DNA of 64,000 bases from Vibrio casei (lineage in GTDB: Bacteria; Pseudomonadota; Gammaproteobacteria; Enterobacterales; Vibrionaceae), in contig NZ_AP018680.1 of the NCBI RefSeq assembly GCF_002218025.2, forward strand, positions 1,240,001 through 1,304,000. The letters are read 5' to 3'. The notes under the pieces are model-generated. The model was not told where the DNA came from. It searched no databases and saw only the letters and a program-made list of their open reading frames with translations. Of the stretch, positions 1 through 64,000 are shown one piece after another. Positions within the stretch are counted from its first letter, which is position 1. Every line of letters begins with the position of its first letter. Both the position numbers and the translations under genes were made by a program.

Positions 1-1
1 A

Positions 2-739
2 GATTGGCGTGAAGCCATCAGTAGCTGTGAAAGCTTATTAACGGAAACTTCAAGTACTTTGAATGAGTTACAAGATACTTTGCAAGCTGCTGGTGATGAG
101 CTGCAAACTCAGTTGCTTGATATACAACAAATGGTTTATGGGCAAGAAGGGCTTGATTTTATAGATGCGATTTTATTCACACTGCAAACTAAGCTCGACC
201 GTATTATTAGCTGGGGTCAGCAAGCCATCGATTTGTGGATTGGCTATGACCGCCATGTTCATAAATTTATTCGTACTGCCATTGATATGGACCAAAATCG
301 TGCCTTCAGCCAACGGTTACGACAATCGGTAACCGATTACTTTGATGCGCCTTGGTACCTTATTTATTCAGATGCAGAGCGTTTGCGTGATATGCGTGAT
401 GAAGCGATGTTGCTGCGTGACGATGAAGTTACCGGACAAGTACCCACAGATGTAGAATATGAAGAATTAACCGTTGTTGATGATGCATTAAGCGAACGTG
501 TTGCTGAAATGCTACAACAGCATAAAGAAACAGGGCGACCGATTGATTTGGGCGCGGTGTTACAAGATTACCTTGCGCAGCATTCTCATGCGCAACATTT
601 TGACTTAGCCAGAATGGTGATCGACCAAGCGGTAAGAATGGGGTATTCCGAATCGGATTATCAAGCCATACAACCCGACTGGAAAGCGATCAACGATTTT
701 GGAGCAAAGGTACAAGCGAATGTCATCGATCAATACTAA
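2..739 (+). CDS. mukF: MukF, kleisin subunit of the MukBEF condensin (5' end outside the window)
   Basis: The frame is open from base 2, so the window starts inside the gene and about 245 C-terminal residues are present; the family is about 440 residues. MukF is the kleisin that bridges the heads of the MukB dimer and recruits MukE to organise the chromosome. The visible part begins with helical sequence ([16 protein letters not shown]), continues through the middle region and ends in the C-terminal winged-helix domain that contacts the MukB head. The stop codon at 737-739 lies inside the start of mukE, which gives a 20-nt overlap and implies translational coupling. Identity is clear from sequence and from the mukF-mukE-mukB order. 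Confidence 0.95.
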
Positions 740-1544
740 TTACGAGGCGCACAGCGCCGATCTGTCTCAAAATACCAGCTATTCACAAGAGACCGACAAC
801 TCTCAAGATGCTTACATGCCAGAACAATTGGTGAAAGCTCTATCTAACCCATTATTCCCCGCGCTTGACAGCCAATTGCGTGCGGGCCGCCATATCTCAA
901 GTGATGATATGGATAACTACGCTTTTTTAAGTGATTTTGACGGTGATCTTGGCGCTTTCTATCAGCGTTATAATGCAGAATTGGTTCGTGCGCCAGAAGG
1001 CTTCTTCTACCTACGTCCACGTTCAACCTCATTCATTGGCCGCAGCGTGTTATCGGAACTTGATATGCTGGTGGGTAAAATCTTGTGCTTTTTGTATTTA
1101 AGCCCAGAGCGTCTCGCCCATGAAGGAATCTTCACTAATCAAGAACTATACGAAGAGCTAATCAACCTTGCTGATGAAAAGAAACTGATGCGTTTGGTGA
1201 CTAACCGCGCAACCGGTTCGGATTTGGATAAAGAAAAGCTGTTTGAAAAAGTGCGTACTTCGCTGCGTCGGCTACGTCGTATCGGTATGGTATTGCCAGT
1301 CGGTGATGATGAGAAGTTTAGAATCAGTGGAGCCGTCTTCCGTTTTGGTGCTGATGTACGTGTCGGTGACGATGTTCGCGAAGCGCAACTACGCTTGATT
1401 CGTGATGGTGAAGCGGTGCTTGATCCTGAAGCCGTTGACCCAAATAAAGCGAATGATACTCAAGATAAGCAAGATGCTTCAGACGAACAATCAGAAGATT
1501 TGGCTGAACAAGAAGAACAAGAACAGAAAGCAGGTGACCTATGA
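720..1544 (+). CDS. mukE: MukE, condensin accessory subunit
   Basis: The protein has 274 residues and binds MukF to form the MukEF complex that regulates MukB ATPase heads. The start at 720 ([12 protein letters not shown]) is preferred because AAGG lies about 9 nt upstream; an in-frame ATG at 699 lacks family similarity. Conserved MukE stretches such as [18 protein letters not shown] and [20 protein letters not shown] are visible, followed by winged-helix regions. The N-terminus carries about 30 extra polar residues, and the last 35 residues are very acidic and Gln-rich, a variable tail. The gene overlaps mukF by 20 nt and mukB by 4 nt, so the three genes form one tightly coupled operon. Confidence 0.95.
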
Positions 1545-4500
1545 TCACGCAAAATAACATGATCGAAAGAGGTAAATATCAATCGCTAACCATGATCAAC
1601 TGGAACGGCTTCTTTGCTCGTACTTTTGATATTGATGGGTTAGTGACCACACTTTCTGGCGGTAACGGTGCGGGTAAGTCGACTACCATGGCGGCTTTCA
1701 TCACGGCATTGATTCCAGACCAAAGCTTACTGCATTTCCGTAACACTACCGAGGCGGGGAGTTCACAAGCCTCTCGTGATAAAGGCCTATTCGGTAAACT
1801 ACAGCCGGGTACTTGTTACTCGGTGCTTGATGTTGTCAATTCACGTCATCAACGCTTGTTGTTTACGGTAAAACTGCAACAAGTGGCAGGTCGTGATAAG
1901 AAAGTGGATATCAAACCGATTCTTATTCAAGGTCTACCAAGCAATGTCAAACCGACCGATGTCTTAATTGAAAGCCTAGAAAACGGCCAAGCTCGCGTTC
2001 GTACATACAACGAGCTAAAAGACAAAGTAGCGGAATATGAAGGCGTACAAATTAAAGCCTTTTCATCAGTGGCCGATTACCACAGCGTGATGTTTGAAAT
2101 GGGCGTACTGCCTAAGAAACTACGCAACACCGGTGACCGTTCTAAGTTCTATCGCTTAATCGAAGCATCTTTGTATGGTGGTATCTCAAGTGCGATCACT
2201 CGTTCATTACGTGACTACTTATTGCCACAAAATGGTGGAGTGAAGAAAGCCTTCCAAGATATGGAATCGGCGTTGCGTGAAAACCGCATGACGCTAGAAG
2301 CCATTAAAACTACGCAAGCCGACCGTGACTTGTTTAAGCATTTAATTACTGAATCGACTAACTACGTGGCAGCAGACTACATGCGCCATGCCAATGACCG
2401 TCGTATTAAGCTAGATCAAGCGTTAGCACTGCGCAGTGAATTGAATCAATCGAGCAGTACGCTAACTTCTCAAATGCAATTGATGACGCAAGTTCAAGCG
2501 GAACTTGAGCAATTAATTGATCAAGAGTCTGGCTTAGAGCAAGACCATCAAGCCGCTGCCGATCATTTGCAATTGGTGCAAACGGCGATTCGTCAGCAAG
2601 AAAAAATTGAACGCTACCAAGAAGATTTGGAAGAGCTAAGTGAGCGCTTAGAAGAACAAATCATGGTAGTGGAAGAAGCGGCAGAGCAAGTTGCCATTGC
2701 CGAAGAACAAGCTGAAGTTTCTGAACAAGAAGTGGATAGCTTGAAATCGCAACTCGCCGATTACCAACAAGCATTAGATGTACAACAAACTCGCGCGTTG
2801 CAATATCAACAAGCCGTTCAAGCGTTAGAAAAAGCACAACAGCTGACAGATAACGACAACCTAACCGCGGAGAATGCTCAGGCTCAATTGACTGAATTGA
2901 AGCAACAAGAGTCAGACAATACTTCTGCGCTATTGTCGCTAAAACACAAGCTAGACATGTCATCTGCCGCAGCAGAGCAGTTTGAGCAAGCGTTAGCATT
3001 AGTGAACAGTATTGTTGGTGATGTGGCTCGTACTGAAGCTCTGTCACATGCAAAAGTGGCGGTACAAAAATCTCAACAAGCTCAGCAATGGCTACAAAAT
3101 GAATCACAATGGCGCGCCCAGCAGCGTGACCTAGAGCGTAGCCTAAATGAGCAGCGTCAAGCGTCTGAGCTAGTTGAACAATACCAATCTCAACACCAAG
3201 TTCGTCTTGATGATGAAATGGTATTAGAGCAAGAACGTGAGCGTCACCTAGAGCAACTTGATGTACTCGCCGGTGAGCAAGAAGAACTGCGCGATTTACG
3301 TGGTGATTTACGCCATGCTCAGCAAGATGCTGAAGCGAAAATTCAAGTTCTGCAAAAGCAAGCACCAGCCTGGATTGCAGCCAGTGAAGCACTAGAAAAA
3401 CTGCAATCACAAACCGAAGCTGAGCTAACCGATGGCCACGCGGTGATGGCACAAATGCAGCAAGTGCTTGAGCAAGATAAACAACAATCCATGGCGAAAG
3501 AGCGTTTGTCCGCTCGTCGTGATGAATTAGATAGCGATATTGAGCGTCTAGCGTCACCATCAGGCTCAAATGACCCTCGTTTAAAAGGCTTAGCGGATAG
3601 TCTAGGCGGCGTGTTGTTATCCGAAATTTACGATGACATCACCATTGAAGATGCACCATTTTTCAGTGCGATGTACGGTCCATCTCGTCATGCAATTGTC
3701 GTATCTGACCTTGATGGCATTAAAGAAAAGCTGGTGGATTTAGATGATTGCCCAGAAGATCTTTACATCATTGAAGGCGATGTGGATGCGTTTGACGACA
3801 GTACTTTCAACGCCGACGAACTAGATGGCGCGGTATGCGTTCAACTAAACGACCGTCAGCTACGTTATTCTCGTTTGCCTTCGATTCCACTATTTGGCCG
3901 TGCCGCCCGTGAGCAACGTTTAGAGTTGTTACGTGCTGAGCGTGAACAAGTGGCGGAAGAGTATGCCAAAGCGGCGTTTGATTCACAGAAGCTACAACGT
4001 CTATACCAAAGCTATAACGAGTTCGTATCTAAACACATTCATATTGCGTTTAACGACGACCCAGAACAGCAACTGGCGGAAGTGCGTGATGGTTTAAATC
4101 AAGTGGTTCGTCAATTGGCGTCACTGGATGAAAAAGACCAGCAGCAACGCAGCCAAATGCAAACGGCCAAGCAGGCGCTAGCTCAGTTAGATAAACTGGC
4201 TAACGTGGTGCATCTCATTGAAGATGAAAGCCTAGCCGAGCGTTTAGAAGAAGTTAACGACAAGCTTGAGCAACTATCTCAATATAAATCATTCGCTCAA
4301 CAGCATGGTAAAGCGGCAGAGAAGTTGTCGAACATGCTGTCTGCCCTAGAAGCGGATCCTGAGCAATTTGATGCGCTGCAAGCACAATATCAGCAAGCCG
4401 ATCAAAACCTACAAACGTTGAAAACTCAACTGTTTGCTTTGGCTGATTTGCATGAGCGTCGTCATTACTTTGCTTACTCAGATTCGGTTTCTCTACTGGA

Positions 4501-6019
4501 TCAAAGTAGCGAATTAAGCGAGCAGTTAAAACGTAAACTTGAGCAAGCAGAACAGGCTAAAGTACGTAGCCGTGAAGGCTTGAAACAAGCGCAAGGCCAA
4601 ATGAACCAATACAACCAATTATTGGCTTCTTTGAAATCGTCGCATCAAGCTAAATTGGAAACCGTACAAGAGTTTAAACAAGAGCTGCAAGACTATGGTG
4701 TAACGCCAGATATCGGCGCAGTAGAGCGTGCAGAAACACGTAAAAACGAATTGTATGAGCGTCTACATTTATCTCGTCAACGTAAGAGCGAATTTGAACG
4801 TACTCTTACTGCGACTGATATGGAAATGAAGACGCTAACCAAGCGCGTTAAGAAAATCGAAAAAGAGTACAAAGACTTACGCAAGTTTGTGGTGAACGCC
4901 AAAGCAGGTTGGTGCTCGGTGCTACGTTTAGCACGTTTAAATGATGTTGAGCGTCGCTTGCATCGTCGTGAATTAGCCTACCTTTCGGATAACGAACTGC
5001 GTTCAATGTCGGATAAATCTCTCGGTGCCTTGCGCTTAGCGGTTGCCAACAATGAAACCCTACGTGATGCACTACGCGGCTCAGAAGATAATGCTCGCCC
5101 TGAAGGAAAAGTATTGTTCTACATCGCGGTTTACCAGCATCTACGTGAGCGTATTCGTCAGGATATTATTCACACCAGTGACCCAGTTGAAGCTATTGAA
5201 GAAATGGAAGTAGAGCTGGCTCGTCTAACCGAAGAGCTAACGCAACGTGAAAACCGTCTGGCAATTAGCTCTGGTTCAGTGGCGAATATCATCAAGAAGA
5301 CGATTCAACGTGAGCAAAACCGCATTCGTATGCTAAACCAAGGCTTGTCGAATATTGCCTTTGGTCAGGTACGTGGCGTGCGCTTAAATGTTGGTATCCG
5401 TGAAAGCCATGAAACGCTATTAGCTGGCTTGGCTGAGCAGCAAGAGCAACATCAAGACTTGTTCGATAACCCGCGCTTAACCTTCTCAGAAGCGATGGCG
5501 AAACTGTTCCAACGTGTGAACCCACATATCGATATGGGTCAGCGTTCACCGCAAATTCTTGGTGAAGAGTTACTAGATTACCGTAACTACTTAGAGTTGA
5601 GCATTGAAGTGAACCGTGGTTCAGAAGGTTGGCTACAAGCTGAATCTGGCGCGCTATCAACCGGTGAAGCGATTGGTACTGGTCAGTCAATTTTGTTGAT
5701 GGTTATCCAAAGTTGGGAAGAAGAATCACGCCGTCTGCGCAGTAAAGATATTGTGCCGTGTCGTCTACTTTTCTTAGATGAAGCCGCACGTTTGGATACC
5801 AAATCCATCAACACCTTATTCGAGCTATGTGACCGCCTAGACATGCAATTATTAATTGCTGCACCGGAAAACATCAGCCCTGAAAAAGGCACTACCTACA
5901 AACTGGTACGTAAAGTGTTTAAAGATCACGAACACGTACACGTAGTTGGCTTACGTGGCTTTGGGAATACACCAAAAGCAGAAACGGATGAAAGTGAAAG
6001 ATTAGAAATCGTTGAATAA
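1541..6019 (+). CDS. mukB: MukB, SMC-like chromosome condensin ATPase
   Basis: The product is a 1492-residue SMC-like ATPase, normal for the family (about 1480-1490). The Walker A motif GGNGAGKST is at residues 40-48. Two long Gln/Glu-rich coiled-coil arms surround the hinge (near residues 660-790, with FGGVL-like and LIEGD-type sequences). The ABC signature LSTGEA is near residue 1373 and Walker [10 protein letters not shown] near 1410. The ATG at 1541 overlaps the mukE stop and has AGGTGA just upstream. Homologues usually begin at [10 protein letters not shown], which is the ATG at 1559, so the true start may be 18 nt later, although no Shine-Dalgarno is visible there. A terminator follows directly. 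Confidence 0.96.
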
Positions 6020-6047
6020 TACATCATAAGAAATGATTTAAACGTAT

Positions 6048-6074
6048 AACGCCTCAGATCTTTGAGGCGTTTTT
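6048..6074 (+). terminator. Rho-independent terminator of mukFEB
   Basis: A 9-bp stem (AACGCCTCA / TGAGGCGTT) with a 6-nt loop is followed by a T-run. It lies 28 nt after the mukB stop. Confidence 0.85.
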
Positions 6075-6194
6075 GTATGTGATTTTTTGAACGTTATAAT
6101 CTCTTTTGACAGAGTACTAAATACCTTAGTAAGGTAAAATAGTTCATGGTGTAATTTTGTTTGACGTTTAATATGAAGATGATAAAGGAGCAAT

Positions 6195-6413
6195 ATGAGA
6201 TCTTCACTTCGCGATAAAGTCATTAAAATTTGTACGAAAAAAATAGAACAAAAGGGTGAAAATGTAGGCGTTTCTTTTTATGCTTTTTTTGCTAATAAGA
6301 ATGATAATCCCGATCTATTAATGGAAGTGGCAACGTGGTGGATTCAGCAACATAAGCTCGATCATTTTGAAAAGGCAAAAAAGATCATTGAAATGGTGAA
6401 AGCGGGTCAGTGA
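6195..6413 (+). CDS. Small conserved hypothetical protein (DUF6500-like)
   Basis: This 72-residue soluble protein has a strong Shine-Dalgarno (AAAGGAG, 5 nt before the ATG). It is Lys-rich and mostly helical in appearance, with a central WW pair (ATWWIQQHKLDHFEKA). I recall a family of very similar short proteins in marine gammaproteobacteria named DUF6500, but the assignment is from memory. No catalytic motif, signal peptide or membrane segment is visible. It stands alone between the mukB terminator and the convergent nitroreductase gene. Confidence 0.7.
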   Translation: MRSSLRDKVIKICTKKIEQKGENVGVSFYAFFANKNDNPDLLMEVATWWIQQHKLDHFEKAKKIIEMVKAGQ

Positions 6414-6434
6414 TTTGCAAGCTAAAGAGACATA

Positions 6435-6496
6435 AAAAAGCCATGTATACCTAAGTCACGTGAAGATATATTCAATTCATATAGGTATACATGGCT
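6435..6496 (-). terminator. Terminator of the nitroreductase gene, with a long perfect inverted repeat
   Basis: A perfect 14-bp inverted repeat has its arms at 6439-6452 and 6483-6496, separated by 30 nt. Read on the minus strand, the second arm is followed by TTTTTT, so it serves the minus-strand nitroreductase gene. The plus-strand side has no T-run. The 30-nt loop is long for a terminator. Confidence 0.65.
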
Positions 6497-6522
6497 CTAT
6501 AATTAATGGTTAATGGTTTTAT

Positions 6523-7182
6523 TTATAGCACGACAATCACATCTTCCTTTGCTAAACGAGCTTTTGGTTTCCCAAAATTATAGTCTTCATTTTCAAGTGA
6601 ATAACCGATGGCAAGGGCGAAGTCACAGACGTAGCCATTAAGTTCATGACCAAAGATTTCCGTAATCATTTCAGAGTCGACCCCTTCCATTGATGTCGAT
6701 CCAATTCCCATACGAGCAAGGGTATGAAGAGTGTTTCCTAATGCAATATAAGTTTGTGCTTTGGTCCAATTTCCATTAAAGCCTGTTTCATCAGTATTAG
6801 TTTCTGCGAAACCAAATGCACCGTTTAACATGTTGTCATAGTTTTCTGCTGGCAAATGACCAGATGCCACTTCGGCATCTACGACTCTACGATAATCATC
6901 TTTGGTAAATTTAGGATGATTGGCAAACAGAATAATGTGAGAGGCTTGTGTGGCGTGTGGTTGGTTGAACTGGTATTTGTTAGCAAAAGTGCGGTGGAAG
7001 CGTTCTTTGGCTTCATCGCTCTCAATCACAATAAACTTCCAAGGTTGAGAGTTTATTGAAGACGCTGATAGGCGAAGTGCTTCTAAGATCACTTCCATAT
7101 CTTGTGCGGAAATCCGTTTTTTTGAATCGTATTTTTTAACGGTGTAACGGGTATTTAAATCGTCAATAATTTGATGAGACAT
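6523..7182 (-). CDS. NfsB-type oxygen-insensitive NAD(P)H nitroreductase
   Basis: The 219-residue length is typical of the NfsB/NfnB FMN-dependent nitroreductase family, which reduces nitroaromatics and quinones with NAD(P)H as a cytosolic homodimer. Family features seen are the N-terminal RYTVKKYD segment (the FMN-phosphate-binding Arg/Lys region), LRLSASSINSQPWKFIVI (residues 36-53), the GFNGNWTKAQTYIALGN region and the GIGSTSMEGVD motif that contacts the flavin. The gene is monocistronic, with its own terminator at 6435-6496. The substrate cannot be predicted from sequence. Confidence 0.88.
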   Translation of the reverse strand: MSHQIIDDLNTRYTVKKYDSKKRISAQDMEVILEALRLSASSINSQPWKFIVIESDEAKERFHRTFANKYQFNQPHATQASHIILFANHPKFTKDDYRRVVDAEVASGHLPAENYDNMLNGAFGFAETNTDETGFNGNWTKAQTYIALGNTLHTLARMGIGSTSMEGVDSEMITEIFGHELNGYVCDFALAIGYSLENEDYNFGKPKARLAKEDVIVVL

Positions 7183-7374
7183 TGCTGATTTTCCAAAATA
7201 ATCTACAGGTTTGAGTTAAGTGTTCAATTCCAATGAGGTGATGAGACACCGAACAGATAAACGCATTTTAAATAAAAGATTATCTTGGATAAAGCGCCTT
7301 ATTTTTGAATTACTTTCTTTTTAAAATTGATAATGGGGTTATGTAGACTGGGGTTAATTTATACTGTTCATATA

Positions 7375-7402
7375 AAAACCCTCTTATTAGTGAGGGCTTT
7401 TA
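7375..7402 (-). terminator. Terminator of the TIGR02647 gene
   Basis: On the minus strand CCCTC/GAGGG pairs around an 8-nt loop and is followed by TTTTT. It lies 23 nt after the stop codon of the 7425-7664 gene. Confidence 0.7.
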
Positions 7403-7424
7403 TTAAAACGAAGTGAAAGAAATC

Positions 7425-7664
7425 TTATTTTTTAGAGGATAAAACATGAAGTAGTTTTATGGCATACTCAGAAACAGTAATGCCTTCATCCGTTAAGTAT
7501 CCACCATCAGGAAGGGTACATAGATTTTTATCAAAAAGGCTTTTTGCTGCCTGCTGTAGTTCAGGTGCCGCATCATTGTGAACTTTGATACCAGTCTGCA
7601 TGCTAGTGGGGTCAAATTGTAGTAATAAGTTAAGCTCTGCAACATGTTCAGCTGTATATTTCAT
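7425..7664 (-). CDS. TIGR02647 family small protein
   Basis: This 79-residue protein matches the TIGR02647 family as I recall it. Members have a helical N-terminus (ELNLLLQFD), a central GIKVHNDA motif and a C-terminal winged-helix-like part (LPDGGYLTDEG). Members are sometimes annotated as DNA-binding, but no function is established. There is no signal peptide or membrane segment. The gene is monocistronic, with a terminator close behind it. Confidence 0.75.
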   Translation of the reverse strand: MKYTAEHVAELNLLLQFDPTSMQTGIKVHNDAAPELQQAAKSLFDKNLCTLPDGGYLTDEGITVSEYAIKLLHVLSSKK

Positions 7665-7997
7665 AATTAATCCTTACATTTGATCTTATTGATACATTAG
7701 TGCTGTGTGCTTACTTTTAGCAAGAAGAATCGTTTTAAATGCAAAGATAATTCGCGGTAACTTGATCTAGGTTCATATAATGAAATCGATTAGGTTTTTT
7801 GCCGACGTTTACGTCAGCTCTAAGCGTGATTTAAACTGATATCATCAAGATGAAAGCAAATAATTTGCAGTGACCCATGACAAATTTTTTAAATAAGGTA
7901 AAGTAGCGAGCAAAATTATCCTTAGTTGTAATATTGTTGTTTTCCTCGTGATAAAGCGGTGATGAGCGATGATTAAATGTCGTAGATAGGAAAGTAC
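7665..7997. other. Intergenic region upstream of ppaC
   Basis: This 333-nt AT-rich stretch lies between the divergent TIGR02647 gene and ppaC. It must hold both promoters, but no convincing -35/-10 pair stands out. The only structured element seen is a short palindrome GACG-TTTA-CGTC at 7804-7815. No supported ORF was found. Confidence 0.5.
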
Positions 7998-8903
7998 ATG
8001 ATCCAAGTAGTCGGTCACAAAAACCCAGATAGTGATAGCATTTGTAGTGCATTGGTTGCCACTGAGCTTTTAAAAGCACGTGGTCTTGAAGCGAAGCCAG
8101 TTCGTCAAGGCGAATTAAACCGTGAAACCCAATACATTCTTGAGCAAGCCGGTGTCGAGCAGCCAGAGATGTGTACCGGTGTTGCAGGACAAAAAATCTG
8201 GTTAGTGGATTACACTGATGTTTCTCAAGCACCAGATGATATCGCTGATGCAGAAATTGTGGGTATCGTCGATCACCACCGTCTAGGTGATGTGATGACA
8301 GTGAATCCACTGGAAGCTTGGATCTGGCCTGTTGGTTGTACTTGTACGATTTTGTTTAATCTATTTAAAATGGAAGAAACAAAAATCGAGAAGCCATATG
8401 CGATTCTTATGATGTCAGCGATTTTGTCTGACACCGTTGGCTTTGCTTCTCCAACTTGTACGCCAAAAGATGAAGCTGCAGTAAAAGAGTTAGCCGAAAT
8501 CGCAGGTATTGAAAACCTAGACGAATTCATTAAAAACTTATTGATTGCGAAAACCGATATTGTAGGTCTTACCGCAGCCCAACTGGTTGAGAAAGATTTA
8601 AAAGCTTATCCATTCAATGGTCGTGATGTTGTTGTTGGTCAAGTTGAGCTTGCAACAATGGAGCAGGTGGATGGCATGATTGATGATTTGAACACGGACC
8701 TTGAGCGTCGTTGTCAAGAAGATGGCTTAGCTTTTGCTGCCTTGATGTTGACAGATATCACAACCAGTACGACAGAATTGTTGTTTAAAGGTGAGTGGTC
8801 AAGCAAGCTTGAAAAACACCTTCAAGATGGATCATTAATCATGCAAAATACGTTAAGCCGCAAAAAGCAAGGTTGGCCGTGGTTGCAAGGCGAGCTGGCT
8901 TAA
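7998..8903 (+). CDS. ppaC: Manganese-dependent inorganic pyrophosphatase (family II)
   Basis: This 301-residue DHH-family phosphoesterase hydrolyses pyrophosphate to two phosphates, using Mn2+ or Co2+ in the cytosol. Metal ligands are visible in order: H7, D11 and D13 (GHKNPDSDS), D71, the DHH triad at 92-94 and D145 (SDTVGF). The C-terminal DHHA2 domain ends with the substrate-binding SRKKQ segment. AGGAAA precedes the ATG. A terminator starts 28 nt after the stop, so the gene is a single unit. Family II enzymes occur in Vibrio and are unrelated to the common Ppa. Confidence 0.95.
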   Translation: MIQVVGHKNPDSDSICSALVATELLKARGLEAKPVRQGELNRETQYILEQAGVEQPEMCTGVAGQKIWLVDYTDVSQAPDDIADAEIVGIVDHHRLGDVMTVNPLEAWIWPVGCTCTILFNLFKMEETKIEKPYAILMMSAILSDTVGFASPTCTPKDEAAVKELAEIAGIENLDEFIKNLLIAKTDIVGLTAAQLVEKDLKAYPFNGRDVVVGQVELATMEQVDGMIDDLNTDLERRCQEDGLAFAALMLTDITTSTTELLFKGEWSSKLEKHLQDGSLIMQNTLSRKKQGWPWLQGELA

Positions 8904-8930
8904 TCCTGCCATTATTATAAAATGATCAGA

Positions 8931-8956
8931 AAGGCGAGAAGTGACTCGCCTTTTTT
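8931..8956 (+). terminator. Terminator of ppaC
   Basis: AAGGCGAG / CTCGCCTT pairs around a short loop and is followed by six T. Its right arm overlaps the leader of the next gene. Confidence 0.85.
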
Positions 8957-8991
8957 ATTACTTCAATCTACTTAAAAAGCTGAGGTGGCTT

Positions 8992-9381
8992 ATGTCTCAA
9001 GCATTAGATACAGCAACAATTGAAACCATTAACCAGTATGATGCAGAAAAGCGTTTCCAATATTGTGTCAAAGAAGTTGTTGAGAATCGTGAAATTTGGA
9101 TCTTAACTGATGCTGATGGATGCGTGATGCTTAATACGGAGGACGAAGATTGTGTTCCAGTATGGCCTAATAAAGAGTTTGCTCAGGCATGGGCAAATGG
9201 TGAATGGGAAGAATGTAAACCTGAAGCTATTTCGTTAAATAAGTGGCATAGTCGTTGGAGTCATGGACTAGAAGAAGATGACCTTTCTGTTGTCGTATTT
9301 CCAAATGCTGATCAAGAAGGTGTAATTGTATTTCCTGATGAGTTTGATTTTGAATTAAAAAAACAAGCTCAAAAACGTTAA
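8992..9381 (+). CDS. DUF2750 domain-containing protein
   Basis: This 129-residue acidic protein matches DUF2750 (PF11042-type): an N-terminal FQYCVKEVVENREIWIL strand region, a central acidic segment, then W-rich VWPNKEFAQAWANGEWEEC, WHSRWSHGLEEDDLSVVVFP and the final VFPDEFDFEL. The ATG at 8992 is chosen because GAGGTG lies 4-5 nt upstream; an upstream GTG at 8941 sits within the ppaC terminator. Function is unknown. There are no membrane segments. Confidence 0.85.
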   Translation: MSQALDTATIETINQYDAEKRFQYCVKEVVENREIWILTDADGCVMLNTEDEDCVPVWPNKEFAQAWANGEWEECKPEAISLNKWHSRWSHGLEEDDLSVVVFPNADQEGVIVFPDEFDFELKKQAQKR

Positions 9382-9399
9382 TTGAATTTTTTGCTTTTT

Positions 9400-9425
9400 A
9401 GGCTCTCATTTTACTATGAGGGCCT
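9400..9425 (+). terminator. Probable terminator after the DUF2750 gene
   Basis: A 9-bp stem (GGCTCTCAT / ATGAGGGCC, one G-T pair) lies about 20 nt after the stop. The T-tract after it is interrupted, so it may be weak. Confidence 0.5.
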
Positions 9426-9612
9426 TGTCAGTTTTTGGGGGAGATAAATATCTTGGGGAAGGAAACAACCGTCATATCTTAGTAGAGAATATGCGTTTAT
9501 TCACAAACTTAAAAACATTGAAGAAATAGGATAAGTTTTATTGATCTACCTCTATATGATGCAAAGGTGATACGAGAATAATGAGCGTGTACTTTAATAA
9601 GAGCTCATTTAT

Positions 9613-11028
9613 ATGCCCCAATATTCCCGATACTTCTTTCCTATTATTGTTCCACTTATTGTGCTTTTGATGCCTTTATCTGTCTTCCCATTTGATGGCA
9701 TGACGATTATTCAGCAACGTGTCGCCGCCATTTTTTTGTTTGCTGCGCTGAGTTGGATCTTAGAGCCTATCCCAATTTATGCGACTTCTGTCGCCATTAT
9801 CAGTTTTGAGTTGTTGTTGATATCAGATAAGTCTTTTATTGTATTTCGATCTCAAGAATCAACCGCTTTGTATGGTGAAGTCTTAAACCATACGGACATC
9901 ATGGCAACATTTGCTAACCCTATTATTATGTTGTTTTTGGGTGGTTTTTTCTTAGCTATGGCGGCGACCAAATACCGTTTAGATGTAAACCTTGCTAGGG
10001 TATTTTTAAAGCCTTTTGGTGATAAACCTAAAAATATGATGTTAGGTTTGATGCTGATTACCGCAATGTTTTCAATGTTTATGTCTAATACTGCAACGAC
10101 AGCCATGATGCTTTCGATTTTAGCGCCTGTGATGGTGCTACTTAAACCAAACGATCCAAGCCGTACTGCTTTTGCTTTGTGTATCCCATTAGCTGCTAAT
10201 ATTGGTGGAATTGGTACGCCGATAGGAACTCCTCCTAATGCGATAGCGCTAAAATATTTACAAGGCACGTCGAGTATTTCTTTTGGTGAGTGGATGGCCT
10301 TTGGAGTTCCATTTGTCATTGTCTTAATGGCATTGTCGTGGCTGTTAATTGGGTACCTCTTTCCTGCAAATCAAAAAAAGATCACACTCGATATTCAAGG
10401 AGAATTTTTAAAAACTTCAAAAGCCATCATTGTTTATATTACGTTTGGTGTAACAATTTTATTGTGGTTAATGGGCAACACTCACGGTATGAATTCTTAT
10501 ACCATTGCTTTGATCCCTGTAACGGTGTTTCTGATGACGGGTATTATTACTAAAGATGATTTAAAAAAAATATCATGGGATGTGTTGTGGTTGGTCTCTG
10601 GTGGTATTGCTTTAGGATTGGCGTTAGATAAAAGTGGTCTTGCTGCTTTGATAGTTTACAGCATTCCATTTGGTGATTTTTCACCTTATATTGTATTGAT
10701 TGGCGCGGCAGTGCTGAGTTTGTTAATGGCAAATTTTATGTCAAACACAGCAACTGCAAATTTATTAATGCCTATTATGGCGGCTTTGGGTGTGTCGATG
10801 ACTAACCTTGCTCCGCTGGGTGGGCAGACTACTCTGATTCTAGTCGTCACCTTTGCCGCTTCACTTGGCATGGCATTACCGATTAGTACCCCCCCGAATG
10901 CGTTAGCTCATGCGACTGGGCATATAGAAACACGCCATATGGCTAAAGTTGGTGTGATTGTTGGTATTGCTGGTGTGGCTCTCAGTTTTGTGCTTGTGGC
11001 ACTATTAAATATGCTTAATACTTGGTAA
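9613..11028 (+). CDS. SLC13/DASS-family sodium-coupled anion (dicarboxylate) transporter
   Basis: This 471-residue polytopic inner-membrane protein has the family's inverted-repeat fold. Two SNT-type motifs are seen, SNTATTAMM (about residue 157) and SNTATANLL (about 376). Each is followed by a TPPNA motif, IGTPPNAIAL (about 204) and ISTPPNALAH (about 425), which bind sodium and carboxylate in the VcINDY-type structure. Likely substrates are C4-dicarboxylates or citrate, but sulfate or other anions cannot be excluded. A single-domain response regulator begins 21 nt downstream and probably shares the transcript. Confidence 0.9.
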   Translation: MPQYSRYFFPIIVPLIVLLMPLSVFPFDGMTIIQQRVAAIFLFAALSWILEPIPIYATSVAIISFELLLISDKSFIVFRSQESTALYGEVLNHTDIMATFANPIIMLFLGGFFLAMAATKYRLDVNLARVFLKPFGDKPKNMMLGLMLITAMFSMFMSNTATTAMMLSILAPVMVLLKPNDPSRTAFALCIPLAANIGGIGTPIGTPPNAIALKYLQGTSSISFGEWMAFGVPFVIVLMALSWLLIGYLFPANQKKITLDIQGEFLKTSKAIIVYITFGVTILLWLMGNTHGMNSYTIALIPVTVFLMTGIITKDDLKKISWDVLWLVSGGIALGLALDKSGLAALIVYSIPFGDFSPYIVLIGAAVLSLLMANFMSNTATANLLMPIMAALGVSMTNLAPLGGQTTLILVVTFAASLGMALPISTPPNALAHATGHIETRHMAKVGVIVGIAGVALSFVLVALLNMLNTW

Positions 11029-11049
11029 GGATGAATAGGGAATAATATT

Positions 11050-11523
11050 ATGGATGGATTAAACATTGTCTGTGTCGATGACAAACCTGAGGTTGTGTTC
11101 AAATTGCTGCATGATCTTTCAATCTTCTCTGATTGGATTAAAGTGAAGCAATGTTTTAATGCTGATGAAGCACAAGCTTGGTTAGAAAAGCTTGATCGAA
11201 AAGGGGAGTTTGTCAGTGTGGTCATTTCTGATCAAAATATGCCGGGTAAACATGGGATTGATTTACTGGTTTGGCTAAGCTCAGATAGGCGTTTTCGTCA
11301 CACTAAAACCCTTATGTTGACGAATAACCCAACTATGAAGGTATTGTTGGATGCAATTAATAAGGCTCATGTTGATCGTTTCTTTGTTAAACCTTGGGAT
11401 GAGGAAGCATTGGTAAATGAAGTCAGAATATTAGTGACGGAATACGTGTTTGAAAAAGGGCTAGATTACATGCCATTACGCGATAAGTTAGATTCTGATA
11501 TGGTATTGAAGTATTTGTATTAA
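11050..11523 (+). CDS. Single-domain response regulator (REC only)
   Basis: The 157-residue protein has one receiver domain and no output domain. The acidic pocket is D10/D11, the phospho-acceptor is D61 in VISDQNMPG, the switch Thr is T91 and the invariant Lys is K114 in FFVKPW. The roughly 25-residue C-terminal extension shows no DNA-binding motif. It resembles the receiver half of RpfG/HD-GYP or hybrid-kinase proteins acting in trans. The close spacing to the SLC13 transporter suggests co-transcription. The partner kinase is not in the window. Confidence 0.85.
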   Translation: MDGLNIVCVDDKPEVVFKLLHDLSIFSDWIKVKQCFNADEAQAWLEKLDRKGEFVSVVISDQNMPGKHGIDLLVWLSSDRRFRHTKTLMLTNNPTMKVLLDAINKAHVDRFFVKPWDEEALVNEVRILVTEYVFEKGLDYMPLRDKLDSDMVLKYLY

Positions 11524-11609
11524 TTATCTGCTTTACTCCTAGGTATCGAAGTAAAACAGATATCAACAATGATTAAAATATGGTTTATCGTTATCCAACC
11601 AACTGCCAG

Positions 11610-12398
11610 TTATTTAATGTGGCTAGGTGTTTTGTTGAAGTGATTTTCAATTAGACGTTGGCTGATGGAGTGCTGAGGGTGAGCAATGACTTGCTGAGTT
11701 TCGCCTGATTCAACCACTTCACCATCGTGCATAACAATCACTTTATCGGTAATGTGTTTTATGACACCAATATGCTGAGATACATACACAAAAGAAACTC
11801 CCATTTCCTCTTGAAGCTCTAAAAATAAGTTAATGATTTGCGAACGCATTGCCATATCTAAACCATTTAGTGCTTCATCTGCCACAATAACAGAAGGTTG
11901 TAATACTAACGCTCGGGCTAAACAAACACGTTGTTTTTGACCAGTTGCTAGCATTTGAGGGTAGAAATAAGCATGTTCAGGTAACAGGCCGACACGAATG
12001 AGCGTTTCTTTGACACGCCAGATACGCGCTTCTGGTGACATTTGTGTATTACGTTTTAGTGGTTCTTCTAAAATACGGCCAATCTGAATACGTGGATTTA
12101 ACGAAGTATTAGGGTCTTGGAAAATCATTCGAATCAGCTTACAACGAGTTGAATAATCCTTGTTCATTAATTGTTCGCCATTGACAAATATTTTGCCTTG
12201 GCTTGGCTCAACTACACCCGTAAGCATTTTAGCTAATGTTGATTTCCCTGAGCCATTTTGTCCGATGATGCCCAGAGTTTGTCCTGCATCGAGTGTAAAT
12301 GAAATTGGTTTTACGGCTTCATGGACACGCTTTTTTAATAAGCCAGAACGAGTTACAAAATTTTTGGATAATCCAATTACTTCTAATAATGCACTCAT
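11610..12398 (-). CDS. sapF: SapF, ATPase of the Sap peptide/putrescine ABC transporter
   Basis: The 262-residue ABC ATPase has Walker A GQNGSGKS at 46-53, Walker B VIVADEA at 170-176 and an atypical signature LATGQ at 150-154 instead of LSGGQ. SapF proteins generally have a variant here. It is the last gene of sapABCDF, whose genes overlap or abut (sapF start and sapD stop share 4 nt). Sap systems are linked to antimicrobial-peptide resistance, K+ uptake and, in E. coli, putrescine export. The substrate in this organism is not known. Confidence 0.92.
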
Positions 12399-13426
12399 AT
12401 CGGTTTCTCCACTTTCACTTTTTTCTCTAGTGTTGTTCGCTTTTCCATATTAAGCGGAAAATGGCAGCTAAATTTATGAGTTTTAATTCGTTTACGCTCA
12501 GGAACATGCACACATTTTGTTTGTGCATATGGACAGCGTGGCCCTAAGCGACAACCAATAGGTAAATGCTGAAGAGGTGGAATTGAGCCTGGCAGTGAAG
12601 GCAGTCGGCTTTTATGTGGAATCCATTCGTTAAAGTCGGGCATAGCATGCAATAGTGCGACCGTATAAGGGTGTTTAGGCTCATTTAAAATATGTTTGGT
12701 ACTAGCCGATTCAACGGATTGACCGCAATACATGACGGTAATTCGTGTTGCCCATTGAGTAATCGTGGTTAAATCGTGCCCGATTAGCATAATTGTAGTG
12801 TTGTTGACTTGATTCATTCGGCTCAATAAACGCAAAATTTGAGATTGTGTAATAGGGTCTAAATCATTGGTTGGTTCATCGGCGATGAGGACCTTAGGCT
12901 TGGAAGCAATGGCCATTGCAATCATGATTTTTTGACATTGTCCATCGGTGAGCTCGTAAGGATAACTGCCCATGACTTGGCGGTGATCCTTAATGCCTAC
13001 TTTATGTAAGAGTGCCTTGGCTAATTTATGACGCCAATGCCAACGTTGCCACCATTTCCCTTCAAAGGATGACGAAGGGATAGACTCTCGTAATTGATGA
13101 CCAATCTCTTCTGAAGGGTCTAAGCAGCTAGAGGGTTCTTGGAAAATAACCGCAATATCACGAGCAATGACTCGTCGTCTTTCTTTGACGGTTAATTGAA
13201 GTAAATCGATATTACCTAAACGCATCCGGTCAGCAGAGACTTTCCATGTATCTTTGGTTAGCCCAACAATGGCTTTGGCTACAAGGCTTTTCCCTGAGCC
13301 AGACTCACCCACTAAACCACGAATTTCACCTTCATTCAGTGTGATGCTCATTCGGTCAACCGCTTTCACTGTTCCGTGCGGAGTTTCAATTTCAATAGTG
13401 AGGTTTCTAATATCAAGTAAAGGCAT
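12395..13426 (-). CDS. sapD: SapD, ATPase of the Sap ABC transporter
   Basis: The 343-residue ATPase of the oligopeptide/dipeptide type has Walker A GESGSGKS at 40-47 and Walker B VLIADEPT at 179-186. The signature is degenerate, ELTDGQCQK around 158-166. The C-terminal oligopeptide-transporter extension carries the cysteine-containing segment [14 protein letters not shown], typical of OppD/DppD-like proteins. The gene abuts sapC by 1 nt and overlaps sapF by 4 nt. SapD is the subunit reported to support Trk potassium uptake in E. coli. Confidence 0.92.
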
Positions 13427-14313
13427 TATTCAATTCCTGCGTTTAACGCTTGGCGAACGCCTTCACCAACTAAGTTGATGATGATCACCGAAAACATAAT
13501 GAATAAACCGGGTAATGTTACCGTCCACGGAGCAAGATAAATCAAGTCAACGGAATCGCCTAACATGGTTCCCCATTCAGGAGATGGCGCTTGTGCGCCA
13601 AGCCCTAAAAAGCCCAATGCGCTAATGTCTAAAATTGCAATGGATGCTGCCATGGTCATTTCTGCTGCAATGACGGTCGCAATATTTGGTAAAATAGAGC
13701 TCCATAAAAGGTGGAAGTTATTTGCACCGTCTAAGCGAGCAGCGATGTTGTAATCTTTTTCAACTTCAGCATTGACAGCTAAGTAAACGGAGCGAATAAA
13801 ACGAGGAATAAGGGCTAAGCAAATAGCTAAAAGAATGGTGAATTCACCAGAACCAAAAAATGCGACAAAGATAATGGCCAGTAATAATGATGGAATTGAC
13901 ATGACAGTATCAAGTAAGTGATTGAGGGTACTTGATAGCAGGCCTTTTGTCATACCAGCAAAGATACCGATAGTACAACCGATCAATGTGGCGATTAACA
14001 TTATAACCATGCCGGATCCAAAAGTCAGTTGAGCTCCCATCAGAAGGCGAGACAAAATATCGCGTCCAATATCGTCAGTCCCTAAAAAATACTGAACGCT
14101 GCCTTGATGGCTCCAAGATGGTGGTTGTAACAAATTTTTAGTTTGCATTAATGGATCATGAGCAACTAAGAAAGGGGCTGTGATGGTGATTAAGCTTAAA
14201 AGTACAAAGCACCATAATCCAAACATAGCAAGGCTGTTTGAACGGTAACTGCGCCAGAAACGTTCGAATTGACCCGGAATGCGGTCTTCTTGATAAATAT
14301 TATTTGACAGCAT
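13426..14313 (-). CDS. sapC: SapC, permease of the Sap ABC transporter
   Basis: The 295-residue inner-membrane permease is of the DppC/OppC type. After a cytoplasmic N-terminus ([12 protein letters not shown]) there is one membrane span, a periplasmic segment with the [18 protein letters not shown] and [16 protein letters not shown] motifs, and five more spans. The EAA-loop, which contacts the ATPases, is around [17 protein letters not shown]. It overlaps sapB by 14 nt and pairs with it. Confidence 0.92.
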
Positions 14314-15262
14314 ACCACTGCTTCCTTACTAAAGGGTTAACCATCGCACCAATGAGATCAGATAAGATGTTGGCTAGGAGGACAAAGGTTGCTACGGCCA
14401 TAACTCCGGCTTGAATGGAGACGTAATCTTTGTCGGCTAATGCTTCCAGTAACCAACGACCAATACCTGGCCAATTAAAAATAGATTCAGTGATGATGGC
14501 ATAAGTCAGCATGCTAGAAAGTTGCACACCTACTTTTGGTATTATTGGGGGGATAGCATTGCGAAGTACGTGTTGGAAAACAATTTCGTAAGTTGATAGC
14601 CCTCGAATTCGTGCTGCCCGAATGTAGTTTTGCTTCCTGACTTCCGCGACAGATGAGCGCATGAGCCGAATTACTTCGGTGGTTGGTGCTAACGCTAACA
14701 CTAAACAAGGTAATACTAAGTGCATTAAAACATTTTGTATTAACTGCATCCGTAATGGATCATTTGTCAAAAAAGCATCGATTACAGCAAAGCCGGTTAT
14801 ATAAGGCACATCAAATAATAAATCATGGCGTCCTGAAACGGGCGTGTAACCTAAATTTAAGGAAAAAAACATGATCATCATTAATGCAATCCAAAAAATA
14901 GGGATTGAATAACCGACCATTGAGCTAAAAGAAATAATTGTATCGAGCACTTTACCTTGGCGCATACCTGCTAATGTCCCAATAGGGATGCCTACCATCA
15001 ATGAAAAAATCATGGCAAAAAAGCATAACTCTAAAGTGGCAGGAAAAACCATTTTGATTTCATCGATGACTGGAATACCATACAAATTTACCCCTAAATT
15101 CATTTGGGATAATTGGCCTAAATAGGTCGTCCAACCTTGAAAAAAATCTTGAATAGCCCATGGAGAAAGAGGGTCTAAGCGCAGGATGCTATAGCCAATC
15201 AATGTGAGTATTAACAAAGTGATTATGAATAAATTTATTCGACGCAGAGTATAAACCAGCAT
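14300..15262 (-). CDS. sapB: SapB, permease of the Sap ABC transporter
   Basis: The 320-residue permease is of the DppB/OppB type with six predicted membrane spans. The N-terminal span (INLFIITLLILTLIGYSIL) is followed by the periplasmic DPLSPWAIQDFFQGW region. The EAA-loop is seen at AEVRKQNYIRAARIRGLS near residue 210, and the conserved FNWPGIGRWLLEA motif lies near the end. The stop overlaps sapC by 14 nt and the start abuts the sapA stop by 1 nt, so translation is likely coupled through the whole operon. Confidence 0.92.
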   Translation of the reverse strand: MLVYTLRRINLFIITLLILTLIGYSILRLDPLSPWAIQDFFQGWTTYLGQLSQMNLGVNLYGIPVIDEIKMVFPATLELCFFAMIFSLMVGIPIGTLAGMRQGKVLDTIISFSSMVGYSIPIFWIALMMIMFFSLNLGYTPVSGRHDLLFDVPYITGFAVIDAFLTNDPLRMQLIQNVLMHLVLPCLVLALAPTTEVIRLMRSSVAEVRKQNYIRAARIRGLSTYEIVFQHVLRNAIPPIIPKVGVQLSSMLTYAIITESIFNWPGIGRWLLEALADKDYVSIQAGVMAVATFVLLANILSDLIGAMVNPLVRKQWYAVK

Positions 15263-16893
15263 TATTTTTCCCTTACAACATGTTCGAAACTACCCGAATT
15301 AAAAGGGTTTAAGGCAAATCCACTGAGCGAACTGTGGTGAACTTGATATTGTACACCATGTGCAATAGGAATAATGGGTAAAGCTTGCGTTAACATGGTT
15401 TGAGCTTGGTGATATAAATTCATACGATGTCGTTTTTGATCACTTTCACGTGCCAGCATTAATAAAAAATCGAAATCAGGGTTACACCACATTGAAATAT
15501 TTAATCCTGCTTGTTGAGCCTCACATGAAAGCAGTGGGCGCAGTAAACTGTCTGGTTCACCGGTATTAGCTGACCAACCTGTCAATACTAAATCGGTATT
15601 TGGTTGTGTTGTTAATACTCGGCGTTTCACATTTTCTTCCGTCATAATATTGAGTGTTATGCCAATATCAGCAAAGTCTGATTGAATGAGTTCTGCGGTT
15701 TTATGTGGGTTGGGATTAAAAGATTGCGCAGTGAGAGGAACCCACAAAGTTAGATGTAATCCTGTTTCATAACCCGCTTGTTTTAATAAAGCCTTTGCGT
15801 AAGCACGATCATAACGAATTTGTTTGCTATTGTCTTGATAAGCCCACGATTCGGAGGGTAATAATGAAGTTGCAACCTGGCCTTTTCCATAATAAACCGA
15901 TTCTAAAATGTTTTTTCGATTGACCGCGAAGCTGAGTGCTTTCCTTACCTTTATGTTATTTAAAGCAAAATGTTGAGTATTGATGGCGATAAAAGCAACA
16001 TTCATTGCTTGATTGGTATTGGTACGAATATTTTCGGCTTTATCAAGAACGGTTAATTGGCTCGTAATGGGGTCGGTCATGACATCACATTCATTTCTTA
16101 GTAATTTAGCTAGGGTTCCTGTACCACGATTAGCAAAATCAAATACTACTTGTTCCATTTTTGCCTCACCATTCCAATATTTGGCATGGCGAACCAAGCG
16201 TATTAAATCATTATTCTCAGTGTCCAGCATTTTAAATGGGCCAGTTCCGATAGGGAATTGATCCATATTGGACTTTTTTCCAATAGAAATTAAATACTCG
16301 GCATATTCTGCTGAGTGAATCGAGGCAAAAATAGTTGCAATATTGGAAAGAAAAGTATTATCAGGATAGTTAAGAGTAAAAGTGACATGTCTATCGTCTA
16401 CTGCAACGACATCTTTAACGAGTTTAGAAAAACCAATACTTTGAAACCAAGGATAATGTGCACCATTGACATAATGAAAAGGGTTATTTGAGTCAATAAT
16501 ACGCTTGAAGCTAAAGACAACATCATCGGCATTGAAAGGTCGGGTCGGTAGAAACCAAGCGGTTGATTGAAACATCACGTTATCTTTTAGTGTAAAGGTA
16601 TAAATTGTGTTGTTAGGGTTGCTGACCCATTGAGTGGCGAGTTGGGGAATAGGTTGTAACGTTTGGGGATCCAGTGCGAGTAAAGAATTAAACAGTTGAG
16701 GTGCAATCGCTTTAATACTTTTATTACCATCCGATAATTGAGGGTTAAAAAAATTAGGGTAAGTGTCTGCACAATAGATAAAACCATGTTGGCGAACTTG
16801 ATTATCTTTTGGCATGTTATCACATGCCGTTAACCCGAAAATGGCAAAAGTAAGAATGAAAACGTAGCGAAGAAAAGTAGGCATCTTAAACAT
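15262..16893 (-). CDS. sapA: SapA, substrate-binding protein of the Sap transporter, predicted lipoprotein
   Basis: The 543-residue family-5 extracellular solute-binding protein is homologous to SapA/DppA (for example FVYC-like start of the mature part, NADDVVFSFKRI, PIGTGPFKML). It has a lipobox: hydrophobic FILTFAIFG followed by LTAC with Cys at residue 24, so it is probably anchored to a membrane. E. coli SapA, as I recall it, has a non-lipoprotein signal. A start at the Met three residues later is also possible. It is the first gene of sapABCDF. Confidence 0.92.
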   Translation of the reverse strand: MFKMPTFLRYVFILTFAIFGLTACDNMPKDNQVRQHGFIYCADTYPNFFNPQLSDGNKSIKAIAPQLFNSLLALDPQTLQPIPQLATQWVSNPNNTIYTFTLKDNVMFQSTAWFLPTRPFNADDVVFSFKRIIDSNNPFHYVNGAHYPWFQSIGFSKLVKDVVAVDDRHVTFTLNYPDNTFLSNIATIFASIHSAEYAEYLISIGKKSNMDQFPIGTGPFKMLDTENNDLIRLVRHAKYWNGEAKMEQVVFDFANRGTGTLAKLLRNECDVMTDPITSQLTVLDKAENIRTNTNQAMNVAFIAINTQHFALNNIKVRKALSFAVNRKNILESVYYGKGQVATSLLPSESWAYQDNSKQIRYDRAYAKALLKQAGYETGLHLTLWVPLTAQSFNPNPHKTAELIQSDFADIGITLNIMTEENVKRRVLTTQPNTDLVLTGWSANTGEPDSLLRPLLSCEAQQAGLNISMWCNPDFDFLLMLARESDQKRHRMNLYHQAQTMLTQALPIIPIAHGVQYQVHHSSLSGFALNPFNSGSFEHVVREK

Positions 16894-16955
16894 ACTCAGT
16901 GGATGGAAATAACAATGCTAGGCAAGCAGATAATGTTTGCCTTGATCTATTAGTA

Positions 16956-17960
16956 CTAACTTTGGCTTTCGTTGCCAATCATATTGTATTTACGCAACAT
17001 GCCTCTAAATTGATGGTAGCTTAAACCGAGAAGCTTAGCCGCATTTCGTTGGTTGTATTTGGCCTGTTTCAAACTTTTAGTCAGTAAATACGTGTCTTGT
17101 TCGGTTTGCCATTGTTTGTAGTTTATAGGAAGTGATACTTTGATTTGGGTATCTTTGAATTCAATTTCTTTTTTTGGATTGGTGACGGCGTCACCTTTTT
17201 TAAATGGATTGAAGACAATATGAATAATAGGTGTTGTTTGTTCACCATGCTGATAAACGGCACGTTCAACGACATTTTTTAATTCACGGACATTGCCAGG
17301 CCACGGGTAATTCAGCAATGATTTTCTTGCCTGTGTGCTGAATCCCGAAAATAATGGAAATCCAAGCTCTTGGCACATTTGAATCGCATAGTGTTCGGCG
17401 AGTAATAATATGTCTTCAATTCGCTCTCTTAGAGGGGGGAGTTGAATCACATCAAATGCTAAACGATCAAGTAAATCGGCCCGAAAAGTACCTTGTTCGG
17501 TCAGTTCAGGAAGATTGGCGTTGGTGGCACAAATCAAACGTACATTAGCATGCAATGTTTTTTGCCCACCAACGCGTTCATATTCTCCGTACTCAATAAC
17601 TCTTAAAAGCTTTTCTTGTACCGATAAAGGAGCCGTGGCCAGTTCATCTAAGAATAACGAACCATTTTCCGCCCGTTCAAATCTGCCTTTATGCTGTCCT
17701 TTTGAGCCAGTAAACGATCCAGATTCATGACCGAACAATTCAGAATCAATTAAACCTTCACTTAATGTCGAACAATTTAAGCTGACTAATGGAGATTGCC
17801 AACGTTTGGACAAGTAGTGTAAGCGTTGGGCAATAAGCTCTTTGCCGGTACCTCGTTCACCAACAATTAATACTGGACGTTCAATTCCGGCAAGTTGGGA
17901 CGTTTTATCGAGCGCAGTAAGAAAAGTCGCGGATTGACCAATGATATTCTGAGCTTTCAT
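16956..17960 (-). CDS. pspF: PspF, sigma-54 activator of the phage-shock operon
   Basis: The 334-residue enhancer-binding protein has an AAA+ domain and a C-terminal Fis-type HTH (QRNAAKLLGLSYHQFRGMLRK) and, as is typical for PspF, no N-terminal receiver domain. Walker A is GERGTGKE at 34-41. The sigma-54-contact loop reads GSFTGS at 81-86 rather than the consensus GAFTGA. The ATG at 17960 is preferred over one 33 nt upstream because homologues start there and AGGA is suitably placed. The gene is divergent from pspABC and PspA normally inhibits it. Confidence 0.93.
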   Translation of the reverse strand: MKAQNIIGQSATFLTALDKTSQLAGIERPVLIVGERGTGKELIAQRLHYLSKRWQSPLVSLNCSTLSEGLIDSELFGHESGSFTGSKGQHKGRFERAENGSLFLDELATAPLSVQEKLLRVIEYGEYERVGGQKTLHANVRLICATNANLPELTEQGTFRADLLDRLAFDVIQLPPLRERIEDILLLAEHYAIQMCQELGFPLFSGFSTQARKSLLNYPWPGNVRELKNVVERAVYQHGEQTTPIIHIVFNPFKKGDAVTNPKKEIEFKDTQIKVSLPINYKQWQTEQDTYLLTKSLKQAKYNQRNAAKLLGLSYHQFRGMLRKYNMIGNESQS

Positions 17961-18007
17961 GTTATCGATCCTAAAATTGGTTAGATTTACCAATGATTAG
18001 TCAAAGT

Positions 18008-18030
18008 GCTCACTTATTGCAAGTGGAGAT
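18008..18030 (+). promoter_or_regulatory. Candidate PspF upstream activating site
   Basis: An imperfect inverted repeat, CTCACTT-ATTGC-AAGTGGAG, lies about 80 bp upstream of the predicted pspA transcription start, between the divergent pspF and pspA genes. Position fits an enhancer for PspF. The assignment rests on position and symmetry only. Confidence 0.4.
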
Positions 18031-18073
18031 TGTTGGTTTAATATTTTTTCTTTTATTTTCAAATGATTAAAAG

Positions 18074-18090
18074 TTGGCATGATTCCTGTA
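18074..18090 (+). promoter_or_regulatory. Sigma-54 promoter of pspABC
   Basis: The sequence TTGGCATGATTCCTGTA has the -24 GG and a -12 GT with 10 bp between them. The -12 GT, instead of the usual GC, also occurs in the E. coli pspA promoter as I recall it. The predicted start is near 18100, about 47 nt before pspA. Confidence 0.75.
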
Positions 18091-18146
18091 GTGATAGTTG
18101 TTAATTATATCCACTAACCTAATTGTTAATTGAAAAGGAGTCGACC

Positions 18147-18812
18147 ATGGGGATTTTTTCACGTTTTACTGATATCGTTAATTCAAATATCAGCTCATTA
18201 CTTGATAAAGCTGAAGATCCAGAAAAAATGATTCGCCTGATCATCCAAGAAATGGAAGATACGCTAGTTGAAGTTCGTACGCATTCAGCTAAAGCATTGG
18301 CTGATGATAAAGAGCTCACACGCCGTATTCAATTTGTTGAAGAACAAGTTGAAGAGTGGAAATCCAAAGCAGCATTGGCGATTCAAAAGGAGCGTGAAGA
18401 TTTAGCTCGCGCCGCTTTAATTGAAAAACAAAAGATGGAAGATAATTTAAAAGATCTTCGCAACGAAAAAACACTACTGACGGAATCTGTTGAAAAGTTA
18501 GCGGGTGAAATTGGTAAGCTTGAAATTAAAATCATTGAAACACGTGCTAAGCAAAAATCGATTGTGATGCGTAAACAAGCAGCAGGTCATCGTCGAGATA
18601 TTAAAAAACAACTTCATACAGGCAAAACAGAAGAAGCATTATCTAAATTTGAGCAATACGAGCGTAAGATTGATGAGCTAGAAGCGGAAGCCGATAGCTA
18701 CGATTTAGGTGCAAAAGGTAAAGATTTGAATCAAGAGTTTGCCGATTTACAAGCCGATGATGAAATTGAAAAAGAATTAGAAAAGCTGAAAAAAAGCTTA
18801 CAAGATAAATAA
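18147..18812 (+). CDS. pspA: PspA, phage-shock membrane-maintenance protein and PspF inhibitor
   Basis: The 221-residue PspA/IM30 (ESCRT-III-like) protein begins with the amphipathic helix GIFSRFTDIVNSNISSLLDK that binds stressed membranes. A long helical hairpin and coiled coil (residues 25-190) follow, with the PEKMIRLIIQEMEDTLVEVR segment conserved in the family. At rest it binds and inhibits PspF; on loss of proton-motive force it oligomerises on the inner membrane. AAGGAG lies 6 nt before the ATG at 18147. pspB follows after 95 nt. Confidence 0.96.
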   Translation: MGIFSRFTDIVNSNISSLLDKAEDPEKMIRLIIQEMEDTLVEVRTHSAKALADDKELTRRIQFVEEQVEEWKSKAALAIQKEREDLARAALIEKQKMEDNLKDLRNEKTLLTESVEKLAGEIGKLEIKIIETRAKQKSIVMRKQAAGHRRDIKKQLHTGKTEEALSKFEQYERKIDELEAEADSYDLGAKGKDLNQEFADLQADDEIEKELEKLKKSLQDK

Positions 18813-18907
18813 TGCATCATTACGTGGTTCTTTTTATAAAAGACAATATTTAATGGTAAAAAATAAAAGGGTGGCATTAGCGTCCCAATAAGAGAGAGGA
18901 GTGGTTC

Positions 18908-19138
18908 ATGAGTGCTTTATTCGTGACTCCGTTAGTTGTATTTTTAATTTTTGTCGCGCCGTTATGGCTTCTTTTGCATTACCGTAGTAAGCGTAAAGTA
19001 TCGAGTGGATTATCAAGAGAAGAGCTTGAACAACTAAAAACATTGGCAGAACGCGCTGAGAGTGTTCAGCAACGAGTCAAAACATTAGAAAAAATCTTAG
19101 ATGTAGAGGCTCCAAACTGGAGACGTAATCATGGCTAA
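18908..19138 (+). CDS. pspB: PspB, phage-shock inner-membrane protein
   Basis: The 76-residue protein has one N-terminal membrane span (LFVTPLVVFLIFVAPLWLLL) and a C-terminal cytoplasmic helix (LEQLKTLAERAESVQQRVKTLEKIL). The final APNWRR motif is characteristic of PspB. With PspC it senses envelope stress and relieves PspA inhibition of PspF. GAGAGGAG precedes the ATG. It overlaps pspC by 8 nt. Confidence 0.95.
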   Translation: MSALFVTPLVVFLIFVAPLWLLLHYRSKRKVSSGLSREELEQLKTLAERAESVQQRVKTLEKILDVEAPNWRRNHG

Positions 19139-19532
19139 AGGCATGGATAAAAGTGCACTTTATCGAGAACCAAAAAATGGCAAGATAGCAGGTGTTTGCG
19201 CCGGCCTTGGCCGTTATTTTGGTATGGAAGTTTGGTGGGTACGTATTATTGTCGTTTCTGCTTTCTTGCTCGGTGGTGGTATTTTGGTTTTGTTTGCTTA
19301 CGTTGGTTTATGGCTAATGCTGGACAAACGCCCGGAGTCGTTGGACGCAGAAGATGAACTTGATTTTGACCACACGATTAAAAGTAAACCTTGGCAGAAA
19401 GGGCAGATTCCCTCTGAATTATTAAAAGAGCTTAATAAAGAGTATGAATCACTAGAGTCAAAAATTCGTAACATGGAAGCGTATGTCACGTCCGATGCTT
19501 ATAAAGTGAATAAAGCGTTTAATCAATTGTAA
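19131..19532 (+). CDS. pspC: PspC, phage-shock sensor protein
   Basis: The 133-residue protein begins with the PspC domain (LYREPKNGKIAGVCAGLGRYFGM), where the YREPKNGKIAGVCAGL motif is diagnostic. One or two membrane spans follow (IIVVSAFLLGGGILVLFAYVGLWLML). The C-terminal region is charged and partly coiled-coil. PspC partners PspB in signalling envelope stress. It overlaps pspB by 8 nt, and a terminator lies 37 nt after its stop. Confidence 0.95.
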   Translation: MAKGMDKSALYREPKNGKIAGVCAGLGRYFGMEVWWVRIIVVSAFLLGGGILVLFAYVGLWLMLDKRPESLDAEDELDFDHTIKSKPWQKGQIPSELLKELNKEYESLESKIRNMEAYVTSDAYKVNKAFNQL

Positions 19533-19568
19533 TTCTAAATGAAATATTGATTCATTTGGTATTATATC

Positions 19569-19605
19569 TGCCCCTGGTTCAGCTATGCTGTCAGGGGCAT
19601 TTTTA
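19569..19605 (+). terminator. Terminator of pspABC
   Basis: TGCCCCTG / CAGGGGCA forms an 8-bp stem with a 15-nt loop followed by TTTTT. Confidence 0.8.
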
Positions 19606-19636
19606 TATTTAGATGGCGATAAGGATCATTAATTTA

Positions 19637-20230
19637 ATGAATACGCAAACCGATACGACCTGTGGCTGGGCTATGAAGCATGACAACGAACGTGAATATC
19701 ACGATCTTGAGTGGGGCATGCCTGTTTTTGATGATAGGGTACTGTTTGAGTTCATTTGTCTTGAAGGTGCGCAAGCAGGATTAAGTTGGCGAACGATTCT
19801 AAATAAACGGGCTGGTTACACCGCTGCGTTTGAACATTTTGATATTGAGGTGCTTGCTCGATACGATGAAAGTCATGTTGCTAATATTATTGAGACGTAT
19901 GATGTAGTTAAGCACAAAGGAAAAATTGCCTCGGTGTTTTCAAATGCGAGAGCGGCACAAGTTTTGCAAAAAGAATACGGTTCACTAAGCGCAGCATTAT
20001 GGCAATTTGTTGATGGAAAGCCGATTCAAAATGCATGGACTGATATGTCTCAAGTTCCGGCGGTTACAGAACAGTCGAAAGCCATGAGTAAATTTTTAAA
20101 AAAAAATGGTTTTAAATTCATGGGGGAGACGATTTGTTATGCTTTTATGCAGGCGACCGGTATGGTGAATGATCATGTTATTGATTGTCCGTGCTACCAA
20201 AAATGTCAGGTATCGACGGTACAAATGTAA
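19637..20230 (+). CDS. tag: DNA-3-methyladenine glycosylase I
   Basis: The 197-residue Tag protein excises 3-methyladenine from alkylated DNA, the first step of base-excision repair. The zinc site is complete: C9 and H22 at the N-terminus (CGW...YHDLEWG) and H180 and C184 near the C-terminus (NDHVIDCPCY). The base-recognition Glu is in the ICLEGAQAGLSW segment. The ATG at 19637 is preferred; an in-frame ATG at 19613 lies directly after the psp terminator without a Shine-Dalgarno and would add eight residues not seen in homologues. Confidence 0.94.
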   Translation: MNTQTDTTCGWAMKHDNEREYHDLEWGMPVFDDRVLFEFICLEGAQAGLSWRTILNKRAGYTAAFEHFDIEVLARYDESHVANIIETYDVVKHKGKIASVFSNARAAQVLQKEYGSLSAALWQFVDGKPIQNAWTDMSQVPAVTEQSKAMSKFLKKNGFKFMGETICYAFMQATGMVNDHVIDCPCYQKCQVSTVQM

Positions 20231-20307
20231 GTTTAGAATATTACCAATCTATTTATTCAAGACATTGTTTGTATAGACGTTATTCCTCTTGCTTATGATT
20301 GGTTGCA

Positions 20308-20336
20308 TCAGCTTAGCATGTTTGATTGAAAGCTGA
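20308..20336. promoter_or_regulatory. Inverted repeat upstream of the BCCT gene
   Basis: TCAGCTT and AAGCTGA form a 7-bp inverted repeat separated by 15 nt, in the 280-nt gap between tag and the BCCT gene. It could be an operator or a weak hairpin. No known regulator motif was matched. Confidence 0.3.
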
Positions 20337-20510
20337 CCAGTCGGTTTTCGGTATTGGTAAAAACCTTGTAAATAAGATGGATAATTGGGGCGTATGTTTG
20401 TACTCTGAACATGTTCTTGGTTCTATATTCTATCGTTGATCTTCTGTAGAGCGGAAGTTCAAGTATGTGTTTCATAAATGATAAATGTTTTTATAAAATA
20501 GGAGAAATAC

Positions 20511-22559
20511 ATGGATGTTAAATCGGATAAACCGGCTTCAACGGTTTTAATTCCCGTTTTTATTCCCGCCGTTATTGTTATTGCTTTAGTAGTGATTGGA
20601 ACTATATCTAACCCTGAGCGAGCCGGCATTTTCTTTTCTGACTTGCTTGCCGATGTTACTACTAATTTTGGTTGGTTTTATATGCTTGCGGTTGCCATTT
20701 TTTTGGTCTTTATCGTAACGGTCGCGATCAGTAAATGGGGCGAGATAAAACTCGGTCCCGATCACTCTGAGCCAGAATATAGCTTCGTAGAGTGGTTCGC
20801 GATGTTATTTTCTGCAGGTTATGGTATCGCATTGCTTTTCTTCGGTGTGGCCGAGCCAGTATTGCATTACGCATCACCGCCAACCGCAACACCAGAAACT
20901 ATCGATGCTGCTCGTCAAGCGATGCAAATTGCGTTTTTTCACTGGGGTTTTCACATTTGGGCGATTTATGGTTTAGTGGGGCTGTCACTTGCTTACTTCG
21001 CTTTTCGCCATGGTTTACCACTTTCTATGCGCTCGACACTTTATCCTCTAATTGGCGATAAAATTCATGGTCCAATTGGTCATACTGTTGATACTTTTGC
21101 GATTCTCGGGACTTTGTTTGGTATTGCCACCACGCTAGGTTTATCGGTAACACAAATCAACACTGGCTTAAATTATTTATGGCCTGAAATTCCAATTAAT
21201 AGCACCGTACAAATTATTGCGATTACCTTGATCACTTTATGTGCGTTGGTTTCAGTATTAGCAGGTATGGATAAAGGGGTGAAAAACTTATCTCTACTGA
21301 ATATCGCACTTGCTCTTTTATTGATGATATTTGTGTTTATCGCCGGTCCAACTCTGTTTATCTTAAACACCTTTATGCAAAATACAGGTAGCTATTTAAG
21401 TAACATTGTTGAGCGTACCTTTAATCTACAAGCATACGTATCAAGCGATTGGATTGGTAACTGGACACTGTTCATCTTTGGTTGGACTATTGCATGGGCA
21501 CCGTTTGTTGGTTTGTTTATTGCAAAAATTAGCCGTGGGAGAACTATTCGCCAGTTCGTAGTGGGTGTTATGGTCGTACCAACGATCTTCACTTTCCTTT
21601 GGTTTTCAGTGTTTGGTGATACGGCGTTACATATGATCATGACCGATGGTTATCACCATATCATTCAAGAAGTTCAAAATAATAATGCTATTGCTTTGTT
21701 CAAATTGTTTGAACGTCTGCCTATGACATCGATTATTTCGTTTATTACGGTTATTTTAATTATTACTTTCTTTGTGACGTCATCCGATTCAGGCTCATTG
21801 GTTATCGACTCTTTAGCCTCTGGTGGGGTACAAGAAACGCCAATTTGGCAACGTACTTTCTGGGTAGCAACAGAAGGGGTTGTCGCTTCAGTGCTGTTAT
21901 TAGCTGGTGGTTTAGGTGCTTTACAGACCGCGAGTGTTGTCAGTGCTTTACCATTTGCGATTATCATGCTTATTGCGATGGTAGGTATGATCAAAGCATT
22001 GCGTATTGAAGGGCATCATGAAGATAGCCAACAGCAATATAGACAAATGCAGCAATCGACTAGTCCTACAGGGAAAGGCTTGTGGAAGAAGCGTTTAGCC
22101 AATTTAGTCGATTTCCCATCACGTGATTCTGTTGATAACTTTATTCGTATTACGGCATTAAATAGTATGCGTAAAGTGGAAGAAGAATTGGAAGCTCAAG
22201 ATTGGGAAGCTGAGGTGACTTTTGATGAAGAACAATGCCGCGCTCATTTTGAAGTTTATAAAGAAGGGCAAGTTGAGTTCATCTACGAAATTCGTTTGCG
22301 TGCTTATGAAATACCAGAGTTTGCGGCTAATGAAGATGGTGATGAACTGCAAGACGAATATTATTATCGTGCTGAGGTTTTTTTACGTCGTGGTGGTCAA
22401 GCTTATGATGTTTACAACTATGAGCCTCAAGACATTATCAATGACATTTTGAATCAGTTCGAACGTTATTTGCATTTTGTGCATATTTCTCCGGGTATTC
22501 TTCCTTGGAATATGGAAGAACACGACGATGATGCGCTGCCTGAAAAATCGGATACATAA
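20511..22559 (+). CDS. BCCT-family transporter, BetT-like (choline/betaine uptake)
   Basis: The 682-residue protein has 12 predicted membrane spans. The BCCT signature region with the aromatic substrate box is seen at FIFGWTIAWAPFVGLFIAK around residue 325. From about residue 500 there is a hydrophilic C-terminal domain of some 180 residues, acidic at the end. That long tail is characteristic of BetT and related proteins, where it regulates osmotic activation; most BCCT carriers lack it. The likely role is Na+- or H+-coupled uptake of choline or another quaternary ammonium compound. No bet genes are adjacent. TAGGAG precedes the ATG. Confidence 0.88.
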   Translation: MDVKSDKPASTVLIPVFIPAVIVIALVVIGTISNPERAGIFFSDLLADVTTNFGWFYMLAVAIFLVFIVTVAISKWGEIKLGPDHSEPEYSFVEWFAMLFSAGYGIALLFFGVAEPVLHYASPPTATPETIDAARQAMQIAFFHWGFHIWAIYGLVGLSLAYFAFRHGLPLSMRSTLYPLIGDKIHGPIGHTVDTFAILGTLFGIATTLGLSVTQINTGLNYLWPEIPINSTVQIIAITLITLCALVSVLAGMDKGVKNLSLLNIALALLLMIFVFIAGPTLFILNTFMQNTGSYLSNIVERTFNLQAYVSSDWIGNWTLFIFGWTIAWAPFVGLFIAKISRGRTIRQFVVGVMVVPTIFTFLWFSVFGDTALHMIMTDGYHHIIQEVQNNNAIALFKLFERLPMTSIISFITVILIITFFVTSSDSGSLVIDSLASGGVQETPIWQRTFWVATEGVVASVLLLAGGLGALQTASVVSALPFAIIMLIAMVGMIKALRIEGHHEDSQQQYRQMQQSTSPTGKGLWKKRLANLVDFPSRDSVDNFIRITALNSMRKVEEELEAQDWEAEVTFDEEQCRAHFEVYKEGQVEFIYEIRLRAYEIPEFAANEDGDELQDEYYYRAEVFLRRGGQAYDVYNYEPQDIINDILNQFERYLHFVHISPGILPWNMEEHDDDALPEKSDT

Positions 22560-22623
22560 AAACGATATCTATCAACTCGCGATGAAAACTCGCTTGTTGT
22601 TTTTAAGTATTTACGAGAATAAG

Positions 22624-22652
22624 CCTCACTAGAGATAGTGGGGTTTTTTTAG
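22624..22652 (+). terminator. Terminator of the BCCT gene
   Basis: CCTCACTA-GAGA-TAGTGGGG forms an 8-bp stem (one G-T pair) and is followed by TTTTTTT. Confidence 0.8.
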
Positions 22653-22670
22653 ATTTAAAGAAATCATAAT

Positions 22671-22746
22671 GGCTCATTTGGTGTTTGATGTTGACTTGTG
22701 AGCCACTCTGGCTCATCATTATTTGAGCTAAACACCAAATGAGCTA
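22671..22746 (+). promoter_or_regulatory. Nested palindromes and promoter upstream of the recombinase-like gene
   Basis: Perfect 15-bp inverted repeats (22672-22686 and 22730-22744) flank an inner perfect palindrome, TGAGCCA-CTC-TGGCTCA (22699-22715). A TTGACT -35 element lies at 22691-22696, and the inner palindrome falls in the 17-bp spacer before a weak CATCAT -10. The half-site GGCTCA or its variant TGAGCT recurs five times. The layout suggests a multi-site operator controlling the next gene, possibly by its own product, or an ancestral recombination site. Confidence 0.65.
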
Positions 22747-22769
22747 GTGTTGAAGGGGAAGGAGTTTTC

Positions 22770-23510
22770 ATGCCACATCCTAAAGTTATCGGGTATCTAC
22801 GGGTTTCACCTAAAATAGAAGATATAGATCATCGTATTGAGGCGATGAAAAATATAACTCAAAAATTATTATTTATTGAAAAGGGAGTAAGAGGCCATGT
22901 GCCTTTGGACGAAAGGCCTCAGTTTCAATTGGCTATCTCACAGATCAATACTGGAGATACATTGCTTATTTGGTGGATGACTGATTTTGGGCTGGGCTTC
23001 AAGCTCGCTTATGATGTGATTACCGACTTATTATCTAAAGGTATTACCGTTAAAACTCACCATCAAAATCTTTGTTTTAAACCAAATGATGATCAAACGG
23101 ATGCGCTTTTACGTTTAATTAAAGGTTATGAAGAAATTGAAACTTTTCAGCGTTTAATGGCGGCAGAACTTGGTCGTCGTAAATTGAAAGACAATAAAGG
23201 GGAGTGGGACGATAAATTCCGTGGAAGGCGTGCAAACCATGAGCTTCATAAAAGTATTGCCAAATTACTTTTAACTGATCGCACTTTGCAAGCAATAGCC
23301 GATGAAACGGGATCCAGTATTTCGACAGTGAAACGTGTGAAATCGAAGTTACAGCGTAAAGCAGAAATAAGCAGCATGGAGATCTCCCATCGTAAAAGAG
23401 ATAGAAGACATGACCGCCATACTCATCACATTCGACAGACTGAACTTGAACAAGTTACGCGAAAAATTTCTGCTCTAGAAGCAAGTAAAAAATATAAGGA
23501 ATGTAAATGA
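22770..23510 (+). CDS. Serine-recombinase-like protein with degenerate catalytic site, probable DNA-binding regulator
   Basis: The 246-residue protein has a resolvase/invertase N-terminal domain (GYLRVSP, R11 and S13 matching the catalytic Arg8 and Ser10 of gamma-delta resolvase; R49 matching Arg45). D72 is present, but the following residues read FGLGF, so the catalytic arginines expected at the LDRLGR motif are Phe73 and Gly76. A resolvase-type HTH is at residues 160-194. A basic His/Arg-rich tail and a short C-terminal coiled coil follow. DNA binding is likely to be kept and strand exchange lost. AAGGAG precedes the ATG. The stop overlaps the next start (ATGA). Confidence 0.8.
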   Translation: MPHPKVIGYLRVSPKIEDIDHRIEAMKNITQKLLFIEKGVRGHVPLDERPQFQLAISQINTGDTLLIWWMTDFGLGFKLAYDVITDLLSKGITVKTHHQNLCFKPNDDQTDALLRLIKGYEEIETFQRLMAAELGRRKLKDNKGEWDDKFRGRRANHELHKSIAKLLLTDRTLQAIADETGSSISTVKRVKSKLQRKAEISSMEISHRKRDRRHDRHTHHIRQTELEQVTRKISALEASKKYKECK

Positions 23511-24313
23511 AGCCGAATCGTAAACTGAAAAGTGCTGCTGTGATCGCAACGTTATCACTTACTCCGAATATGCAGCGTATTGTTTTACAAGGTGACGACC
23601 TTAAAGAATTACAGACTACCGATCTTGGCGGCTACATTAAATTAATGTTTCACCCAGATGGACACACTGATATAAGTAACATGGCAGAAGGCGAACGTCC
23701 TGTTATGAGGACTTATACGATTAGTGAATTAAATATTGATAAAGGTGAAATTAGTGTCGATTTTGTTAAACATGAAGTGAATGCTGAGCTTTGCTCTAAT
23801 ATTGATAGGGAAAGTGGTGGATATGCCATTTCTTGGGCTACGCAAGCATCAGTAGGAGATCTTATATACATTGGTGGCCCCGGTAATAGTCAAAATATTG
23901 ATTTTAATGCGAACCGGTGCATCTTAATTGCTGACATGACTGCTATTCCCGCAGTGAGCGCTAAAATTGCAATGTTAGATAAAGAGGCCGTTGGCGACGT
24001 GTTTGTGCAAATAACGTCACAAAAAGATTTGCCAAATTGGACTTTACCCGATGGTATGACATTGCATACTGTGTTTGGTAATGTGCCAATGCAACTGGCT
24101 GAAGCGGTTACTAATTTGGTTATTGATCGCCAAGATGTAGCTATTTGGTGTGCGTGTGAGTTTACTGCGATGAAAGCGATTCGTACTTACTTTAATGATA
24201 ACGATGCCATACAACGAAGTAAAAGTTACTTCAGTAGTTACTGGAAACAAGGTGTGACAGAAGATGGGCATAAAATCATTAAGCGAGAAGACGCAGATAG
24301 TGAAGCCTTTTAA
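23507..24313 (+). CDS. Siderophore-interacting protein (FAD-dependent ferric-siderophore reductase)
   Basis: The 268-residue SIP/ViuB-family flavoprotein releases iron from ferric siderophores by NAD(P)H-dependent reduction in the cytosol. The FAD-binding motif RTYTI is at 68-72, and GGPGNS follows at about 124. The second domain shows the ADMTAIPA segment (usually GDETALPA) and WCACEFTAMKAIRTYF (usually W-A-G-E-x-x-A-M-R). The final EDGHKIIKRED resembles the family's C-terminal region. It is translationally coupled to the recombinase-like gene. No siderophore synthesis, receptor or transport genes are nearby and no clear Fur box was found. Confidence 0.88.
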   Translation: MKPNRKLKSAAVIATLSLTPNMQRIVLQGDDLKELQTTDLGGYIKLMFHPDGHTDISNMAEGERPVMRTYTISELNIDKGEISVDFVKHEVNAELCSNIDRESGGYAISWATQASVGDLIYIGGPGNSQNIDFNANRCILIADMTAIPAVSAKIAMLDKEAVGDVFVQITSQKDLPNWTLPDGMTLHTVFGNVPMQLAEAVTNLVIDRQDVAIWCACEFTAMKAIRTYFNDNDAIQRSKSYFSSYWKQGVTEDGHKIIKREDADSEAF

Positions 24314-24413
24314 AAGGCATTTTATACCGACAATATTAGTGTTGTTCGCTTCGATTTGGTTTTTTGATGAATAACTTTTTACAATTGTTGAGCAAAGCTA
24401 AACAATAATAAAA

Positions 24414-24440
24414 CAGCGAGTTTAACACTCGCTGATTTAT
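24414..24440. terminator. Terminator between convergent genes (sip / metC)
   Basis: A perfect 8-bp stem, CAGCGAGT-TTAAC-ACTCGCTG, lies between the convergent genes. Read on the minus strand it is followed by TTTTATTATTG, which serves metC. The plus-strand side is followed only by ATTTATTATAA, which is a weaker tract. Confidence 0.65.
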
Positions 24441-24462
24441 TATAAGATAAAGCGTTTTTTCG

Positions 24463-25653
24463 TTATCCATTCAATGTGGCATTATACGCTTCAAAGCCAC
24501 GCTCTAAATCAGCGATTAAATCATCGACATTTTCTAAACCAATATGGAGTCGAACTAGTGTCCCTTCAAAATTAGGGTTAGAAACAGTACGCATCGTATC
24601 GAAACTGCGTGGCTCATTAGCAAGAATTAGACTTTCATACCCACCCCAAGAATACCCCATACTGAAATGATGAACGGTATCAAGTAATGCTGTTGTAGCG
24701 TGCTTATTACTGGTTTTCATTACGAAGGAAAATAAGCCATTTGAGCCGGTGAAATCACGTAAAAAAAACTCATGCCCTGGGCACGATGGTAATGCTGGGT
24801 GGCGGACATGGTCTACTTCAGGACGAGTTTCAAGCCATTTTGCAATTGCTAAGCTGTTTTGTTCATGTTGCTTTAGGCGAACGCTGAGTGTGCGTAGACC
24901 GCGTAAACCAGTATAAGCATCATCCGGAGAGACGCATTGACCAAGTAAGTAACTTTGCTCACGTAATTGAGGCCAGTATTTTTCATTGGCAACTGCAGTG
25001 CCTAGCATGACATCTGAGTGACCAACGATGTATTTAGTGGCTGCTTGAATTGAAATATCGACACCGTGCTCAAAGGGTGAAAAGTTCACGCCAGCGGCCC
25101 AAGTATTGTCGAGCATCACAATGATATCGTGTTCATGTGCAATGCGAGATAATGTTGGTACATCTTGCACTTCCATGGTGTAAGAACCCGGAGATTCAGT
25201 AAATAGAATCTTAGTATTTGGACGAATGAGATCGCGAATCCCTTCACCGATACTTGGTTCGTAATACGTGGTTTCAATCCCCATTTTTTTGAGAATGATA
25301 TTGCAGAAATCACGGGTTGGCTCATAGCAGCTATCAACCATTAAAACGTGATCGCCATGCTCAACGAAAGACAAGATTGAATTTGTAATCGCTGCAGCGC
25401 CACAAGGATAAAGGGCGCAACCTGCACCCCCTTCAATTTCGACCATTGCTTCTTGGAAGGCAAAATGGGTTTCAGTACCACGGCGACCGTAAAATAAAGT
25501 GTGCCCCTGGCGCTTCATCGTGGCAGCATTTTTTTCAGCAACGGTATCAAATACAATAGTAGAAGCACGTTGTACGGGTGGGTTCACAACGCCATGAGTC
25601 CATTTTTTATTACGTCCGGCGGTGATCAATGTGGTTTCAAATTTTTTTGACAT
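24463..25653 (-). CDS. metC: Cystathionine beta-lyase
   Basis: The 396-residue enzyme of the Cys/Met-metabolism PLP family splits cystathionine into homocysteine, pyruvate and ammonia in methionine synthesis. The PLP lysine is in the SIQAATKYIVGHSD segment, and substrate/cofactor residues are in FYGRRGTETH and in MLDNTWAAG. The sequence around SYLLGQCVSPDDAYTGLRGL fits MetC rather than MetB or the gamma-lyases. No MetJ box (AGACGTCT repeats) was found in the 57-nt gap behind the upstream gene cls, so metC may be read from the cls promoter. Confidence 0.9.
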   Translation of the reverse strand: MSKKFETTLITAGRNKKWTHGVVNPPVQRASTIVFDTVAEKNAATMKRQGHTLFYGRRGTETHFAFQEAMVEIEGGAGCALYPCGAAAITNSILSFVEHGDHVLMVDSCYEPTRDFCNIILKKMGIETTYYEPSIGEGIRDLIRPNTKILFTESPGSYTMEVQDVPTLSRIAHEHDIIVMLDNTWAAGVNFSPFEHGVDISIQAATKYIVGHSDVMLGTAVANEKYWPQLREQSYLLGQCVSPDDAYTGLRGLRTLSVRLKQHEQNSLAIAKWLETRPEVDHVRHPALPSCPGHEFFLRDFTGSNGLFSFVMKTSNKHATTALLDTVHHFSMGYSWGGYESLILANEPRSFDTMRTVSNPNFEGTLVRLHIGLENVDDLIADLERGFEAYNATLNG

Positions 25654-25710
25654 TCTACATCCTTATTTCTGTCGTACTCCATCACTCGATAATGAAGCTA
25701 AAGTTGAGAT

Positions 25711-27165
25711 TTAGAGCAACGGATTAAATAAATAAAATCCACGTTCTAACATACGATGAGTAAAATTTCGTTGCTCCCATTCGCTTGGTGATATTGAAAT
25801 AGATTGAGATAAATATCGGTCTTGAACCCAATAAAGCTCTTTGGTGAACTCCTTATCATCGACGGCTAGGGTTAATTCAAAATTAAGCCATAAGCTTCGC
25901 ATATCTAGGTTTACGCTACCAATTAAACAATATTGCTGATCGATAACGACAGATTTGGTATGAAGAAGTCCGCCATCAAATTGGTAGATTCTGACACCAG
26001 CATCAAGGAGCTCGCTAAAAAATGATTTAGACGCCCAATTCACCAATAAGGAGTCATTTTTTCTAGGGATGATTAATTCAACAAGAACACCACGTTGAGC
26101 GGTCATTTTTAATACTTGAAGCAAATTATCGCTCGGGACAAAATAGGGCGTTGTGATTCGTACGGATTCTTTTGCTTGATTAATGGCTAATGTGAGGACT
26201 TGTTGAATAAGGTTCTCCGGCATTCCCGGCCCAGATGGAACCACTTGAATCGGATGTAATGCACCATTGGGTTCAATACTACAAAGAGGAAAACTTGGTA
26301 AGTTACGTTCACCGGTTTCCACCTCCCAATCCCAAGCATGGATGGCAGCTAATATATTAACTGTTGGGCCGGTGACACGCACCATAATATCGATCCATTG
26401 ACCTACGCCAGAATCTTGCTTGAAATACAGAGGGTCAACCATATTCATTGATCCGGTGTAGGCGACTTCGTCATCTATCGTGATGATTTTTCGATGCAAG
26501 CGTAAATCTAATCGGCGGAAAAACATACGAAACGCATTCACTTCGAGTGCTTGTATTATCTTAATGCCAGACTCTTTCATTAATCCATACCAATGACTCC
26601 GGAAAAATTTAGGACTTCCGGCTGAATCGATCAATATTTGAATGTTCACACCACGTTTTGCAGCTTGTATTAAGGCACTGTTTACGGCATCAACCAAACC
26701 GCCATTTTGCCAAATATAAAATTCAATACGGATATTATCTTTTGCACTTTCGATGTCGTCGATGATGGAACGCAGAATTTTTTCAGGGGTATCTTGTAAA
26801 GAAAGGGTATTACCGCATAAGGCAGGAATAGCGGTACGATTACTGCACAAATCATGAATTTGTGAGAGTTGAATATTCAGTAATGTTGGTTGATGAGCTT
26901 GGCATTCATGCAATTGAGTAAACCATTCACCATAAGGCTTAAACATTTTTTGTGAGCGTTCAGCACGTTTGCGTCCAAGATTAAGCTCACCAAATAAGAA
27001 ATATAACAATACTCCAACAAATGGAATGATATAGATGATCATTAGCCAAGCAAGAGAAACACTCACTGCACGTCGTTTAATCACAACACGAATAGTGACA
27101 GAGGCAACCAACAACCAGTAACCAATGACGCCAGCTAAAGCGAGAATTTGATAGAGCTTTTCCAT
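25711..27165 (-). CDS. cls: Cardiolipin synthase (ClsA type)
   Basis: The 484-residue phospholipase-D-superfamily enzyme condenses two phosphatidylglycerol molecules into cardiolipin and glycerol at the inner membrane. Two N-terminal membrane spans (residues 4-27 and 37-60) precede two HKD motifs: HRKIITIDDEVAYTGSMN (near residue 237) and HTKSVVIDQQYCLIGSVN (near residue 407). The length and the two N-terminal spans fit ClsA. metC lies 57 nt downstream on the same strand. Confidence 0.93.
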   Translation of the reverse strand: MEKLYQILALAGVIGYWLLVASVTIRVVIKRRAVSVSLAWLMIIYIIPFVGVLLYFLFGELNLGRKRAERSQKMFKPYGEWFTQLHECQAHQPTLLNIQLSQIHDLCSNRTAIPALCGNTLSLQDTPEKILRSIIDDIESAKDNIRIEFYIWQNGGLVDAVNSALIQAAKRGVNIQILIDSAGSPKFFRSHWYGLMKESGIKIIQALEVNAFRMFFRRLDLRLHRKIITIDDEVAYTGSMNMVDPLYFKQDSGVGQWIDIMVRVTGPTVNILAAIHAWDWEVETGERNLPSFPLCSIEPNGALHPIQVVPSGPGMPENLIQQVLTLAINQAKESVRITTPYFVPSDNLLQVLKMTAQRGVLVELIIPRKNDSLLVNWASKSFFSELLDAGVRIYQFDGGLLHTKSVVIDQQYCLIGSVNLDMRSLWLNFELTLAVDDKEFTKELYWVQDRYLSQSISISPSEWEQRNFTHRMLERGFYLFNPLL

Positions 27166-27586
27166 TTATTCCTTTGAAATCATCAACCCGATAAGCTTTG
27201 ATACTAACACTGAACGTGCGCAGTTTTGAATAATAAATGTGTAAGTATTAAGAGAGGTGCATACACGAAAGCTGATGAACCTCTGTCATCTGCTATTGAT
27301 AGAGTAGAATGACGGAATGAATTGATGATTAGGGTGATGCTAAAAATGTCACGCAATTATGAACCAATATTCTTTCTCAGTGATTTTTTGTTTGATTTAT
27401 AACCATGAAACTGGCTAAGTCTAACTTTTATGTCGGTTTAGCTTTAAATCCACCACATAAGCTGCTTTACTTGCAACCCTAAATTAAAAATACCCAGGAG
27501 TCACTATGTAATTAAAAGTTTACAGTGGTGTTTTGGGTGTACATAAATGCAGGTAGGTCTCTGCAATACTAGGTTCGGAAAATATT
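27166..27586 (+). other. Long leader or intergenic region upstream of the NSS transporter
   Basis: This 421-nt region separates divergent cls from the NSS transporter gene. It contains a possible 25-codon ORF (27405-27482, ending Pro-stop, no Shine-Dalgarno). At 27498-27513 there is a ribosome-binding-site-like CAGGAG followed by ATG directly abutting TAA. That start-stop lies in the 5' arm of an imperfect hairpin spanning about 27491-27542 (TACCC/GGGTGTA outer, CACTATGTAA/TTTACAGTGG inner). No clear promoter was identified. A translational or RNA-based control of the transporter is possible but unproven. Confidence 0.4.
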
Positions 27587-28927
27587 ATGGCTTCAGCTTC
27601 AAGAGCTCAATTCAGCTCTAAATTGGGTTTCATCATGGCAGCAGCAGGTTCTGCTGTTGGTTTAGGAAATGTTTGGGGTTTCCCAACACAAGCGGCCAGT
27701 AATGGTGGTGCGGTTTTTTTATTTGTTTATTTAGCAATGGTGGTTGTTCTTGCACTGCCTATGTTGATAGCCGAATTGACCATAGGTCGTTATGGACAAG
27801 CTAATCCACTACGTTCGATAGCCAGTATTTGGCCAAAATCGAGCAAAATCCCAGTCGCTTTTGGGCTTTTAGGTTTACTCACGGCTCTAATGATTTTAAG
27901 TTTTTATTCGATCATTGCCGGATGGCTCGTTGGTTATTTAGTCAGCCCTATTTTAGATTTGATAGGCTTGCATTCTACAGCACATTGGTTAGAAAGCTTT
28001 AGTACTGAGCGTAATCTGTTTTTAGCCTTCGTATTTATTGCATTAACGATGAAAGTTGTTATGAAAGGAGTGACTGATGGTATAGAGCGTTGGTCTTCAC
28101 GTTTAATGCCACTTCTCGTTGGTTTGTTTGTCATTATGATTTTTTATATCATGATGCAAGATGGTGCTATTGAAGGGCTCAAAATGTATCTTGTCCCTGA
28201 TTTTTCGCATTTCAGTCCAGATTTGGTTATAGGGGCGATGGGGCAAGCATTCTTTTCATTGTCATTGGGTGTCACCGTTATGATGGTTTACGGTTCGTAT
28301 TTACCAAAAGATGTCAACATACCGAAAACGGCTGCTCAAGTGGCCGCGATTGATACTGGGATAGCATTTGGGGCGGGCTTATTAATTTTACCCGCCATGT
28401 TTGTGGCGCAAAAACACGGTGTGCAAATTTACGATGAAGCGGGTCAGCTACTGAACTCCGATACGTTAGTTTTTACCGTACTTCCTGCGATGTTCGATAG
28501 TATGGGAACTACTGGTATCGCCGTTAGCATTTTATTTTTTGCATTGATGTTGATAGCCGCGCTCACGTCTTCTATTTCTATGCTAGAGGTACCAGTATCT
28601 TGTGCTATTGAAGAGCTTGGTAATAAACGTTCTTTAGCCGTATGGTGGATTGGTGGGCTTGCTCTAGCGTTGGTTACCTTGATTGTTTATAACTTTGCTA
28701 CTCTGTTTGGTTTTTTCATCACGGTTTCAACGGTATATCTACAACCTGTTTTAGGATTAGTGTGGGCAATTTGTGCTGGCTGGGTTTGGAATAGAGCTAA
28801 GTTGTTAGAGGAAATTCGTCAAGGTAACCCTGACATCGACAATAGCTTTTTTTGGAAAGTATGGCCAAATTATCTGCGCTATGTATGCCCAATTCTTATG
28901 GGCTTGGTATTTTGGGCGACGATTTAA
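27587..28927 (+). CDS. Sodium-dependent transporter of the neurotransmitter:sodium symporter (NSS) family
   Basis: The 446-residue protein has about 11 membrane spans and belongs to the LeuT/TnaT-like NSS family of Na+-coupled amino-acid importers. The N-terminal signature (LGFIMAAAGSAVGLGNVWGFP) with sodium- and substrate-binding residues of TM1 is seen at residues 13-33. FFSLSLGVTVMMVYGSYLP is the TM6 unwound region. The substrate could be tryptophan, serine or another amino acid; sequence does not decide. The unusual upstream region is described separately. Confidence 0.9.
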   Translation: MASASRAQFSSKLGFIMAAAGSAVGLGNVWGFPTQAASNGGAVFLFVYLAMVVVLALPMLIAELTIGRYGQANPLRSIASIWPKSSKIPVAFGLLGLLTALMILSFYSIIAGWLVGYLVSPILDLIGLHSTAHWLESFSTERNLFLAFVFIALTMKVVMKGVTDGIERWSSRLMPLLVGLFVIMIFYIMMQDGAIEGLKMYLVPDFSHFSPDLVIGAMGQAFFSLSLGVTVMMVYGSYLPKDVNIPKTAAQVAAIDTGIAFGAGLLILPAMFVAQKHGVQIYDEAGQLLNSDTLVFTVLPAMFDSMGTTGIAVSILFFALMLIAALTSSISMLEVPVSCAIEELGNKRSLAVWWIGGLALALVTLIVYNFATLFGFFITVSTVYLQPVLGLVWAICAGWVWNRAKLLEEIRQGNPDIDNSFFWKVWPNYLRYVCPILMGLVFWATI

Positions 28928-28954
28928 CTTATAATCCTTGATGGGTATACATAG

Positions 28955-28980
28955 AGCCTCGTTTATACGGGGCTTTTTTA
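28955..28980 (+). terminator. Terminator of the NSS transporter gene
   Basis: AGCCTCG-TTTATA-CGGGGCT forms a 7-bp stem (one T-G pair) followed by six T, 27 nt after the stop. Confidence 0.8.
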
Positions 28981-29091
28981 CGTTTGCTTGAAGCAAGGCG
29001 ACGCAATACACGGTATACTGTACAGCTAATTTTTTAGTTTTATATTCTCCAATTAAAGTGACGCTTTGGAGAGACAATACAGTGGACCTTA

Positions 29092-29799
29092 ATGTTCGAT
29101 ATTATTTATCAAGATGCTAATTTTGTTGTGATCAACAAACATCCTAATGTCAGTGTGCATAAAGATGATGGAGAAACATCATTATTGATAGAGTTAACCA
29201 AAGTACTTAGTGATTCATTATTGAGCGCACAAAAACTCTATTTAGTACATCGTTTGGATAAAATGACATCGGGCCTTTTACTGCTTGCTAAACATCAACA
29301 AGCGGCAAGCGAATTATCGCAATTATTTTCACAACGACTGGTAAGTAAATTTTATTTAGCCATTGGTGTAAAAAAGCCGAAGAAGAAGCAAGGCTTAGTT
29401 TGTGGTGATATGGAACGTTCACGTCGTTCTAGTTGGAAGCTACTTAAATCACTTAATAACCCAGCCAAAACCCAATTTTTTTCGATGGCGGGCGAAGAAG
29501 GCCAACGAGTTTTTTTATGCAAGCCTCATACGGGAAAGACTCACCAAATAAGAGTGGCTTTAAATTCGATTGGCTCATCGATTGTTGGCGATGATATTTA
29601 CACTCCGAGTAGCCTTGCTGACCGCGGTTATCTACATGCTTTTGCTTTGTCTTTTCAATATGCGAATAATGATTTTGAATTTATTTGCGATCCAAATACG
29701 TTTTCTAGTATGGGTGAAAAATGGAGAAGTAAAAGTGTCAAAAAGGCCATTGATTATTGGTCCTCTCCTTTTAGTTTAACGTGGCCAACCATCAAATAA
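29092..29799 (+). CDS. RluA-family pseudouridine synthase (TIGR01621-like)
   Basis: The 235-residue enzyme isomerises uridine to pseudouridine in RNA. The catalytic motif HRLDKMTSGLLLLAK is at 53-67, with Asp56 as the nucleophile, and the second conserved motif PHTGKTHQIRVAL lies near 152. There is no S4 domain and the protein is shorter than RluA, RluC or RluD, which fits the TIGR01621 subgroup of unknown RNA target. The Shine-Dalgarno is weak. It may be co-transcribed with the methyltransferase 25 nt downstream, another RNA-modification-type enzyme. Confidence 0.85.
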   Translation: MFDIIYQDANFVVINKHPNVSVHKDDGETSLLIELTKVLSDSLLSAQKLYLVHRLDKMTSGLLLLAKHQQAASELSQLFSQRLVSKFYLAIGVKKPKKKQGLVCGDMERSRRSSWKLLKSLNNPAKTQFFSMAGEEGQRVFLCKPHTGKTHQIRVALNSIGSSIVGDDIYTPSSLADRGYLHAFALSFQYANNDFEFICDPNTFSSMGEKWRSKSVKKAIDYWSSPFSLTWPTIK

Positions 29800-29824
29800 C
29801 ATTTATTATAAAAGTGATCTCATT

Positions 29825-30763
29825 ATGTTAATCAGTGAACTACCATTATTGTTCCAACACCTTCGAAAAACATTACCTGAATATCAAAGTGAAATGCGTC
29901 GTTTATTTCATGGCCGTGGACAAAAATGGCCTGGTTTAGAGCAGATTACCGTTGATTGGGTTGCTGAAAATTTGATTGTGACGTTATTTAAGCCTGTTGA
30001 TGATGCTTTTTTAGATACGCTTAAACAACAATTGGTGGACTTTTCATATGAAGAGGTCTGGTCTCAAGCTTCTGGTAAAGGTATAGGGCTTCAGCATCGT
30101 TATGAGTATGGCGCTCCATTCGATATTATTACTGGTGATATTGCAGAGGAAGTGATTGGTGTTGAAGACGACTTAAAATACCAACTTGTTTTAGGTAAGA
30201 ACCAGAATATGGGTATTTTTCTCGATATGCGTCATGGACGCCAGTGGATAAAAAAACGTGCCAAAAATAAGAATATATTGAATTTGTTCTCTTATACTTG
30301 TGGGTTTTCTGTTGCTGCGATTGCTGGTGGTGCCAAAAGCGTTGTTAACGTTGATATGGCAAGAGGGGCACTCAGTCGTGGCCGTGATAATCATAGGCTA
30401 AATGATCATGATTTATCAACCGTGACGTTTATGGGGCATGATATTTTCCGTTCTTGGGGGAAAATTACTAAGTTTGGTCCTTATGACTTGATTGTGATTG
30501 ATCCACCTTCTTTCCAAAAGGGAAGTTTTGCCTTAACGAAGGACTATAAAAAAATTCTGCGTCGTTTGCCTAGTTTATTAAGTGAAGGTGGTGAAGTCTT
30601 GGCGTGTGTGAATTCACCAGCGGTTAGTCCAGATTTTTTAACCATTTCTATGAATGAAGAGGCGCCAGAACTTATATTTATCGAACGCTTGGATAACCCC
30701 GAAGAGTTTGCTGATATTGATGAGCAAGCGAGTTTAAAGGCATTAGTATTTGAATTACGTTGA
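29825..30763 (+). CDS. RlmI/RlmK-like SAM-dependent methyltransferase
   Basis: The 312-residue class I methyltransferase resembles the catalytic domain of the 23S rRNA m5C/m7G enzymes RlmI and RlmK(L). The SAM site is seen at GIFLDMRHGRQW and ILNLFSYTCGFSVAA (residues 150-165), the acidic residue at NVDMARGAL, and the catalytic-type motif DPPSFQKGSF near residue 223. The PUA domain of RlmI is absent; instead there are about 100 N-terminal residues. The target is unknown but probably RNA. It lies 25 nt behind a pseudouridine synthase. Confidence 0.82.
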   Translation: MLISELPLLFQHLRKTLPEYQSEMRRLFHGRGQKWPGLEQITVDWVAENLIVTLFKPVDDAFLDTLKQQLVDFSYEEVWSQASGKGIGLQHRYEYGAPFDIITGDIAEEVIGVEDDLKYQLVLGKNQNMGIFLDMRHGRQWIKKRAKNKNILNLFSYTCGFSVAAIAGGAKSVVNVDMARGALSRGRDNHRLNDHDLSTVTFMGHDIFRSWGKITKFGPYDLIVIDPPSFQKGSFALTKDYKKILRRLPSLLSEGGEVLACVNSPAVSPDFLTISMNEEAPELIFIERLDNPEEFADIDEQASLKALVFELR

Positions 30764-30988
30764 TACAAAAAATAATCCGGAGTTGGTTTGTAGTTCGGGA
30801 TCGGTATCGACAAAAATATACTGACCGTAATTTTTGAATGCGTGATTGGGTTAAAACTATTAACTCGATAATTAGAAATGTCGCTGTAATTTACTGATAG
30901 TCATTAATATTTTAATTTTCATTGGAAGTTTTTGTATGTTATATATTTATATACGTTACAGGCTATTCAAATTAAAGGAAGATAAACT

Positions 30989-31198
30989 ATGCCATTAGTA
31001 TCGTGTCCAACATGTGAAAAGCAAATATCTAAAAGGGCGGTATCGTGTCCAGGGTGTGGAGAGCCAGATCCATTTAACCGTCAAGTCATATCAAAACTGT
31101 TTGGTTTTGTGTTTTGGATTGTATTGATTGTGGCCGGCGGTTATGCATTTTGGACGTATGTAGTACCGATGTTGGTAGATTTTACGCATGATATATAA
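30989..31198 (+). CDS. Small zinc-ribbon membrane protein
   Basis: This 69-residue protein has an N-terminal zinc ribbon, C6-P-T-C9 and C20-P-G-C23, followed by a single membrane span (LFGFVFWIVLIVAGGYAFW, residues 38-56) and a short tail. Proteins of this shape are common and uncharacterised; some regulate or chaperone membrane complexes. AAAGGAAG lies 7 nt before the ATG. A strong terminator follows. Confidence 0.8.
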   Translation: MPLVSCPTCEKQISKRAVSCPGCGEPDPFNRQVISKLFGFVFWIVLIVAGGYAFWTYVVPMLVDFTHDI

Positions 31199-31276
31199 AT
31201 ATCAATGATACTAATATCCTGATCGGTCAGTGAGTTCGGTTGATATTTTAAGACTAAATTTTAAATAAGATAAATA

Positions 31277-31320
31277 AAAAAACGGCCTGTTATTTCATAC
31301 TTAACAGGCCGTTTTTTATT
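31277..31320. terminator. Bidirectional terminator
   Basis: A perfect 16-bp inverted repeat (31277-31292 and 31302-31317) includes A- and T-runs at its ends, so it can stop transcription from the plus-strand zinc-ribbon gene and the minus-strand aspS-like gene. Confidence 0.9.
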
Positions 31321-31361
31321 TTGTGATTTTTGATGATAACAGAGTGAATATGAAGTTCTGT

Positions 31362-31745
31362 TTAATCGTCAAATTTTGAGCAAGTCTCTTCATTAATGAA
31401 TTCTTCAACGAGCATCTTTCCTCGCTCACTGCGCACCATTAGATGATAAGTCACGCCTTTGTTTAGAATTGCTCTTACTTCATTATCTTTACAGTAAACA
31501 GTTGTACTGGCATTGACTAACTTTTCAGGCGAAATAGTGCCGGAACTATTATAAATCATGAGAAGGTTAACCATGTGGCCATCGGATTTAGCGCTCATGA
31601 CATTAAGAGGACCAAGTTTGTAGGGTAATCCAGATTCGATAACGCTCGCACGATGGTCGGCCATCATAGCCACTTCATCATGGCTTGCACACCCGAGTAA
31701 GATTGTTGAGGTAATGAATGCCAAAATGGGAGTTTTAAATTTCAT
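31362..31745 (-). CDS. AspS-like type II secretion pilot lipoprotein (GspS-beta family)
   Basis: The 127-residue lipoprotein has a signal sequence ending LLGC, with Cys19 as the lipidation site. The mature part, with GLPYKLGPLNVMSAKSDGHM and NLLMIYN, resembles AspS/GspS-beta, the pilotin that takes the GspD secretin to the outer membrane in Vibrio, as I recall it. Two late Cys residues (YCKDNEVR and ETCSKF) could form the family's disulfide. The ATG at 31745 is preferred over one 66 nt upstream because AGGA lies 5 nt before it. No other secretion genes are in the window. Confidence 0.68.
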   Translation of the reverse strand: MKFKTPILAFITSTILLGCASHDEVAMMADHRASVIESGLPYKLGPLNVMSAKSDGHMVNLLMIYNSSGTISPEKLVNASTTVYCKDNEVRAILNKGVTYHLMVRSERGKMLVEEFINEETCSKFDD

Positions 31746-31752
31746 AAATGTC

Positions 31753-32052
31753 CTATGGAAGAACTTTCTTAAAGGGTTTAACAATAACATTCTCGTATAC
31801 ACCCGCTGCAATATAAGGATCTTGGTCTGCCCAAGCTTTAGCTTCTTCTAAAGAGTTAAATTGTGCAATTACTGTTGAACCTGTGAATCCAGCCTCACCC
31901 GGGTTTTCTGAATCAATTGCTGGCATTGGTCCTGCAACCATTAAACGCCCTTCATCTTGTAGTGCATGTAAACGTGCTAAGTGTTTTTCACGAACGCTCA
32001 TGCGCTTTTCAAGTGAGTTTTCTACATCTTGAGAAAAAATAACGTACCACAT
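31753..32052 (-). CDS. yciI: YciI family protein
   Basis: The 99-residue protein has the YciI dimeric alpha/beta ferredoxin-like fold. Conserved features are [42 protein letters not shown] and the [19 protein letters not shown] end. The conserved Asp and His of the putative active site (H24, D79 region) are present. The biochemical role is unknown. It is 7 nt upstream of the aspS-like gene and probably in its operon. Confidence 0.92.
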
Positions 32053-32190
32053 GGTAAATAATCCTTTATGTATGAATCTCTGATAAAAAGTAATATACGC
32101 TGCTGAAAAAACGATGGCTACCTTTTCGCTATAAATGCTTTAAAGGTAACCATATTATGCGTTATAGAGCACACTACATTCTGTAAACGG

Positions 32191-32589
32191 TTAGTTTGAT
32201 TTTACAGGTCTAGGTAGGCCTTCACTGTCGATAGCAACATAGTTAAACGTGGCCTCACATACTTTATTCTTCTCGCCCACGCCATCCATACTAACTGATT
32301 TAACCCAAACTTCTAAAGAAATAGACATTGATGTACGGCCAATTTTGATGCATTCGCCATAACAACAAACAACATCACCGACTTTGACTGGTTGCTTAAA
32401 AGTAATACTTGAAACCGATACCGTGACGACACGGCTATTGGAAATCTCTTTGGCGAGAATCGCTCCCGCTAAATCGAGTTGGGACATGATCCATCCACCA
32501 AAGATATCACCATTAGCATTGGTGTCTGCCGGCATGGCGAGAGTGCGGAGAATCATTGACCCACGAGGGGCTTCAATGTGTGAGCTCAT
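32191..32589 (-). CDS. yciA: Acyl-CoA thioesterase YciA
   Basis: The 132-residue hotdog-fold thioesterase hydrolyses a broad range of acyl-CoAs. The catalytic segment PADTNANGDIFGGWIMSQLDLAGA is visible at residues 19-42, followed by the V-x-V-S-SITFKQPVKVGDVV strand region. It is a cytosolic multimer. It sits between yciB and yciI as in other Vibrionaceae. A terminator for yciB lies just upstream of its start codon. Confidence 0.94.
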   Translation of the reverse strand: MSSHIEAPRGSMILRTLAMPADTNANGDIFGGWIMSQLDLAGAILAKEISNSRVVTVSVSSITFKQPVKVGDVVCCYGECIKIGRTSMSISLEVWVKSVSMDGVGEKNKVCEATFNYVAIDSEGLPRPVKSN

Positions 32590-32603
32590 AAGCTATCCTA
32601 AAT

Positions 32604-32643
32604 AAAAAAATCCATTACTGAAATAAATTATGACAGTAATGGA
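32604..32643 (-). terminator. Terminator of yciB
   Basis: A perfect 10-bp inverted repeat (arms 32611-32620 and 32634-32643) is followed on the minus strand by TTTTTTT. It lies 48 nt beyond the yciB stop and ends just before yciA. Confidence 0.8.
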
Positions 32644-32690
32644 CTCATAATAGAATGTCTCACCAGTTGAATGGCGAGATAATGTTCAAT

Positions 32691-33230
32691 TTATTTTTCT
32701 TTGTTTTCTTTTGGCATGTATTTGTAGATATAAACACCGCTTAAAAGAGTGAATGCAAAAGTGGCAATTAATAAACCAAATACTTTAAAGTTAACCCACA
32801 CATCTAACGGTAGATTGTAAGCCACATAGATATTGATAGCTGCACAAAGAGCAAAGAAAATAACCCATGCAATATTGATACGTTTCCAAACAAATTCAGG
32901 AAGGGTGAGTTCTTTACTTAACATCCCTTTGATGACAGGTTTTCCCATGAAATCAGACACTAATAGCCCAATAGAGAAAAGTGCATAAATGATAGTGACT
33001 TTCCATTTTATGAAATTATCATCATGAAAGAAAAGAGTCATGCCACCAAAAATTGCGACCATCGCAAAGGTGATAATTTGCATTTTCTCAACTTTTTTAT
33101 AAAGGAAATAAGTTACAGTGACTTGGATGGCGGTTGCTACAATTAACGCACCGGTTGCGACATAGATGTCATAGCTTTTATAAAGGAAAAAGAAAATGAC
33201 CAGTGGGATAAAATCAATAATTTGCTTCAT
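32691..33230 (-). CDS. yciB: YciB / intracellular septation protein A
   Basis: The 179-residue inner-membrane protein has five predicted spans. Family markers are the N-terminal [41 protein letters not shown] and [13 protein letters not shown]. YciB interacts with elongation and division proteins in E. coli, and its Shigella homologue IspA is needed for septation. It is placed downstream of trpA, the conserved gammaproteobacterial arrangement reversed here on one strand, and has its own terminator. Confidence 0.95.
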
Positions 33231-33354
33231 GTTGTAGTTTTACCGTTGTTAATGATGGATATCTTCACAAAAAAAAATGGTATTGGGATATCAATAAAAA
33301 GTTAAGTCTAACCATTTAAACCAGAATGAAAACCGTTTAGAGATACTTTGCTAC

Positions 33355-33380
33355 AAAAAAGGGACGATAATCGTCCCTTA
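33355..33380 (-). terminator. Terminator of the trp operon
   Basis: AAGGGACGAT / ATCGTCCCTT forms a stem of about 10 bp followed by TTTTTTG on the minus strand, 24 nt after the trpA stop. Confidence 0.88.
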
Positions 33381-33403
33381 ATATGTAATTCAGCATGAAA
33401 TGC

Positions 33404-34237
33404 CTACTTTTGTGTTGCTTCTTTCATCGCATGTACAAAGTCATGCAATTTTTCTAGCATAACTTCTGGTTGAGATTGATGGTTTTCAATAATCTTGACC
33501 ACGGCTGAGCCAGAAATAGCACCTGCGGCACCAGCGTGAATAGCTTCCGCTACTTGGCTTGGTTCTGAGATTCCAAAACCTAATAATGCCGGTGGAGCAT
33601 TGTATTGATTTAGGCGATCAAGTAAAGCATGAACAGGCATGTTTGCTTTGGTTTCTGCACCCGTTACGCCAGAACGAGAGAGTAAGTAAGTGTATCCACC
33701 ACCTAATCGAGCAACATTACTGAGAGTCTCATTATTGGCAGTTGGCGGTGCGATAAAAATAGGATGAACCCCATGTGCTTTTGCGGATTGGTTAAAAGGT
33801 GTACTTTCTCCTGTAGGGACATCCGCGATAAGTACCGAATCGACCCCTGATTTTTGGCAACGAGCGTAAAAATCATCAATGCCACGAGCAAATACTAAGT
33901 TAGCGTACACCAATAAGCCGATTGGCAACTGTGGGTATTCAGCTCGAATTTGGCTGATCAAATCAAAGCATATATCTGGTGTCGTACCTGAATCTAGTGC
34001 ACGGATGTTGGCGCCTTGAATTGTAGGGCCATCGGCCAGTGGGTCGGAAAAGGGAAGTCCTAACTCTAATGCATCTGCTCCTGCTTTCACTAAGGTGCGC
34101 ATAATATCTAAAGATAGAGTCGGGTTAGGATCGCCAATCGTGACAAAAGGAACGAAGGCGCCTTCACTTTTTGCGTTTAGGTCAGTAAACAGAGTTTCGT
34201 AGCGATTAGCGCCATCTTTTAATTGATTATCCGGCAT
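33404..34237 (-). CDS. trpA: Tryptophan synthase alpha chain
   Basis: The 277-residue TIM-barrel subunit cleaves indole-3-glycerol phosphate to indole and glyceraldehyde 3-phosphate. Motifs seen are [31 protein letters not shown] (with catalytic Glu and Asp) and the phosphate-binding [16 protein letters not shown]. Its start abuts the trpB stop by 1 nt. It is the last trp gene and is followed by the operon terminator. Confidence 0.97.
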
Positions 34238-35427
34238 TACAACGCTCCTCTTTCTTCAAGTAACTTATGGACGGTAAAGATGTCTTTATCGCCACGCCCT
34301 GATAGGTTAACCACCAGTAATTGCTCTTTTTCTGGATCGTCATAGGCCATTTTAAGAGCGTAAGCTAAGGCATGTGATGATTCTAAAGCTGGAATAATAC
34401 CTTCATGTGAGGCTAGGTTCTGGAAGGCATCTAAAGCTTCATCGTCCGTAATAGAAACATATTGCGCACGGCCTGTGGCGTTTAGGTGAGCATGTTGCGG
34501 CCCAACTGATGGGAAATCTAAGCCGGCAGATACCGAATAAGACTCCTCAACTTGTCCATGCTTATCTTGCATTAAGGGCGATTTCATTCCGAAGAAAATA
34601 CCTGTTTTACCGTGTTTGAGTGGTGCGCCATGTTGGTCGGTATCAATACCTAGCCCTGCTGGCTCTACGCCAATCAATGCGACCTCTTCATCGGGAATGA
34701 AGTCTGCAAAAATACCGATAGCATTTGAACCACCGCCGACACAAGCAATAATAGAATCAGGGAGACGACCTTCACGAGCCAGAATTTGATTTTTCGTCTC
34801 TTCCCCAATAATACGTTGGAATTCACGTACAATTGTTGGGAATGGGTGAGGGCCTGCAGCAGTACCAAGAAGGTAGTGTGCGTCTTCGTAAGTGGCAGAC
34901 CAGTCACGCAACGCTTCATTACAAGCATCTTTTAAGGTGGCAGAGCCAGAATGTACAGGGATGACTTCTGCGCCCATTAGTTTCATACGGAAGACGTTCG
35001 GGCTTTGACGTTCAACATCTTTTGCCCCCATGTAAACACGGCACTTTAAATCAAGTAGAGCACAAGCAAGTGCGGTTGCAACACCATGTTGGCCAGCGCC
35101 TGTTTCAGCAATGATCTCTTTCTTACCCATACGTTTAGCAAGTAATGCTTGCCCAAGCACTTGGTTGGTTTTGTGTGCGCCACCGTGAAGTAGATCTTCA
35201 CGTTTTAGATACAGTTTCGTTTTTGTACCTTTTGTCATATTACGACAAAGGGTTAAAGCGGTTGGACGACCGGCATATTCTTGCAGTAAACCCATGAATT
35301 CTGCTTGGAACTCAGGATCTTCTTGCGCATCAATGAAGGCTTGTTCTAACTGATCTAGCGCTGGAACTAAAATTTGTGGTACATACTGACCACCATACTC
35401 ACCAAAATAGGCATCTAACTTAGCCAT
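34237..35427 (-). CDS. trpB: Tryptophan synthase beta chain
   Basis: The 396-residue PLP enzyme condenses indole, received through the channel from TrpA, with serine. PLP Lys is in [15 protein letters not shown] near residue 87, the phosphate cup is [10 protein letters not shown] near 230-240, and the allosteric catalytic Glu is in the AETGAGQHG segment. Length and sequence are normal. It lies 70 nt downstream of trpCF and is coupled to trpA. Confidence 0.97.
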
Positions 35428-35497
35428 AAAATATAATCCTTTTAACTGTCAACGAGCGAGTTATTAACAACTTTTTATCAATAAGTGAATCGGTGAC

Positions 35498-36901
35498 TTA
35501 ATAATTTCTTAATGCAGTAAATGCTGCTTGTAGTTTTTGTGGGTCTTTTTTGCCCGGTTCAATTTCAACGCCAGAGTTGAAATCCAAACCAATACAGCCA
35601 AGTTGACCCGCTTCTTCAACATTATTTGGTGATAAGCCGCCAGCAATCATAATGTTTTTACGGTGGCTGGTTGAAGTGTTGCCAGTCCCGTTGTTTGAAT
35701 ATTCTCCTAATAGTGCCCAATCAAAACTCATTCCAGTTCCTCCTGATTGACTTCCAACTTGCGCATCCAATAAATGTTTATCGACATGCTTTTCAAGTAA
35801 CGAGGGAAGTGTGTCGTTTACGCCATACGCTTTCCAAATTTTGACACTTTTGGGTAGTAAGGTGCGAAGTTTAGTGACATCAGCTTGGCTCTCGGCTCCA
35901 TGCAATTGTACGGCGGCTAATCCTAGTTGATTGGCTGTTTGAGCCACCTCATCCATAGGTTGGTTTTGGAAAACACCAACATAATGAAGAGGAGCACCAC
36001 TCATGATTAAACGTGCACTTTCAATATCAATACGGCGTTTTGAACCTTTCGCGAAAATAAGACCACCATAAACACTACCCGCTTGGTAAACAAGGTTGGC
36101 ATCATCAGGATGGGTAAGGCCACATACTTTATTTTCACCAAGTAATACTCGGCGAACAGCAATTTCAAGGTTATCTTCAGACATTAATGAACTGCCAATT
36201 AAAAATCCATTGGCAAATTTTGATAACTCTTTGACTTGCTGATGATTGTGGATACCTGATTCCGAAATAACAATGGTTCCCTTTGGTAGGCGAGGTGCTA
36301 GTTCTTTCGTACGCTCTAAAGTGATTGATAAGTCGCGTAAATTGCGATTGTTGATTCCAACAATCGGCGCTTTTAAAGCGATAGCGCGTTCTAACTCTTC
36401 TTCGTTACTGACTTCGGTTAAATAACCAAGGTTAAGGCTCGTTGCTACTTCAGCAAGGTGGCGATACTCTTCATCATTTAGAATCGATAACATTAATAAA
36501 ATAGCATCCGCTTGGTAATGGCGAGCGAGATAAATTTGATATTCATCTATCATGAAGTCTTTGCAGAGCACCGGTTGCGTAACATGATTACGGACCTGAG
36601 GTAGAAAGTTATAATTCCCTTGGAAATATTTTTCGTCGGTTAATACTGAAATGGCACTCGCATGCTTGGCATAAACTGACGCAATGTAGTCCAAATCAAA
36701 ATCATCACGGATTAGTCCTTTAGAAGGCGACGCTTTCTTACACTCTAAAATAAACTCAGTTTTTCCCGTATTTAATGCTTGGTAGAAATTGCGATCGCTT
36801 GGCGTTAATTCATTTTTAAAGCTTTCAAGCGGTTGTTGCATTTTTCGCGCTGCAACCCAAATGCGCTTATCGGCAACAATTTTCGCTAGTACAGTTTCCA
36901 C
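35498..36901 (-). CDS. trpCF: Bifunctional indole-3-glycerol-phosphate synthase / phosphoribosylanthranilate isomerase
   Basis: The 467-residue fusion has a TrpC domain (about residues 1-255: FILECKKASPSKG, PVLCKDFMIDEYQ, VGINNRNLRDLSI, VISESGIHN) and a TrpF domain (about 256-467: KVCGLTH, AVQLHGAE, MIAGGLSPNNV, LDFNSGVE). It catalyses two consecutive steps to indole-3-glycerol phosphate. The fusion is usual in gammaproteobacteria. A short Gly/Asn/Thr-rich insertion (NNGTGNTSTSH) is present late in the TrpF half. Confidence 0.96.
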   Translation of the reverse strand: METVLAKIVADKRIWVAARKMQQPLESFKNELTPSDRNFYQALNTGKTEFILECKKASPSKGLIRDDFDLDYIASVYAKHASAISVLTDEKYFQGNYNFLPQVRNHVTQPVLCKDFMIDEYQIYLARHYQADAILLMLSILNDEEYRHLAEVATSLNLGYLTEVSNEEELERAIALKAPIVGINNRNLRDLSITLERTKELAPRLPKGTIVISESGIHNHQQVKELSKFANGFLIGSSLMSEDNLEIAVRRVLLGENKVCGLTHPDDANLVYQAGSVYGGLIFAKGSKRRIDIESARLIMSGAPLHYVGVFQNQPMDEVAQTANQLGLAAVQLHGAESQADVTKLRTLLPKSVKIWKAYGVNDTLPSLLEKHVDKHLLDAQVGSQSGGTGMSFDWALLGEYSNNGTGNTSTSHRKNIMIAGGLSPNNVEEAGQLGCIGLDFNSGVEIEPGKKDPQKLQAAFTALRNY

Positions 36902-36949
36902 GTTTCTCTCCTAAAATTCTTTATAGCTAAAGCTGAGTAAGCACAAGGG

Positions 36950-37948
36950 TTAGCCACGAGCTGCTAACTGAGTCACAAGCTGGTAGGCTTTGCCTGAATT
37001 CATGGCTTCAATGGCTTGTTGGGTATTGGCTTTTAAATCGTCTTGACCAAATAAACGGAGCAGTAATGCAACATTAACCGCCACTGCGGAAACTTGAGCT
37101 TCCGTTCCTTCACCATTAAGTATTTTAGTGATAATGGCACGGTTTTCTTCTGGATCGCCACCTTTAATTGCATCGAGTGGGTGGGTTTTTACCCCAAAAT
37201 CTTCAGGCGTTAATATGTATTCTTTAATTTCACCATTGATAATCTCATTGACCAATGTTGAACCATGGATGGCTACTTCATCTAAACCACTACCATGAAC
37301 AACCGCCGCCCGCTTTAAGCCCATTTTGGCCATTGTTTGGGCAATAGGGTGAACCAATGATTCATCATAGACTCCCATTAATTCGATGGTTGGCCTCGCT
37401 GGATTAATGAGAGGGCCTAGTAAATTAAAAATAGTACGAGTTTTCATGGCTTGTCGCACGGGCATAGCATGGCGAACTCCCCCGTGATACTGCGGGGCAA
37501 ATAGAAAAGCGACGCCAATGTCATCGACGGCTTTTTTGGTGTCTTCAGGGCTCATGGATAAGTTAATACCAAAAGAATCTAGTAAGTCCGATGATCCTGA
37601 TTTGCTGGAAACACCACGGTTGCCGTGTTTGGCTATTTTCACACCGCAAGCTGCGGCTACAAATGCTGCGGTGGTCGAGATATTAATGGTATTTGAACCA
37701 TCGCCACCGGTACCGACGATATCGGCAAAGTCGTAATCAATGCTTGGAAACGGTGAAGCATTGGCAAGAAGTGCTTCAGCTGCACCTGCGATTTCATCTG
37801 GCGTTTCACCTTTAATTTTTAATGCCGTTAGTGCGGCGCCGAGTAAAATAGGGTTCATGTCACCTTTGATAATGCTATCAAATAACTGGTGGCTTTCTGG
37901 TTTGGTTAAGTCTTGCTGTTCGTACAGCTTATCCATGATGTGTTGCAT
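36950..37948 (-). CDS. trpD: Anthranilate phosphoribosyltransferase
   Basis: The 332-residue enzyme transfers phosphoribose from PRPP to anthranilate. The PRPP-binding motif DIVGTGGDGSNTINIS is near residues 77-92, and KHGNRGVSSKSGSSDLLDSFG follows. The ATG at 37948 is chosen over one 66 nt upstream because AAGGAT lies 6 nt before it and homologues begin MQ-I--KLYEQQDLT. As in Vibrio generally, it is separate from trpG, which lies 47 nt upstream. Confidence 0.96.
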   Translation of the reverse strand: MQHIMDKLYEQQDLTKPESHQLFDSIIKGDMNPILLGAALTALKIKGETPDEIAGAAEALLANASPFPSIDYDFADIVGTGGDGSNTINISTTAAFVAAACGVKIAKHGNRGVSSKSGSSDLLDSFGINLSMSPEDTKKAVDDIGVAFLFAPQYHGGVRHAMPVRQAMKTRTIFNLLGPLINPARPTIELMGVYDESLVHPIAQTMAKMGLKRAAVVHGSGLDEVAIHGSTLVNEIINGEIKEYILTPEDFGVKTHPLDAIKGGDPEENRAIITKILNGEGTEAQVSAVAVNVALLLRLFGQDDLKANTQQAIEAMNSGKAYQLVTQLAARG

Positions 37949-37995
37949 ACTATTATCCTTAAATTCTAATTTTTTGGCTTTTGCACTTATTCTGT

Positions 37996-38577
37996 TTATT
38001 TCTCTAACGCCCAATTAATGGTGTTTTCAAGTAAAGTCGCTCCGTATGTGGTCATGATGGATTCAGGATGAAATTGGAATCCGCATACTTTGTGATTTTC
38101 TTCAACAACCGACATGACCAATCCATCGACTTCAGCCGTGATCGTTAATGTATCGCTCACTCTTGTAGCGACTAAAGAGTGGTAACGAGCGATAGCAAAT
38201 GGTGAAGGTAAATGTTGGTAAGTTGGGTGGTTACCATGCACCATCATGGATACTTTCCCATGTATGATTTCCCCGGCTCCAGCTACTTTACCCCCGTACG
38301 CTTCAACAATGGCTTGGTGGCCTAAGCAAATACCAATCATGGGAATGTGGCCTTTCAAGCGTTGAATGAGCTCGGGCATACAACCAGCTTTAGATGGTTC
38401 TCCAGGACCCGGTGACAGTACAACGATCGGGTTTTCGAGTTGACGAACAGCTTTTTCAATTGTTTCTGCTGCAATATGGTTACGATAAATGGTGACGTTA
38501 TGGCCTAAGCTGCGAAATTGATCAACAAGGTTGTAGGTGAAAGAGTCAAAGTTATCGACGAATATAATATTAGCCAT
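37996..38577 (-). CDS. trpG: Anthranilate synthase glutaminase component
   Basis: The 193-residue class I glutamine amidotransferase supplies ammonia to TrpE. The catalytic Cys is in GICLGHQAIVEAYGG and the His/Glu pair in GFQFHPESIMT. The ATG at 38577 (MANIIFVDNFDSFTYN) has AAGGTGA 6 nt upstream. An upstream in-frame ATG would lie within trpE and add 49 unrelated residues. It begins 11 nt after the trpE stop. Confidence 0.96.
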   Translation of the reverse strand: MANIIFVDNFDSFTYNLVDQFRSLGHNVTIYRNHIAAETIEKAVRQLENPIVVLSPGPGEPSKAGCMPELIQRLKGHIPMIGICLGHQAIVEAYGGKVAGAGEIIHGKVSMMVHGNHPTYQHLPSPFAIARYHSLVATRVSDTLTITAEVDGLVMSVVEENHKVCGFQFHPESIMTTYGATLLENTINWALEK

Positions 38578-38587
38578 GATGTTCACC

Positions 38588-40225
38588 TTAGCCTTGGTTG
38601 TGAGCAGAACGAATTTGATGAGCCAATTGAATAGCACTAATACATGCTTGGGCCTTGCCACGAGTCTCATCTGCTTCGGATTGAGGGTCTGAATCAAATA
38701 CAACGCCAGCACCCGCTTGAACATGCGCTATGCCATTTTCTACATAAGCAGAACGAATTACGATACAGGTATCGAGGTCGCCTTCACCTGTTAAATAACC
38801 AACAGCGCCGCCATAAGTGCCGCGGCGTTGTTGTTCAACATCGCGGATCAGTTGCATTGCGCGAATTTTAGGTGCGCCCGTTAACGTTCCCATATTCATG
38901 CATGCTTGGTATGCGTGTAGAGCATCCAAGTCATGGCGTAATTCACCGACAACACGAGACACTAAATGCATAACATGACTATAACGGTCAACTTTTAATA
39001 AATCGGCAACATGACGAGATCCTGCTGTGGCAATACGGGCAACATCGTTACGCGCTAAATCAACTAACATCATATGCTCGGCATTTTCTTTCTTATCGTT
39101 GCGAAGTTCCAACTCAATACGACTATCTAAATCAAAGTTGATTGAACCATCTGTATTTTTACCGCGACGACGTGTGCCTGCGATGGGGTAGATTTCAATT
39201 TGCTCGTTGTCGGCATCATATTTCAATGCACTTTCAGGTGAGGCGCCAAATAGTGTAAATAGCTCATCTTTCATATAAAACATGTATGGGCTAGGATTAC
39301 TTTGTTTTAAGGCTTTGTAAGCCGCTAAAGGTGAGGGGCATGGCAATGTAAAGCGACGAGATGGCACAACTTGGAAAACATCGCCTTTCACTACAAATTC
39401 TTTTAAATCACGAACAATTTGGCAAAAATCGTTATCATTGATGTTGGTCTGGACGCGCATGTCGTCGACTTCAGTTGCTTGTGGTAATGGTGCAACATCG
39501 GTGCAATGTTCGGCAATAGAAGATAAACGTTGCTGCAGTTTGGCATTAATCGTATTTGTGCTATTGAATGCGCTTGCCTGTACATGGCATTGTTTGGTTT
39601 GGTGATCAAATACCATTAGGGTTTCTGCAACATAAAACACATAGTCAGGGCAATGATCAATACTGTTTGCTGGACCAAGATTTTCAAAGTTAGCGACTAG
39701 GTCGTAAGCAAATAAGCCACCAATAAAAATCGCGAACTTTTCATTGATACCTGAGACGTCTTTCAATTGCTCTAAATCGAAGCTATGTTGAACTACACGT
39801 AATGCATCAAAGCTTGAAGATTGGCGTAAACGTGAATCTTCATCGATTTCATCACTTAGAGGCTCAAACTGTAGGGTTAACGTGCGATCCGTTACGTTAA
39901 CTAAAACATCGTTGGTGACATTAGATTTTACCGCTTGCAGTAAGTTTTGTCCGTTCAGTGTTTTCGCTGTCATTGTGACTTGATGTCCGCGGCATTCAAT
40001 ACGTACAGCCGCATCAATGAGTAACAGGCTTTTGAGGTTTTCTTTAGAAGTGATTTCTGCACTTTCTAATAACAGACTATTTTGTGTTTCAAGTGAGTTC
40101 TCATTGACGCACAGTGAATTGAATACTTGGGTTGGATCTTCCAAGTAAGGTGTTGCTATTTGAAATAGCTCAATTGGGTGCTTGTGGCTAATATTATCTT
40201 GATGAATCTTTGCTGCCTTATTCAT
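38588..40225 (-). CDS. trpE: Anthranilate synthase component I
   Basis: The 545-residue enzyme converts chorismate and ammonia into anthranilate, the committed step. The N-terminal feedback site LLESAEITSK is present at about residues 52-61, which implies inhibition by tryptophan. Catalytic segments are VFQVVPSRRF, YPIAGTRRRGKN, ELRNDKKENAEHMMLVDLARND, and GTLTGAPKIRAMQLI near the end. AAGGGAGTC precedes the ATG. It is the first structural gene after the attenuator. Confidence 0.96.
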   Translation of the reverse strand: MNKAAKIHQDNISHKHPIELFQIATPYLEDPTQVFNSLCVNENSLETQNSLLLESAEITSKENLKSLLLIDAAVRIECRGHQVTMTAKTLNGQNLLQAVKSNVTNDVLVNVTDRTLTLQFEPLSDEIDEDSRLRQSSSFDALRVVQHSFDLEQLKDVSGINEKFAIFIGGLFAYDLVANFENLGPANSIDHCPDYVFYVAETLMVFDHQTKQCHVQASAFNSTNTINAKLQQRLSSIAEHCTDVAPLPQATEVDDMRVQTNINDNDFCQIVRDLKEFVVKGDVFQVVPSRRFTLPCPSPLAAYKALKQSNPSPYMFYMKDELFTLFGASPESALKYDADNEQIEIYPIAGTRRRGKNTDGSINFDLDSRIELELRNDKKENAEHMMLVDLARNDVARIATAGSRHVADLLKVDRYSHVMHLVSRVVGELRHDLDALHAYQACMNMGTLTGAPKIRAMQLIRDVEQQRRGTYGGAVGYLTGEGDLDTCIVIRSAYVENGIAHVQAGAGVVFDSDPQSEADETRGKAQACISAIQLAHQIRSAHNQG

Positions 40226-40441
40226 AAGACTCCCTTTAAGTTTTTGATTCTAATCCCATTTTCTTTTACAGGCCGCTTGATATCGTTAATTTTTCATCAT
40301 CACATTAATTTTTTGATAATTACATAAACTTTAATGATGCCCAATGCATTTTTTAGATGTCTTAGCGTATGCACAAAGGTAAAAGCATTTTAATTGTTTG
40401 AATAATGTTCAATAGCTATTTATGACTAACAATGTTGCATT

Positions 40442-40466
40442 AAAAAGCCCGCATTTAAGGCGGGCT
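40442..40466 (-). terminator. trp attenuator (intrinsic terminator of the leader)
   Basis: On the minus strand AGCCCGC-CTTAAAT-GCGGGCT is followed by TTTTTA. It closely resembles the E. coli trp attenuator stem. A competing antiterminator is possible: GGGCTA at the leader-peptide stop (40509-40514) is complementary to TAGCCC in the terminator arm (40462-40467). Confidence 0.88.
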
Positions 40467-40507
40467 AGTATTTTTAATTTTACTGATGGATAGGTCAGCG
40501 ATAATGT

Positions 40508-40675
40508 TTAGCCCATTGGATTTAAGGTATATAGACAAGTACGCCAACAATTGAGTTTTGAAGTCGTGATAATCGCTATAACACCATACACTCCTCCAAT
40601 TGAAGAAGTAGAATGCGGTACAGTGTCATTAGGAATAATGTTATTATCTTGTAACATGGACAGGGATTCTGACAT
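40508..40675 (-). CDS. trpL: TrpL-like leader peptide with a single tryptophan codon
   Basis: A 55-codon ORF follows AAGGAG by 6 nt and lies between the trp promoter and the attenuator. It ends at the antiterminator segment, as a leader peptide should. Near its end it reads LNCWRTCLYTLNPMG, with the WRT shared with known enterobacterial TrpL (WWRTS) but Cys codons (TGT) flanking the only Trp codon. The peptide is far longer than E. coli TrpL (14 residues). Its middle (SIGGVYGVIAIITTSK) is hydrophobic. Too short for a standard gene search, it is supported by position, ribosome site and overlap with the RNA switch. Confidence 0.72.
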   Translation of the reverse strand: MSESLSMLQDNNIIPNDTVPHSTSSIGGVYGVIAIITTSKLNCWRTCLYTLNPMG

Positions 40676-40717
40676 TTAATACTCCTTACACATTTATGTT
40701 GGCTTCAAATTTTCTTT

Positions 40718-40751
40718 GAACTAGTTAACTAGTACGGGAGTGTAAAGTCAA
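40718..40751 (-). promoter_or_regulatory. trp promoter with TrpR operator
   Basis: The perfect palindrome-type sequence GTACTAGTTAACTAGTTC (40718-40735, minus strand) matches the E. coli TrpR operator. On the minus strand it overlaps a -10 TTAACT (40723-40728), 17 bp from a -35 TTGACT (40746-40751). Transcription would start near 40716, about 40 nt before the leader-peptide ATG. Repression by TrpR with tryptophan is therefore expected. Confidence 0.93.
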
Positions 40752-40858
40752 GTTTTTTGTTTGATTTTTTAATTGTTTTTTATACCGAAAGTAATTGAAG
40801 TTGTCGCCTAAAGTGACGATTTCAAATGCGTAAGGTTTTCGTTAGGTAATGAATATTT

Positions 40859-41743
40859 ATGAGAATAGATTTACACAGCCATACCACTTGTTCTGATGGG
40901 CGTTTTACTGCGGAACAATTATTACAGCGAGCCGTGGAATTTAATCTCGATGTTTTGGCAATCACGGATCATGATTGTGTTGATGCGATTCCTAGAGCAT
41001 TACAATACATCCAGACCAATAATCTACCTTTGCATCTTATTAGTGGTATTGAGGTTTCAACGGTATGGCAGAATAAAGATATTCATATTGTTGGCTTAAA
41101 TATTGATATTGAAAATACGCAATTGGCTTCTTTAATCGCAGATCAAAAGCAACGTCGTATCGTTCGTTCTGAATTAATGGCTGAACGACTAGAGAAACAT
41201 ACAAGGCCTGGTGTATTAGACGAAGTGAAAGCGATTGCCGGTGAGGCATCGATTACGCGTGCACATTTTGCCAAATGGCTTGTCGATAATGGGTATGCTA
41301 AAACCTTTCAGTTGGTTTTTAAGAAATTCCTTACTCGTAATAATCCGGGATATGTTCCACCAGCATGGTGCTCGATGGAAGAGGCAATTAGTGCCATACA
41401 TGCTGCTGGAGGTATGGCAGTTTTGGCACACCCAGGTCGTTATCAATTGACAGCTAAGTGGTTGAAGCGTTTAATTGCTGCATTCGTTGAGGCAGGTGGG
41501 GATGCAATGGAAGTGGCACAGCCTCAGCAAGCCCCTCAAGAACGAAGAAACTTGGCCGACTACGCGATAGAGTACAAATTATTAGCCTCCCAAGGTTCAG
41601 ATTTTCATTACCCATCTCCGTGGATGGAGCTGGGTCGTAATTTATGGTTACCTGCTGGTGTTGAACCAGTATGGAAAGACTGGCAACAGATCGCGCATTT
41701 GCAAATCAATGGCGGTAACGTCTCTCATGTCGATACGCAATAA
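40859..41743 (+). CDS. rnm: PHP-domain 5'-3' exoribonuclease Rnm (RNase AM, formerly TrpH)
   Basis: The 294-residue PHP phosphoesterase has the metal-binding motifs HSHTTCSDG (residues 6-14), [10 protein letters not shown] (about 36-45), SGIEVS (about 62-67), VLAHPGRY (about 188-195) and [10 protein letters not shown]. The E. coli homologue, first named YciV/TrpH, is a 5'-3' exonuclease that matures 5S and other rRNA ends and acts on 3',5'-bisphosphonucleotides. It is divergent from the trp operon. A 16-nt tandem repeat starts at its stop codon. Confidence 0.93.
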
Positions 41744-41790
41744 GCTAGTTAATGTTAAAGCTAATCAATGTTAAAGCTAATCAATGTTAA
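41743..41790. repeat. 16-nt tandem repeat, three copies
   Basis: The units AGCTAGTTAATGTTAA, AGCTAATCAATGTTAA and AGCTAATCAATGTTAA lie end to end. The second and third are identical and the first differs at two or three positions. The array begins with the last base of the rnm stop codon and leads into a terminator. Confidence 0.85.
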
Positions 41791-41822
41791 AACAGCCGAC
41801 TCATATTTTCGCTGTTTTGGTT
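41786..41822 (+). terminator. Terminator of rnm
   Basis: AAAACAGC / GCTGTTTT forms an 8-bp stem, extended by GA/TC with a bulge, and is followed by TTTTGGTT. The A-run of the last repeat unit contributes to the stem. Confidence 0.65.
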
Positions 41823-41844
41823 ATTCTCTCAATTAGGAGTATAA

Positions 41845-42465
41845 ATGAGCCAGTTCTTTTATTTACATCCAGAAAATCCTCAAGCTCGTTTGATTAATCA
41901 AGCTGTTGCCATTATTCGTAATGGTGGGGTGATTGTTTACCCAACAGATTCAGGGTATGCATTAGGTTGCCAGCTTGAAAATAAAAATGCATTAGAACGT
42001 ATTTGTCGTATTCGTAAAATTGATGATAAGCATAATTTTACATTATTGTGCCGCGATTTATCGGAACTTTCTTTGTATGCACGTATTGATAATACCGCTT
42101 TCCGTTTACTTAAAAATAATACGCCGGGTGCTTATACTTTTATTTTCAAAGGTACAAAAGAAGTCCCGAGACGTTTGATGAATGCTAAGAGAAAAACCAT
42201 TGGTATTCGTGTTCCTGATAACAAAATTGCGCTTGATTTGTTAGAAGCCTTAGGTGAACCCTTAATGTCGACGACATTAATTTTACCTGGAAATGATTAC
42301 GCTGAATCCGATCCTGAAGACATACGAGATAAGCTTGAGCACTCGGTTGATTTAATCATGAATGGTGGATTTTTAGGGGAGCAACCTACTACGGTGATTG
42401 ATTTTAGTGAGGATGAAATGGTGGTAGTTCGTCGCGGTGTAGGCGATCCGACACCATTTGAGTAA
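41845..42465 (+). CDS. yciO: YciO, Sua5/YrdC-domain protein
   Basis: The 206-residue Sua5/YciO/YrdC-family protein shows the L-x-x-G-G-V-IVYPTDSGYALGC segment, KHNFTLLCRDLSELS, and STTLILPG. The KxR-type RNA- and ATP-binding surface is visible (K-R-K-T-I-G-I-R-V-P). It is related to TsaC, which makes threonylcarbamoyl-AMP for t6A tRNA; YciO is distinct and its role is uncertain. TAGGAG lies 7 nt before the ATG. Confidence 0.93.
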   Translation: MSQFFYLHPENPQARLINQAVAIIRNGGVIVYPTDSGYALGCQLENKNALERICRIRKIDDKHNFTLLCRDLSELSLYARIDNTAFRLLKNNTPGAYTFIFKGTKEVPRRLMNAKRKTIGIRVPDNKIALDLLEALGEPLMSTTLILPGNDYAESDPEDIRDKLEHSVDLIMNGGFLGEQPTTVIDFSEDEMVVVRRGVGDPTPFE

Positions 42466-42679
42466 GTGTTCGTGATGATTCAAAAACGAGAGAAGCCCTG
42501 CATTTGGTTGTGGGGCTTTGTTGTTTTAATCATTCAGCTATTTAGGGAACTAGTGTATACTTTGTTGACTTTCTTGATTGTATTTAAGATGAAGAAACGT
42601 AAATAATTTTAATTTATTGTTTTATATGAGTATTTAACAATGAAGACGGCTGTGAAGTCGACGAATAATAGGTAAATAA

Positions 42680-43690
42680 ATGAGCGAAAAGTTACAGAAG
42701 ATTTTAGCCCGTGCGGGCAATGGTTCTCGTCGTGAATTAGAGACGATGATTCAAACTGGCCGCGTGAGCGTTAATGGACAAGTGGCCAAGCTTGGCGATC
42801 GATTAGAAGATGATAATGCCATCGTTCGAATTGACGGTCACAAAGTATCAGTAAAAGATTCTGAGGAAGTGATTTGCCGTGTGTTGGCATATAATAAACC
42901 TGAAGGGGAGTTATGTACACGTCATGACCCTGAGGGACGCCGCACCGTTTTTGATCGCTTACCAAAAATTAAAGGTTCACGTTGGGTGTCTGTTGGCCGT
43001 TTAGACGCCAACACTGGTGGCTTACTACTATTTACGACTGATGGTGAATTAGCGAACCGTTTAATGCACCCAAGCCGTCAAGTTGAACGTGAGTACTTGG
43101 TGCGTGTTTTTGGTGAAGTAACCGAAGATATGGTTCGTAATGTCACAAAAGGCGTTGAGCTAGAAGATGGCATGGCGCGTTTTGAAGATGTCGTTTATGC
43201 GGGCGGCGAAGGTATGAATCATACTTTCTATGTGATGATCACCGAAGGACGTAACCGTGAAGTTCGTCGTTTATGGGAATCACAAGGTGTGACGGTTAGC
43301 CGTTTAAAACGTGTTCGTTATGGTGACATCTTCCTTGAAAAAGGCTTACCACGAGGTGGCTGGGTTGAGCTTGAATTAAAAGAAGTAAATTACCTACGTG
43401 AAATGGTTGAGTTAAAGCCAGAAAGCGAAACCTTGATTGATCCCGATATGCATTCTCGCAAGCGTGATCGTTCGCGTGGTCAAAAAATCCGTCGTGCAGT
43501 AAAACGTCATGAAGAACGCAGTTCTACGCCTAAAGGCCGTGGGCGCAGTGCAACTCGTGGTAATGTGGCGACGAAAGGCACAACGACAAATAAAGTGAAT
43601 AATGGTGAATCGGTTGGTGGACGCCAAGGAAAACCGGCGAATCGTCGTAAACCTTCTTCAACCGCTGGTAAAACAAGAACACGTCAGTAA
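42680..43690 (+). CDS. rluB: 23S rRNA pseudouridine 2605 synthase RluB
   Basis: The 336-residue enzyme has an N-terminal S4 RNA-binding domain ([21 protein letters not shown]) and an RsuA-type catalytic domain with [17 protein letters not shown], Asp109 being the nucleophile. [15 protein letters not shown] is the second conserved motif. From about residue 250 there is a basic, Arg/Lys/Gly-rich low-complexity tail ([20 protein letters not shown]), common in RluB. The gene is monocistronic, with a terminator after it. Confidence 0.95.
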
Positions 43691-43727
43691 TTATGATCGC
43701 TTATTTGAAAAAAAAGAGTTTTTAATA

Positions 43728-43758
43728 AAAATGCCTCATCATAGATGAGGCATTTTTT
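43728..43758. terminator. Bidirectional terminator between rluB and yciU
   Basis: AAAATGCCTCATC-ATA-GATGAGGCATTTT is a perfect 13-bp inverted repeat with a 3-nt loop. It has A-rich and T-rich flanks, so it serves rluB (plus) and yciU (minus). Confidence 0.9.
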
Positions 43759-43779
43759 TAAGCGATGATTTGATAAAGA

Positions 43780-44100
43780 TTAATCACGCTTCCACAAAAT
43801 GTGACAAAACTTGTTATCAGGGTCTCGGCTAATCAACATACGAGCAAACACATCATCTAAAGTATCATCGGCTTCATTGACTAGGCCAATTTTCACTTCT
43901 GCATAAACGTCTTTATCGACATCAAATCCAACGTGTTCTACCCAATCATCACCTGTTTCAACGACTTCTGCCGCTCCTCGGTCTTCAAATTGAGCCGTGA
44001 ATAAAATCACGTCAACCGCTTCTAGATTATCAGGAGCCATTTCCAAAAAAATGTCATAGCCCACTTCGATTACGTCATCGTAAGAAATTAAATCAGTCAT
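43780..44100 (-). CDS. yciU: DUF440 dsDNA-mimic protein YciU/HI1450
   Basis: This very acidic 106-residue protein matches the DUF440 (HI1450/YciU) family, whose structure resembles double-stranded DNA in charge distribution. Visible segments are YDDVIEVGYDIFLEMAPDNL, WVEHVGFDVDKDVYAEVKIG and the final RDPDNKFCHILWKRD. HI1450 binds the nucleoid protein HU in vitro. Nothing unusual is seen in the sequence. Confidence 0.92.
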   Translation of the reverse strand: MTDLISYDDVIEVGYDIFLEMAPDNLEAVDVILFTAQFEDRGAAEVVETGDDWVEHVGFDVDKDVYAEVKIGLVNEADDTLDDVFARMLISRDPDNKFCHILWKRD

Positions 44101-44194
44101 TATTACCTTATGTACTTTATCGGATGTATTTTTGTTTATTTAGAGTTTACTTCATTAGTTTAGTTTTGAATTGTTTCGTTCAGCCAATAGACGT

Positions 44195-44764
44195 TTAGTC
44201 AGCACGGCTCATGAACTTACGCTCTACAACGTTAACTTTAATTTTTTCACCACCAGCAATATATTCAGGAACTTGTACAACAAGGCCAGTCGACAATGTT
44301 GCCGGTTTGGTACGAGCGCTTGCAGAAGCACCTTTAATTGACGGTGATGTTTCTACAATGTTTAGTTCAACGCTTGATGGTAGTTCAATAGCAACTGGCG
44401 CACCATTCACAATCACAACGCTTAAACCTTGAGTGTCTTCATTGAAGAATAAAATTTCATCTGCAATGGTTTCTTTATTGAAATGATAAGGTGTGTAATC
44501 TTCATTATCCATGAACACATATTCATTACCATCAATGTAAGAGAACATTACGCTGTGGCGACTAAAATCAGCAAGTGTAAGAATTTCATCGGCTTTGAAG
44601 CTTTCATCCGATTTGGCTCCTGTTGCAACATCATACATACGCATACGATAAAGGCTTGCACCAGCGCGACCACTTGGTGTTAATTTACTTATTTCACGTA
44701 CGGAGAAAACACGGCCATTGAGTTCAACAACGGCATTTTTTTTAATATCACTAGCTTTTGGCAT
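44195..44764 (-). CDS. efpL: EfpL (YeiP), EF-P-like translation factor
   Basis: The 189-residue three-domain EF-P paralogue relieves ribosome stalling at difficult sequences. The extended beta3-beta4 loop reads [15 protein letters not shown], with Arg in place of the modified Lys of EF-P, as is characteristic of EfpL. Domain II and III segments ([37 protein letters not shown]) are typical. It lies downstream of polB on the same strand and has no apparent modification genes nearby. Confidence 0.94.
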
Positions 44765-44904
44765 GATCTTTCCTGAATATTAATCAAGGAGCACAGAGGC
44801 TCTATTTTTTGTTTACTGTTATCAGCGAGAAAATATCACGATCTTTCCTGAATACCAAAATAATTAGTCCAATACTCAAAGAAAACGATGAAATAAATGA
44901 TCGC

Positions 44905-47295
44905 TTAAAACAAACCGATTTGCGGTGCGATGATCGATTCAAAATCGAGTCCAATAAACGGCAAAATAGCATCGGCTACGGGCTTAATTTGTTTATCGAT
45001 GTAATGTTGGTAGTCTATTTGGCTTTCTAAGTAATCTTTAGGTTCTGGCCCATTGAGAGTAAATAGGTATTCAATTCGGCCTTTGTTCTGATATTGCAAT
45101 GGACGGCCTAAACGTGCATTTTTCTCATCTGCTAATTTCGCCGCTCTTACTTGAGGAGGAATGTTCTTCTGGTATTCATTTAATTTGCGACGGAGTCGTT
45201 TTTGATACACCAAATCATGGTCATATTTACCTGATAACGTGTCTTCAACATATTGTTGTATATAAGACTGAGGATCTTTATCGTGAAAAATCATGGCATA
45301 CAAATCATGTTGAAAATGATGAGAGAGTGGTGTCCAGTCTGTACGAGCACTTTCTAGCCCTTTAAACACCATTTTTTCAATTCCATTGGTATTGATTAAC
45401 CCGCAATAGCGCTTTTTGGATCCTGTTTCAGAGCCGCGAATGGTGGGCATCAAAAAGCGTTGATAATGGGTTTCGTATTCAAGCTCTAAGGTTGAAGTTA
45501 AACCGTAGGTGTCTTTAATGTGTTCTTGCCACCAAAGATTCATTTCCTTGATCAGTTGTTGGCCAATCTTATCGGCTTCATTCGGTGAATGAGGCGTGAT
45601 CAAGGATACAAACAATGAATCGGTATCGCCATAAATCACTTGGTAACCTTTATCTTCTATCAGTATTCGGGTCTGCTTCATAATTTCATGCCCACGCATA
45701 GTGATAGAAGAGGCTAAACGGGTATCAAAGAAACGGCACCCGGAAGAGCCAAGTACCCCATAAAATGAATTCATGATGATTTTAATTGCTTGAGAAAACG
45801 CCGCTTCGTTATTCTTTTTTGCACTATCACGAGCGGCCCATAACTCTTCAATCATTTTAGGTAAAAAGTGCTTAGAGCGATGAAATTGCCCTCCACGAAA
45901 CCCTTCAACCGATTGGTTTTCTGCTGCCCCTACGTCTAGCTTTAATCCTTCCACTAATCCCATAGGATCAATAAGAAAAGTGCGGATAATGGAAGGGTAC
46001 AGAGATTTAAAATCCAGTACTAATACCGAGTGATAAAGACCAGGATTAGAATCCATCACATAGCCACCGGGGCTGGCGAACCAATTTTCTGAATGGAGAT
46101 TGGGGGCAACATAACCTGCTCGATGAAGTTGGGGGAGATAAAGGTTAGTAAAAGCGGCAACCGAGCCGCCAACTCTATCTAATTCAACACCAGTTAAGCG
46201 TGAACGTTCAATCGCAAATTCCAATAAGTGTGTTTTCTTGAAAATTTGTGTGACCAAACGGCAGTCTTGTAAGTTATACGTGGCGAGGGCAAGTTTGTCT
46301 TCGCGAAATTGACGATTGATTTCATCCATGCGGTTAAAGGGATCATGTATGATTTTACCTTCACCGAGTAACTCTTGTGATACCGATTCTAATGCCCATG
46401 AAGGAAAGTGATAAGTGGCGGTTTTTAAAGTATCAATACCATCTAATACCACGCGTCCGGGAATAGAAACAAAGCCTTGTTGCGTCGTGTTTGACTGCCT
46501 AAAAAATAAATTTTGACCACCGCGGCCAATTTTAAAGGGTAATTTATGCCATTCTGCGCGCTTAGCCAGCAACCGAAAGTCAAAATCGATCACATTCCAA
46601 CCAATAATGATGTCTGGATCAAACTGCTGAAACCAATGCATCAGCGCTTTAAGTAATGCGAGTTCATTGTCTACCCACTGAATGTGTAGCGAGGGAGTGA
46701 TATTGGCATTTGGATTTGGGCCGATCATAATCACCCGCCGATCAAGTTCAGAATCTAAACCCACAGAATAAAGAACCCCTTTCTCTGAACATTCAATATC
46801 CAGAGAAACAATATGTAGAGTGGGTTTGTAGTCAGCCGTTTTGCACTTCACATGAGTAATTTTTTGATATTGAGGATAAGAGGTGGTGTTTCCATAGAAT
46901 TGAACACCACCACGGATAAACCTTTCCATTAAGTATCGGTCGGCAAGGCGAATATCGTCTTCATAGGTTGTGATCGCACTTTGATTAAAGGCTATTTTTG
47001 CTTGCTGTAAGACTTTTATCCCACTCGCGTAACAAGCGATCATGGGTTGCTGTTCAAAGTTGGCTAAATCAACAGGCTTTAGCTCAACAGACAGCTGATT
47101 CCGTTTTAATATGTCTATTGCATGTTGGTGATCATCATGAGAAATAAAGAAAACAGGACGCTCACCATCAACAAGTAGTTGTACGGGACCTGTGTCTGTT
47201 TTTACCCATATTTCTATTTGAGTTGTTTGTTGGGGTGAATAAGGAGACAAATCACGAGCTTGTCGAGTTAGTACGAAACCAGTTTGGAGGTTCAT
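44905..47295 (-). CDS. polB: DNA polymerase II (family B)
   Basis: The 796-residue polymerase acts in replication restart and translesion synthesis in the SOS response. The exonuclease motif I is VSLDIECSEKG (D-I-E in a normal position), motif II is IIGWNVIDFDFR. The polymerase motif A is DFKSLYPSIIR, motif B KIIMNSFYGVLGS and motif C YGDTDSLF. All catalytic residues appear intact. No convincing LexA box (CTGT-N8-ACAG) was found in the upstream region. Confidence 0.96.
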   Translation of the reverse strand: MNLQTGFVLTRQARDLSPYSPQQTTQIEIWVKTDTGPVQLLVDGERPVFFISHDDHQHAIDILKRNQLSVELKPVDLANFEQQPMIACYASGIKVLQQAKIAFNQSAITTYEDDIRLADRYLMERFIRGGVQFYGNTTSYPQYQKITHVKCKTADYKPTLHIVSLDIECSEKGVLYSVGLDSELDRRVIMIGPNPNANITPSLHIQWVDNELALLKALMHWFQQFDPDIIIGWNVIDFDFRLLAKRAEWHKLPFKIGRGGQNLFFRQSNTTQQGFVSIPGRVVLDGIDTLKTATYHFPSWALESVSQELLGEGKIIHDPFNRMDEINRQFREDKLALATYNLQDCRLVTQIFKKTHLLEFAIERSRLTGVELDRVGGSVAAFTNLYLPQLHRAGYVAPNLHSENWFASPGGYVMDSNPGLYHSVLVLDFKSLYPSIIRTFLIDPMGLVEGLKLDVGAAENQSVEGFRGGQFHRSKHFLPKMIEELWAARDSAKKNNEAAFSQAIKIIMNSFYGVLGSSGCRFFDTRLASSITMRGHEIMKQTRILIEDKGYQVIYGDTDSLFVSLITPHSPNEADKIGQQLIKEMNLWWQEHIKDTYGLTSTLELEYETHYQRFLMPTIRGSETGSKKRYCGLINTNGIEKMVFKGLESARTDWTPLSHHFQHDLYAMIFHDKDPQSYIQQYVEDTLSGKYDHDLVYQKRLRRKLNEYQKNIPPQVRAAKLADEKNARLGRPLQYQNKGRIEYLFTLNGPEPKDYLESQIDYQHYIDKQIKPVADAILPFIGLDFESIIAPQIGLF

Positions 47296-47692
47296 GAAAT
47301 TCAGTCGTCCACTTAATCAGATCTGGGTTTATGATAACAAAATAGCTTTCAAATAAACAAAGAAGTCAATGAACGAATGATTTACACTGAATTTGTGCAA
47401 GGAAGGAAATTAAATACAAAAAAGTGATCAGTTAGAGCAATTCAAGTCTTGCATTATTATCGAAACCATCAATAATGCTGTTAAGGCATTAATTATTAAC
47501 AAAGAATTGGTTTTTTTAGATGTAAATGATGAACCTAGTTATTAGGTAGATTCGGTATACAAGGTGGGTAACAATAGTGAGAGTTTCACAATTATTACTA
47601 TTAACAGTCATTTTTATCGTTTTATTAAGATAGAATAAAGCGATCAGCAAGTTATGTTGATTTAGCGATAATTCAAGTGTGGAGATACAAGT
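47296..47692. other. Intergenic region between polB and varA
   Basis: This 397-nt region separates the divergent genes. It contains the 43-codon ORF at 47414-47545 and an 8-bp inverted repeat, GCATTATT / AATAATGC (47451-47478), lying within that ORF. TTACACT at 47385 may be a -10 element for the small ORF. A varA promoter is not obvious. Confidence 0.4.
47414..47545 (+). CDS. Possible small protein with an ATA initiation codon
   Basis: This open frame encodes 43 residues after an in-frame TAA. AAGGAAGG lies 7 nt before its first codon, but that codon is ATA. The sequence has a protein-like composition (SDQLEQFKSCIIIETINNAV, then ALIINKELVFLDVNDEPSY), amphipathic in its first half. No ATG, GTG or TTG is available early in frame. 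A TTACACT -10-like element is just upstream. It could be a gene with a rare AUA start, a gene whose ATG was mutated, or chance. It overlaps no other feature. Confidence 0.38.
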   Translation: MQKSDQLEQFKSCIIIETINNAVKALIINKELVFLDVNDEPSY

Positions 47693-48337
47693 GTGATAAA
47701 TGTTTTCCTTGTAGATGATCACGAACTGGTTCGCACAGGGATTCGACGTATTATTGAAGACGTCCGTGGAATGAAAGTAGTAGGGGAAGCTGACAGTGGT
47801 GAAAATTCTGTAAAATGGTGCCGTGGTAATCACGCGGATGTTATTTTAATGGATATGAATATGCCTGGAATTGGTGGCTTGGAAGCAACCAAAAAAATAT
47901 TAAGATTCAATCCAGACATCAAAATCATAGTATTAACTATTCATACTGAAAATCCTTTCCCAACTAAAGTGATGCAAGCAGGAGCTTCTGGTTATTTAAC
48001 TAAAGGTGCTGCGCCTGATGAAATGGTTAATGCTATCCGTATGGTCCACAGTGGTCAGCGATATATCTCACCAGAGATTGCACAACAAATGGCATTAAGC
48101 CAGTTTTCTGCAACATCAGATAACCCATTTAAGGAGTTATCTGAACGTGAATTACAAATTATGTTGATGATTACTAAGGGGCAAAAAGTAACGGATATTT
48201 CCGAACAGCTAAATTTAAGCCCTAAAACAGTGAACAGTTATCGTTACCGTTTATTCAGTAAATTGGATATAAATGGTGATGTTGAACTTACGCATCTTGC
48301 GATTCGCTACGGTATGATCAGTACAGAGACATTATAG
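47693..48337 (+). CDS. varA: VarA/UvrY response regulator of the Csr system
   Basis: The 214-residue response regulator (GacA/UvrY type) has a receiver domain with D8/D9, the phospho-acceptor Asp54 in LMDMNMPG and a LuxR-type HTH ([38 protein letters not shown], residues 148-185). Phosphorylated by the kinase VarS (BarA), it activates small RNAs that titrate CsrA. The start is a GTG with GGAGA upstream. Its stop overlaps the uvrC GTG start by 1 nt. Confidence 0.94.
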
Positions 48338-50199
48338 TGTCTTCTCGTTCTATAACGACAGCCTTTGATTCTGCTGCATTTTTATCAACAGTGTCAGAAC
48401 AGCCCGGTGTTTATCGTATGTATAACGCCGAGGCTGATATTATTTATGTTGGTAAAGCTAAAAACCTGAATAAACGCCTTTCTAGCTATTTTCGTAAAAA
48501 TGTAGATAACGAAAAAACGAAAGCGCTCGTTAGTCATATTTCTAAAATTGATGTTACGGTTACTCATACAGAGACAGAAGCATTAATCCTTGAACATAAT
48601 TACATTAAGCAGTACCTCCCTAAATACAATGTTTTACTGCGTGATGATAAATCTTACCCTTACATACTTATCACTAAACATAAACATCCGCGTTTGGCCT
48701 ATCACCGTGGTGCTAAGAAACGTAAAGGAGAGTATTTTGGCCCATACCCAGAAGCAGGCGCGGTACGAGAAACACTTCATTTATTACAGAAAATCATTCC
48801 AGTAAGACAATGTGAAGACAGTGTATACTCTAACCGAACTCGACCTTGTCTTATGTATCAAATCGAACGTTGCTCAGGGCCTTGTGTAAAAGGATTAGTG
48901 AGTGATGAAGAATATGAAGAAAACATAAATTATGTGCGGCTCTTTCTGCAAGGTAAAGATGTTCAAGTACTTAATGCATTAATTGTTAAAATGGAAACGG
49001 CCAGTAAAGCGCTTCAGTTTGAAAAGGCGGCAAAGTATCGTGACCAAATACAAGCTATTCGCCGCGTTCAAGAGCAACAATCGGTATCCGATGACAGTGC
49101 AGAAGATATGGATGTTATTGGTTTTGCAAAAGAAAATGGATTGGCGTGCATTCACTTATTGATGATACGTCAAGGGAAGGTGTTAGGCAGTCGTAGTCAT
49201 TTTCCTAAAATACCCAATAATACCGATGATCATGAAGTATTCTCGAGCTTCTTAAACCAGTATTATTTAAGCCATAATGAAGCATCCAGTATACCGTCTC
49301 GAATTACTTATAATGCTGATTTATTTGAAGACGAAACCCCCTTGCAAGAAGCTTTAGTCCAAATGGCGGGTAGAAAAGTGATTTTTCATGTTAGTCCAAG
49401 AGGTATGCGTGGACGATATTTAAAACTTGCGAATACCAATGCTCGTAGTGCTCTTACGGCGAAAATTAGTCATAAAATGACAGTAAACCAAAGAGTTAAA
49501 GAGTTGGAGCTTGAACTTGGTATGCCTCGTATTGAACGAATGGAATGCTTTGATATTAGTCATACGATGGGAGAAAGTACTATAGCATCTTGCGTTGTTT
49601 TTAACCGTGAAGGACCAATAAAACAAGAATATCGCCGCTACAATATTGAGGGGATTACTGGAGGTGATGATTATGCGGCCATGGGGCAAGTACTTGATAG
49701 ACGTTATTCTAAACAACAATATACTGATGAGCAGTGTGCTGAAAAAATCCCTGATGTCATATTTATTGACGGAGGTAAAGGACAGCTCAACAGGGCTTAT
49801 GAGATAATTCAAAAATATTGGCAAGCGTGGCCCAAGCAACCCGAGTTAATTGGTATCGCGAAAGGCGTCATACGTAAGCCAGGTTTGGAAACACTGATTA
49901 AAGTGACGGGTGAGGAATTTAATCTTCCTAGTGATGCTCCTGCATTACATTTGATTCAACATATACGTGATGAGAGTCATAACCACGCCATTGCGGGACA
50001 TCGAGCAAAACGGGGTAAAACACGTCGTACGAGCTCTTTGGAAGGGATTGAAGGTGTTGGGCCAAAGCGTCGTCAAGCATTATTGAAATATATGGGCGGG
50101 ATTCAAGAACTGAAACGAGCAACTGTAGAAGAAATAGCCAAAGTACCTAGTATCAGTAAATCTTTGGCAGAAATCATTCATGAAGCATTGAAACCCTAG
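48337..50199 (+). CDS. uvrC: UvrABC excinuclease subunit C
   Basis: The 620-residue nuclease makes the 3' and 5' incisions in nucleotide-excision repair. The GIY-YIG domain ([22 protein letters not shown]) is N-terminal, followed by the Cys-rich segment [13 protein letters not shown], a UVR motif ([14 protein letters not shown]) and the RNase-H-like endonuclease ([23 protein letters not shown]). The C-terminal double HhH is at [20 protein letters not shown]. The start is a GTG overlapping the varA stop by 1 nt, a translational coupling conserved in gammaproteobacteria. Confidence 0.96.
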
Positions 50200-50244
50200 C
50201 CGTTTTAACGCAACATTAAGCCGCACTCTCCAAGAGACGTAATT

Positions 50245-50802
50245 ATGCGATTTACAATACCTAATATGTTAACTTTACTTCGACTCGCGCTAATCCCCGT
50301 TTTCGTTGTTATTTTCTATTTGCCTTATGCTTGGGCTCCTTTTGCTGCCGCAATGGTTTTTTGGGTAGCAGGTTTCACCGATTGGCTTGATGGTGTCCTC
50401 GCTCGTAAGCTTGGTCAGACAACTCGGTTTGGTGCTTTTTTGGATCCAGTTGCAGATAAAGTAATGGTGGCTGTCGCTTTAATTTTGATCACAGAGCATT
50501 ATCATTCACTTTGGATAACGATTCCGGCAGCAACTATGATTGCACGAGAGATTATTATTTCCGCATTACGTGAGTGGATGGCTGAAATTGGGAAACGTGC
50601 AAGTGTCGCTGTTTCTTGGATTGGAAAATGGAAAACACTTTCGCAAATGTTTGCACTATGGGTATTGATCTGGCGTTACGATGATTGGATGGTATGGATG
50701 GGATACGCCGCTTTATATATAGCGACAGCTCTGACTTACTGGTCAATGTATCAGTATTTAAAAGCGGCAAAGGGTGATTTGCTGGCTGGACAAGATGAAT
50801 AA
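50245..50802 (+). CDS. pgsA: Phosphatidylglycerophosphate synthase
   Basis: The 185-residue inner-membrane enzyme transfers phosphatidyl from CDP-diacylglycerol to glycerol 3-phosphate. The CDP-alcohol phosphotransferase motif DG-x2-AR-x8-G-x3-D-x3-D is complete (residues 48-70). The rest consists of four to five membrane spans. CAAGAGACG precedes the ATG. Only 45 nt separate it from uvrC, so it is likely in the varA-uvrC-pgsA operon. A terminator follows. Confidence 0.95.
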
Positions 50803-50823
50803 TTATCTAGTTTGAGTGATGAG

Positions 50824-50852
50824 AGCCTTGCATTTTTGTAAGGCTTTTTTGT
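50824..50852 (+). terminator. Terminator of varA-uvrC-pgsA
   Basis: AGCCTTGC / GTAAGGCT forms a stem of about 8 bp followed by TTTTTTG, 22 nt after the pgsA stop. Confidence 0.85.
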
Positions 50853-50884
50853 TTTAATAAGGTTGAGTTTTTTGGGTTTATGAA

Positions 50885-51052
50885 TGACTAATACCAATCG
50901 TATTAATTACTTGATCAGTGTTGTAAATGTCTAGGGCTGAGTGATTTTTATATCAACAGTGTGTTTTTATCGTTTATCTTGTTTACATCGGCGTTTTAAA
51001 GAGTGATTTAGTTTGCCTAAATTCATTTTCTAATGGATTAGAACGCATCGTT
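50885..51052 (-). repeat. Dispersed Vibrionaceae-type repeat (MITE-like remnant)
   Basis: On the minus strand, the part near 50890-50950 translates as KNHSALDIYNTDQVINTIG, a peptide I recall as a recurring spurious ORF in Vibrio and Photobacterium genomes. The part near 50990-51050 reads NPLENEFRQTKSLFK, which I also associate with this repeat. The end AATAC-CAATC-GTATT (50891-50905) is palindromic. A further inverted repeat (ATTGGT / ACCAAT) lies at about 51075-51108 and may belong to the same element. There is no transposase. The call rests on memory of the repeat. Confidence 0.5.
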
Positions 51053-51254
51053 ATTGGGCGCTTTCCACCTTTCAATTGGTTATTTTTGTTAGAAAATTGA
51101 CCAATATAACGATTTTTGTCTATAAAGCATCCAAACAAATTAAAAATTAAAAAATAATGTTGACGTACCATGCTGAATCCGTAAAATGCCATCCCGTACT
51201 CAAGAGGAACTTAATGCAATATCTACGGCAGTATTAATTTTTTCTTCAAGGTAA

Positions 51255-51328
51255 GGCGCCTTGGCAGAGTGGCTATGCAGCGGATTGCAAATCCGTGGAC
51301 CTCGGTTCGACTCCGGGAGGCGCCTCCA
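51255..51328 (+). tRNA. tRNA-Cys (anticodon GCA)
   Basis: Acceptor stem GGCGCCT / GGGCGCC-type pairing with encoded CCA, a TTCGACTC T-loop and the anticodon loop TTGCAAA giving GCA. Length is 74 nt with CCA. Confidence 0.95.
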
Positions 51329-51349
51329 AATTATCTTGTAAATACACTT

Positions 51350-51425
51350 GCGACACTAGCTCAGCTGGTAGAGCGCAACCTTGCCAAGGTTGAGGTCACG
51401 AGTTCGAGCCTCGTGTGTCGCTCCA
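51350..51425 (+). tRNA. tRNA-Gly (anticodon GCC), copy 1
   Basis: Acceptor GCGACAC / GTGTCGC, anticodon stem AACCT/AGGTT with loop TTGCCAA (GCC at 51383-51385), T-loop GTTCGAGC and encoded CCA. Length is 76 nt. Confidence 0.96.
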
Positions 51426-51518
51426 AAATTTGTAATATTGAATTTTCGAAAAAGAATAATTCAGTATTAGATGGTGTTCTAACTTTTCGGTTAGGTGCAT
51501 CGCAATAAAGAATTGCGT

Positions 51519-51605
51519 GCCCTGGTGGTGGAATTGGTAGACACAAGGGATTTAAAATCCCTCGGCGTTCGCGCTGTGCCGGTTCAAGTCCGGCCCGGGG
51601 CACCA
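51519..51605 (+). tRNA. tRNA-Leu (anticodon TAA)
   Basis: Length is 87 nt with a long variable arm (CGGCGTTCGCGCTG), acceptor GCCCTGG / CCGGGGC, anticodon loop TTTAAAA (TAA at 51553-51555), discriminator A and encoded CCA. Confidence 0.95.
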
Positions 51606-51635
51606 TCTATTAAAGTCTGTATTTAGTGCAGCAAC

Positions 51636-51711
51636 GCGACACTAGCTCAGCTGGTAGAGCGCAACCTTGCCAAGGTTGAGGTCACGAGTTCGAGCCTCGT
51701 GTGTCGCTCCA
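51636..51711 (+). tRNA. tRNA-Gly (anticodon GCC), copy 2
   Basis: The sequence is identical to copy 1 over all 76 nt including CCA. The 30-nt spacer before it differs from that of copy 1, so the duplication covers the tRNA itself. Confidence 0.96.
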
Positions 51712-51716
51712 AATTG

Positions 51717-51746
51717 AAAGCCCTAACAGAAATGTTAGGGCTTTTT
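51717..51746 (+). terminator. Terminator of the tRNA cluster
   Basis: AAGCCCTAAC / GTTAGGGCTT forms a 10-bp stem with a 6-nt loop and is followed by TTT, directly after the last tRNA. Confidence 0.9.
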
Positions 51747-51998
51747 ACTTTTTATGGTTTGAAGAAGTCAGTCTCAACTTATTACCTTTATGAAAAGTGA
51801 CGTAAGGTCTAAATGTATAAAGGTAATAGCGTTGTATACTTTGTGCTATTTAGGAAACCTAAATTTTAATTTATTGATTTAACACAAATAGTTGCAATTT
51901 ACTCGTTCATTTAGCTTACAAGTGTTTCGTTATTCTTTACGTTTAGGGTAATATCCGCTCAAAACGTAACATCTGTACGCTCAAATGGATAAAACATA

Positions 51999-53813
51999 AT
52001 GTCTTCCCTTGATTCTTTCCATATCATTAGATTATTACAACAGCAAAGCGAGAAGAAGCCAGAAATGGTTGCTTTAGAAGGCTTTGACATGCAATCACCA
52101 TGGAATACGGTTTCATGGAAGCAACTCGAAGAAAAAACCAATAAATTATCAAGGTTTCTTATTCAAATCGGCCTTGAGGTGCAAGGTAAGTGCGCAATTT
52201 TATCTCAAAACTGCCCGCAGTGGACTTGTGCTGATCTTGCTGCGTTAAAAGCACGTTTAATTGTTGTTCCCCTTTACCCAACTACGACTTTAGAACAGGC
52301 AAAATTTATTCTTGAAAATTCCAGTGTGAAGATTTTATTTGTGGATGATGCACAGCAATATAAAATGGCATGTGATTTACAAAATCTTGTACCTGAGATT
52401 AAAACTATTGTTGTCTTTGATAGAGCTGTTGAGTTAAAAGTGGAAGAACAGCATTTTCACTTAGATACGCTTCTAGGTGATGGCTTAGCTATTGATACAT
52501 CGGTGATGGCGGAATTTGAACAACGTTTATTGAATACAAATTTAGATGATTTAGTGACGCTTATTTATACCTCTGGTACGACAGGAGATCCTAAAGGTGT
52601 CATGCTAGATTATCGTAATTTCGCTTCAACGATTTCCCAGCATGATAAAATCTTAGATTTTACTGACCAAGATATATCCTTAGCATTTTTACCTTTGAGT
52701 CATGTGTTTGAACGTAGTTGGACATTTTATGTGTTAAGTCGCGGCGGAAAGAATGTGTATTTACAAGATACTAATCGAATTAAGCAAGCGATCAGTGCAT
52801 GCAAGCCAAGTACGTTGTGTGTTGTCCCTCGGTTTTTAGAAAAGGTTTACAGTGCTATTCAAGAGCAAGCATCAAAAGGAAGTAAGCTCAAACAAACTAT
52901 TTTCTCTTGGGCAATCAATGTGGGTACTCAGAAATTTGAAGTATCTCAAGACCGAAGAAAAAACTCTTTATGGTTGGTATTGCAATATCGAGTAGCGGAT
53001 AAACTTGTTTTTAGAAAATTGCAGAATGCACTAGGTGGCCAATTAAAATTTATGCCATGTGGCGGAGCAGCATTAGAAGCCAATGTGGCTAGTTTTTTTC
53101 ATGCAATAGATATACCCGTGTTATGTGGATATGGCATGACAGAAACTACCGCTACGGTAACGTGTAATACCATAACTAACCGGGTGACTGGATCGAATGG
53201 TCAGCCTCTGTCTGGTATGGAGGTAAAACTGGGACTTGATAATGAAATTCTTATCCGTGGGGATACCGTTATGCGAGGTTATTACAATCGACCAGCAGAC
53301 ACTGCCGCAAGTTTTAGTAAAGGGTGGCTAAAAACAGGCGATGCGGGCGAGTTTGACGATAATGGCAATTTATATATTACCGATCGTATTAAAGAATTGA
53401 TGAAAACTTCGAACGGTAAATATATTGCTCCACAACGTGTGGAAGGCAAAGTAGCTTGTTGCCCCTTTATCGAGCAAGTTGCTATTGTCGCCGATGCGAG
53501 AAACTATGTAACAGCATTGATTGTACCGGCTTTTGAAGCACTAGATTCTTGGGCAAAAGAAAAAGGTATTCGATATGAATCACCCCTAGAATTACTTCGT
53601 CATAGTCATGTTGTTGAGCATTTTGAGCAGCGATTAAAAGATTTACAACAAGAATTAGCTGGATTTGAAAAAATTAAAAAATTTACGTTGTTGCCTACCG
53701 CATTTTCAATAGAAGAAGGGCTAATTACACCAACGCTTAAATTACGTCGGAAAAAAATCTACGAAACTTATGCAAAAGAAATACAAGCGATGTACACAAA
53801 AAAAATGGCTTGA
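51999..53813 (+). CDS. AMP-forming acyl-CoA synthetase (FAA1-type long-chain fatty acid ligase)
   Basis: The 604-residue ANL-superfamily enzyme activates fatty acids as acyl-AMP and then acyl-CoA. The P-loop is IYTSGTTGDPKG (about residues 189-200), followed by LPLSHVFER, the GYGMTETTATVT adenine-binding motif (about 379-390), WLKTGDAGEFDDNGNLYITDRIKELMK and the C-terminal Lys region TPTLKLRRKKI. It resembles the FAA1 (COG1022) group rather than FadD. The gene is single and followed by a long inverted repeat. Confidence 0.9.
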   Translation: MSSLDSFHIIRLLQQQSEKKPEMVALEGFDMQSPWNTVSWKQLEEKTNKLSRFLIQIGLEVQGKCAILSQNCPQWTCADLAALKARLIVVPLYPTTTLEQAKFILENSSVKILFVDDAQQYKMACDLQNLVPEIKTIVVFDRAVELKVEEQHFHLDTLLGDGLAIDTSVMAEFEQRLLNTNLDDLVTLIYTSGTTGDPKGVMLDYRNFASTISQHDKILDFTDQDISLAFLPLSHVFERSWTFYVLSRGGKNVYLQDTNRIKQAISACKPSTLCVVPRFLEKVYSAIQEQASKGSKLKQTIFSWAINVGTQKFEVSQDRRKNSLWLVLQYRVADKLVFRKLQNALGGQLKFMPCGGAALEANVASFFHAIDIPVLCGYGMTETTATVTCNTITNRVTGSNGQPLSGMEVKLGLDNEILIRGDTVMRGYYNRPADTAASFSKGWLKTGDAGEFDDNGNLYITDRIKELMKTSNGKYIAPQRVEGKVACCPFIEQVAIVADARNYVTALIVPAFEALDSWAKEKGIRYESPLELLRHSHVVEHFEQRLKDLQQELAGFEKIKKFTLLPTAFSIEEGLITPTLKLRRKKIYETYAKEIQAMYTKKMA

Positions 53814-53883
53814 TTCGGTAGAAATATTAGACGCTATTTATCAAAATAAGTCTAATATAAACAGTTGATTACAAATATATCGT

Positions 53884-53920
53884 AAAGGGGTAAATAATTA
53901 ATTTTATTTACCCCTTTAAA
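53884..53920 (+). terminator. Terminator of the acyl-CoA synthetase gene
   Basis: A perfect 12-bp inverted repeat (53884-53895 and 53906-53917) with a 10-nt loop ends in an AAA- and TTT-rich tract. Confidence 0.75.
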
Positions 53921-53929
53921 ATTTATTGC

Positions 53930-54464
53930 GTTTTAAATAATTTTCGTGGTATTTTCCGCTCCAATCTCAAGGCTCAAAGTTTTACCTTAGGGGGATACGC
54001 GTAAGGACATTCAGGCTGATTGTGCCATTACGTATGAGTAGGTACTGCTAACATCGCGTTATCAGTAGACGGGAACCGATGCGACACAATTTACGCATTG
54101 TTATAGGAAGCCCAACATTGAATACATTAACCCAGATTTTAAAAATCAGCTTTACACATCTTAACCGCTCAATCGTGACTTTTTTACGTGCGATGGAGTG
54201 GACCAATATTACGAGCCTTACTTGTTATAGTGGTGCTCCGTTAAATCGTCGTACTTCAAATATAACCGAACCTTGAATTCCAACCTTTAACTTACTGAAT
54301 TGCTCTTGCATTTCATGCCTTTAATTATGCTTAAGTTTATAGCTTAAGTAACAAAGGCTGTGTTTAGTTTCTCCAATTTATATCTTGTGAAAGAGTTTAT
54401 CGGAGTAGGTTGGCTGGCGTTCAGCCCATATTTGTTGTCTATACCGTTTTGAAGGGTTTCCTTA
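53930..54464 (+). other. Long 5' region of the dat-ddc gene
   Basis: This roughly 535-nt stretch precedes the aminotransferase/decarboxylase gene. Besides the switch-like part, it holds ACAAT/ATTGT (54085-54109), a hairpin with GCCTTT/AAAGGC outer and CTTAAG inner stems (54318-54359) and GGCTG/CAGCC just before the ribosome site (about 54412-54426). An open frame at 54079-54276 (65 residues) has no clear ribosome site and is not called as a gene. The GAAGGG before the ATG at 54465 is the likely Shine-Dalgarno. Confidence 0.45.
53983..54081 (+). promoter_or_regulatory. Candidate structured leader RNA of the norspermidine operon
   Basis: Hairpin 1 pairs TACCT (53983-53987) with AGGTA (54040-54044) and ATACG (53995-53999) with CGTAT (54031-54035). 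Hairpin 2 pairs CATCG-GTT with AAC-CGATG (54052-54060 and 54074-54081). A third hairpin, TACTG-TAA with TTA-CAGTA (54043-54051 and 54059-54067), excludes both. This is the layout of a switch, and the leader is about 400 nt before the start codon. I did not match it to a known riboswitch class. Confidence 0.5.
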
Positions 54465-57395
54465 ATGACCACTGCTTTTGATTTTGAGCTTAACAATGCT
54501 CACACACCATTCACCACCAATATCCCTTATGTTGATGGTGTGTACGGGCTTGAACTTGACCAAGTTTTACTTGATCAAGAACAGCATGAATCTGCGGTTC
54601 GTTCTTATCCACGTCGCTTACCGATTGCAATTAAACGTGCTTATGGCGCTTTAGTTGAAGATACCCGTGGCCAGTTATTTTTAGATTGTTTAGCGGGCGC
54701 CGGGACTTTGGTTCTTGGCTATAACCATCCTGAAATTAATCAAGCCTTGAAAGAGCAGCTTGATTCGGGTTTGCCGTATCAAACATTGGATATTACTACG
54801 CCAGCAAAAGACCGCTTCATAAAGCAAGTTAAAGCTTTTTTACCTCAGGATTTCGCTAAAAATTCAGTGATTCAATTCTGCGGTCCTTCTGGCGCAGATG
54901 CAGTAGAAGCGGCAATAAAACTGGCAAAGCAAACTACAGGTCGCAATACCATGGTGGCATTTCGTGGTGCTTATCATGGCATGACTAACGGCACGATGGG
55001 CATGATGGGGAACCTTGGCACGAAAGCGCGTCGTACTGGTTTAATGTCCGATGTTCATTTTATGCCTTTTCCATATAGCCTACGCTGCCCATTTGGTATT
55101 GGTGGAGATGCAGGCGCGAAGCAAAGTATTCGTTACATTGAACGTATGCTAAATGATGATGAAAGTGGCATTCAAAAGCCAGCGGCTATCATTGTTGAAC
55201 CGGTTCAAGGCGAGGGTGGTGTTATTCCTGCACCAGCTTTCTGGCTACGTGAGTTGCGCCGTATTACTCAAGAGCATGGCATTTTACTGATTTTTGATGA
55301 AATTCAATGCGGTGTCGGTAAAACTGGACATAATTTTGCTTTTGAAGAATCGGGTATTTCACCTGATATTCTGTGTTTGTCCAAGGCGATTGGCGGGGGA
55401 TTACCCATGTCGATTCTTGTGTTTAATAAAGACATTGATACTTGGAAGCCTGGTGAGCATACCGGTACTTTCCGTGGGAACCAATTGGCGATGGTATCTG
55501 GTGCGAAGGCGCTTGAAATCATCCAACGTGATAATTTAGTCGAACACGCTAAAGCCGCAGGTCAATACCTACGTGAAGGGTTAGAAAAAATCCAACGTGA
55601 AGTTGGCTGTATCGCGGAAGTTCGTGGTAAAGGATTAATGTTAGGGGCTGAAGTGGTTACCCCAAACGGTGAGCTAAACAAATTTGGCGAACGTATTCCT
55701 GCTTCTGAATTAACGTTAAAAATTCAACGTGCATCACTCGAACGTGGTTTGATGATTGAAAAGGGTGGGCGTGATGGTTCGGTATTACGTTTCTTGCCAC
55801 CGATCATCATTAGTTTTGAACAAATTGATTTTGCATTAAAAACATTGAAAGCGGCGATTATTGCGGCCGGTGGTGGTATTGATCCTGAAAGTCCTCAACA
55901 GTTAGACGAAAAATGTGAGCATCAAGATTGGCAACAGTACTTTATTCAAACAGGTGCTAAAGGTGCGGATAGCTTTGAGCAAGCTATGAATCAAACCACT
56001 CAAGCTATGAAAGCGGTATTTGAAGCCGTGGATAAGCCTTATTCAGGTATAGATCCACAATTGCTCAAAGCGCAAATTGAAGCAGTGAATTTAGATTCAA
56101 GCAACAGTGATTTACAGCAGGTGATCAACAGCACCACCAACTTGGTGGCGAAGAACTCTATTTTTGTTCAGCACCCAAATTGCATTGCGCATTTGCACAC
56201 GCCGCCATTAGTCCCTGCGATTGCGGCAGAAGCGATGATTGCTTCTTTGAATCAATCAATGGATTCATGGGATCAAGCCTCTGCGGCGACTTATGTTGAG
56301 CAGAGAGTATCGGATTGGTTATGTGCGAAATATGAATTAGGCGATAAAGCCGATGGCGTGTTCACCAGTGTTGGAACGCAAAGTAACCAAATGGGGTTGT
56401 TACTTGCTCGTGACTGGATTGCCGATAAATTAAGCCAACATTCAATTCAAAAGTTAGGCTTGCCTGAGTACGCCGACAAATTGCGCATTGTATGTTCTAA
56501 AAAATCACACTTTACCGTCCAAAAAACCGCGTCTTTAATGGGGCTAGGTGAAGCTGCTGTTGTCTGTGTTGATACTCATAATGATGGCACGATTAACACA
56601 GATGCGATGGCGGAAGTCTTAAACCAATTAAAAGCAGAAGGTTTAATTCCATTTGCAATGGTAGGTACTGCCGGTACGACCGATCATGGTGCGATTGATG
56701 ATTTAAATACTTTAGCTGATTTAGCATTGGCTCATGATATTTGGTTCCACGTTGATGGTGCTTACGGTGGCGCGTTAATTCTAAGTAGTCATAAAAACCG
56801 CTTAGCGGGTATTGAGCGTGCTCAATCAATCAGTGTTGATTTCCATAAGCTGTTTTATCAACCAATTAGCTGTGGCGCAGTATTGCTAAAAGACAAAGCG
56901 AACTTTAAATACTTATTGCATCACGCGGATTACCTAAACCGTGAAACCGATGAACTGCCAAACTTAGTCGACAAATCAATGGCAACCACACGTCGTTTTG
57001 ATGCACTCAAAGTATTTATGACCATGCAAAGTGTGGGTACACAAGCGCTTGGTGACATGTACGATCATTTAATTGAACAGACTCAACAGGTCGCTCAATT
57101 AGTGGCAAACAATGCCGCATTTGAACTACTGGCGCCACCAGCATTATCTACCGTATTGATGCGTTACAGTAATGCAAATTTGACTGTAGAAGCGCAAGAT
57201 GCTCTTAACCGTAAGATCCGCATTGAAGCGTTAATTCGTGGTATTGCCGTATTAGGTGAAACTACGGTGGATGGTAAAGCAGCATTGAAGTTTACGATTT
57301 TGAATCCATGTCTCAAATTGTCTGATTTTGAAAAACTGCTCAATGAGATAAATGAATTAGCGCAAGTGTTAACCAGCGAAGGTTCATTACGTTAG
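54465..57395 (+). CDS. Fused L-2,4-diaminobutyrate aminotransferase / decarboxylase
   Basis: This 976-residue protein makes 1,3-diaminopropane from aspartate semialdehyde via 2,4-diaminobutyrate. The N-terminal half (1 to about 460) is a class III aminotransferase with the PLP-phosphate site GPSGADAVEAAIK, DEIQCGVG and the PLP Lys near 307 (LSKAIGGGLP). The C-terminal half (about 500-976) is a group II PLP decarboxylase with HVDGAYGGAL and Lys near 795 (VDFHKLF). The two enzymes are separate proteins in many bacteria; the fusion is known from Vibrio. It heads the norspermidine genes. Confidence 0.94.
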   Translation: MTTAFDFELNNAHTPFTTNIPYVDGVYGLELDQVLLDQEQHESAVRSYPRRLPIAIKRAYGALVEDTRGQLFLDCLAGAGTLVLGYNHPEINQALKEQLDSGLPYQTLDITTPAKDRFIKQVKAFLPQDFAKNSVIQFCGPSGADAVEAAIKLAKQTTGRNTMVAFRGAYHGMTNGTMGMMGNLGTKARRTGLMSDVHFMPFPYSLRCPFGIGGDAGAKQSIRYIERMLNDDESGIQKPAAIIVEPVQGEGGVIPAPAFWLRELRRITQEHGILLIFDEIQCGVGKTGHNFAFEESGISPDILCLSKAIGGGLPMSILVFNKDIDTWKPGEHTGTFRGNQLAMVSGAKALEIIQRDNLVEHAKAAGQYLREGLEKIQREVGCIAEVRGKGLMLGAEVVTPNGELNKFGERIPASELTLKIQRASLERGLMIEKGGRDGSVLRFLPPIIISFEQIDFALKTLKAAIIAAGGGIDPESPQQLDEKCEHQDWQQYFIQTGAKGADSFEQAMNQTTQAMKAVFEAVDKPYSGIDPQLLKAQIEAVNLDSSNSDLQQVINSTTNLVAKNSIFVQHPNCIAHLHTPPLVPAIAAEAMIASLNQSMDSWDQASAATYVEQRVSDWLCAKYELGDKADGVFTSVGTQSNQMGLLLARDWIADKLSQHSIQKLGLPEYADKLRIVCSKKSHFTVQKTASLMGLGEAAVVCVDTHNDGTINTDAMAEVLNQLKAEGLIPFAMVGTAGTTDHGAIDDLNTLADLALAHDIWFHVDGAYGGALILSSHKNRLAGIERAQSISVDFHKLFYQPISCGAVLLKDKANFKYLLHHADYLNRETDELPNLVDKSMATTRRFDALKVFMTMQSVGTQALGDMYDHLIEQTQQVAQLVANNAAFELLAPPALSTVLMRYSNANLTVEAQDALNRKIRIEALIRGIAVLGETTVDGKAALKFTILNPCLKLSDFEKLLNEINELAQVLTSEGSLR

Positions 57396-57399
57396 TTAT

Positions 57400-57440
57400 T
57401 ATTACGCCTTACTATTGAATGATGGTAGGGCGTAAATTTT
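57400..57440 (+). terminator. Probable terminator or attenuator after the fused dat-ddc gene
   Basis: TTACGCC / GGCGTAA, with inner TAC/GTA pairing, is followed by AATTTTTATTT. It lies between two genes of one pathway, so it may only reduce read-through. Confidence 0.6.
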
Positions 57441-57554
57441 TATTTAAATATTAACTTTGGATTATTCAGGATTGATATCCAATAAAATACATATTTTCAC
57501 TATTTAGGTTTGCAATAGTGAAGTCTAAACATTAAGAAGGAAGGTGCATAAAAA

Positions 57555-58799
57555 ATGTCTATTTTACAAATTGGTGCTGGTGGTGTTGGTTGGGTTGTTG
57601 CTCATAAAGCGGCTCAAAATAATGATGTTCTTGGTGATATTACTTTAGCCTCTCGTACGATAGGCAAGTGCGAGAAAATTATTGAGTCAATTAAGGGAAA
57701 GAACAACTTAAAAGATTCCTCTAAAAAATTAGAAGCTCGATTTGTAGATGCTGACGATGTTGCCTCTTTAGTCGCATTAATTAATGAAGTAAAACCTGAC
57801 TTGGTTATTAATGCTGGTCCTCCTTGGGTTAACGTCACCATTATGGAGGCGTGTTACCAAACAAAAGTGTCTTACCTTGATACATCCGTTGCGGTCGATT
57901 TATGCAGTGAAGGCCAACAAGTGCCAGAAGCATACGATCCACAATGGGCATTTCGTGAAAAATTTGCACAAGCGGGTATTACCGGCATTTTAGGCGCAGG
58001 TTTTGATCCTGGTGTGGTGAGTGTCTTTGCCGCTTACGCGGTGAAACACTTATTTGATGAAATTGACACCATTGATGTAATGGATGTGAATGCTGGCGAT
58101 CACGGTAAGAAGTTTGCGACCAACTTTGACCCAGAAACTAATATGTTAGAAATCCAAGGGGATTCTTTTTATTGGGAAAATGGTGAGTGGAAACAAGTGG
58201 CTTGTCACACTCGTATGCTTGAATTTGATTTTCCGAATTGTGGTGAGTTTAAAGTGTACTCAATGGCGCATGATGAAGTTCGTTCAATGCAGGAGTTCAT
58301 TCCAGCTAAGCGCATCGAATTCTGGATGGGTTTTGGGGATACTTATTTAAACTACTTCAACTGCATGAAAGATATAGGCTTGCTAAGCCCAGATCCTGTT
58401 ACCTTGCAAGATGGTACTGTGGTTGAACCATTAAAAGTATTAAAAGCGTTATTGCCTGATCCAACCTCTTTAGCTCCGGGCTATACGGGGAAAACCTGTA
58501 TTGGTACTTGGGTGCAAGGCACAAAAGATGGCAAAGCTCGTAGTGTATTTATTTATAATAATGCGGATCACGAAGTGGCTTACCAAGATGTTGAGCACCA
58601 AGCGATTGCTTATACCACGGGAGTTCCTGCTATTACTGCAGCATTACAATACTTTAATGGTAGTTGGAATCAAGCGGGCGTGTTTAACATGGAACAACTT
58701 GATCCTGATATGTTCTTAGAGACGATGCCAAAAATAGGTCTTGATTGGCATGTTCAAGAACTAGAGCCGGGTCAGCCTAAGATTAATATCTTAAAATAA
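57555..58799 (+). CDS. Carboxynorspermidine dehydrogenase (saccharopine-dehydrogenase family)
   Basis: The 414-residue NADPH enzyme condenses 1,3-diaminopropane (or putrescine) with aspartate semialdehyde and reduces the product to carboxynorspermidine. The Rossmann glycine motif IGAGGVGWVVA is at residues 6-16, with DLVINAGPPWVNVTIMEAC and GAGFDPGVVSVFAAYAV following. The length and position between the diaminopropane enzyme and nspC identify it. AAGGAAGG precedes the ATG. Confidence 0.94.
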   Translation: MSILQIGAGGVGWVVAHKAAQNNDVLGDITLASRTIGKCEKIIESIKGKNNLKDSSKKLEARFVDADDVASLVALINEVKPDLVINAGPPWVNVTIMEACYQTKVSYLDTSVAVDLCSEGQQVPEAYDPQWAFREKFAQAGITGILGAGFDPGVVSVFAAYAVKHLFDEIDTIDVMDVNAGDHGKKFATNFDPETNMLEIQGDSFYWENGEWKQVACHTRMLEFDFPNCGEFKVYSMAHDEVRSMQEFIPAKRIEFWMGFGDTYLNYFNCMKDIGLLSPDPVTLQDGTVVEPLKVLKALLPDPTSLAPGYTGKTCIGTWVQGTKDGKARSVFIYNNADHEVAYQDVEHQAIAYTTGVPAITAALQYFNGSWNQAGVFNMEQLDPDMFLETMPKIGLDWHVQELEPGQPKINILK

Positions 58800-58823
58800 A
58801 CGTTACCGAATTATCTATTGAAA

Positions 58824-58858
58824 AAACAGCCATGTGACTATCTCATGGCTGTTTGTTT
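58824..58858 (+). terminator. Terminator-like hairpin between the dehydrogenase gene and nspC
   Basis: AAACAGCCATG / CATGGCTGTTT forms an 11-bp stem with a 9-nt loop followed by GTTTAT. nspC starts only 29 nt later, so some read-through or a separate promoter is needed. Confidence 0.7.
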
Positions 58859-58886
58859 ATCACTCCTTATTGATTGAGAACTTTCT

Positions 58887-60017
58887 ATGCAAAACAATCT
58901 CCCAACCCCTTATTTCATGATTGATGAAGATAAGCTGATCCATAATCTTGAAATTGCTAAAAAACTCAAAGAATTAAGCGGTGTAAAGCTGGTACTCGCC
59001 CTTAAATGTTTCTCGACTTGGGGCGTATTTGACGTTATTAAGCCTTATTTAGATGGCACAACGAGTAGCGGCCCTTATGAAGTTAAGCTTGGTTACGAAA
59101 CCTTTGGTAAAGAAACACACGCTTATAGTGTGGGTTACAGCGAAGACGATGTAAAATCAGTCGTCGGTATGTGTGATAAGATGATTTTCAATTCATTAAG
59201 TCAACTTGATGCCCATCGTCATTTAGTGGAAGGTAAGGCATCAATTGGCGTGCGTTTAAATCCCGGTGTGAGCCGTGCAGGGCAAGACTTAGCGGATCCC
59301 GCTCGTCAATTCTCACGTTTAGGGGTTCAAGAAGATCAATTAAATGCGGAACTATTTGATTCTCTTGATGGTGTGATGTTTCACATGAACTGTGAGAATA
59401 AATCTGCCGACGACTTTATCTCTTTACTAGACAGTATTTCACAACGTTTCGGCACTTATCTCGATAAGCTAGATTGGGTAAGTTTAGGCGGTGGGGTGTT
59501 TTTTACTTGGCCGGGTTATGAGGTTGAAAAACTCGCACAAGCCTTAAAGCAGTTTAGTGAGAAACATGGTGTTCAACTCTATTTAGAGCCGGGCGAAGCC
59601 ATCATTACCAAAACCGCTGATCTAGTGGTGACGGTGGTTGATGTGGTTGAAAACGGCATGAAAACAGCGATTGTGGACTCTGCCACTGAAGCGCATCGCC
59701 TTGATACTTTGATATACAATGAACCTGCCACCATTGGTGAAGCCACAGAAAATGGTGAGTTTGAGTATGTGATCGGTTCGTGTTCTTGCCTTGCCGGGGA
59801 TCAATTTTGCGTGGCGAAATTTGATAAGCCTTTAGAAATTGGACAACGTTTGCATATTATTGATAGTGCAGGTTATACCATGGTGAAGTTAAATTGGTTT
59901 AATGGGTTAAAAATGCCAAGCGTGTATTACAAACGCTCTAATGACGATATTCAAAAGCTGAACGAATTTGGCTATGATGATTTCAAGCGATCTTTGTCAC
60001 AATGGTCGGTACATTAG
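58887..60017 (+). CDS. nspC: Carboxynorspermidine decarboxylase
   Basis: The 376-residue PLP enzyme of the alanine-racemase-fold (group IV) decarboxylases converts carboxynorspermidine into norspermidine, and carboxyspermidine into spermidine. PLP Lys40 is in [39 protein letters not shown] and YLEPGEAI are conserved, and the catalytic Cys is in [11 protein letters not shown]. Norspermidine influences biofilm formation in Vibrio through NspS-MbaA; those genes are not in the window. Confidence 0.96.
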
Positions 60018-60045
60018 TCAATCAGTAGTAAAATAATTGAATAAT

Positions 60046-60080
60046 AAGCGGTTAGAATGAAAGTTTTAGCCGCTTTTTTG
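60046..60080 (+). terminator. Terminator of nspC
   Basis: AAGCGG / CCGCTT forms a stem, extended by TTA/TAG-like pairs with bulges, and is followed by TTTTTT. Confidence 0.7.
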
Positions 60081-60129
60081 TGTCTATTAAGCTTGTGAAC
60101 CACAAATAATATAAACAAAGGAATATGGA

Positions 60130-60465
60130 ATGCGGTATCTCAAAGAAAATAGGCAAGACGGACATGGTGAAAATCAAGCGAAAACATTGAAAAAATTTTT
60201 AATTGAACATCAATCTGAATTTGAATATAGCTTAATTCCTAATATGGATCACATTGATCATCGAGCGTTAAATGAAAAGGGGATTGAGATCTTAGAAGTG
60301 AACTATCTTACTGATAATCGCTATTCACTAGTCTATCAATATGATTGGTTCGTTTTTAGTGGTTGTACAAATACTGATATTGCTGGCACTGAAAAGAATA
60401 AGGTTACTTTAAAGTTGTCAGAAAGTGGCGATGTTATTTTTGATCTCTCAGCTTTAGGGAATTAA
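60130..60465 (+). CDS. Hypothetical protein
   Basis: This 111-residue soluble protein has AAAGGAA about 10 nt before the ATG. I do not recognise the family. The N-terminal half is Lys/Glu-rich and helical in appearance; the second half (EILEVNYLTDNRYSLVYQYD, then WFVFSGC) has alternating hydrophobic residues and looks like a beta-sheet. No signal peptide or membrane span is visible. It lies between nspC and the convergent GcvR-like gene, with only 1 nt between the two stop codons. Confidence 0.65.
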   Translation: MRYLKENRQDGHGENQAKTLKKFLIEHQSEFEYSLIPNMDHIDHRALNEKGIEILEVNYLTDNRYSLVYQYDWFVFSGCTNTDIAGTEKNKVTLKLSESGDVIFDLSALGN

Positions 60466-60466
60466 T

Positions 60467-60988
60467 TTAATCGGTTTCGTTGATCACTCTAGTGCCAACA
60501 CTGATAGCTTGTAATTCTGAAATAATATCTTGAATATTGGTATCCGATGGGAGCTGAATACTGAGGCGAGAGGTGAACATTCCTTCTTGAATGCCAGACT
60601 TCCCTGCTAAAAAGACTCGATGACTATGTATGCTTAATATTTGAGCTCGCTCTTTTTCAAGAGTGTGAGTAATTTCACTCAGGATGCCTGAATGCTCGTT
60701 AGAATCAAAGCGTAAATCATAGATATCGTCTTCAGGATGCTGTATTGATGTAGCAATAGCAAAGTGCGCATTTAGGTTAGGTTCTGATGAGAATGCTCTC
60801 TGAATGCTGTCGACTTGGTTTGAAGGGCATTCAATTTTGATAAGGCCGGCAACTTGCTTATCAAGATAGTTTATTTTACTGACTAACCAACGAGCTCCGC
60901 TTTGATGACTGGCCAGTGCCAATTGTTTCAAAACAGAAGGTTGTGCCTCACCTGAAAAGTTGACAATAAAAACAGTCGTGTCAGTCAT
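60467..60988 (-). CDS. GcvR-like ACT-domain regulator
   Basis: The 173-residue protein consists of two ACT domains, as does GcvR, the repressor of the glycine-cleavage operon. The second begins YDLRFDSNEHSGILSEITHTLEKERAQILSIHSH. A first half reads TTVFIVNFSGEAQPSVLKQLALASHQSGARWLVSK. The ATG at 60988 has GAGGATA 6 nt upstream; an in-frame ATG 33 nt upstream is less likely. Ligand and target are not evident, so a glycine or other amino-acid sensor role is an inference. Confidence 0.75.
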   Translation of the reverse strand: MTDTTVFIVNFSGEAQPSVLKQLALASHQSGARWLVSKINYLDKQVAGLIKIECPSNQVDSIQRAFSSEPNLNAHFAIATSIQHPEDDIYDLRFDSNEHSGILSEITHTLEKERAQILSIHSHRVFLAGKSGIQEGMFTSRLSIQLPSDTNIQDIISELQAISVGTRVINETD

Positions 60989-61206
60989 AAGTATATCCTC
61001 GAAAATAAGAAGACAGCCCACATTATTCAGTTATCTAAACATTCCGTAGAATCTTCTAAGGTGATTTTATATCTTTCTGGATTTTTTATTTAGTGTGTTT
61101 CTTTATTAGTGTATATAGCAACTTCAAAAAAGCATCATGATAGCCTCAATTTTTTTCATATATTTAGTTTGTAGCAATAGTATTAAAACGACTTTTATTG
61201 AAATAA

Positions 61207-62112
61207 TTAAAAGTGTAAAGACAAATTGAGTGACACAAATTGAGAGTCTAATGGTGCACCGGAGCTTAATGCAAAATTGGCTGCGTTTTTATTGCCAAAC
61301 CAAGGTGTTGTATTGAAACTAGCCTCTGCATCTGCTCCCCATGAGTCGGTAACCCAATGGTGAATATGACCAACAGGATTTAGAAAGAATAAGCTAATCA
61401 CGCCTAATGTAGTGGAACCAAAAATTTCACTGTCCATTTCCGTGATTAAGTAATGTTCCATTTTATACATGCCTTCCCCAACCATTGCCCCGAAAAAAGG
61501 AGTGATGAATAAATCCTGCCAAGACGGCACTTCTGCAAAGGCTTCGACGCCATACTCCCAGAAAAAAGTCGACATAGTGAATGAGTAAAGAAAAGAATCG
61601 AATTCATTAAAACCAGAATGACGGGCTACGGTATAATAAACCCCGCCAAAATAGGGATGCATAACGTAATTTAAGTAATGAGCATCTTCATCCCAAACGG
61701 GGCCTTCGGATACGTTTTCTTTCCACTTATTGCCTAAGCCACTTAAGGAACGTTGCTCACTGTCCCATTTCGTCACGCTTTCTGGTAGTAATGTCATTAA
61801 ACCAACCGTTGCAACGCTCAAACCTAAAATAGTGTAGGTTTGATCTAATAGGTATTCCCAATCTCTTTCATCGGAAGTCTGTAAATAGCGTGGTATGCTG
61901 TTGTTATCGAATAGCGGGTTTGCATTAAGATTAAGTGAGAATTCTTTATTTGGTTTTGGTGGCTGACAGTAAGTTTCGTTTGCAATATTAGTTGCGCAAC
62001 TCACTTGATAAGTTAGTTGATCATATTGAAAGACAGAATCGTAGGAAGAAGGTGTTGCTAATGCAACGGTAGGAATACTCGCCATTAATGTTAATAAGGC
62101 AGATTTATTCAC
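61207..62112 (-). CDS. DUF3943 domain-containing exported protein
   Basis: The 301-residue protein starts with a cleavable signal peptide (MNKSALLTLMASIPTVALA). The mature part carries the DUF3943 segments DAHYLNYVMHPYFGGVYYTV, SFTMSTFFWEYGVEAFAE and PFFGAMVGEGMY. It ends in NLSLHF, an aromatic C-terminus that could be an outer-membrane sorting signal. Function is unknown, and an envelope location is likely. Confidence 0.85.
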   Translation of the reverse strand: MNKSALLTLMASIPTVALATPSSYDSVFQYDQLTYQVSCATNIANETYCQPPKPNKEFSLNLNANPLFDNNSIPRYLQTSDERDWEYLLDQTYTILGLSVATVGLMTLLPESVTKWDSEQRSLSGLGNKWKENVSEGPVWDEDAHYLNYVMHPYFGGVYYTVARHSGFNEFDSFLYSFTMSTFFWEYGVEAFAEVPSWQDLFITPFFGAMVGEGMYKMEHYLITEMDSEIFGSTTLGVISLFFLNPVGHIHHWVTDSWGADAEASFNTTPWFGNKNAANFALSSGAPLDSQFVSLNLSLHF

Positions 62113-62282
62113 ACAAGGTTTCCTTATCTTTCGAGGTAGATAGTTAGGCGTTTTTATTCGTTTTTAAATGAATTACTTATTATAAACTAGTACTTAAAAA
62201 AAAATCGATGTTCTATGACATTCTTATATTAATAAGGGTAAGGTATTTAGTTTATCAATACGATACGTAGGGAGGTTAATTT

Positions 62283-63500
62283 ATGGTCAAGATATCAATG
62301 TTGAGTACAGGCGAGGAGGTATTACACGGTGACATTGTGGATACCAATGCTTCTTGGCTGTCTGAAGTGTTTTTTGAGCACGGTTTTGCATTAAATTATC
62401 GAAGCACCATTGGTGATCAATTAGACGAATTGAGAGATGAAATCATTTCATTAAGTGAACGTAATGATGTGGTTATTGTTAATGGTGGTCTAGGCCCTAC
62501 GAGTGATGATTTAAGTGCGTTAGCAGCAGCTCAAGCAGCTGGAGTTGAGTTGAAGTTGAGTCAACATTGGTTAGATACCATTACGGAATACTTTTCTCGA
62601 ATTAACAGACCAATGGCTGACAGCAATATTAAGCAAGCAATGCTACCTGAAGGTGCAAGCGTTATTGATAATCCTGTAGGCACGGCTTGTGGTTTTAGCA
62701 TTGAATTAAATGGCGCCATGGTTATGTTTACCCCAGGCGTACCATTTGAATTTAAAAAGATGGTAAGAGATGAAATTCTACCGAAATTAAAATTATGTTT
62801 TCCAAACGTGAAACGCTTAGTGTGCAATAAAATTTATACTTTTGGGCTCGGGGAGTCTGGTATTGCAGATGCTTTGTCTTCTCTTGATATTCCTGAAGCA
62901 TTCAGCTTAGGTTACCGTTCATACATGCCATTTATAGAAGTGAAAGTATTTAGCCCACACTCGGATTCAAATATTGAGATGGTTTTAACAGCCATCACAG
63001 AACGATTAAAAAATTATGTTTTAGGTATTAATCAACCATTGATCGATGTTATTGGTGAAGGGTTAACGAATAAACAATGGCAGCTATCGATACTTGAGCA
63101 AGTAACCGGTGGTGAAGTCGCTCGACAGATGTATCAATCCGAAAGGTCTCAGCAGTCATTTGTACAGAGTGTTGTGGATAATCAAGCTGAACCGTTGGCT
63201 GAGTTAAGCGATGCTATTTTATTGAATAACGAGTACCGCTTAGAGACTCAGTCTCATGCCTGTTTAGCGAACTTTAAACTAGAAGATGGCAGTATTGGTT
63301 TAGCATTAAGCAGTCAACTTGGAAACTACGCACAAAATATTATGTTTAAGCGTGACTATCCGATTAAAGCTCAGCAAGTATTAATTGCCACCGTTTTATT
63401 GGATATGCTAAGGCGACATATGAATGGCGAATCGCCTAGTATCGAATTTGGACATTTTGAAACATTATCCACTATTGAGAAAACTGATGAATGTAGATAA
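62283..63500 (+). CDS. CinA-like protein (YfaY type)
   Basis: The 405-residue protein has the MoaB/CinA N-terminal domain: MLSTGEEVLHGDIVDTNASWL, then DVVIVNGGLGPTSDDLSA and VGTACGFSIELNGAMVMFTPG. The C-terminal half lies where the nicotinamide-nucleotide amidase (PncC) domain sits in full CinA. Here it is short and lacks the clear S-x-G-G-x-x and catalytic Ser/Lys pattern, so this domain is probably degenerate. This architecture fits YfaY, a CinA paralogue of unknown function. GAGGT precedes the ATG. The stop overlaps the next gene by 14 nt. Confidence 0.85.
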   Translation: MVKISMLSTGEEVLHGDIVDTNASWLSEVFFEHGFALNYRSTIGDQLDELRDEIISLSERNDVVIVNGGLGPTSDDLSALAAAQAAGVELKLSQHWLDTITEYFSRINRPMADSNIKQAMLPEGASVIDNPVGTACGFSIELNGAMVMFTPGVPFEFKKMVRDEILPKLKLCFPNVKRLVCNKIYTFGLGESGIADALSSLDIPEAFSLGYRSYMPFIEVKVFSPHSDSNIEMVLTAITERLKNYVLGINQPLIDVIGEGLTNKQWQLSILEQVTGGEVARQMYQSERSQQSFVQSVVDNQAEPLAELSDAILLNNEYRLETQSHACLANFKLEDGSIGLALSSQLGNYAQNIMFKRDYPIKAQQVLIATVLLDMLRRHMNGESPSIEFGHFETLSTIEKTDECR

Positions 63501-63768
63501 AGCTAAAAAGCGCATTGCAAAAAAAGTAAAAAATGGCTTCAAAGGTTATCCTTTGGTGACGATCACCTATTTTGGGCGCGATAAAAATATGGCGACAGAA
63601 GTCACTATTAGTTATTTACAAGATGAAAATGAAGAGCTTCAAGTACAAAGATTCAAGTGTGAAAATGAGATTAGAGAAGACGAAGTGATTCAATCGGTTC
63701 TTTTAAAGATCATTGAACGTTCGGATTCGATGAGCGTTGTGGAGCTAGATGGTGTCATACCTTTATAG
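63487..63768 (+). CDS. Small hypothetical protein
   Basis: The 93-residue protein is Lys/Glu-rich (KRIAKKVKNGFKGYPLVTI, then YFGRDKNMATEVTISYLQ). It could adopt an alpha/beta fold with a short N-terminal basic helix. The ATG at 63487 is preferred over one at 63424 because the shorter reading begins at NVDKAKKRI and leaves a 14-nt overlap with the CinA-like gene. I do not recognise the family. Coupling to the CinA-like gene is likely. Confidence 0.7.
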   Translation: MNVDKAKKRIAKKVKNGFKGYPLVTITYFGRDKNMATEVTISYLQDENEELQVQRFKCENEIREDEVIQSVLLKIIERSDSMSVVELDGVIPL

Positions 63769-63926
63769 TGCGTATATATTATGATGTATAACACCTTATA
63801 AATACTAAGCTTTTCATGTTGAGTATTTGCTCACTTGTTCTATTTTGGTGTCTTTCATGACATTGACATGACAAATGGGGTGGGAGTTTTTCATAATGTT
63901 CGTTGATAATTTAAAGTGAGATTGTT

Positions 63927-64000
63927 ATGAAATTATCAACATTGATTCCAGCGTTACCCATTTTGCTTGTTACTTCTTCTGTTTACGCTGCTGATGATAC
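63927..64000 (+). CDS. 5' end of a gene for an exported protein (possibly YfaZ)
   Basis: The window ends 25 codons into a gene with a signal peptide (MKLSTLIPALPILLVTSSVYA, cleavage before ADD). GTGAG lies about 8 nt upstream. In E. coli yfaZ (an outer-membrane protein) is next to the CinA-like yfaY, so YfaZ is a reasonable guess from position, but the mature sequence is not visible. Confidence 0.55.
   Translation, partial: MKLSTLIPALPILLVTSSVYAADD

Follow-up and report, generated by a model that had tools for sequence, protein, structure and literature searches.

A degenerate serine recombinase coupled to siderophore-reductase and efflux genes in Vibrio: a candidate autorepressor

Results

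Genes at the locus

The window, that is, the whole stretch of 64,000 nucleotides analysed here (G000:C1:1240001-1304000), carries only two genes between a BCCT transporter gene and a cystathionine beta-lyase gene. They are referred to below as REC and SIP, and the features of the region are the following:

20511-22559: BCCT transporter gene, upstream of REC and closed by its own terminator-like stem
22621..22655, + strand: intrinsic terminator of the BCCT gene, separating it from REC (11-pair terminator-like stem at 22621-22646 and a T run)
22770..23510, + strand: REC, degenerate serine recombinase and putative autorepressor, 246 aa
23496..23500, + strand: Shine-Dalgarno-like AAGGA for SIP, within REC (by eye)
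23507..24313, + strand: SIP, FAD-dependent siderophore-interacting (ferric-siderophore) reductase, 268 aa, in ATGA overlap with REC
24414..24434, both strands: terminator-like stem between SIP and the convergent cystathionine beta-lyase gene (stem scan)
24463-25653: cystathionine beta-lyase gene, convergent with SIP

A sequence-only reading of this DNA had already proposed the ATGA overlap, which is real (23507-23510), and the identity of the second gene, which the databases bear out. SIP matched the Pfam families FAD_binding_9 and SIP with 88.2 and 85.4 bits (cut-offs 23 and 26.3), and its solved relatives are 7xlz (E 2e-54, residues 3-266) and 2gpj (E 2e-41, residues 10-264), out of 268 residues. 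By family and solved relatives it is clearly a siderophore-interacting protein, and reduction of ferric siderophores is the activity predicted from the family.

Fold and active site of REC

REC has the small serine recombinase fold, with a catalytic domain and helix E. Its best structural matches are serine recombinases, and Sin is found among the proteins of the same fold. Three parts can be distinguished:

22770..23189, + strand: catalytic-type domain and long helix E (residues 1-140; alignment)
23190..23357, + strand: predicted C-terminal DNA-binding domain with helix-turn-helix, HTH (residues 141-196; helices 157-167, 173-180 and 184-207)
23358..23507, + strand: basic, His-containing C-terminal tail (residues 197-246), missing in six intact relatives

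Residue positions were assigned by aligning REC without gaps to invertase and Sin proteins of solved structure and to catalytically intact relatives. The equivalents of gamma-delta S10, R8 and R45 are S13, R11 and R49, all of them kept, and here the alignment agrees with the sequence-only reading. The D67-R68-x-x-R71 motif, which is catalytically important in serine recombinases and whose two arginines are required for catalysis, is absent from REC, where D67, R68 and R71 are replaced by T71, D72 and L75. The sequence-only reading had looked for the arginines at F73 and G76, one residue too far, and had taken D72 for the conserved Asp; since D72 occupies the R68 position, it is instead the substitute of that arginine. 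The claim is thus partly confirmed: Arg is missing at both catalytic positions.

The window protein itself gave no Pfam Resolvase match. Against HTH_7 it reached 13.4 bits, under the cut-off of 23.8, while two relatives exceeded it (33.7 bits in L041 and 34.6 in L043); a Trp_repressor match was also under the Pfam cut-off. Two other identities were considered and ruled out: a repressor with the tyrosine recombinase fold, of the MrpR type, because the best structural matches are serine recombinases, and a PadR regulator, of the YqjI/NfeR type, because PadR was not found among the Pfam matches at E <= 1.

The REC family and the loss of R68

The search of 227 Vibrio genomes, with a 21-row alignment (A1) as query, gave 60 family loci in 57 genomes, all with at least 168 bits; below this value there was one contig-edge fragment at 126 bits and then nothing above 87 bits. 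Among named records, close relatives are present in Vibrio rumoiensis, V. litoralis and Vibrio sp. CK2-1. An open reading frame (ORF) spans the catalytic region in 59 of the 60 loci.

R68 is kept in six of the 59 readable loci (G024, G056, G153b, G227, G237 and G261), and the same six, called intact here, also keep D67, R71 and Q19. The other 53 have one of six residues in its place (A, E, V, D, T or S); 46 of them have lost D67 too, and R71 is still present in 27. Across the readable loci S10 was found in 59/59, R8 in 57/59 (R or K in 59/59) and R45 in 58/59, so that these three positions are nearly invariant despite the loss of D67 and R68. The sixtieth locus, G040b (L040, G040:C2:1717000-1731000), has lost its N-terminus including Ser10, the remaining frame being open with E at R68, and its genome carries a second, complete REC member before an MFS gene (L050). 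Added to the 53 readable ones, G040b brings the loci without R68 to 54.

A tree of 69 rows (59 from Vibrio, three others, and seven ordinary recombinases as outgroup, all seven with R68) was made by a quick method and has several long branches; in it a branch with SH-aLRT 100 separates the 56 R68-less rows from all others. The six intact loci lie outside this clade, towards the outgroup, a topology that fits a single catalytic loss followed by spread. The dN/dS ratio was 0.05-0.10 in nine of ten REC pairs, two of these nine with dS above 1, and the tenth pair was saturated. Both the catalytic-type and the DNA-binding parts show little nonsynonymous change. Such ratios show that the protein is maintained and not decaying.

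Partner genes

Partners were called by short N-terminal motifs of the same-strand downstream gene. Behind the 54 loci without R68 we found SIP in 11, an MFS exporter in 33 and neither in 10; none of the six loci with R68 has such a partner, and all 44 coupled loci lack R68. The nearest models of the three MFS proteins tested were EmrD and Bcr/CflA, yet under the cut-offs. The ORFs of REC and MFS overlap as called in 30 of 33 loci, by 4 nt in 24, by 1 nt in two and by 20-25 nt in four, the last arising through an upstream start call. Overlap of REC and SIP occurs in four of the 11 loci, and a gap of 2-45 nt separates the two genes in the other seven. The order REC-SIP-MFS is present in three genomes of two families (Vibrio G189, and G298 and G368 of family f10), so SIP and MFS partners can belong to one operon. 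The sequence-only reading had seen in REC a dedicated regulator of iron-siderophore reduction, a description that these counts and the joint order make too narrow.

The REC-SIP pair on which that reading was built does recur in relatives, although most Vibrio genomes are without it: it was found in 11 of the 227, the window included, in Photobacterium sp. GJ3, whose SIP is 44 % identical to that of the window, and in two genomes of another family. REC-MFS occurs in G586, of a third family. The BCCT and cystathionine beta-lyase genes flank nine of the 11 SIP-type loci as they do in the window, the exceptions being G073 and G189. At E 1e-3 no match to the REC family was found in 25 further SIP loci that were inspected (L059-L083), which indicates that SIP at large is independent of REC. 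The neighbours in these 25 loci are different, often Lrp- and LysE-like genes by eye.

Two further neighbours may be mentioned. In G298 (L182) a glyoxalase-like ORF, identified by eye, follows the MFS gene. In L163 (G210:C4) a DUF3861 gene (Pfam, 94.6 bits) lies 14 bp downstream of the R68-less member G210b, and DUF3861 is perhaps a third kind of REC partner.

Promoter and putative operator

Between the BCCT terminator and the REC start codon, the window contains these elements:

22671..22686, + strand: putative operator box 1, GGCTCATTTGGTGTTT, upstream of -35; one exact site in its own genome
22691..22719, + strand: sigma-70-like promoter TTGACT-17 bp-CATCAT, promoter score 9/12
22698..22705, - strand: putative operator box 2, GTGAGCCA, within the 17-bp spacer (repeat analysis)
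22709..22716, + strand: putative half-site TGGCTCAT at -10, in the orientation opposite to box 2 (repeats D1 and I5)
22723..22729, - strand: putative half-site TTGAGCT downstream of -10 (resembles the remaining half-sites on visual comparison)
22730..22746, - strand: putative operator box 4, AAACACCAAATGAGCTA, which pairs with box 1 in inverted orientation (pair I1)

Boxes 1 and 4 are complementary at 15 of 15 bases, with arms 43 nt apart. The half-site pattern of the putative operator, GGTTCAT/ATGAACC around -35 and -10, stands before most SIP- and MFS-coupled genes. Scored out of 19 against the consensus TTGGTTCATTTGGTGTTGA, box 1 reached at least 14 upstream of 45 of the 54 loci without R68 and in 3 of 1240 mononucleotide-shuffled upstreams, a test that is partly circular because the consensus was taken from the same loci. 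Nine of the 54 stayed under 14, and three of the six intact loci reached it.

An exact scan of the 227 Vibrio genomes for the 15-base core GGYTCATTTGGTGTT returned 34 sites, one per genome, and the reversed pattern used as control returned two in all. Thirty-one of the 34 lie 49-121 bp upstream of an R68-less family gene match, the site in G183 being reverse-oriented, although these 31 are not all independent since about 20 of those loci had served to define the pattern; the other three fall within ORFs.

The promoter survey covered the 48 promoters with a box-1 score of at least 13, leaving intact loci out. The spacing between -35 and -10 is 17 bp in 44 of them, box 2 (TGA[AG]C) lies within the spacer in 42, and a promoter score of at least 9/12 was reached by 40 of the 48 and by 9.8 % of shuffles. 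In most loci a TTGACA-like -35 begins only a few bases past box 1. In the promoter scan of this region of the window, promoter-like sites were no commoner than in shuffles. Mean column conservation over eight aligned SIP-type loci was 0.76 in the operator and 0.77 in the terminator, with 0.42 in the stretch before the terminator and 0.50 in the leader. No enrichment of Fur boxes was found in the surveyed promoters, so that these do not tie the family directly to regulation by iron.

In the MFS-type promoter of G040a, measured by hand, boxes 1 and 2 make up a 32-bp dyad centred on -35, and boxes 3 and 4 stand head-to-tail, 17-18 bp apart; the SIP-type promoters of the clade of the window have their middle boxes arranged partly otherwise. 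By eye, the upstream regions of the intact loci G056 (L171) and G153b (L168) resemble this operator in layout, while their half-sites read differently (TGGACAT/ATGTCC in G056). The layout shared with intact relatives suggests that the operator descended from the recombinase's own site, and the differing letters may mean that site and protein have co-evolved.

C-terminal tails

The tail after the HTH motif varies, with a range of 9-80 residues. It has at least 30 residues in 17 of the 54 loci without R68, with 9-19 % His, and 6-13 residues without His in the six intact relatives; His/Arg-rich tails are thus confined to R68-less members and their length is strongly variable. YqjI/NfeR is a PadR-family regulator with a His-rich extension, and this analogy, together with the His-rich tails of some members, suggests a metal as the signal. 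Against a sensor located in the tail, three SIP-coupled members (G014, G041 and G197) have merely nine residues past the HTH motif, and in 31 of 33 MFS-coupled members the tail has 21-27 residues with 0-2 His.

Discussion

REC as a putative repressor

We consider it probable that REC, a small serine recombinase by fold, is catalytically dead and acts as a DNA-binding repressor of its own promoter and operon. The loss of D67, R68 and R71, the fold, the purifying selection, the conserved operator on a sigma-70-like promoter and the recurring gene order are read from sequence; from them we infer the loss of recombination, the binding to the boxes, repression as the direction of control and relief by a signal. 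Dimers of REC would bind the GGTTCAT/ATGAACC half-sites, which lie on either side of the region from -35 to -10 as well as within it, and a bound dimer covering both elements would shut the operon of REC itself, which is REC-SIP in the window and REC-MFS or REC-SIP-MFS elsewhere. A signal linked to the siderophore or to a metal, iron or another one, could relieve the repression, and in members with a His-rich tail this tail may mediate the response. Upon release SIP would be expressed and would free iron from siderophores, together with the MFS exporter where present. That a recombinase was turned into a regulator, as the sequence-only reading had it, is thus supported indirectly, by a single R68-less clade under purifying selection, a dedicated operator over its own promoter and the operon coupling.

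Several observations count against repression by a dead enzyme. The retention of S10, R8 and R45 seems to exceed what a pure DNA-binding role would require, and 27 of the 53 readable R68-less loci still have R71. In addition, box 1 is weak in nine of 54 loci, 10 of 54 lack a partner of either kind, Fur boxes are not enriched, the window protein has no Pfam Resolvase match, and the promoter scan in the window, taken by itself, does no better than shuffles.

An unlikely alternative, though the strongest of those weighed, is that REC is an activator or dual regulator, not a simple repressor, which needs DNA looping or synapsis by a resolvase-like tetramer. Both the dimerisation-type domain and helix E show conservation and purifying selection, the number of half-sites (four to five) points to more than one dimer, and many poor -35 boxes in MFS-coupled genes (TTGTGG, TTGTAA) could mean dependence on an activator. 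Nevertheless, the spacer and the surroundings of -10 contain half-sites, and a protein bound there normally blocks the polymerase; moreover, REC's own genome has no second exact box-1 site.

It is still less probable that REC retains site-specific recombination despite its altered active site; the boxes would then be its res-like recombination site and the control of SIP a side effect. The nucleophilic Ser in 59/59, R8 as R or K in 59/59 and R45 in 58/59 would agree with activity, and so would the likeness of the operator to a res site, with an inverted pair of boxes 1 and 2 followed, in MFS-type promoters, by head-to-tail boxes, a layout with parallels in intact G056 and in the head-to-tail site II of Sin, as given in the matched text of PMC2428073. 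However, six different residues stand at R68 in 53 loci and D67 is lost in 46 of them. Moreover, the exact core occurs once per genome in 34 genomes, and there is thus no evident second site to recombine with, as far as exact sites go, inexact ones being possible; nine of 11 SIP-type loci also keep the same position between the BCCT and cystathionine beta-lyase genes. Finally, it is very improbable that REC is the decaying remnant of a mobile element and lies before SIP by chance. The varying tails (9-80 residues after the HTH motif) and the N-terminus with Ser10 lost in G040b would agree with decay, but a dN/dS of 0.05-0.10, an ORF over the catalytic region in 59/60, SIP coupling at three different loci or more and a conserved operator speak against it.

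Returning to repression by a dead recombinase, we put forward a broader history of the family, which we hold to be less likely than not. The regulators would all descend from one autoregulating serine recombinase that had lost the catalytic arginine, and would have kept a res-like operator of several half-sites, gained a metal-binding His-rich tail in several branches and been recruited by siderophore-reduction and efflux operons, and they might still pair or loop operator DNA as a resolvase-like tetramer without cutting it. If REC is indeed a repressor, it would show a route from an autoregulated mobile-element enzyme to a host regulator and would be a candidate regulator of iron and efflux genes in vibrios. 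Annotation would be affected as well, because REC-type proteins belong to the resolvase family and one would readily label them recombinases.

Comparison with known systems

Tn3 TnpR, by binding to res, autoregulates its own gene and controls its neighbour, according to the matched passage of PMC7157771. The Tn3 and gamma-delta TnpR proteins share the fold with REC, and their sites overlap their own promoter, as the boxes of REC would if it binds them; unlike REC, which lacks D67, R68 and R71 and resides in host operons, they are catalytically active and part of a transposon. Sin also has the same fold and head-to-tail half-sites, which mark its site II, and it represses a reporter when bound at a site that overlaps the promoter; in contrast to REC it is an active enzyme, and its repression belongs to an engineered assay (matched passages of PMC2428073).

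On the side of the reductase, the window SIP resembles the siderophore-interacting proteins 7xlz and 2gpj over nearly the full length. The YqjI/NfeR-yqjH system of enterobacteria is similar to REC-SIP in placing a local regulator beside a SIP-family ferric reductase, and YqjI/NfeR responds to metal; it is a PadR protein, whereas REC by Pfam is not. YqjI is termed a nickel-dependent repressor and NfeR a metalloregulatory protein in the matched text of PMC7981267, and titles cited there refer to the control of yqjH by YqjI and to the involvement of Fur.

Among the matches listed from open-access literature, seen in part, we found neither a transcription regulator derived from a serine recombinase nor a pairing of REC with SIP or MFS. 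A review of recruited mobile-element proteins presents serine recombinases, in its matched part, as enzymes that rearrange, integrate or resolve DNA (PMC8987985). MrpR, the SPbeta prophage repressor, is a DNA-binding repressor with a recombinase fold whose catalytic residues are lost (matched passage of PMC10516654); it differs from REC in having the tyrosine recombinase fold, unrelated to serine recombinases, and in serving a prophage. As far as these matches go, MrpR is the nearest precedent, and what would be new here is a recombinase-fold repressor from the serine class, present as a family in host operons. REC would then be the serine-class counterpart of MrpR, with living intact relatives, many degenerate ones and their operators at hand for comparison.
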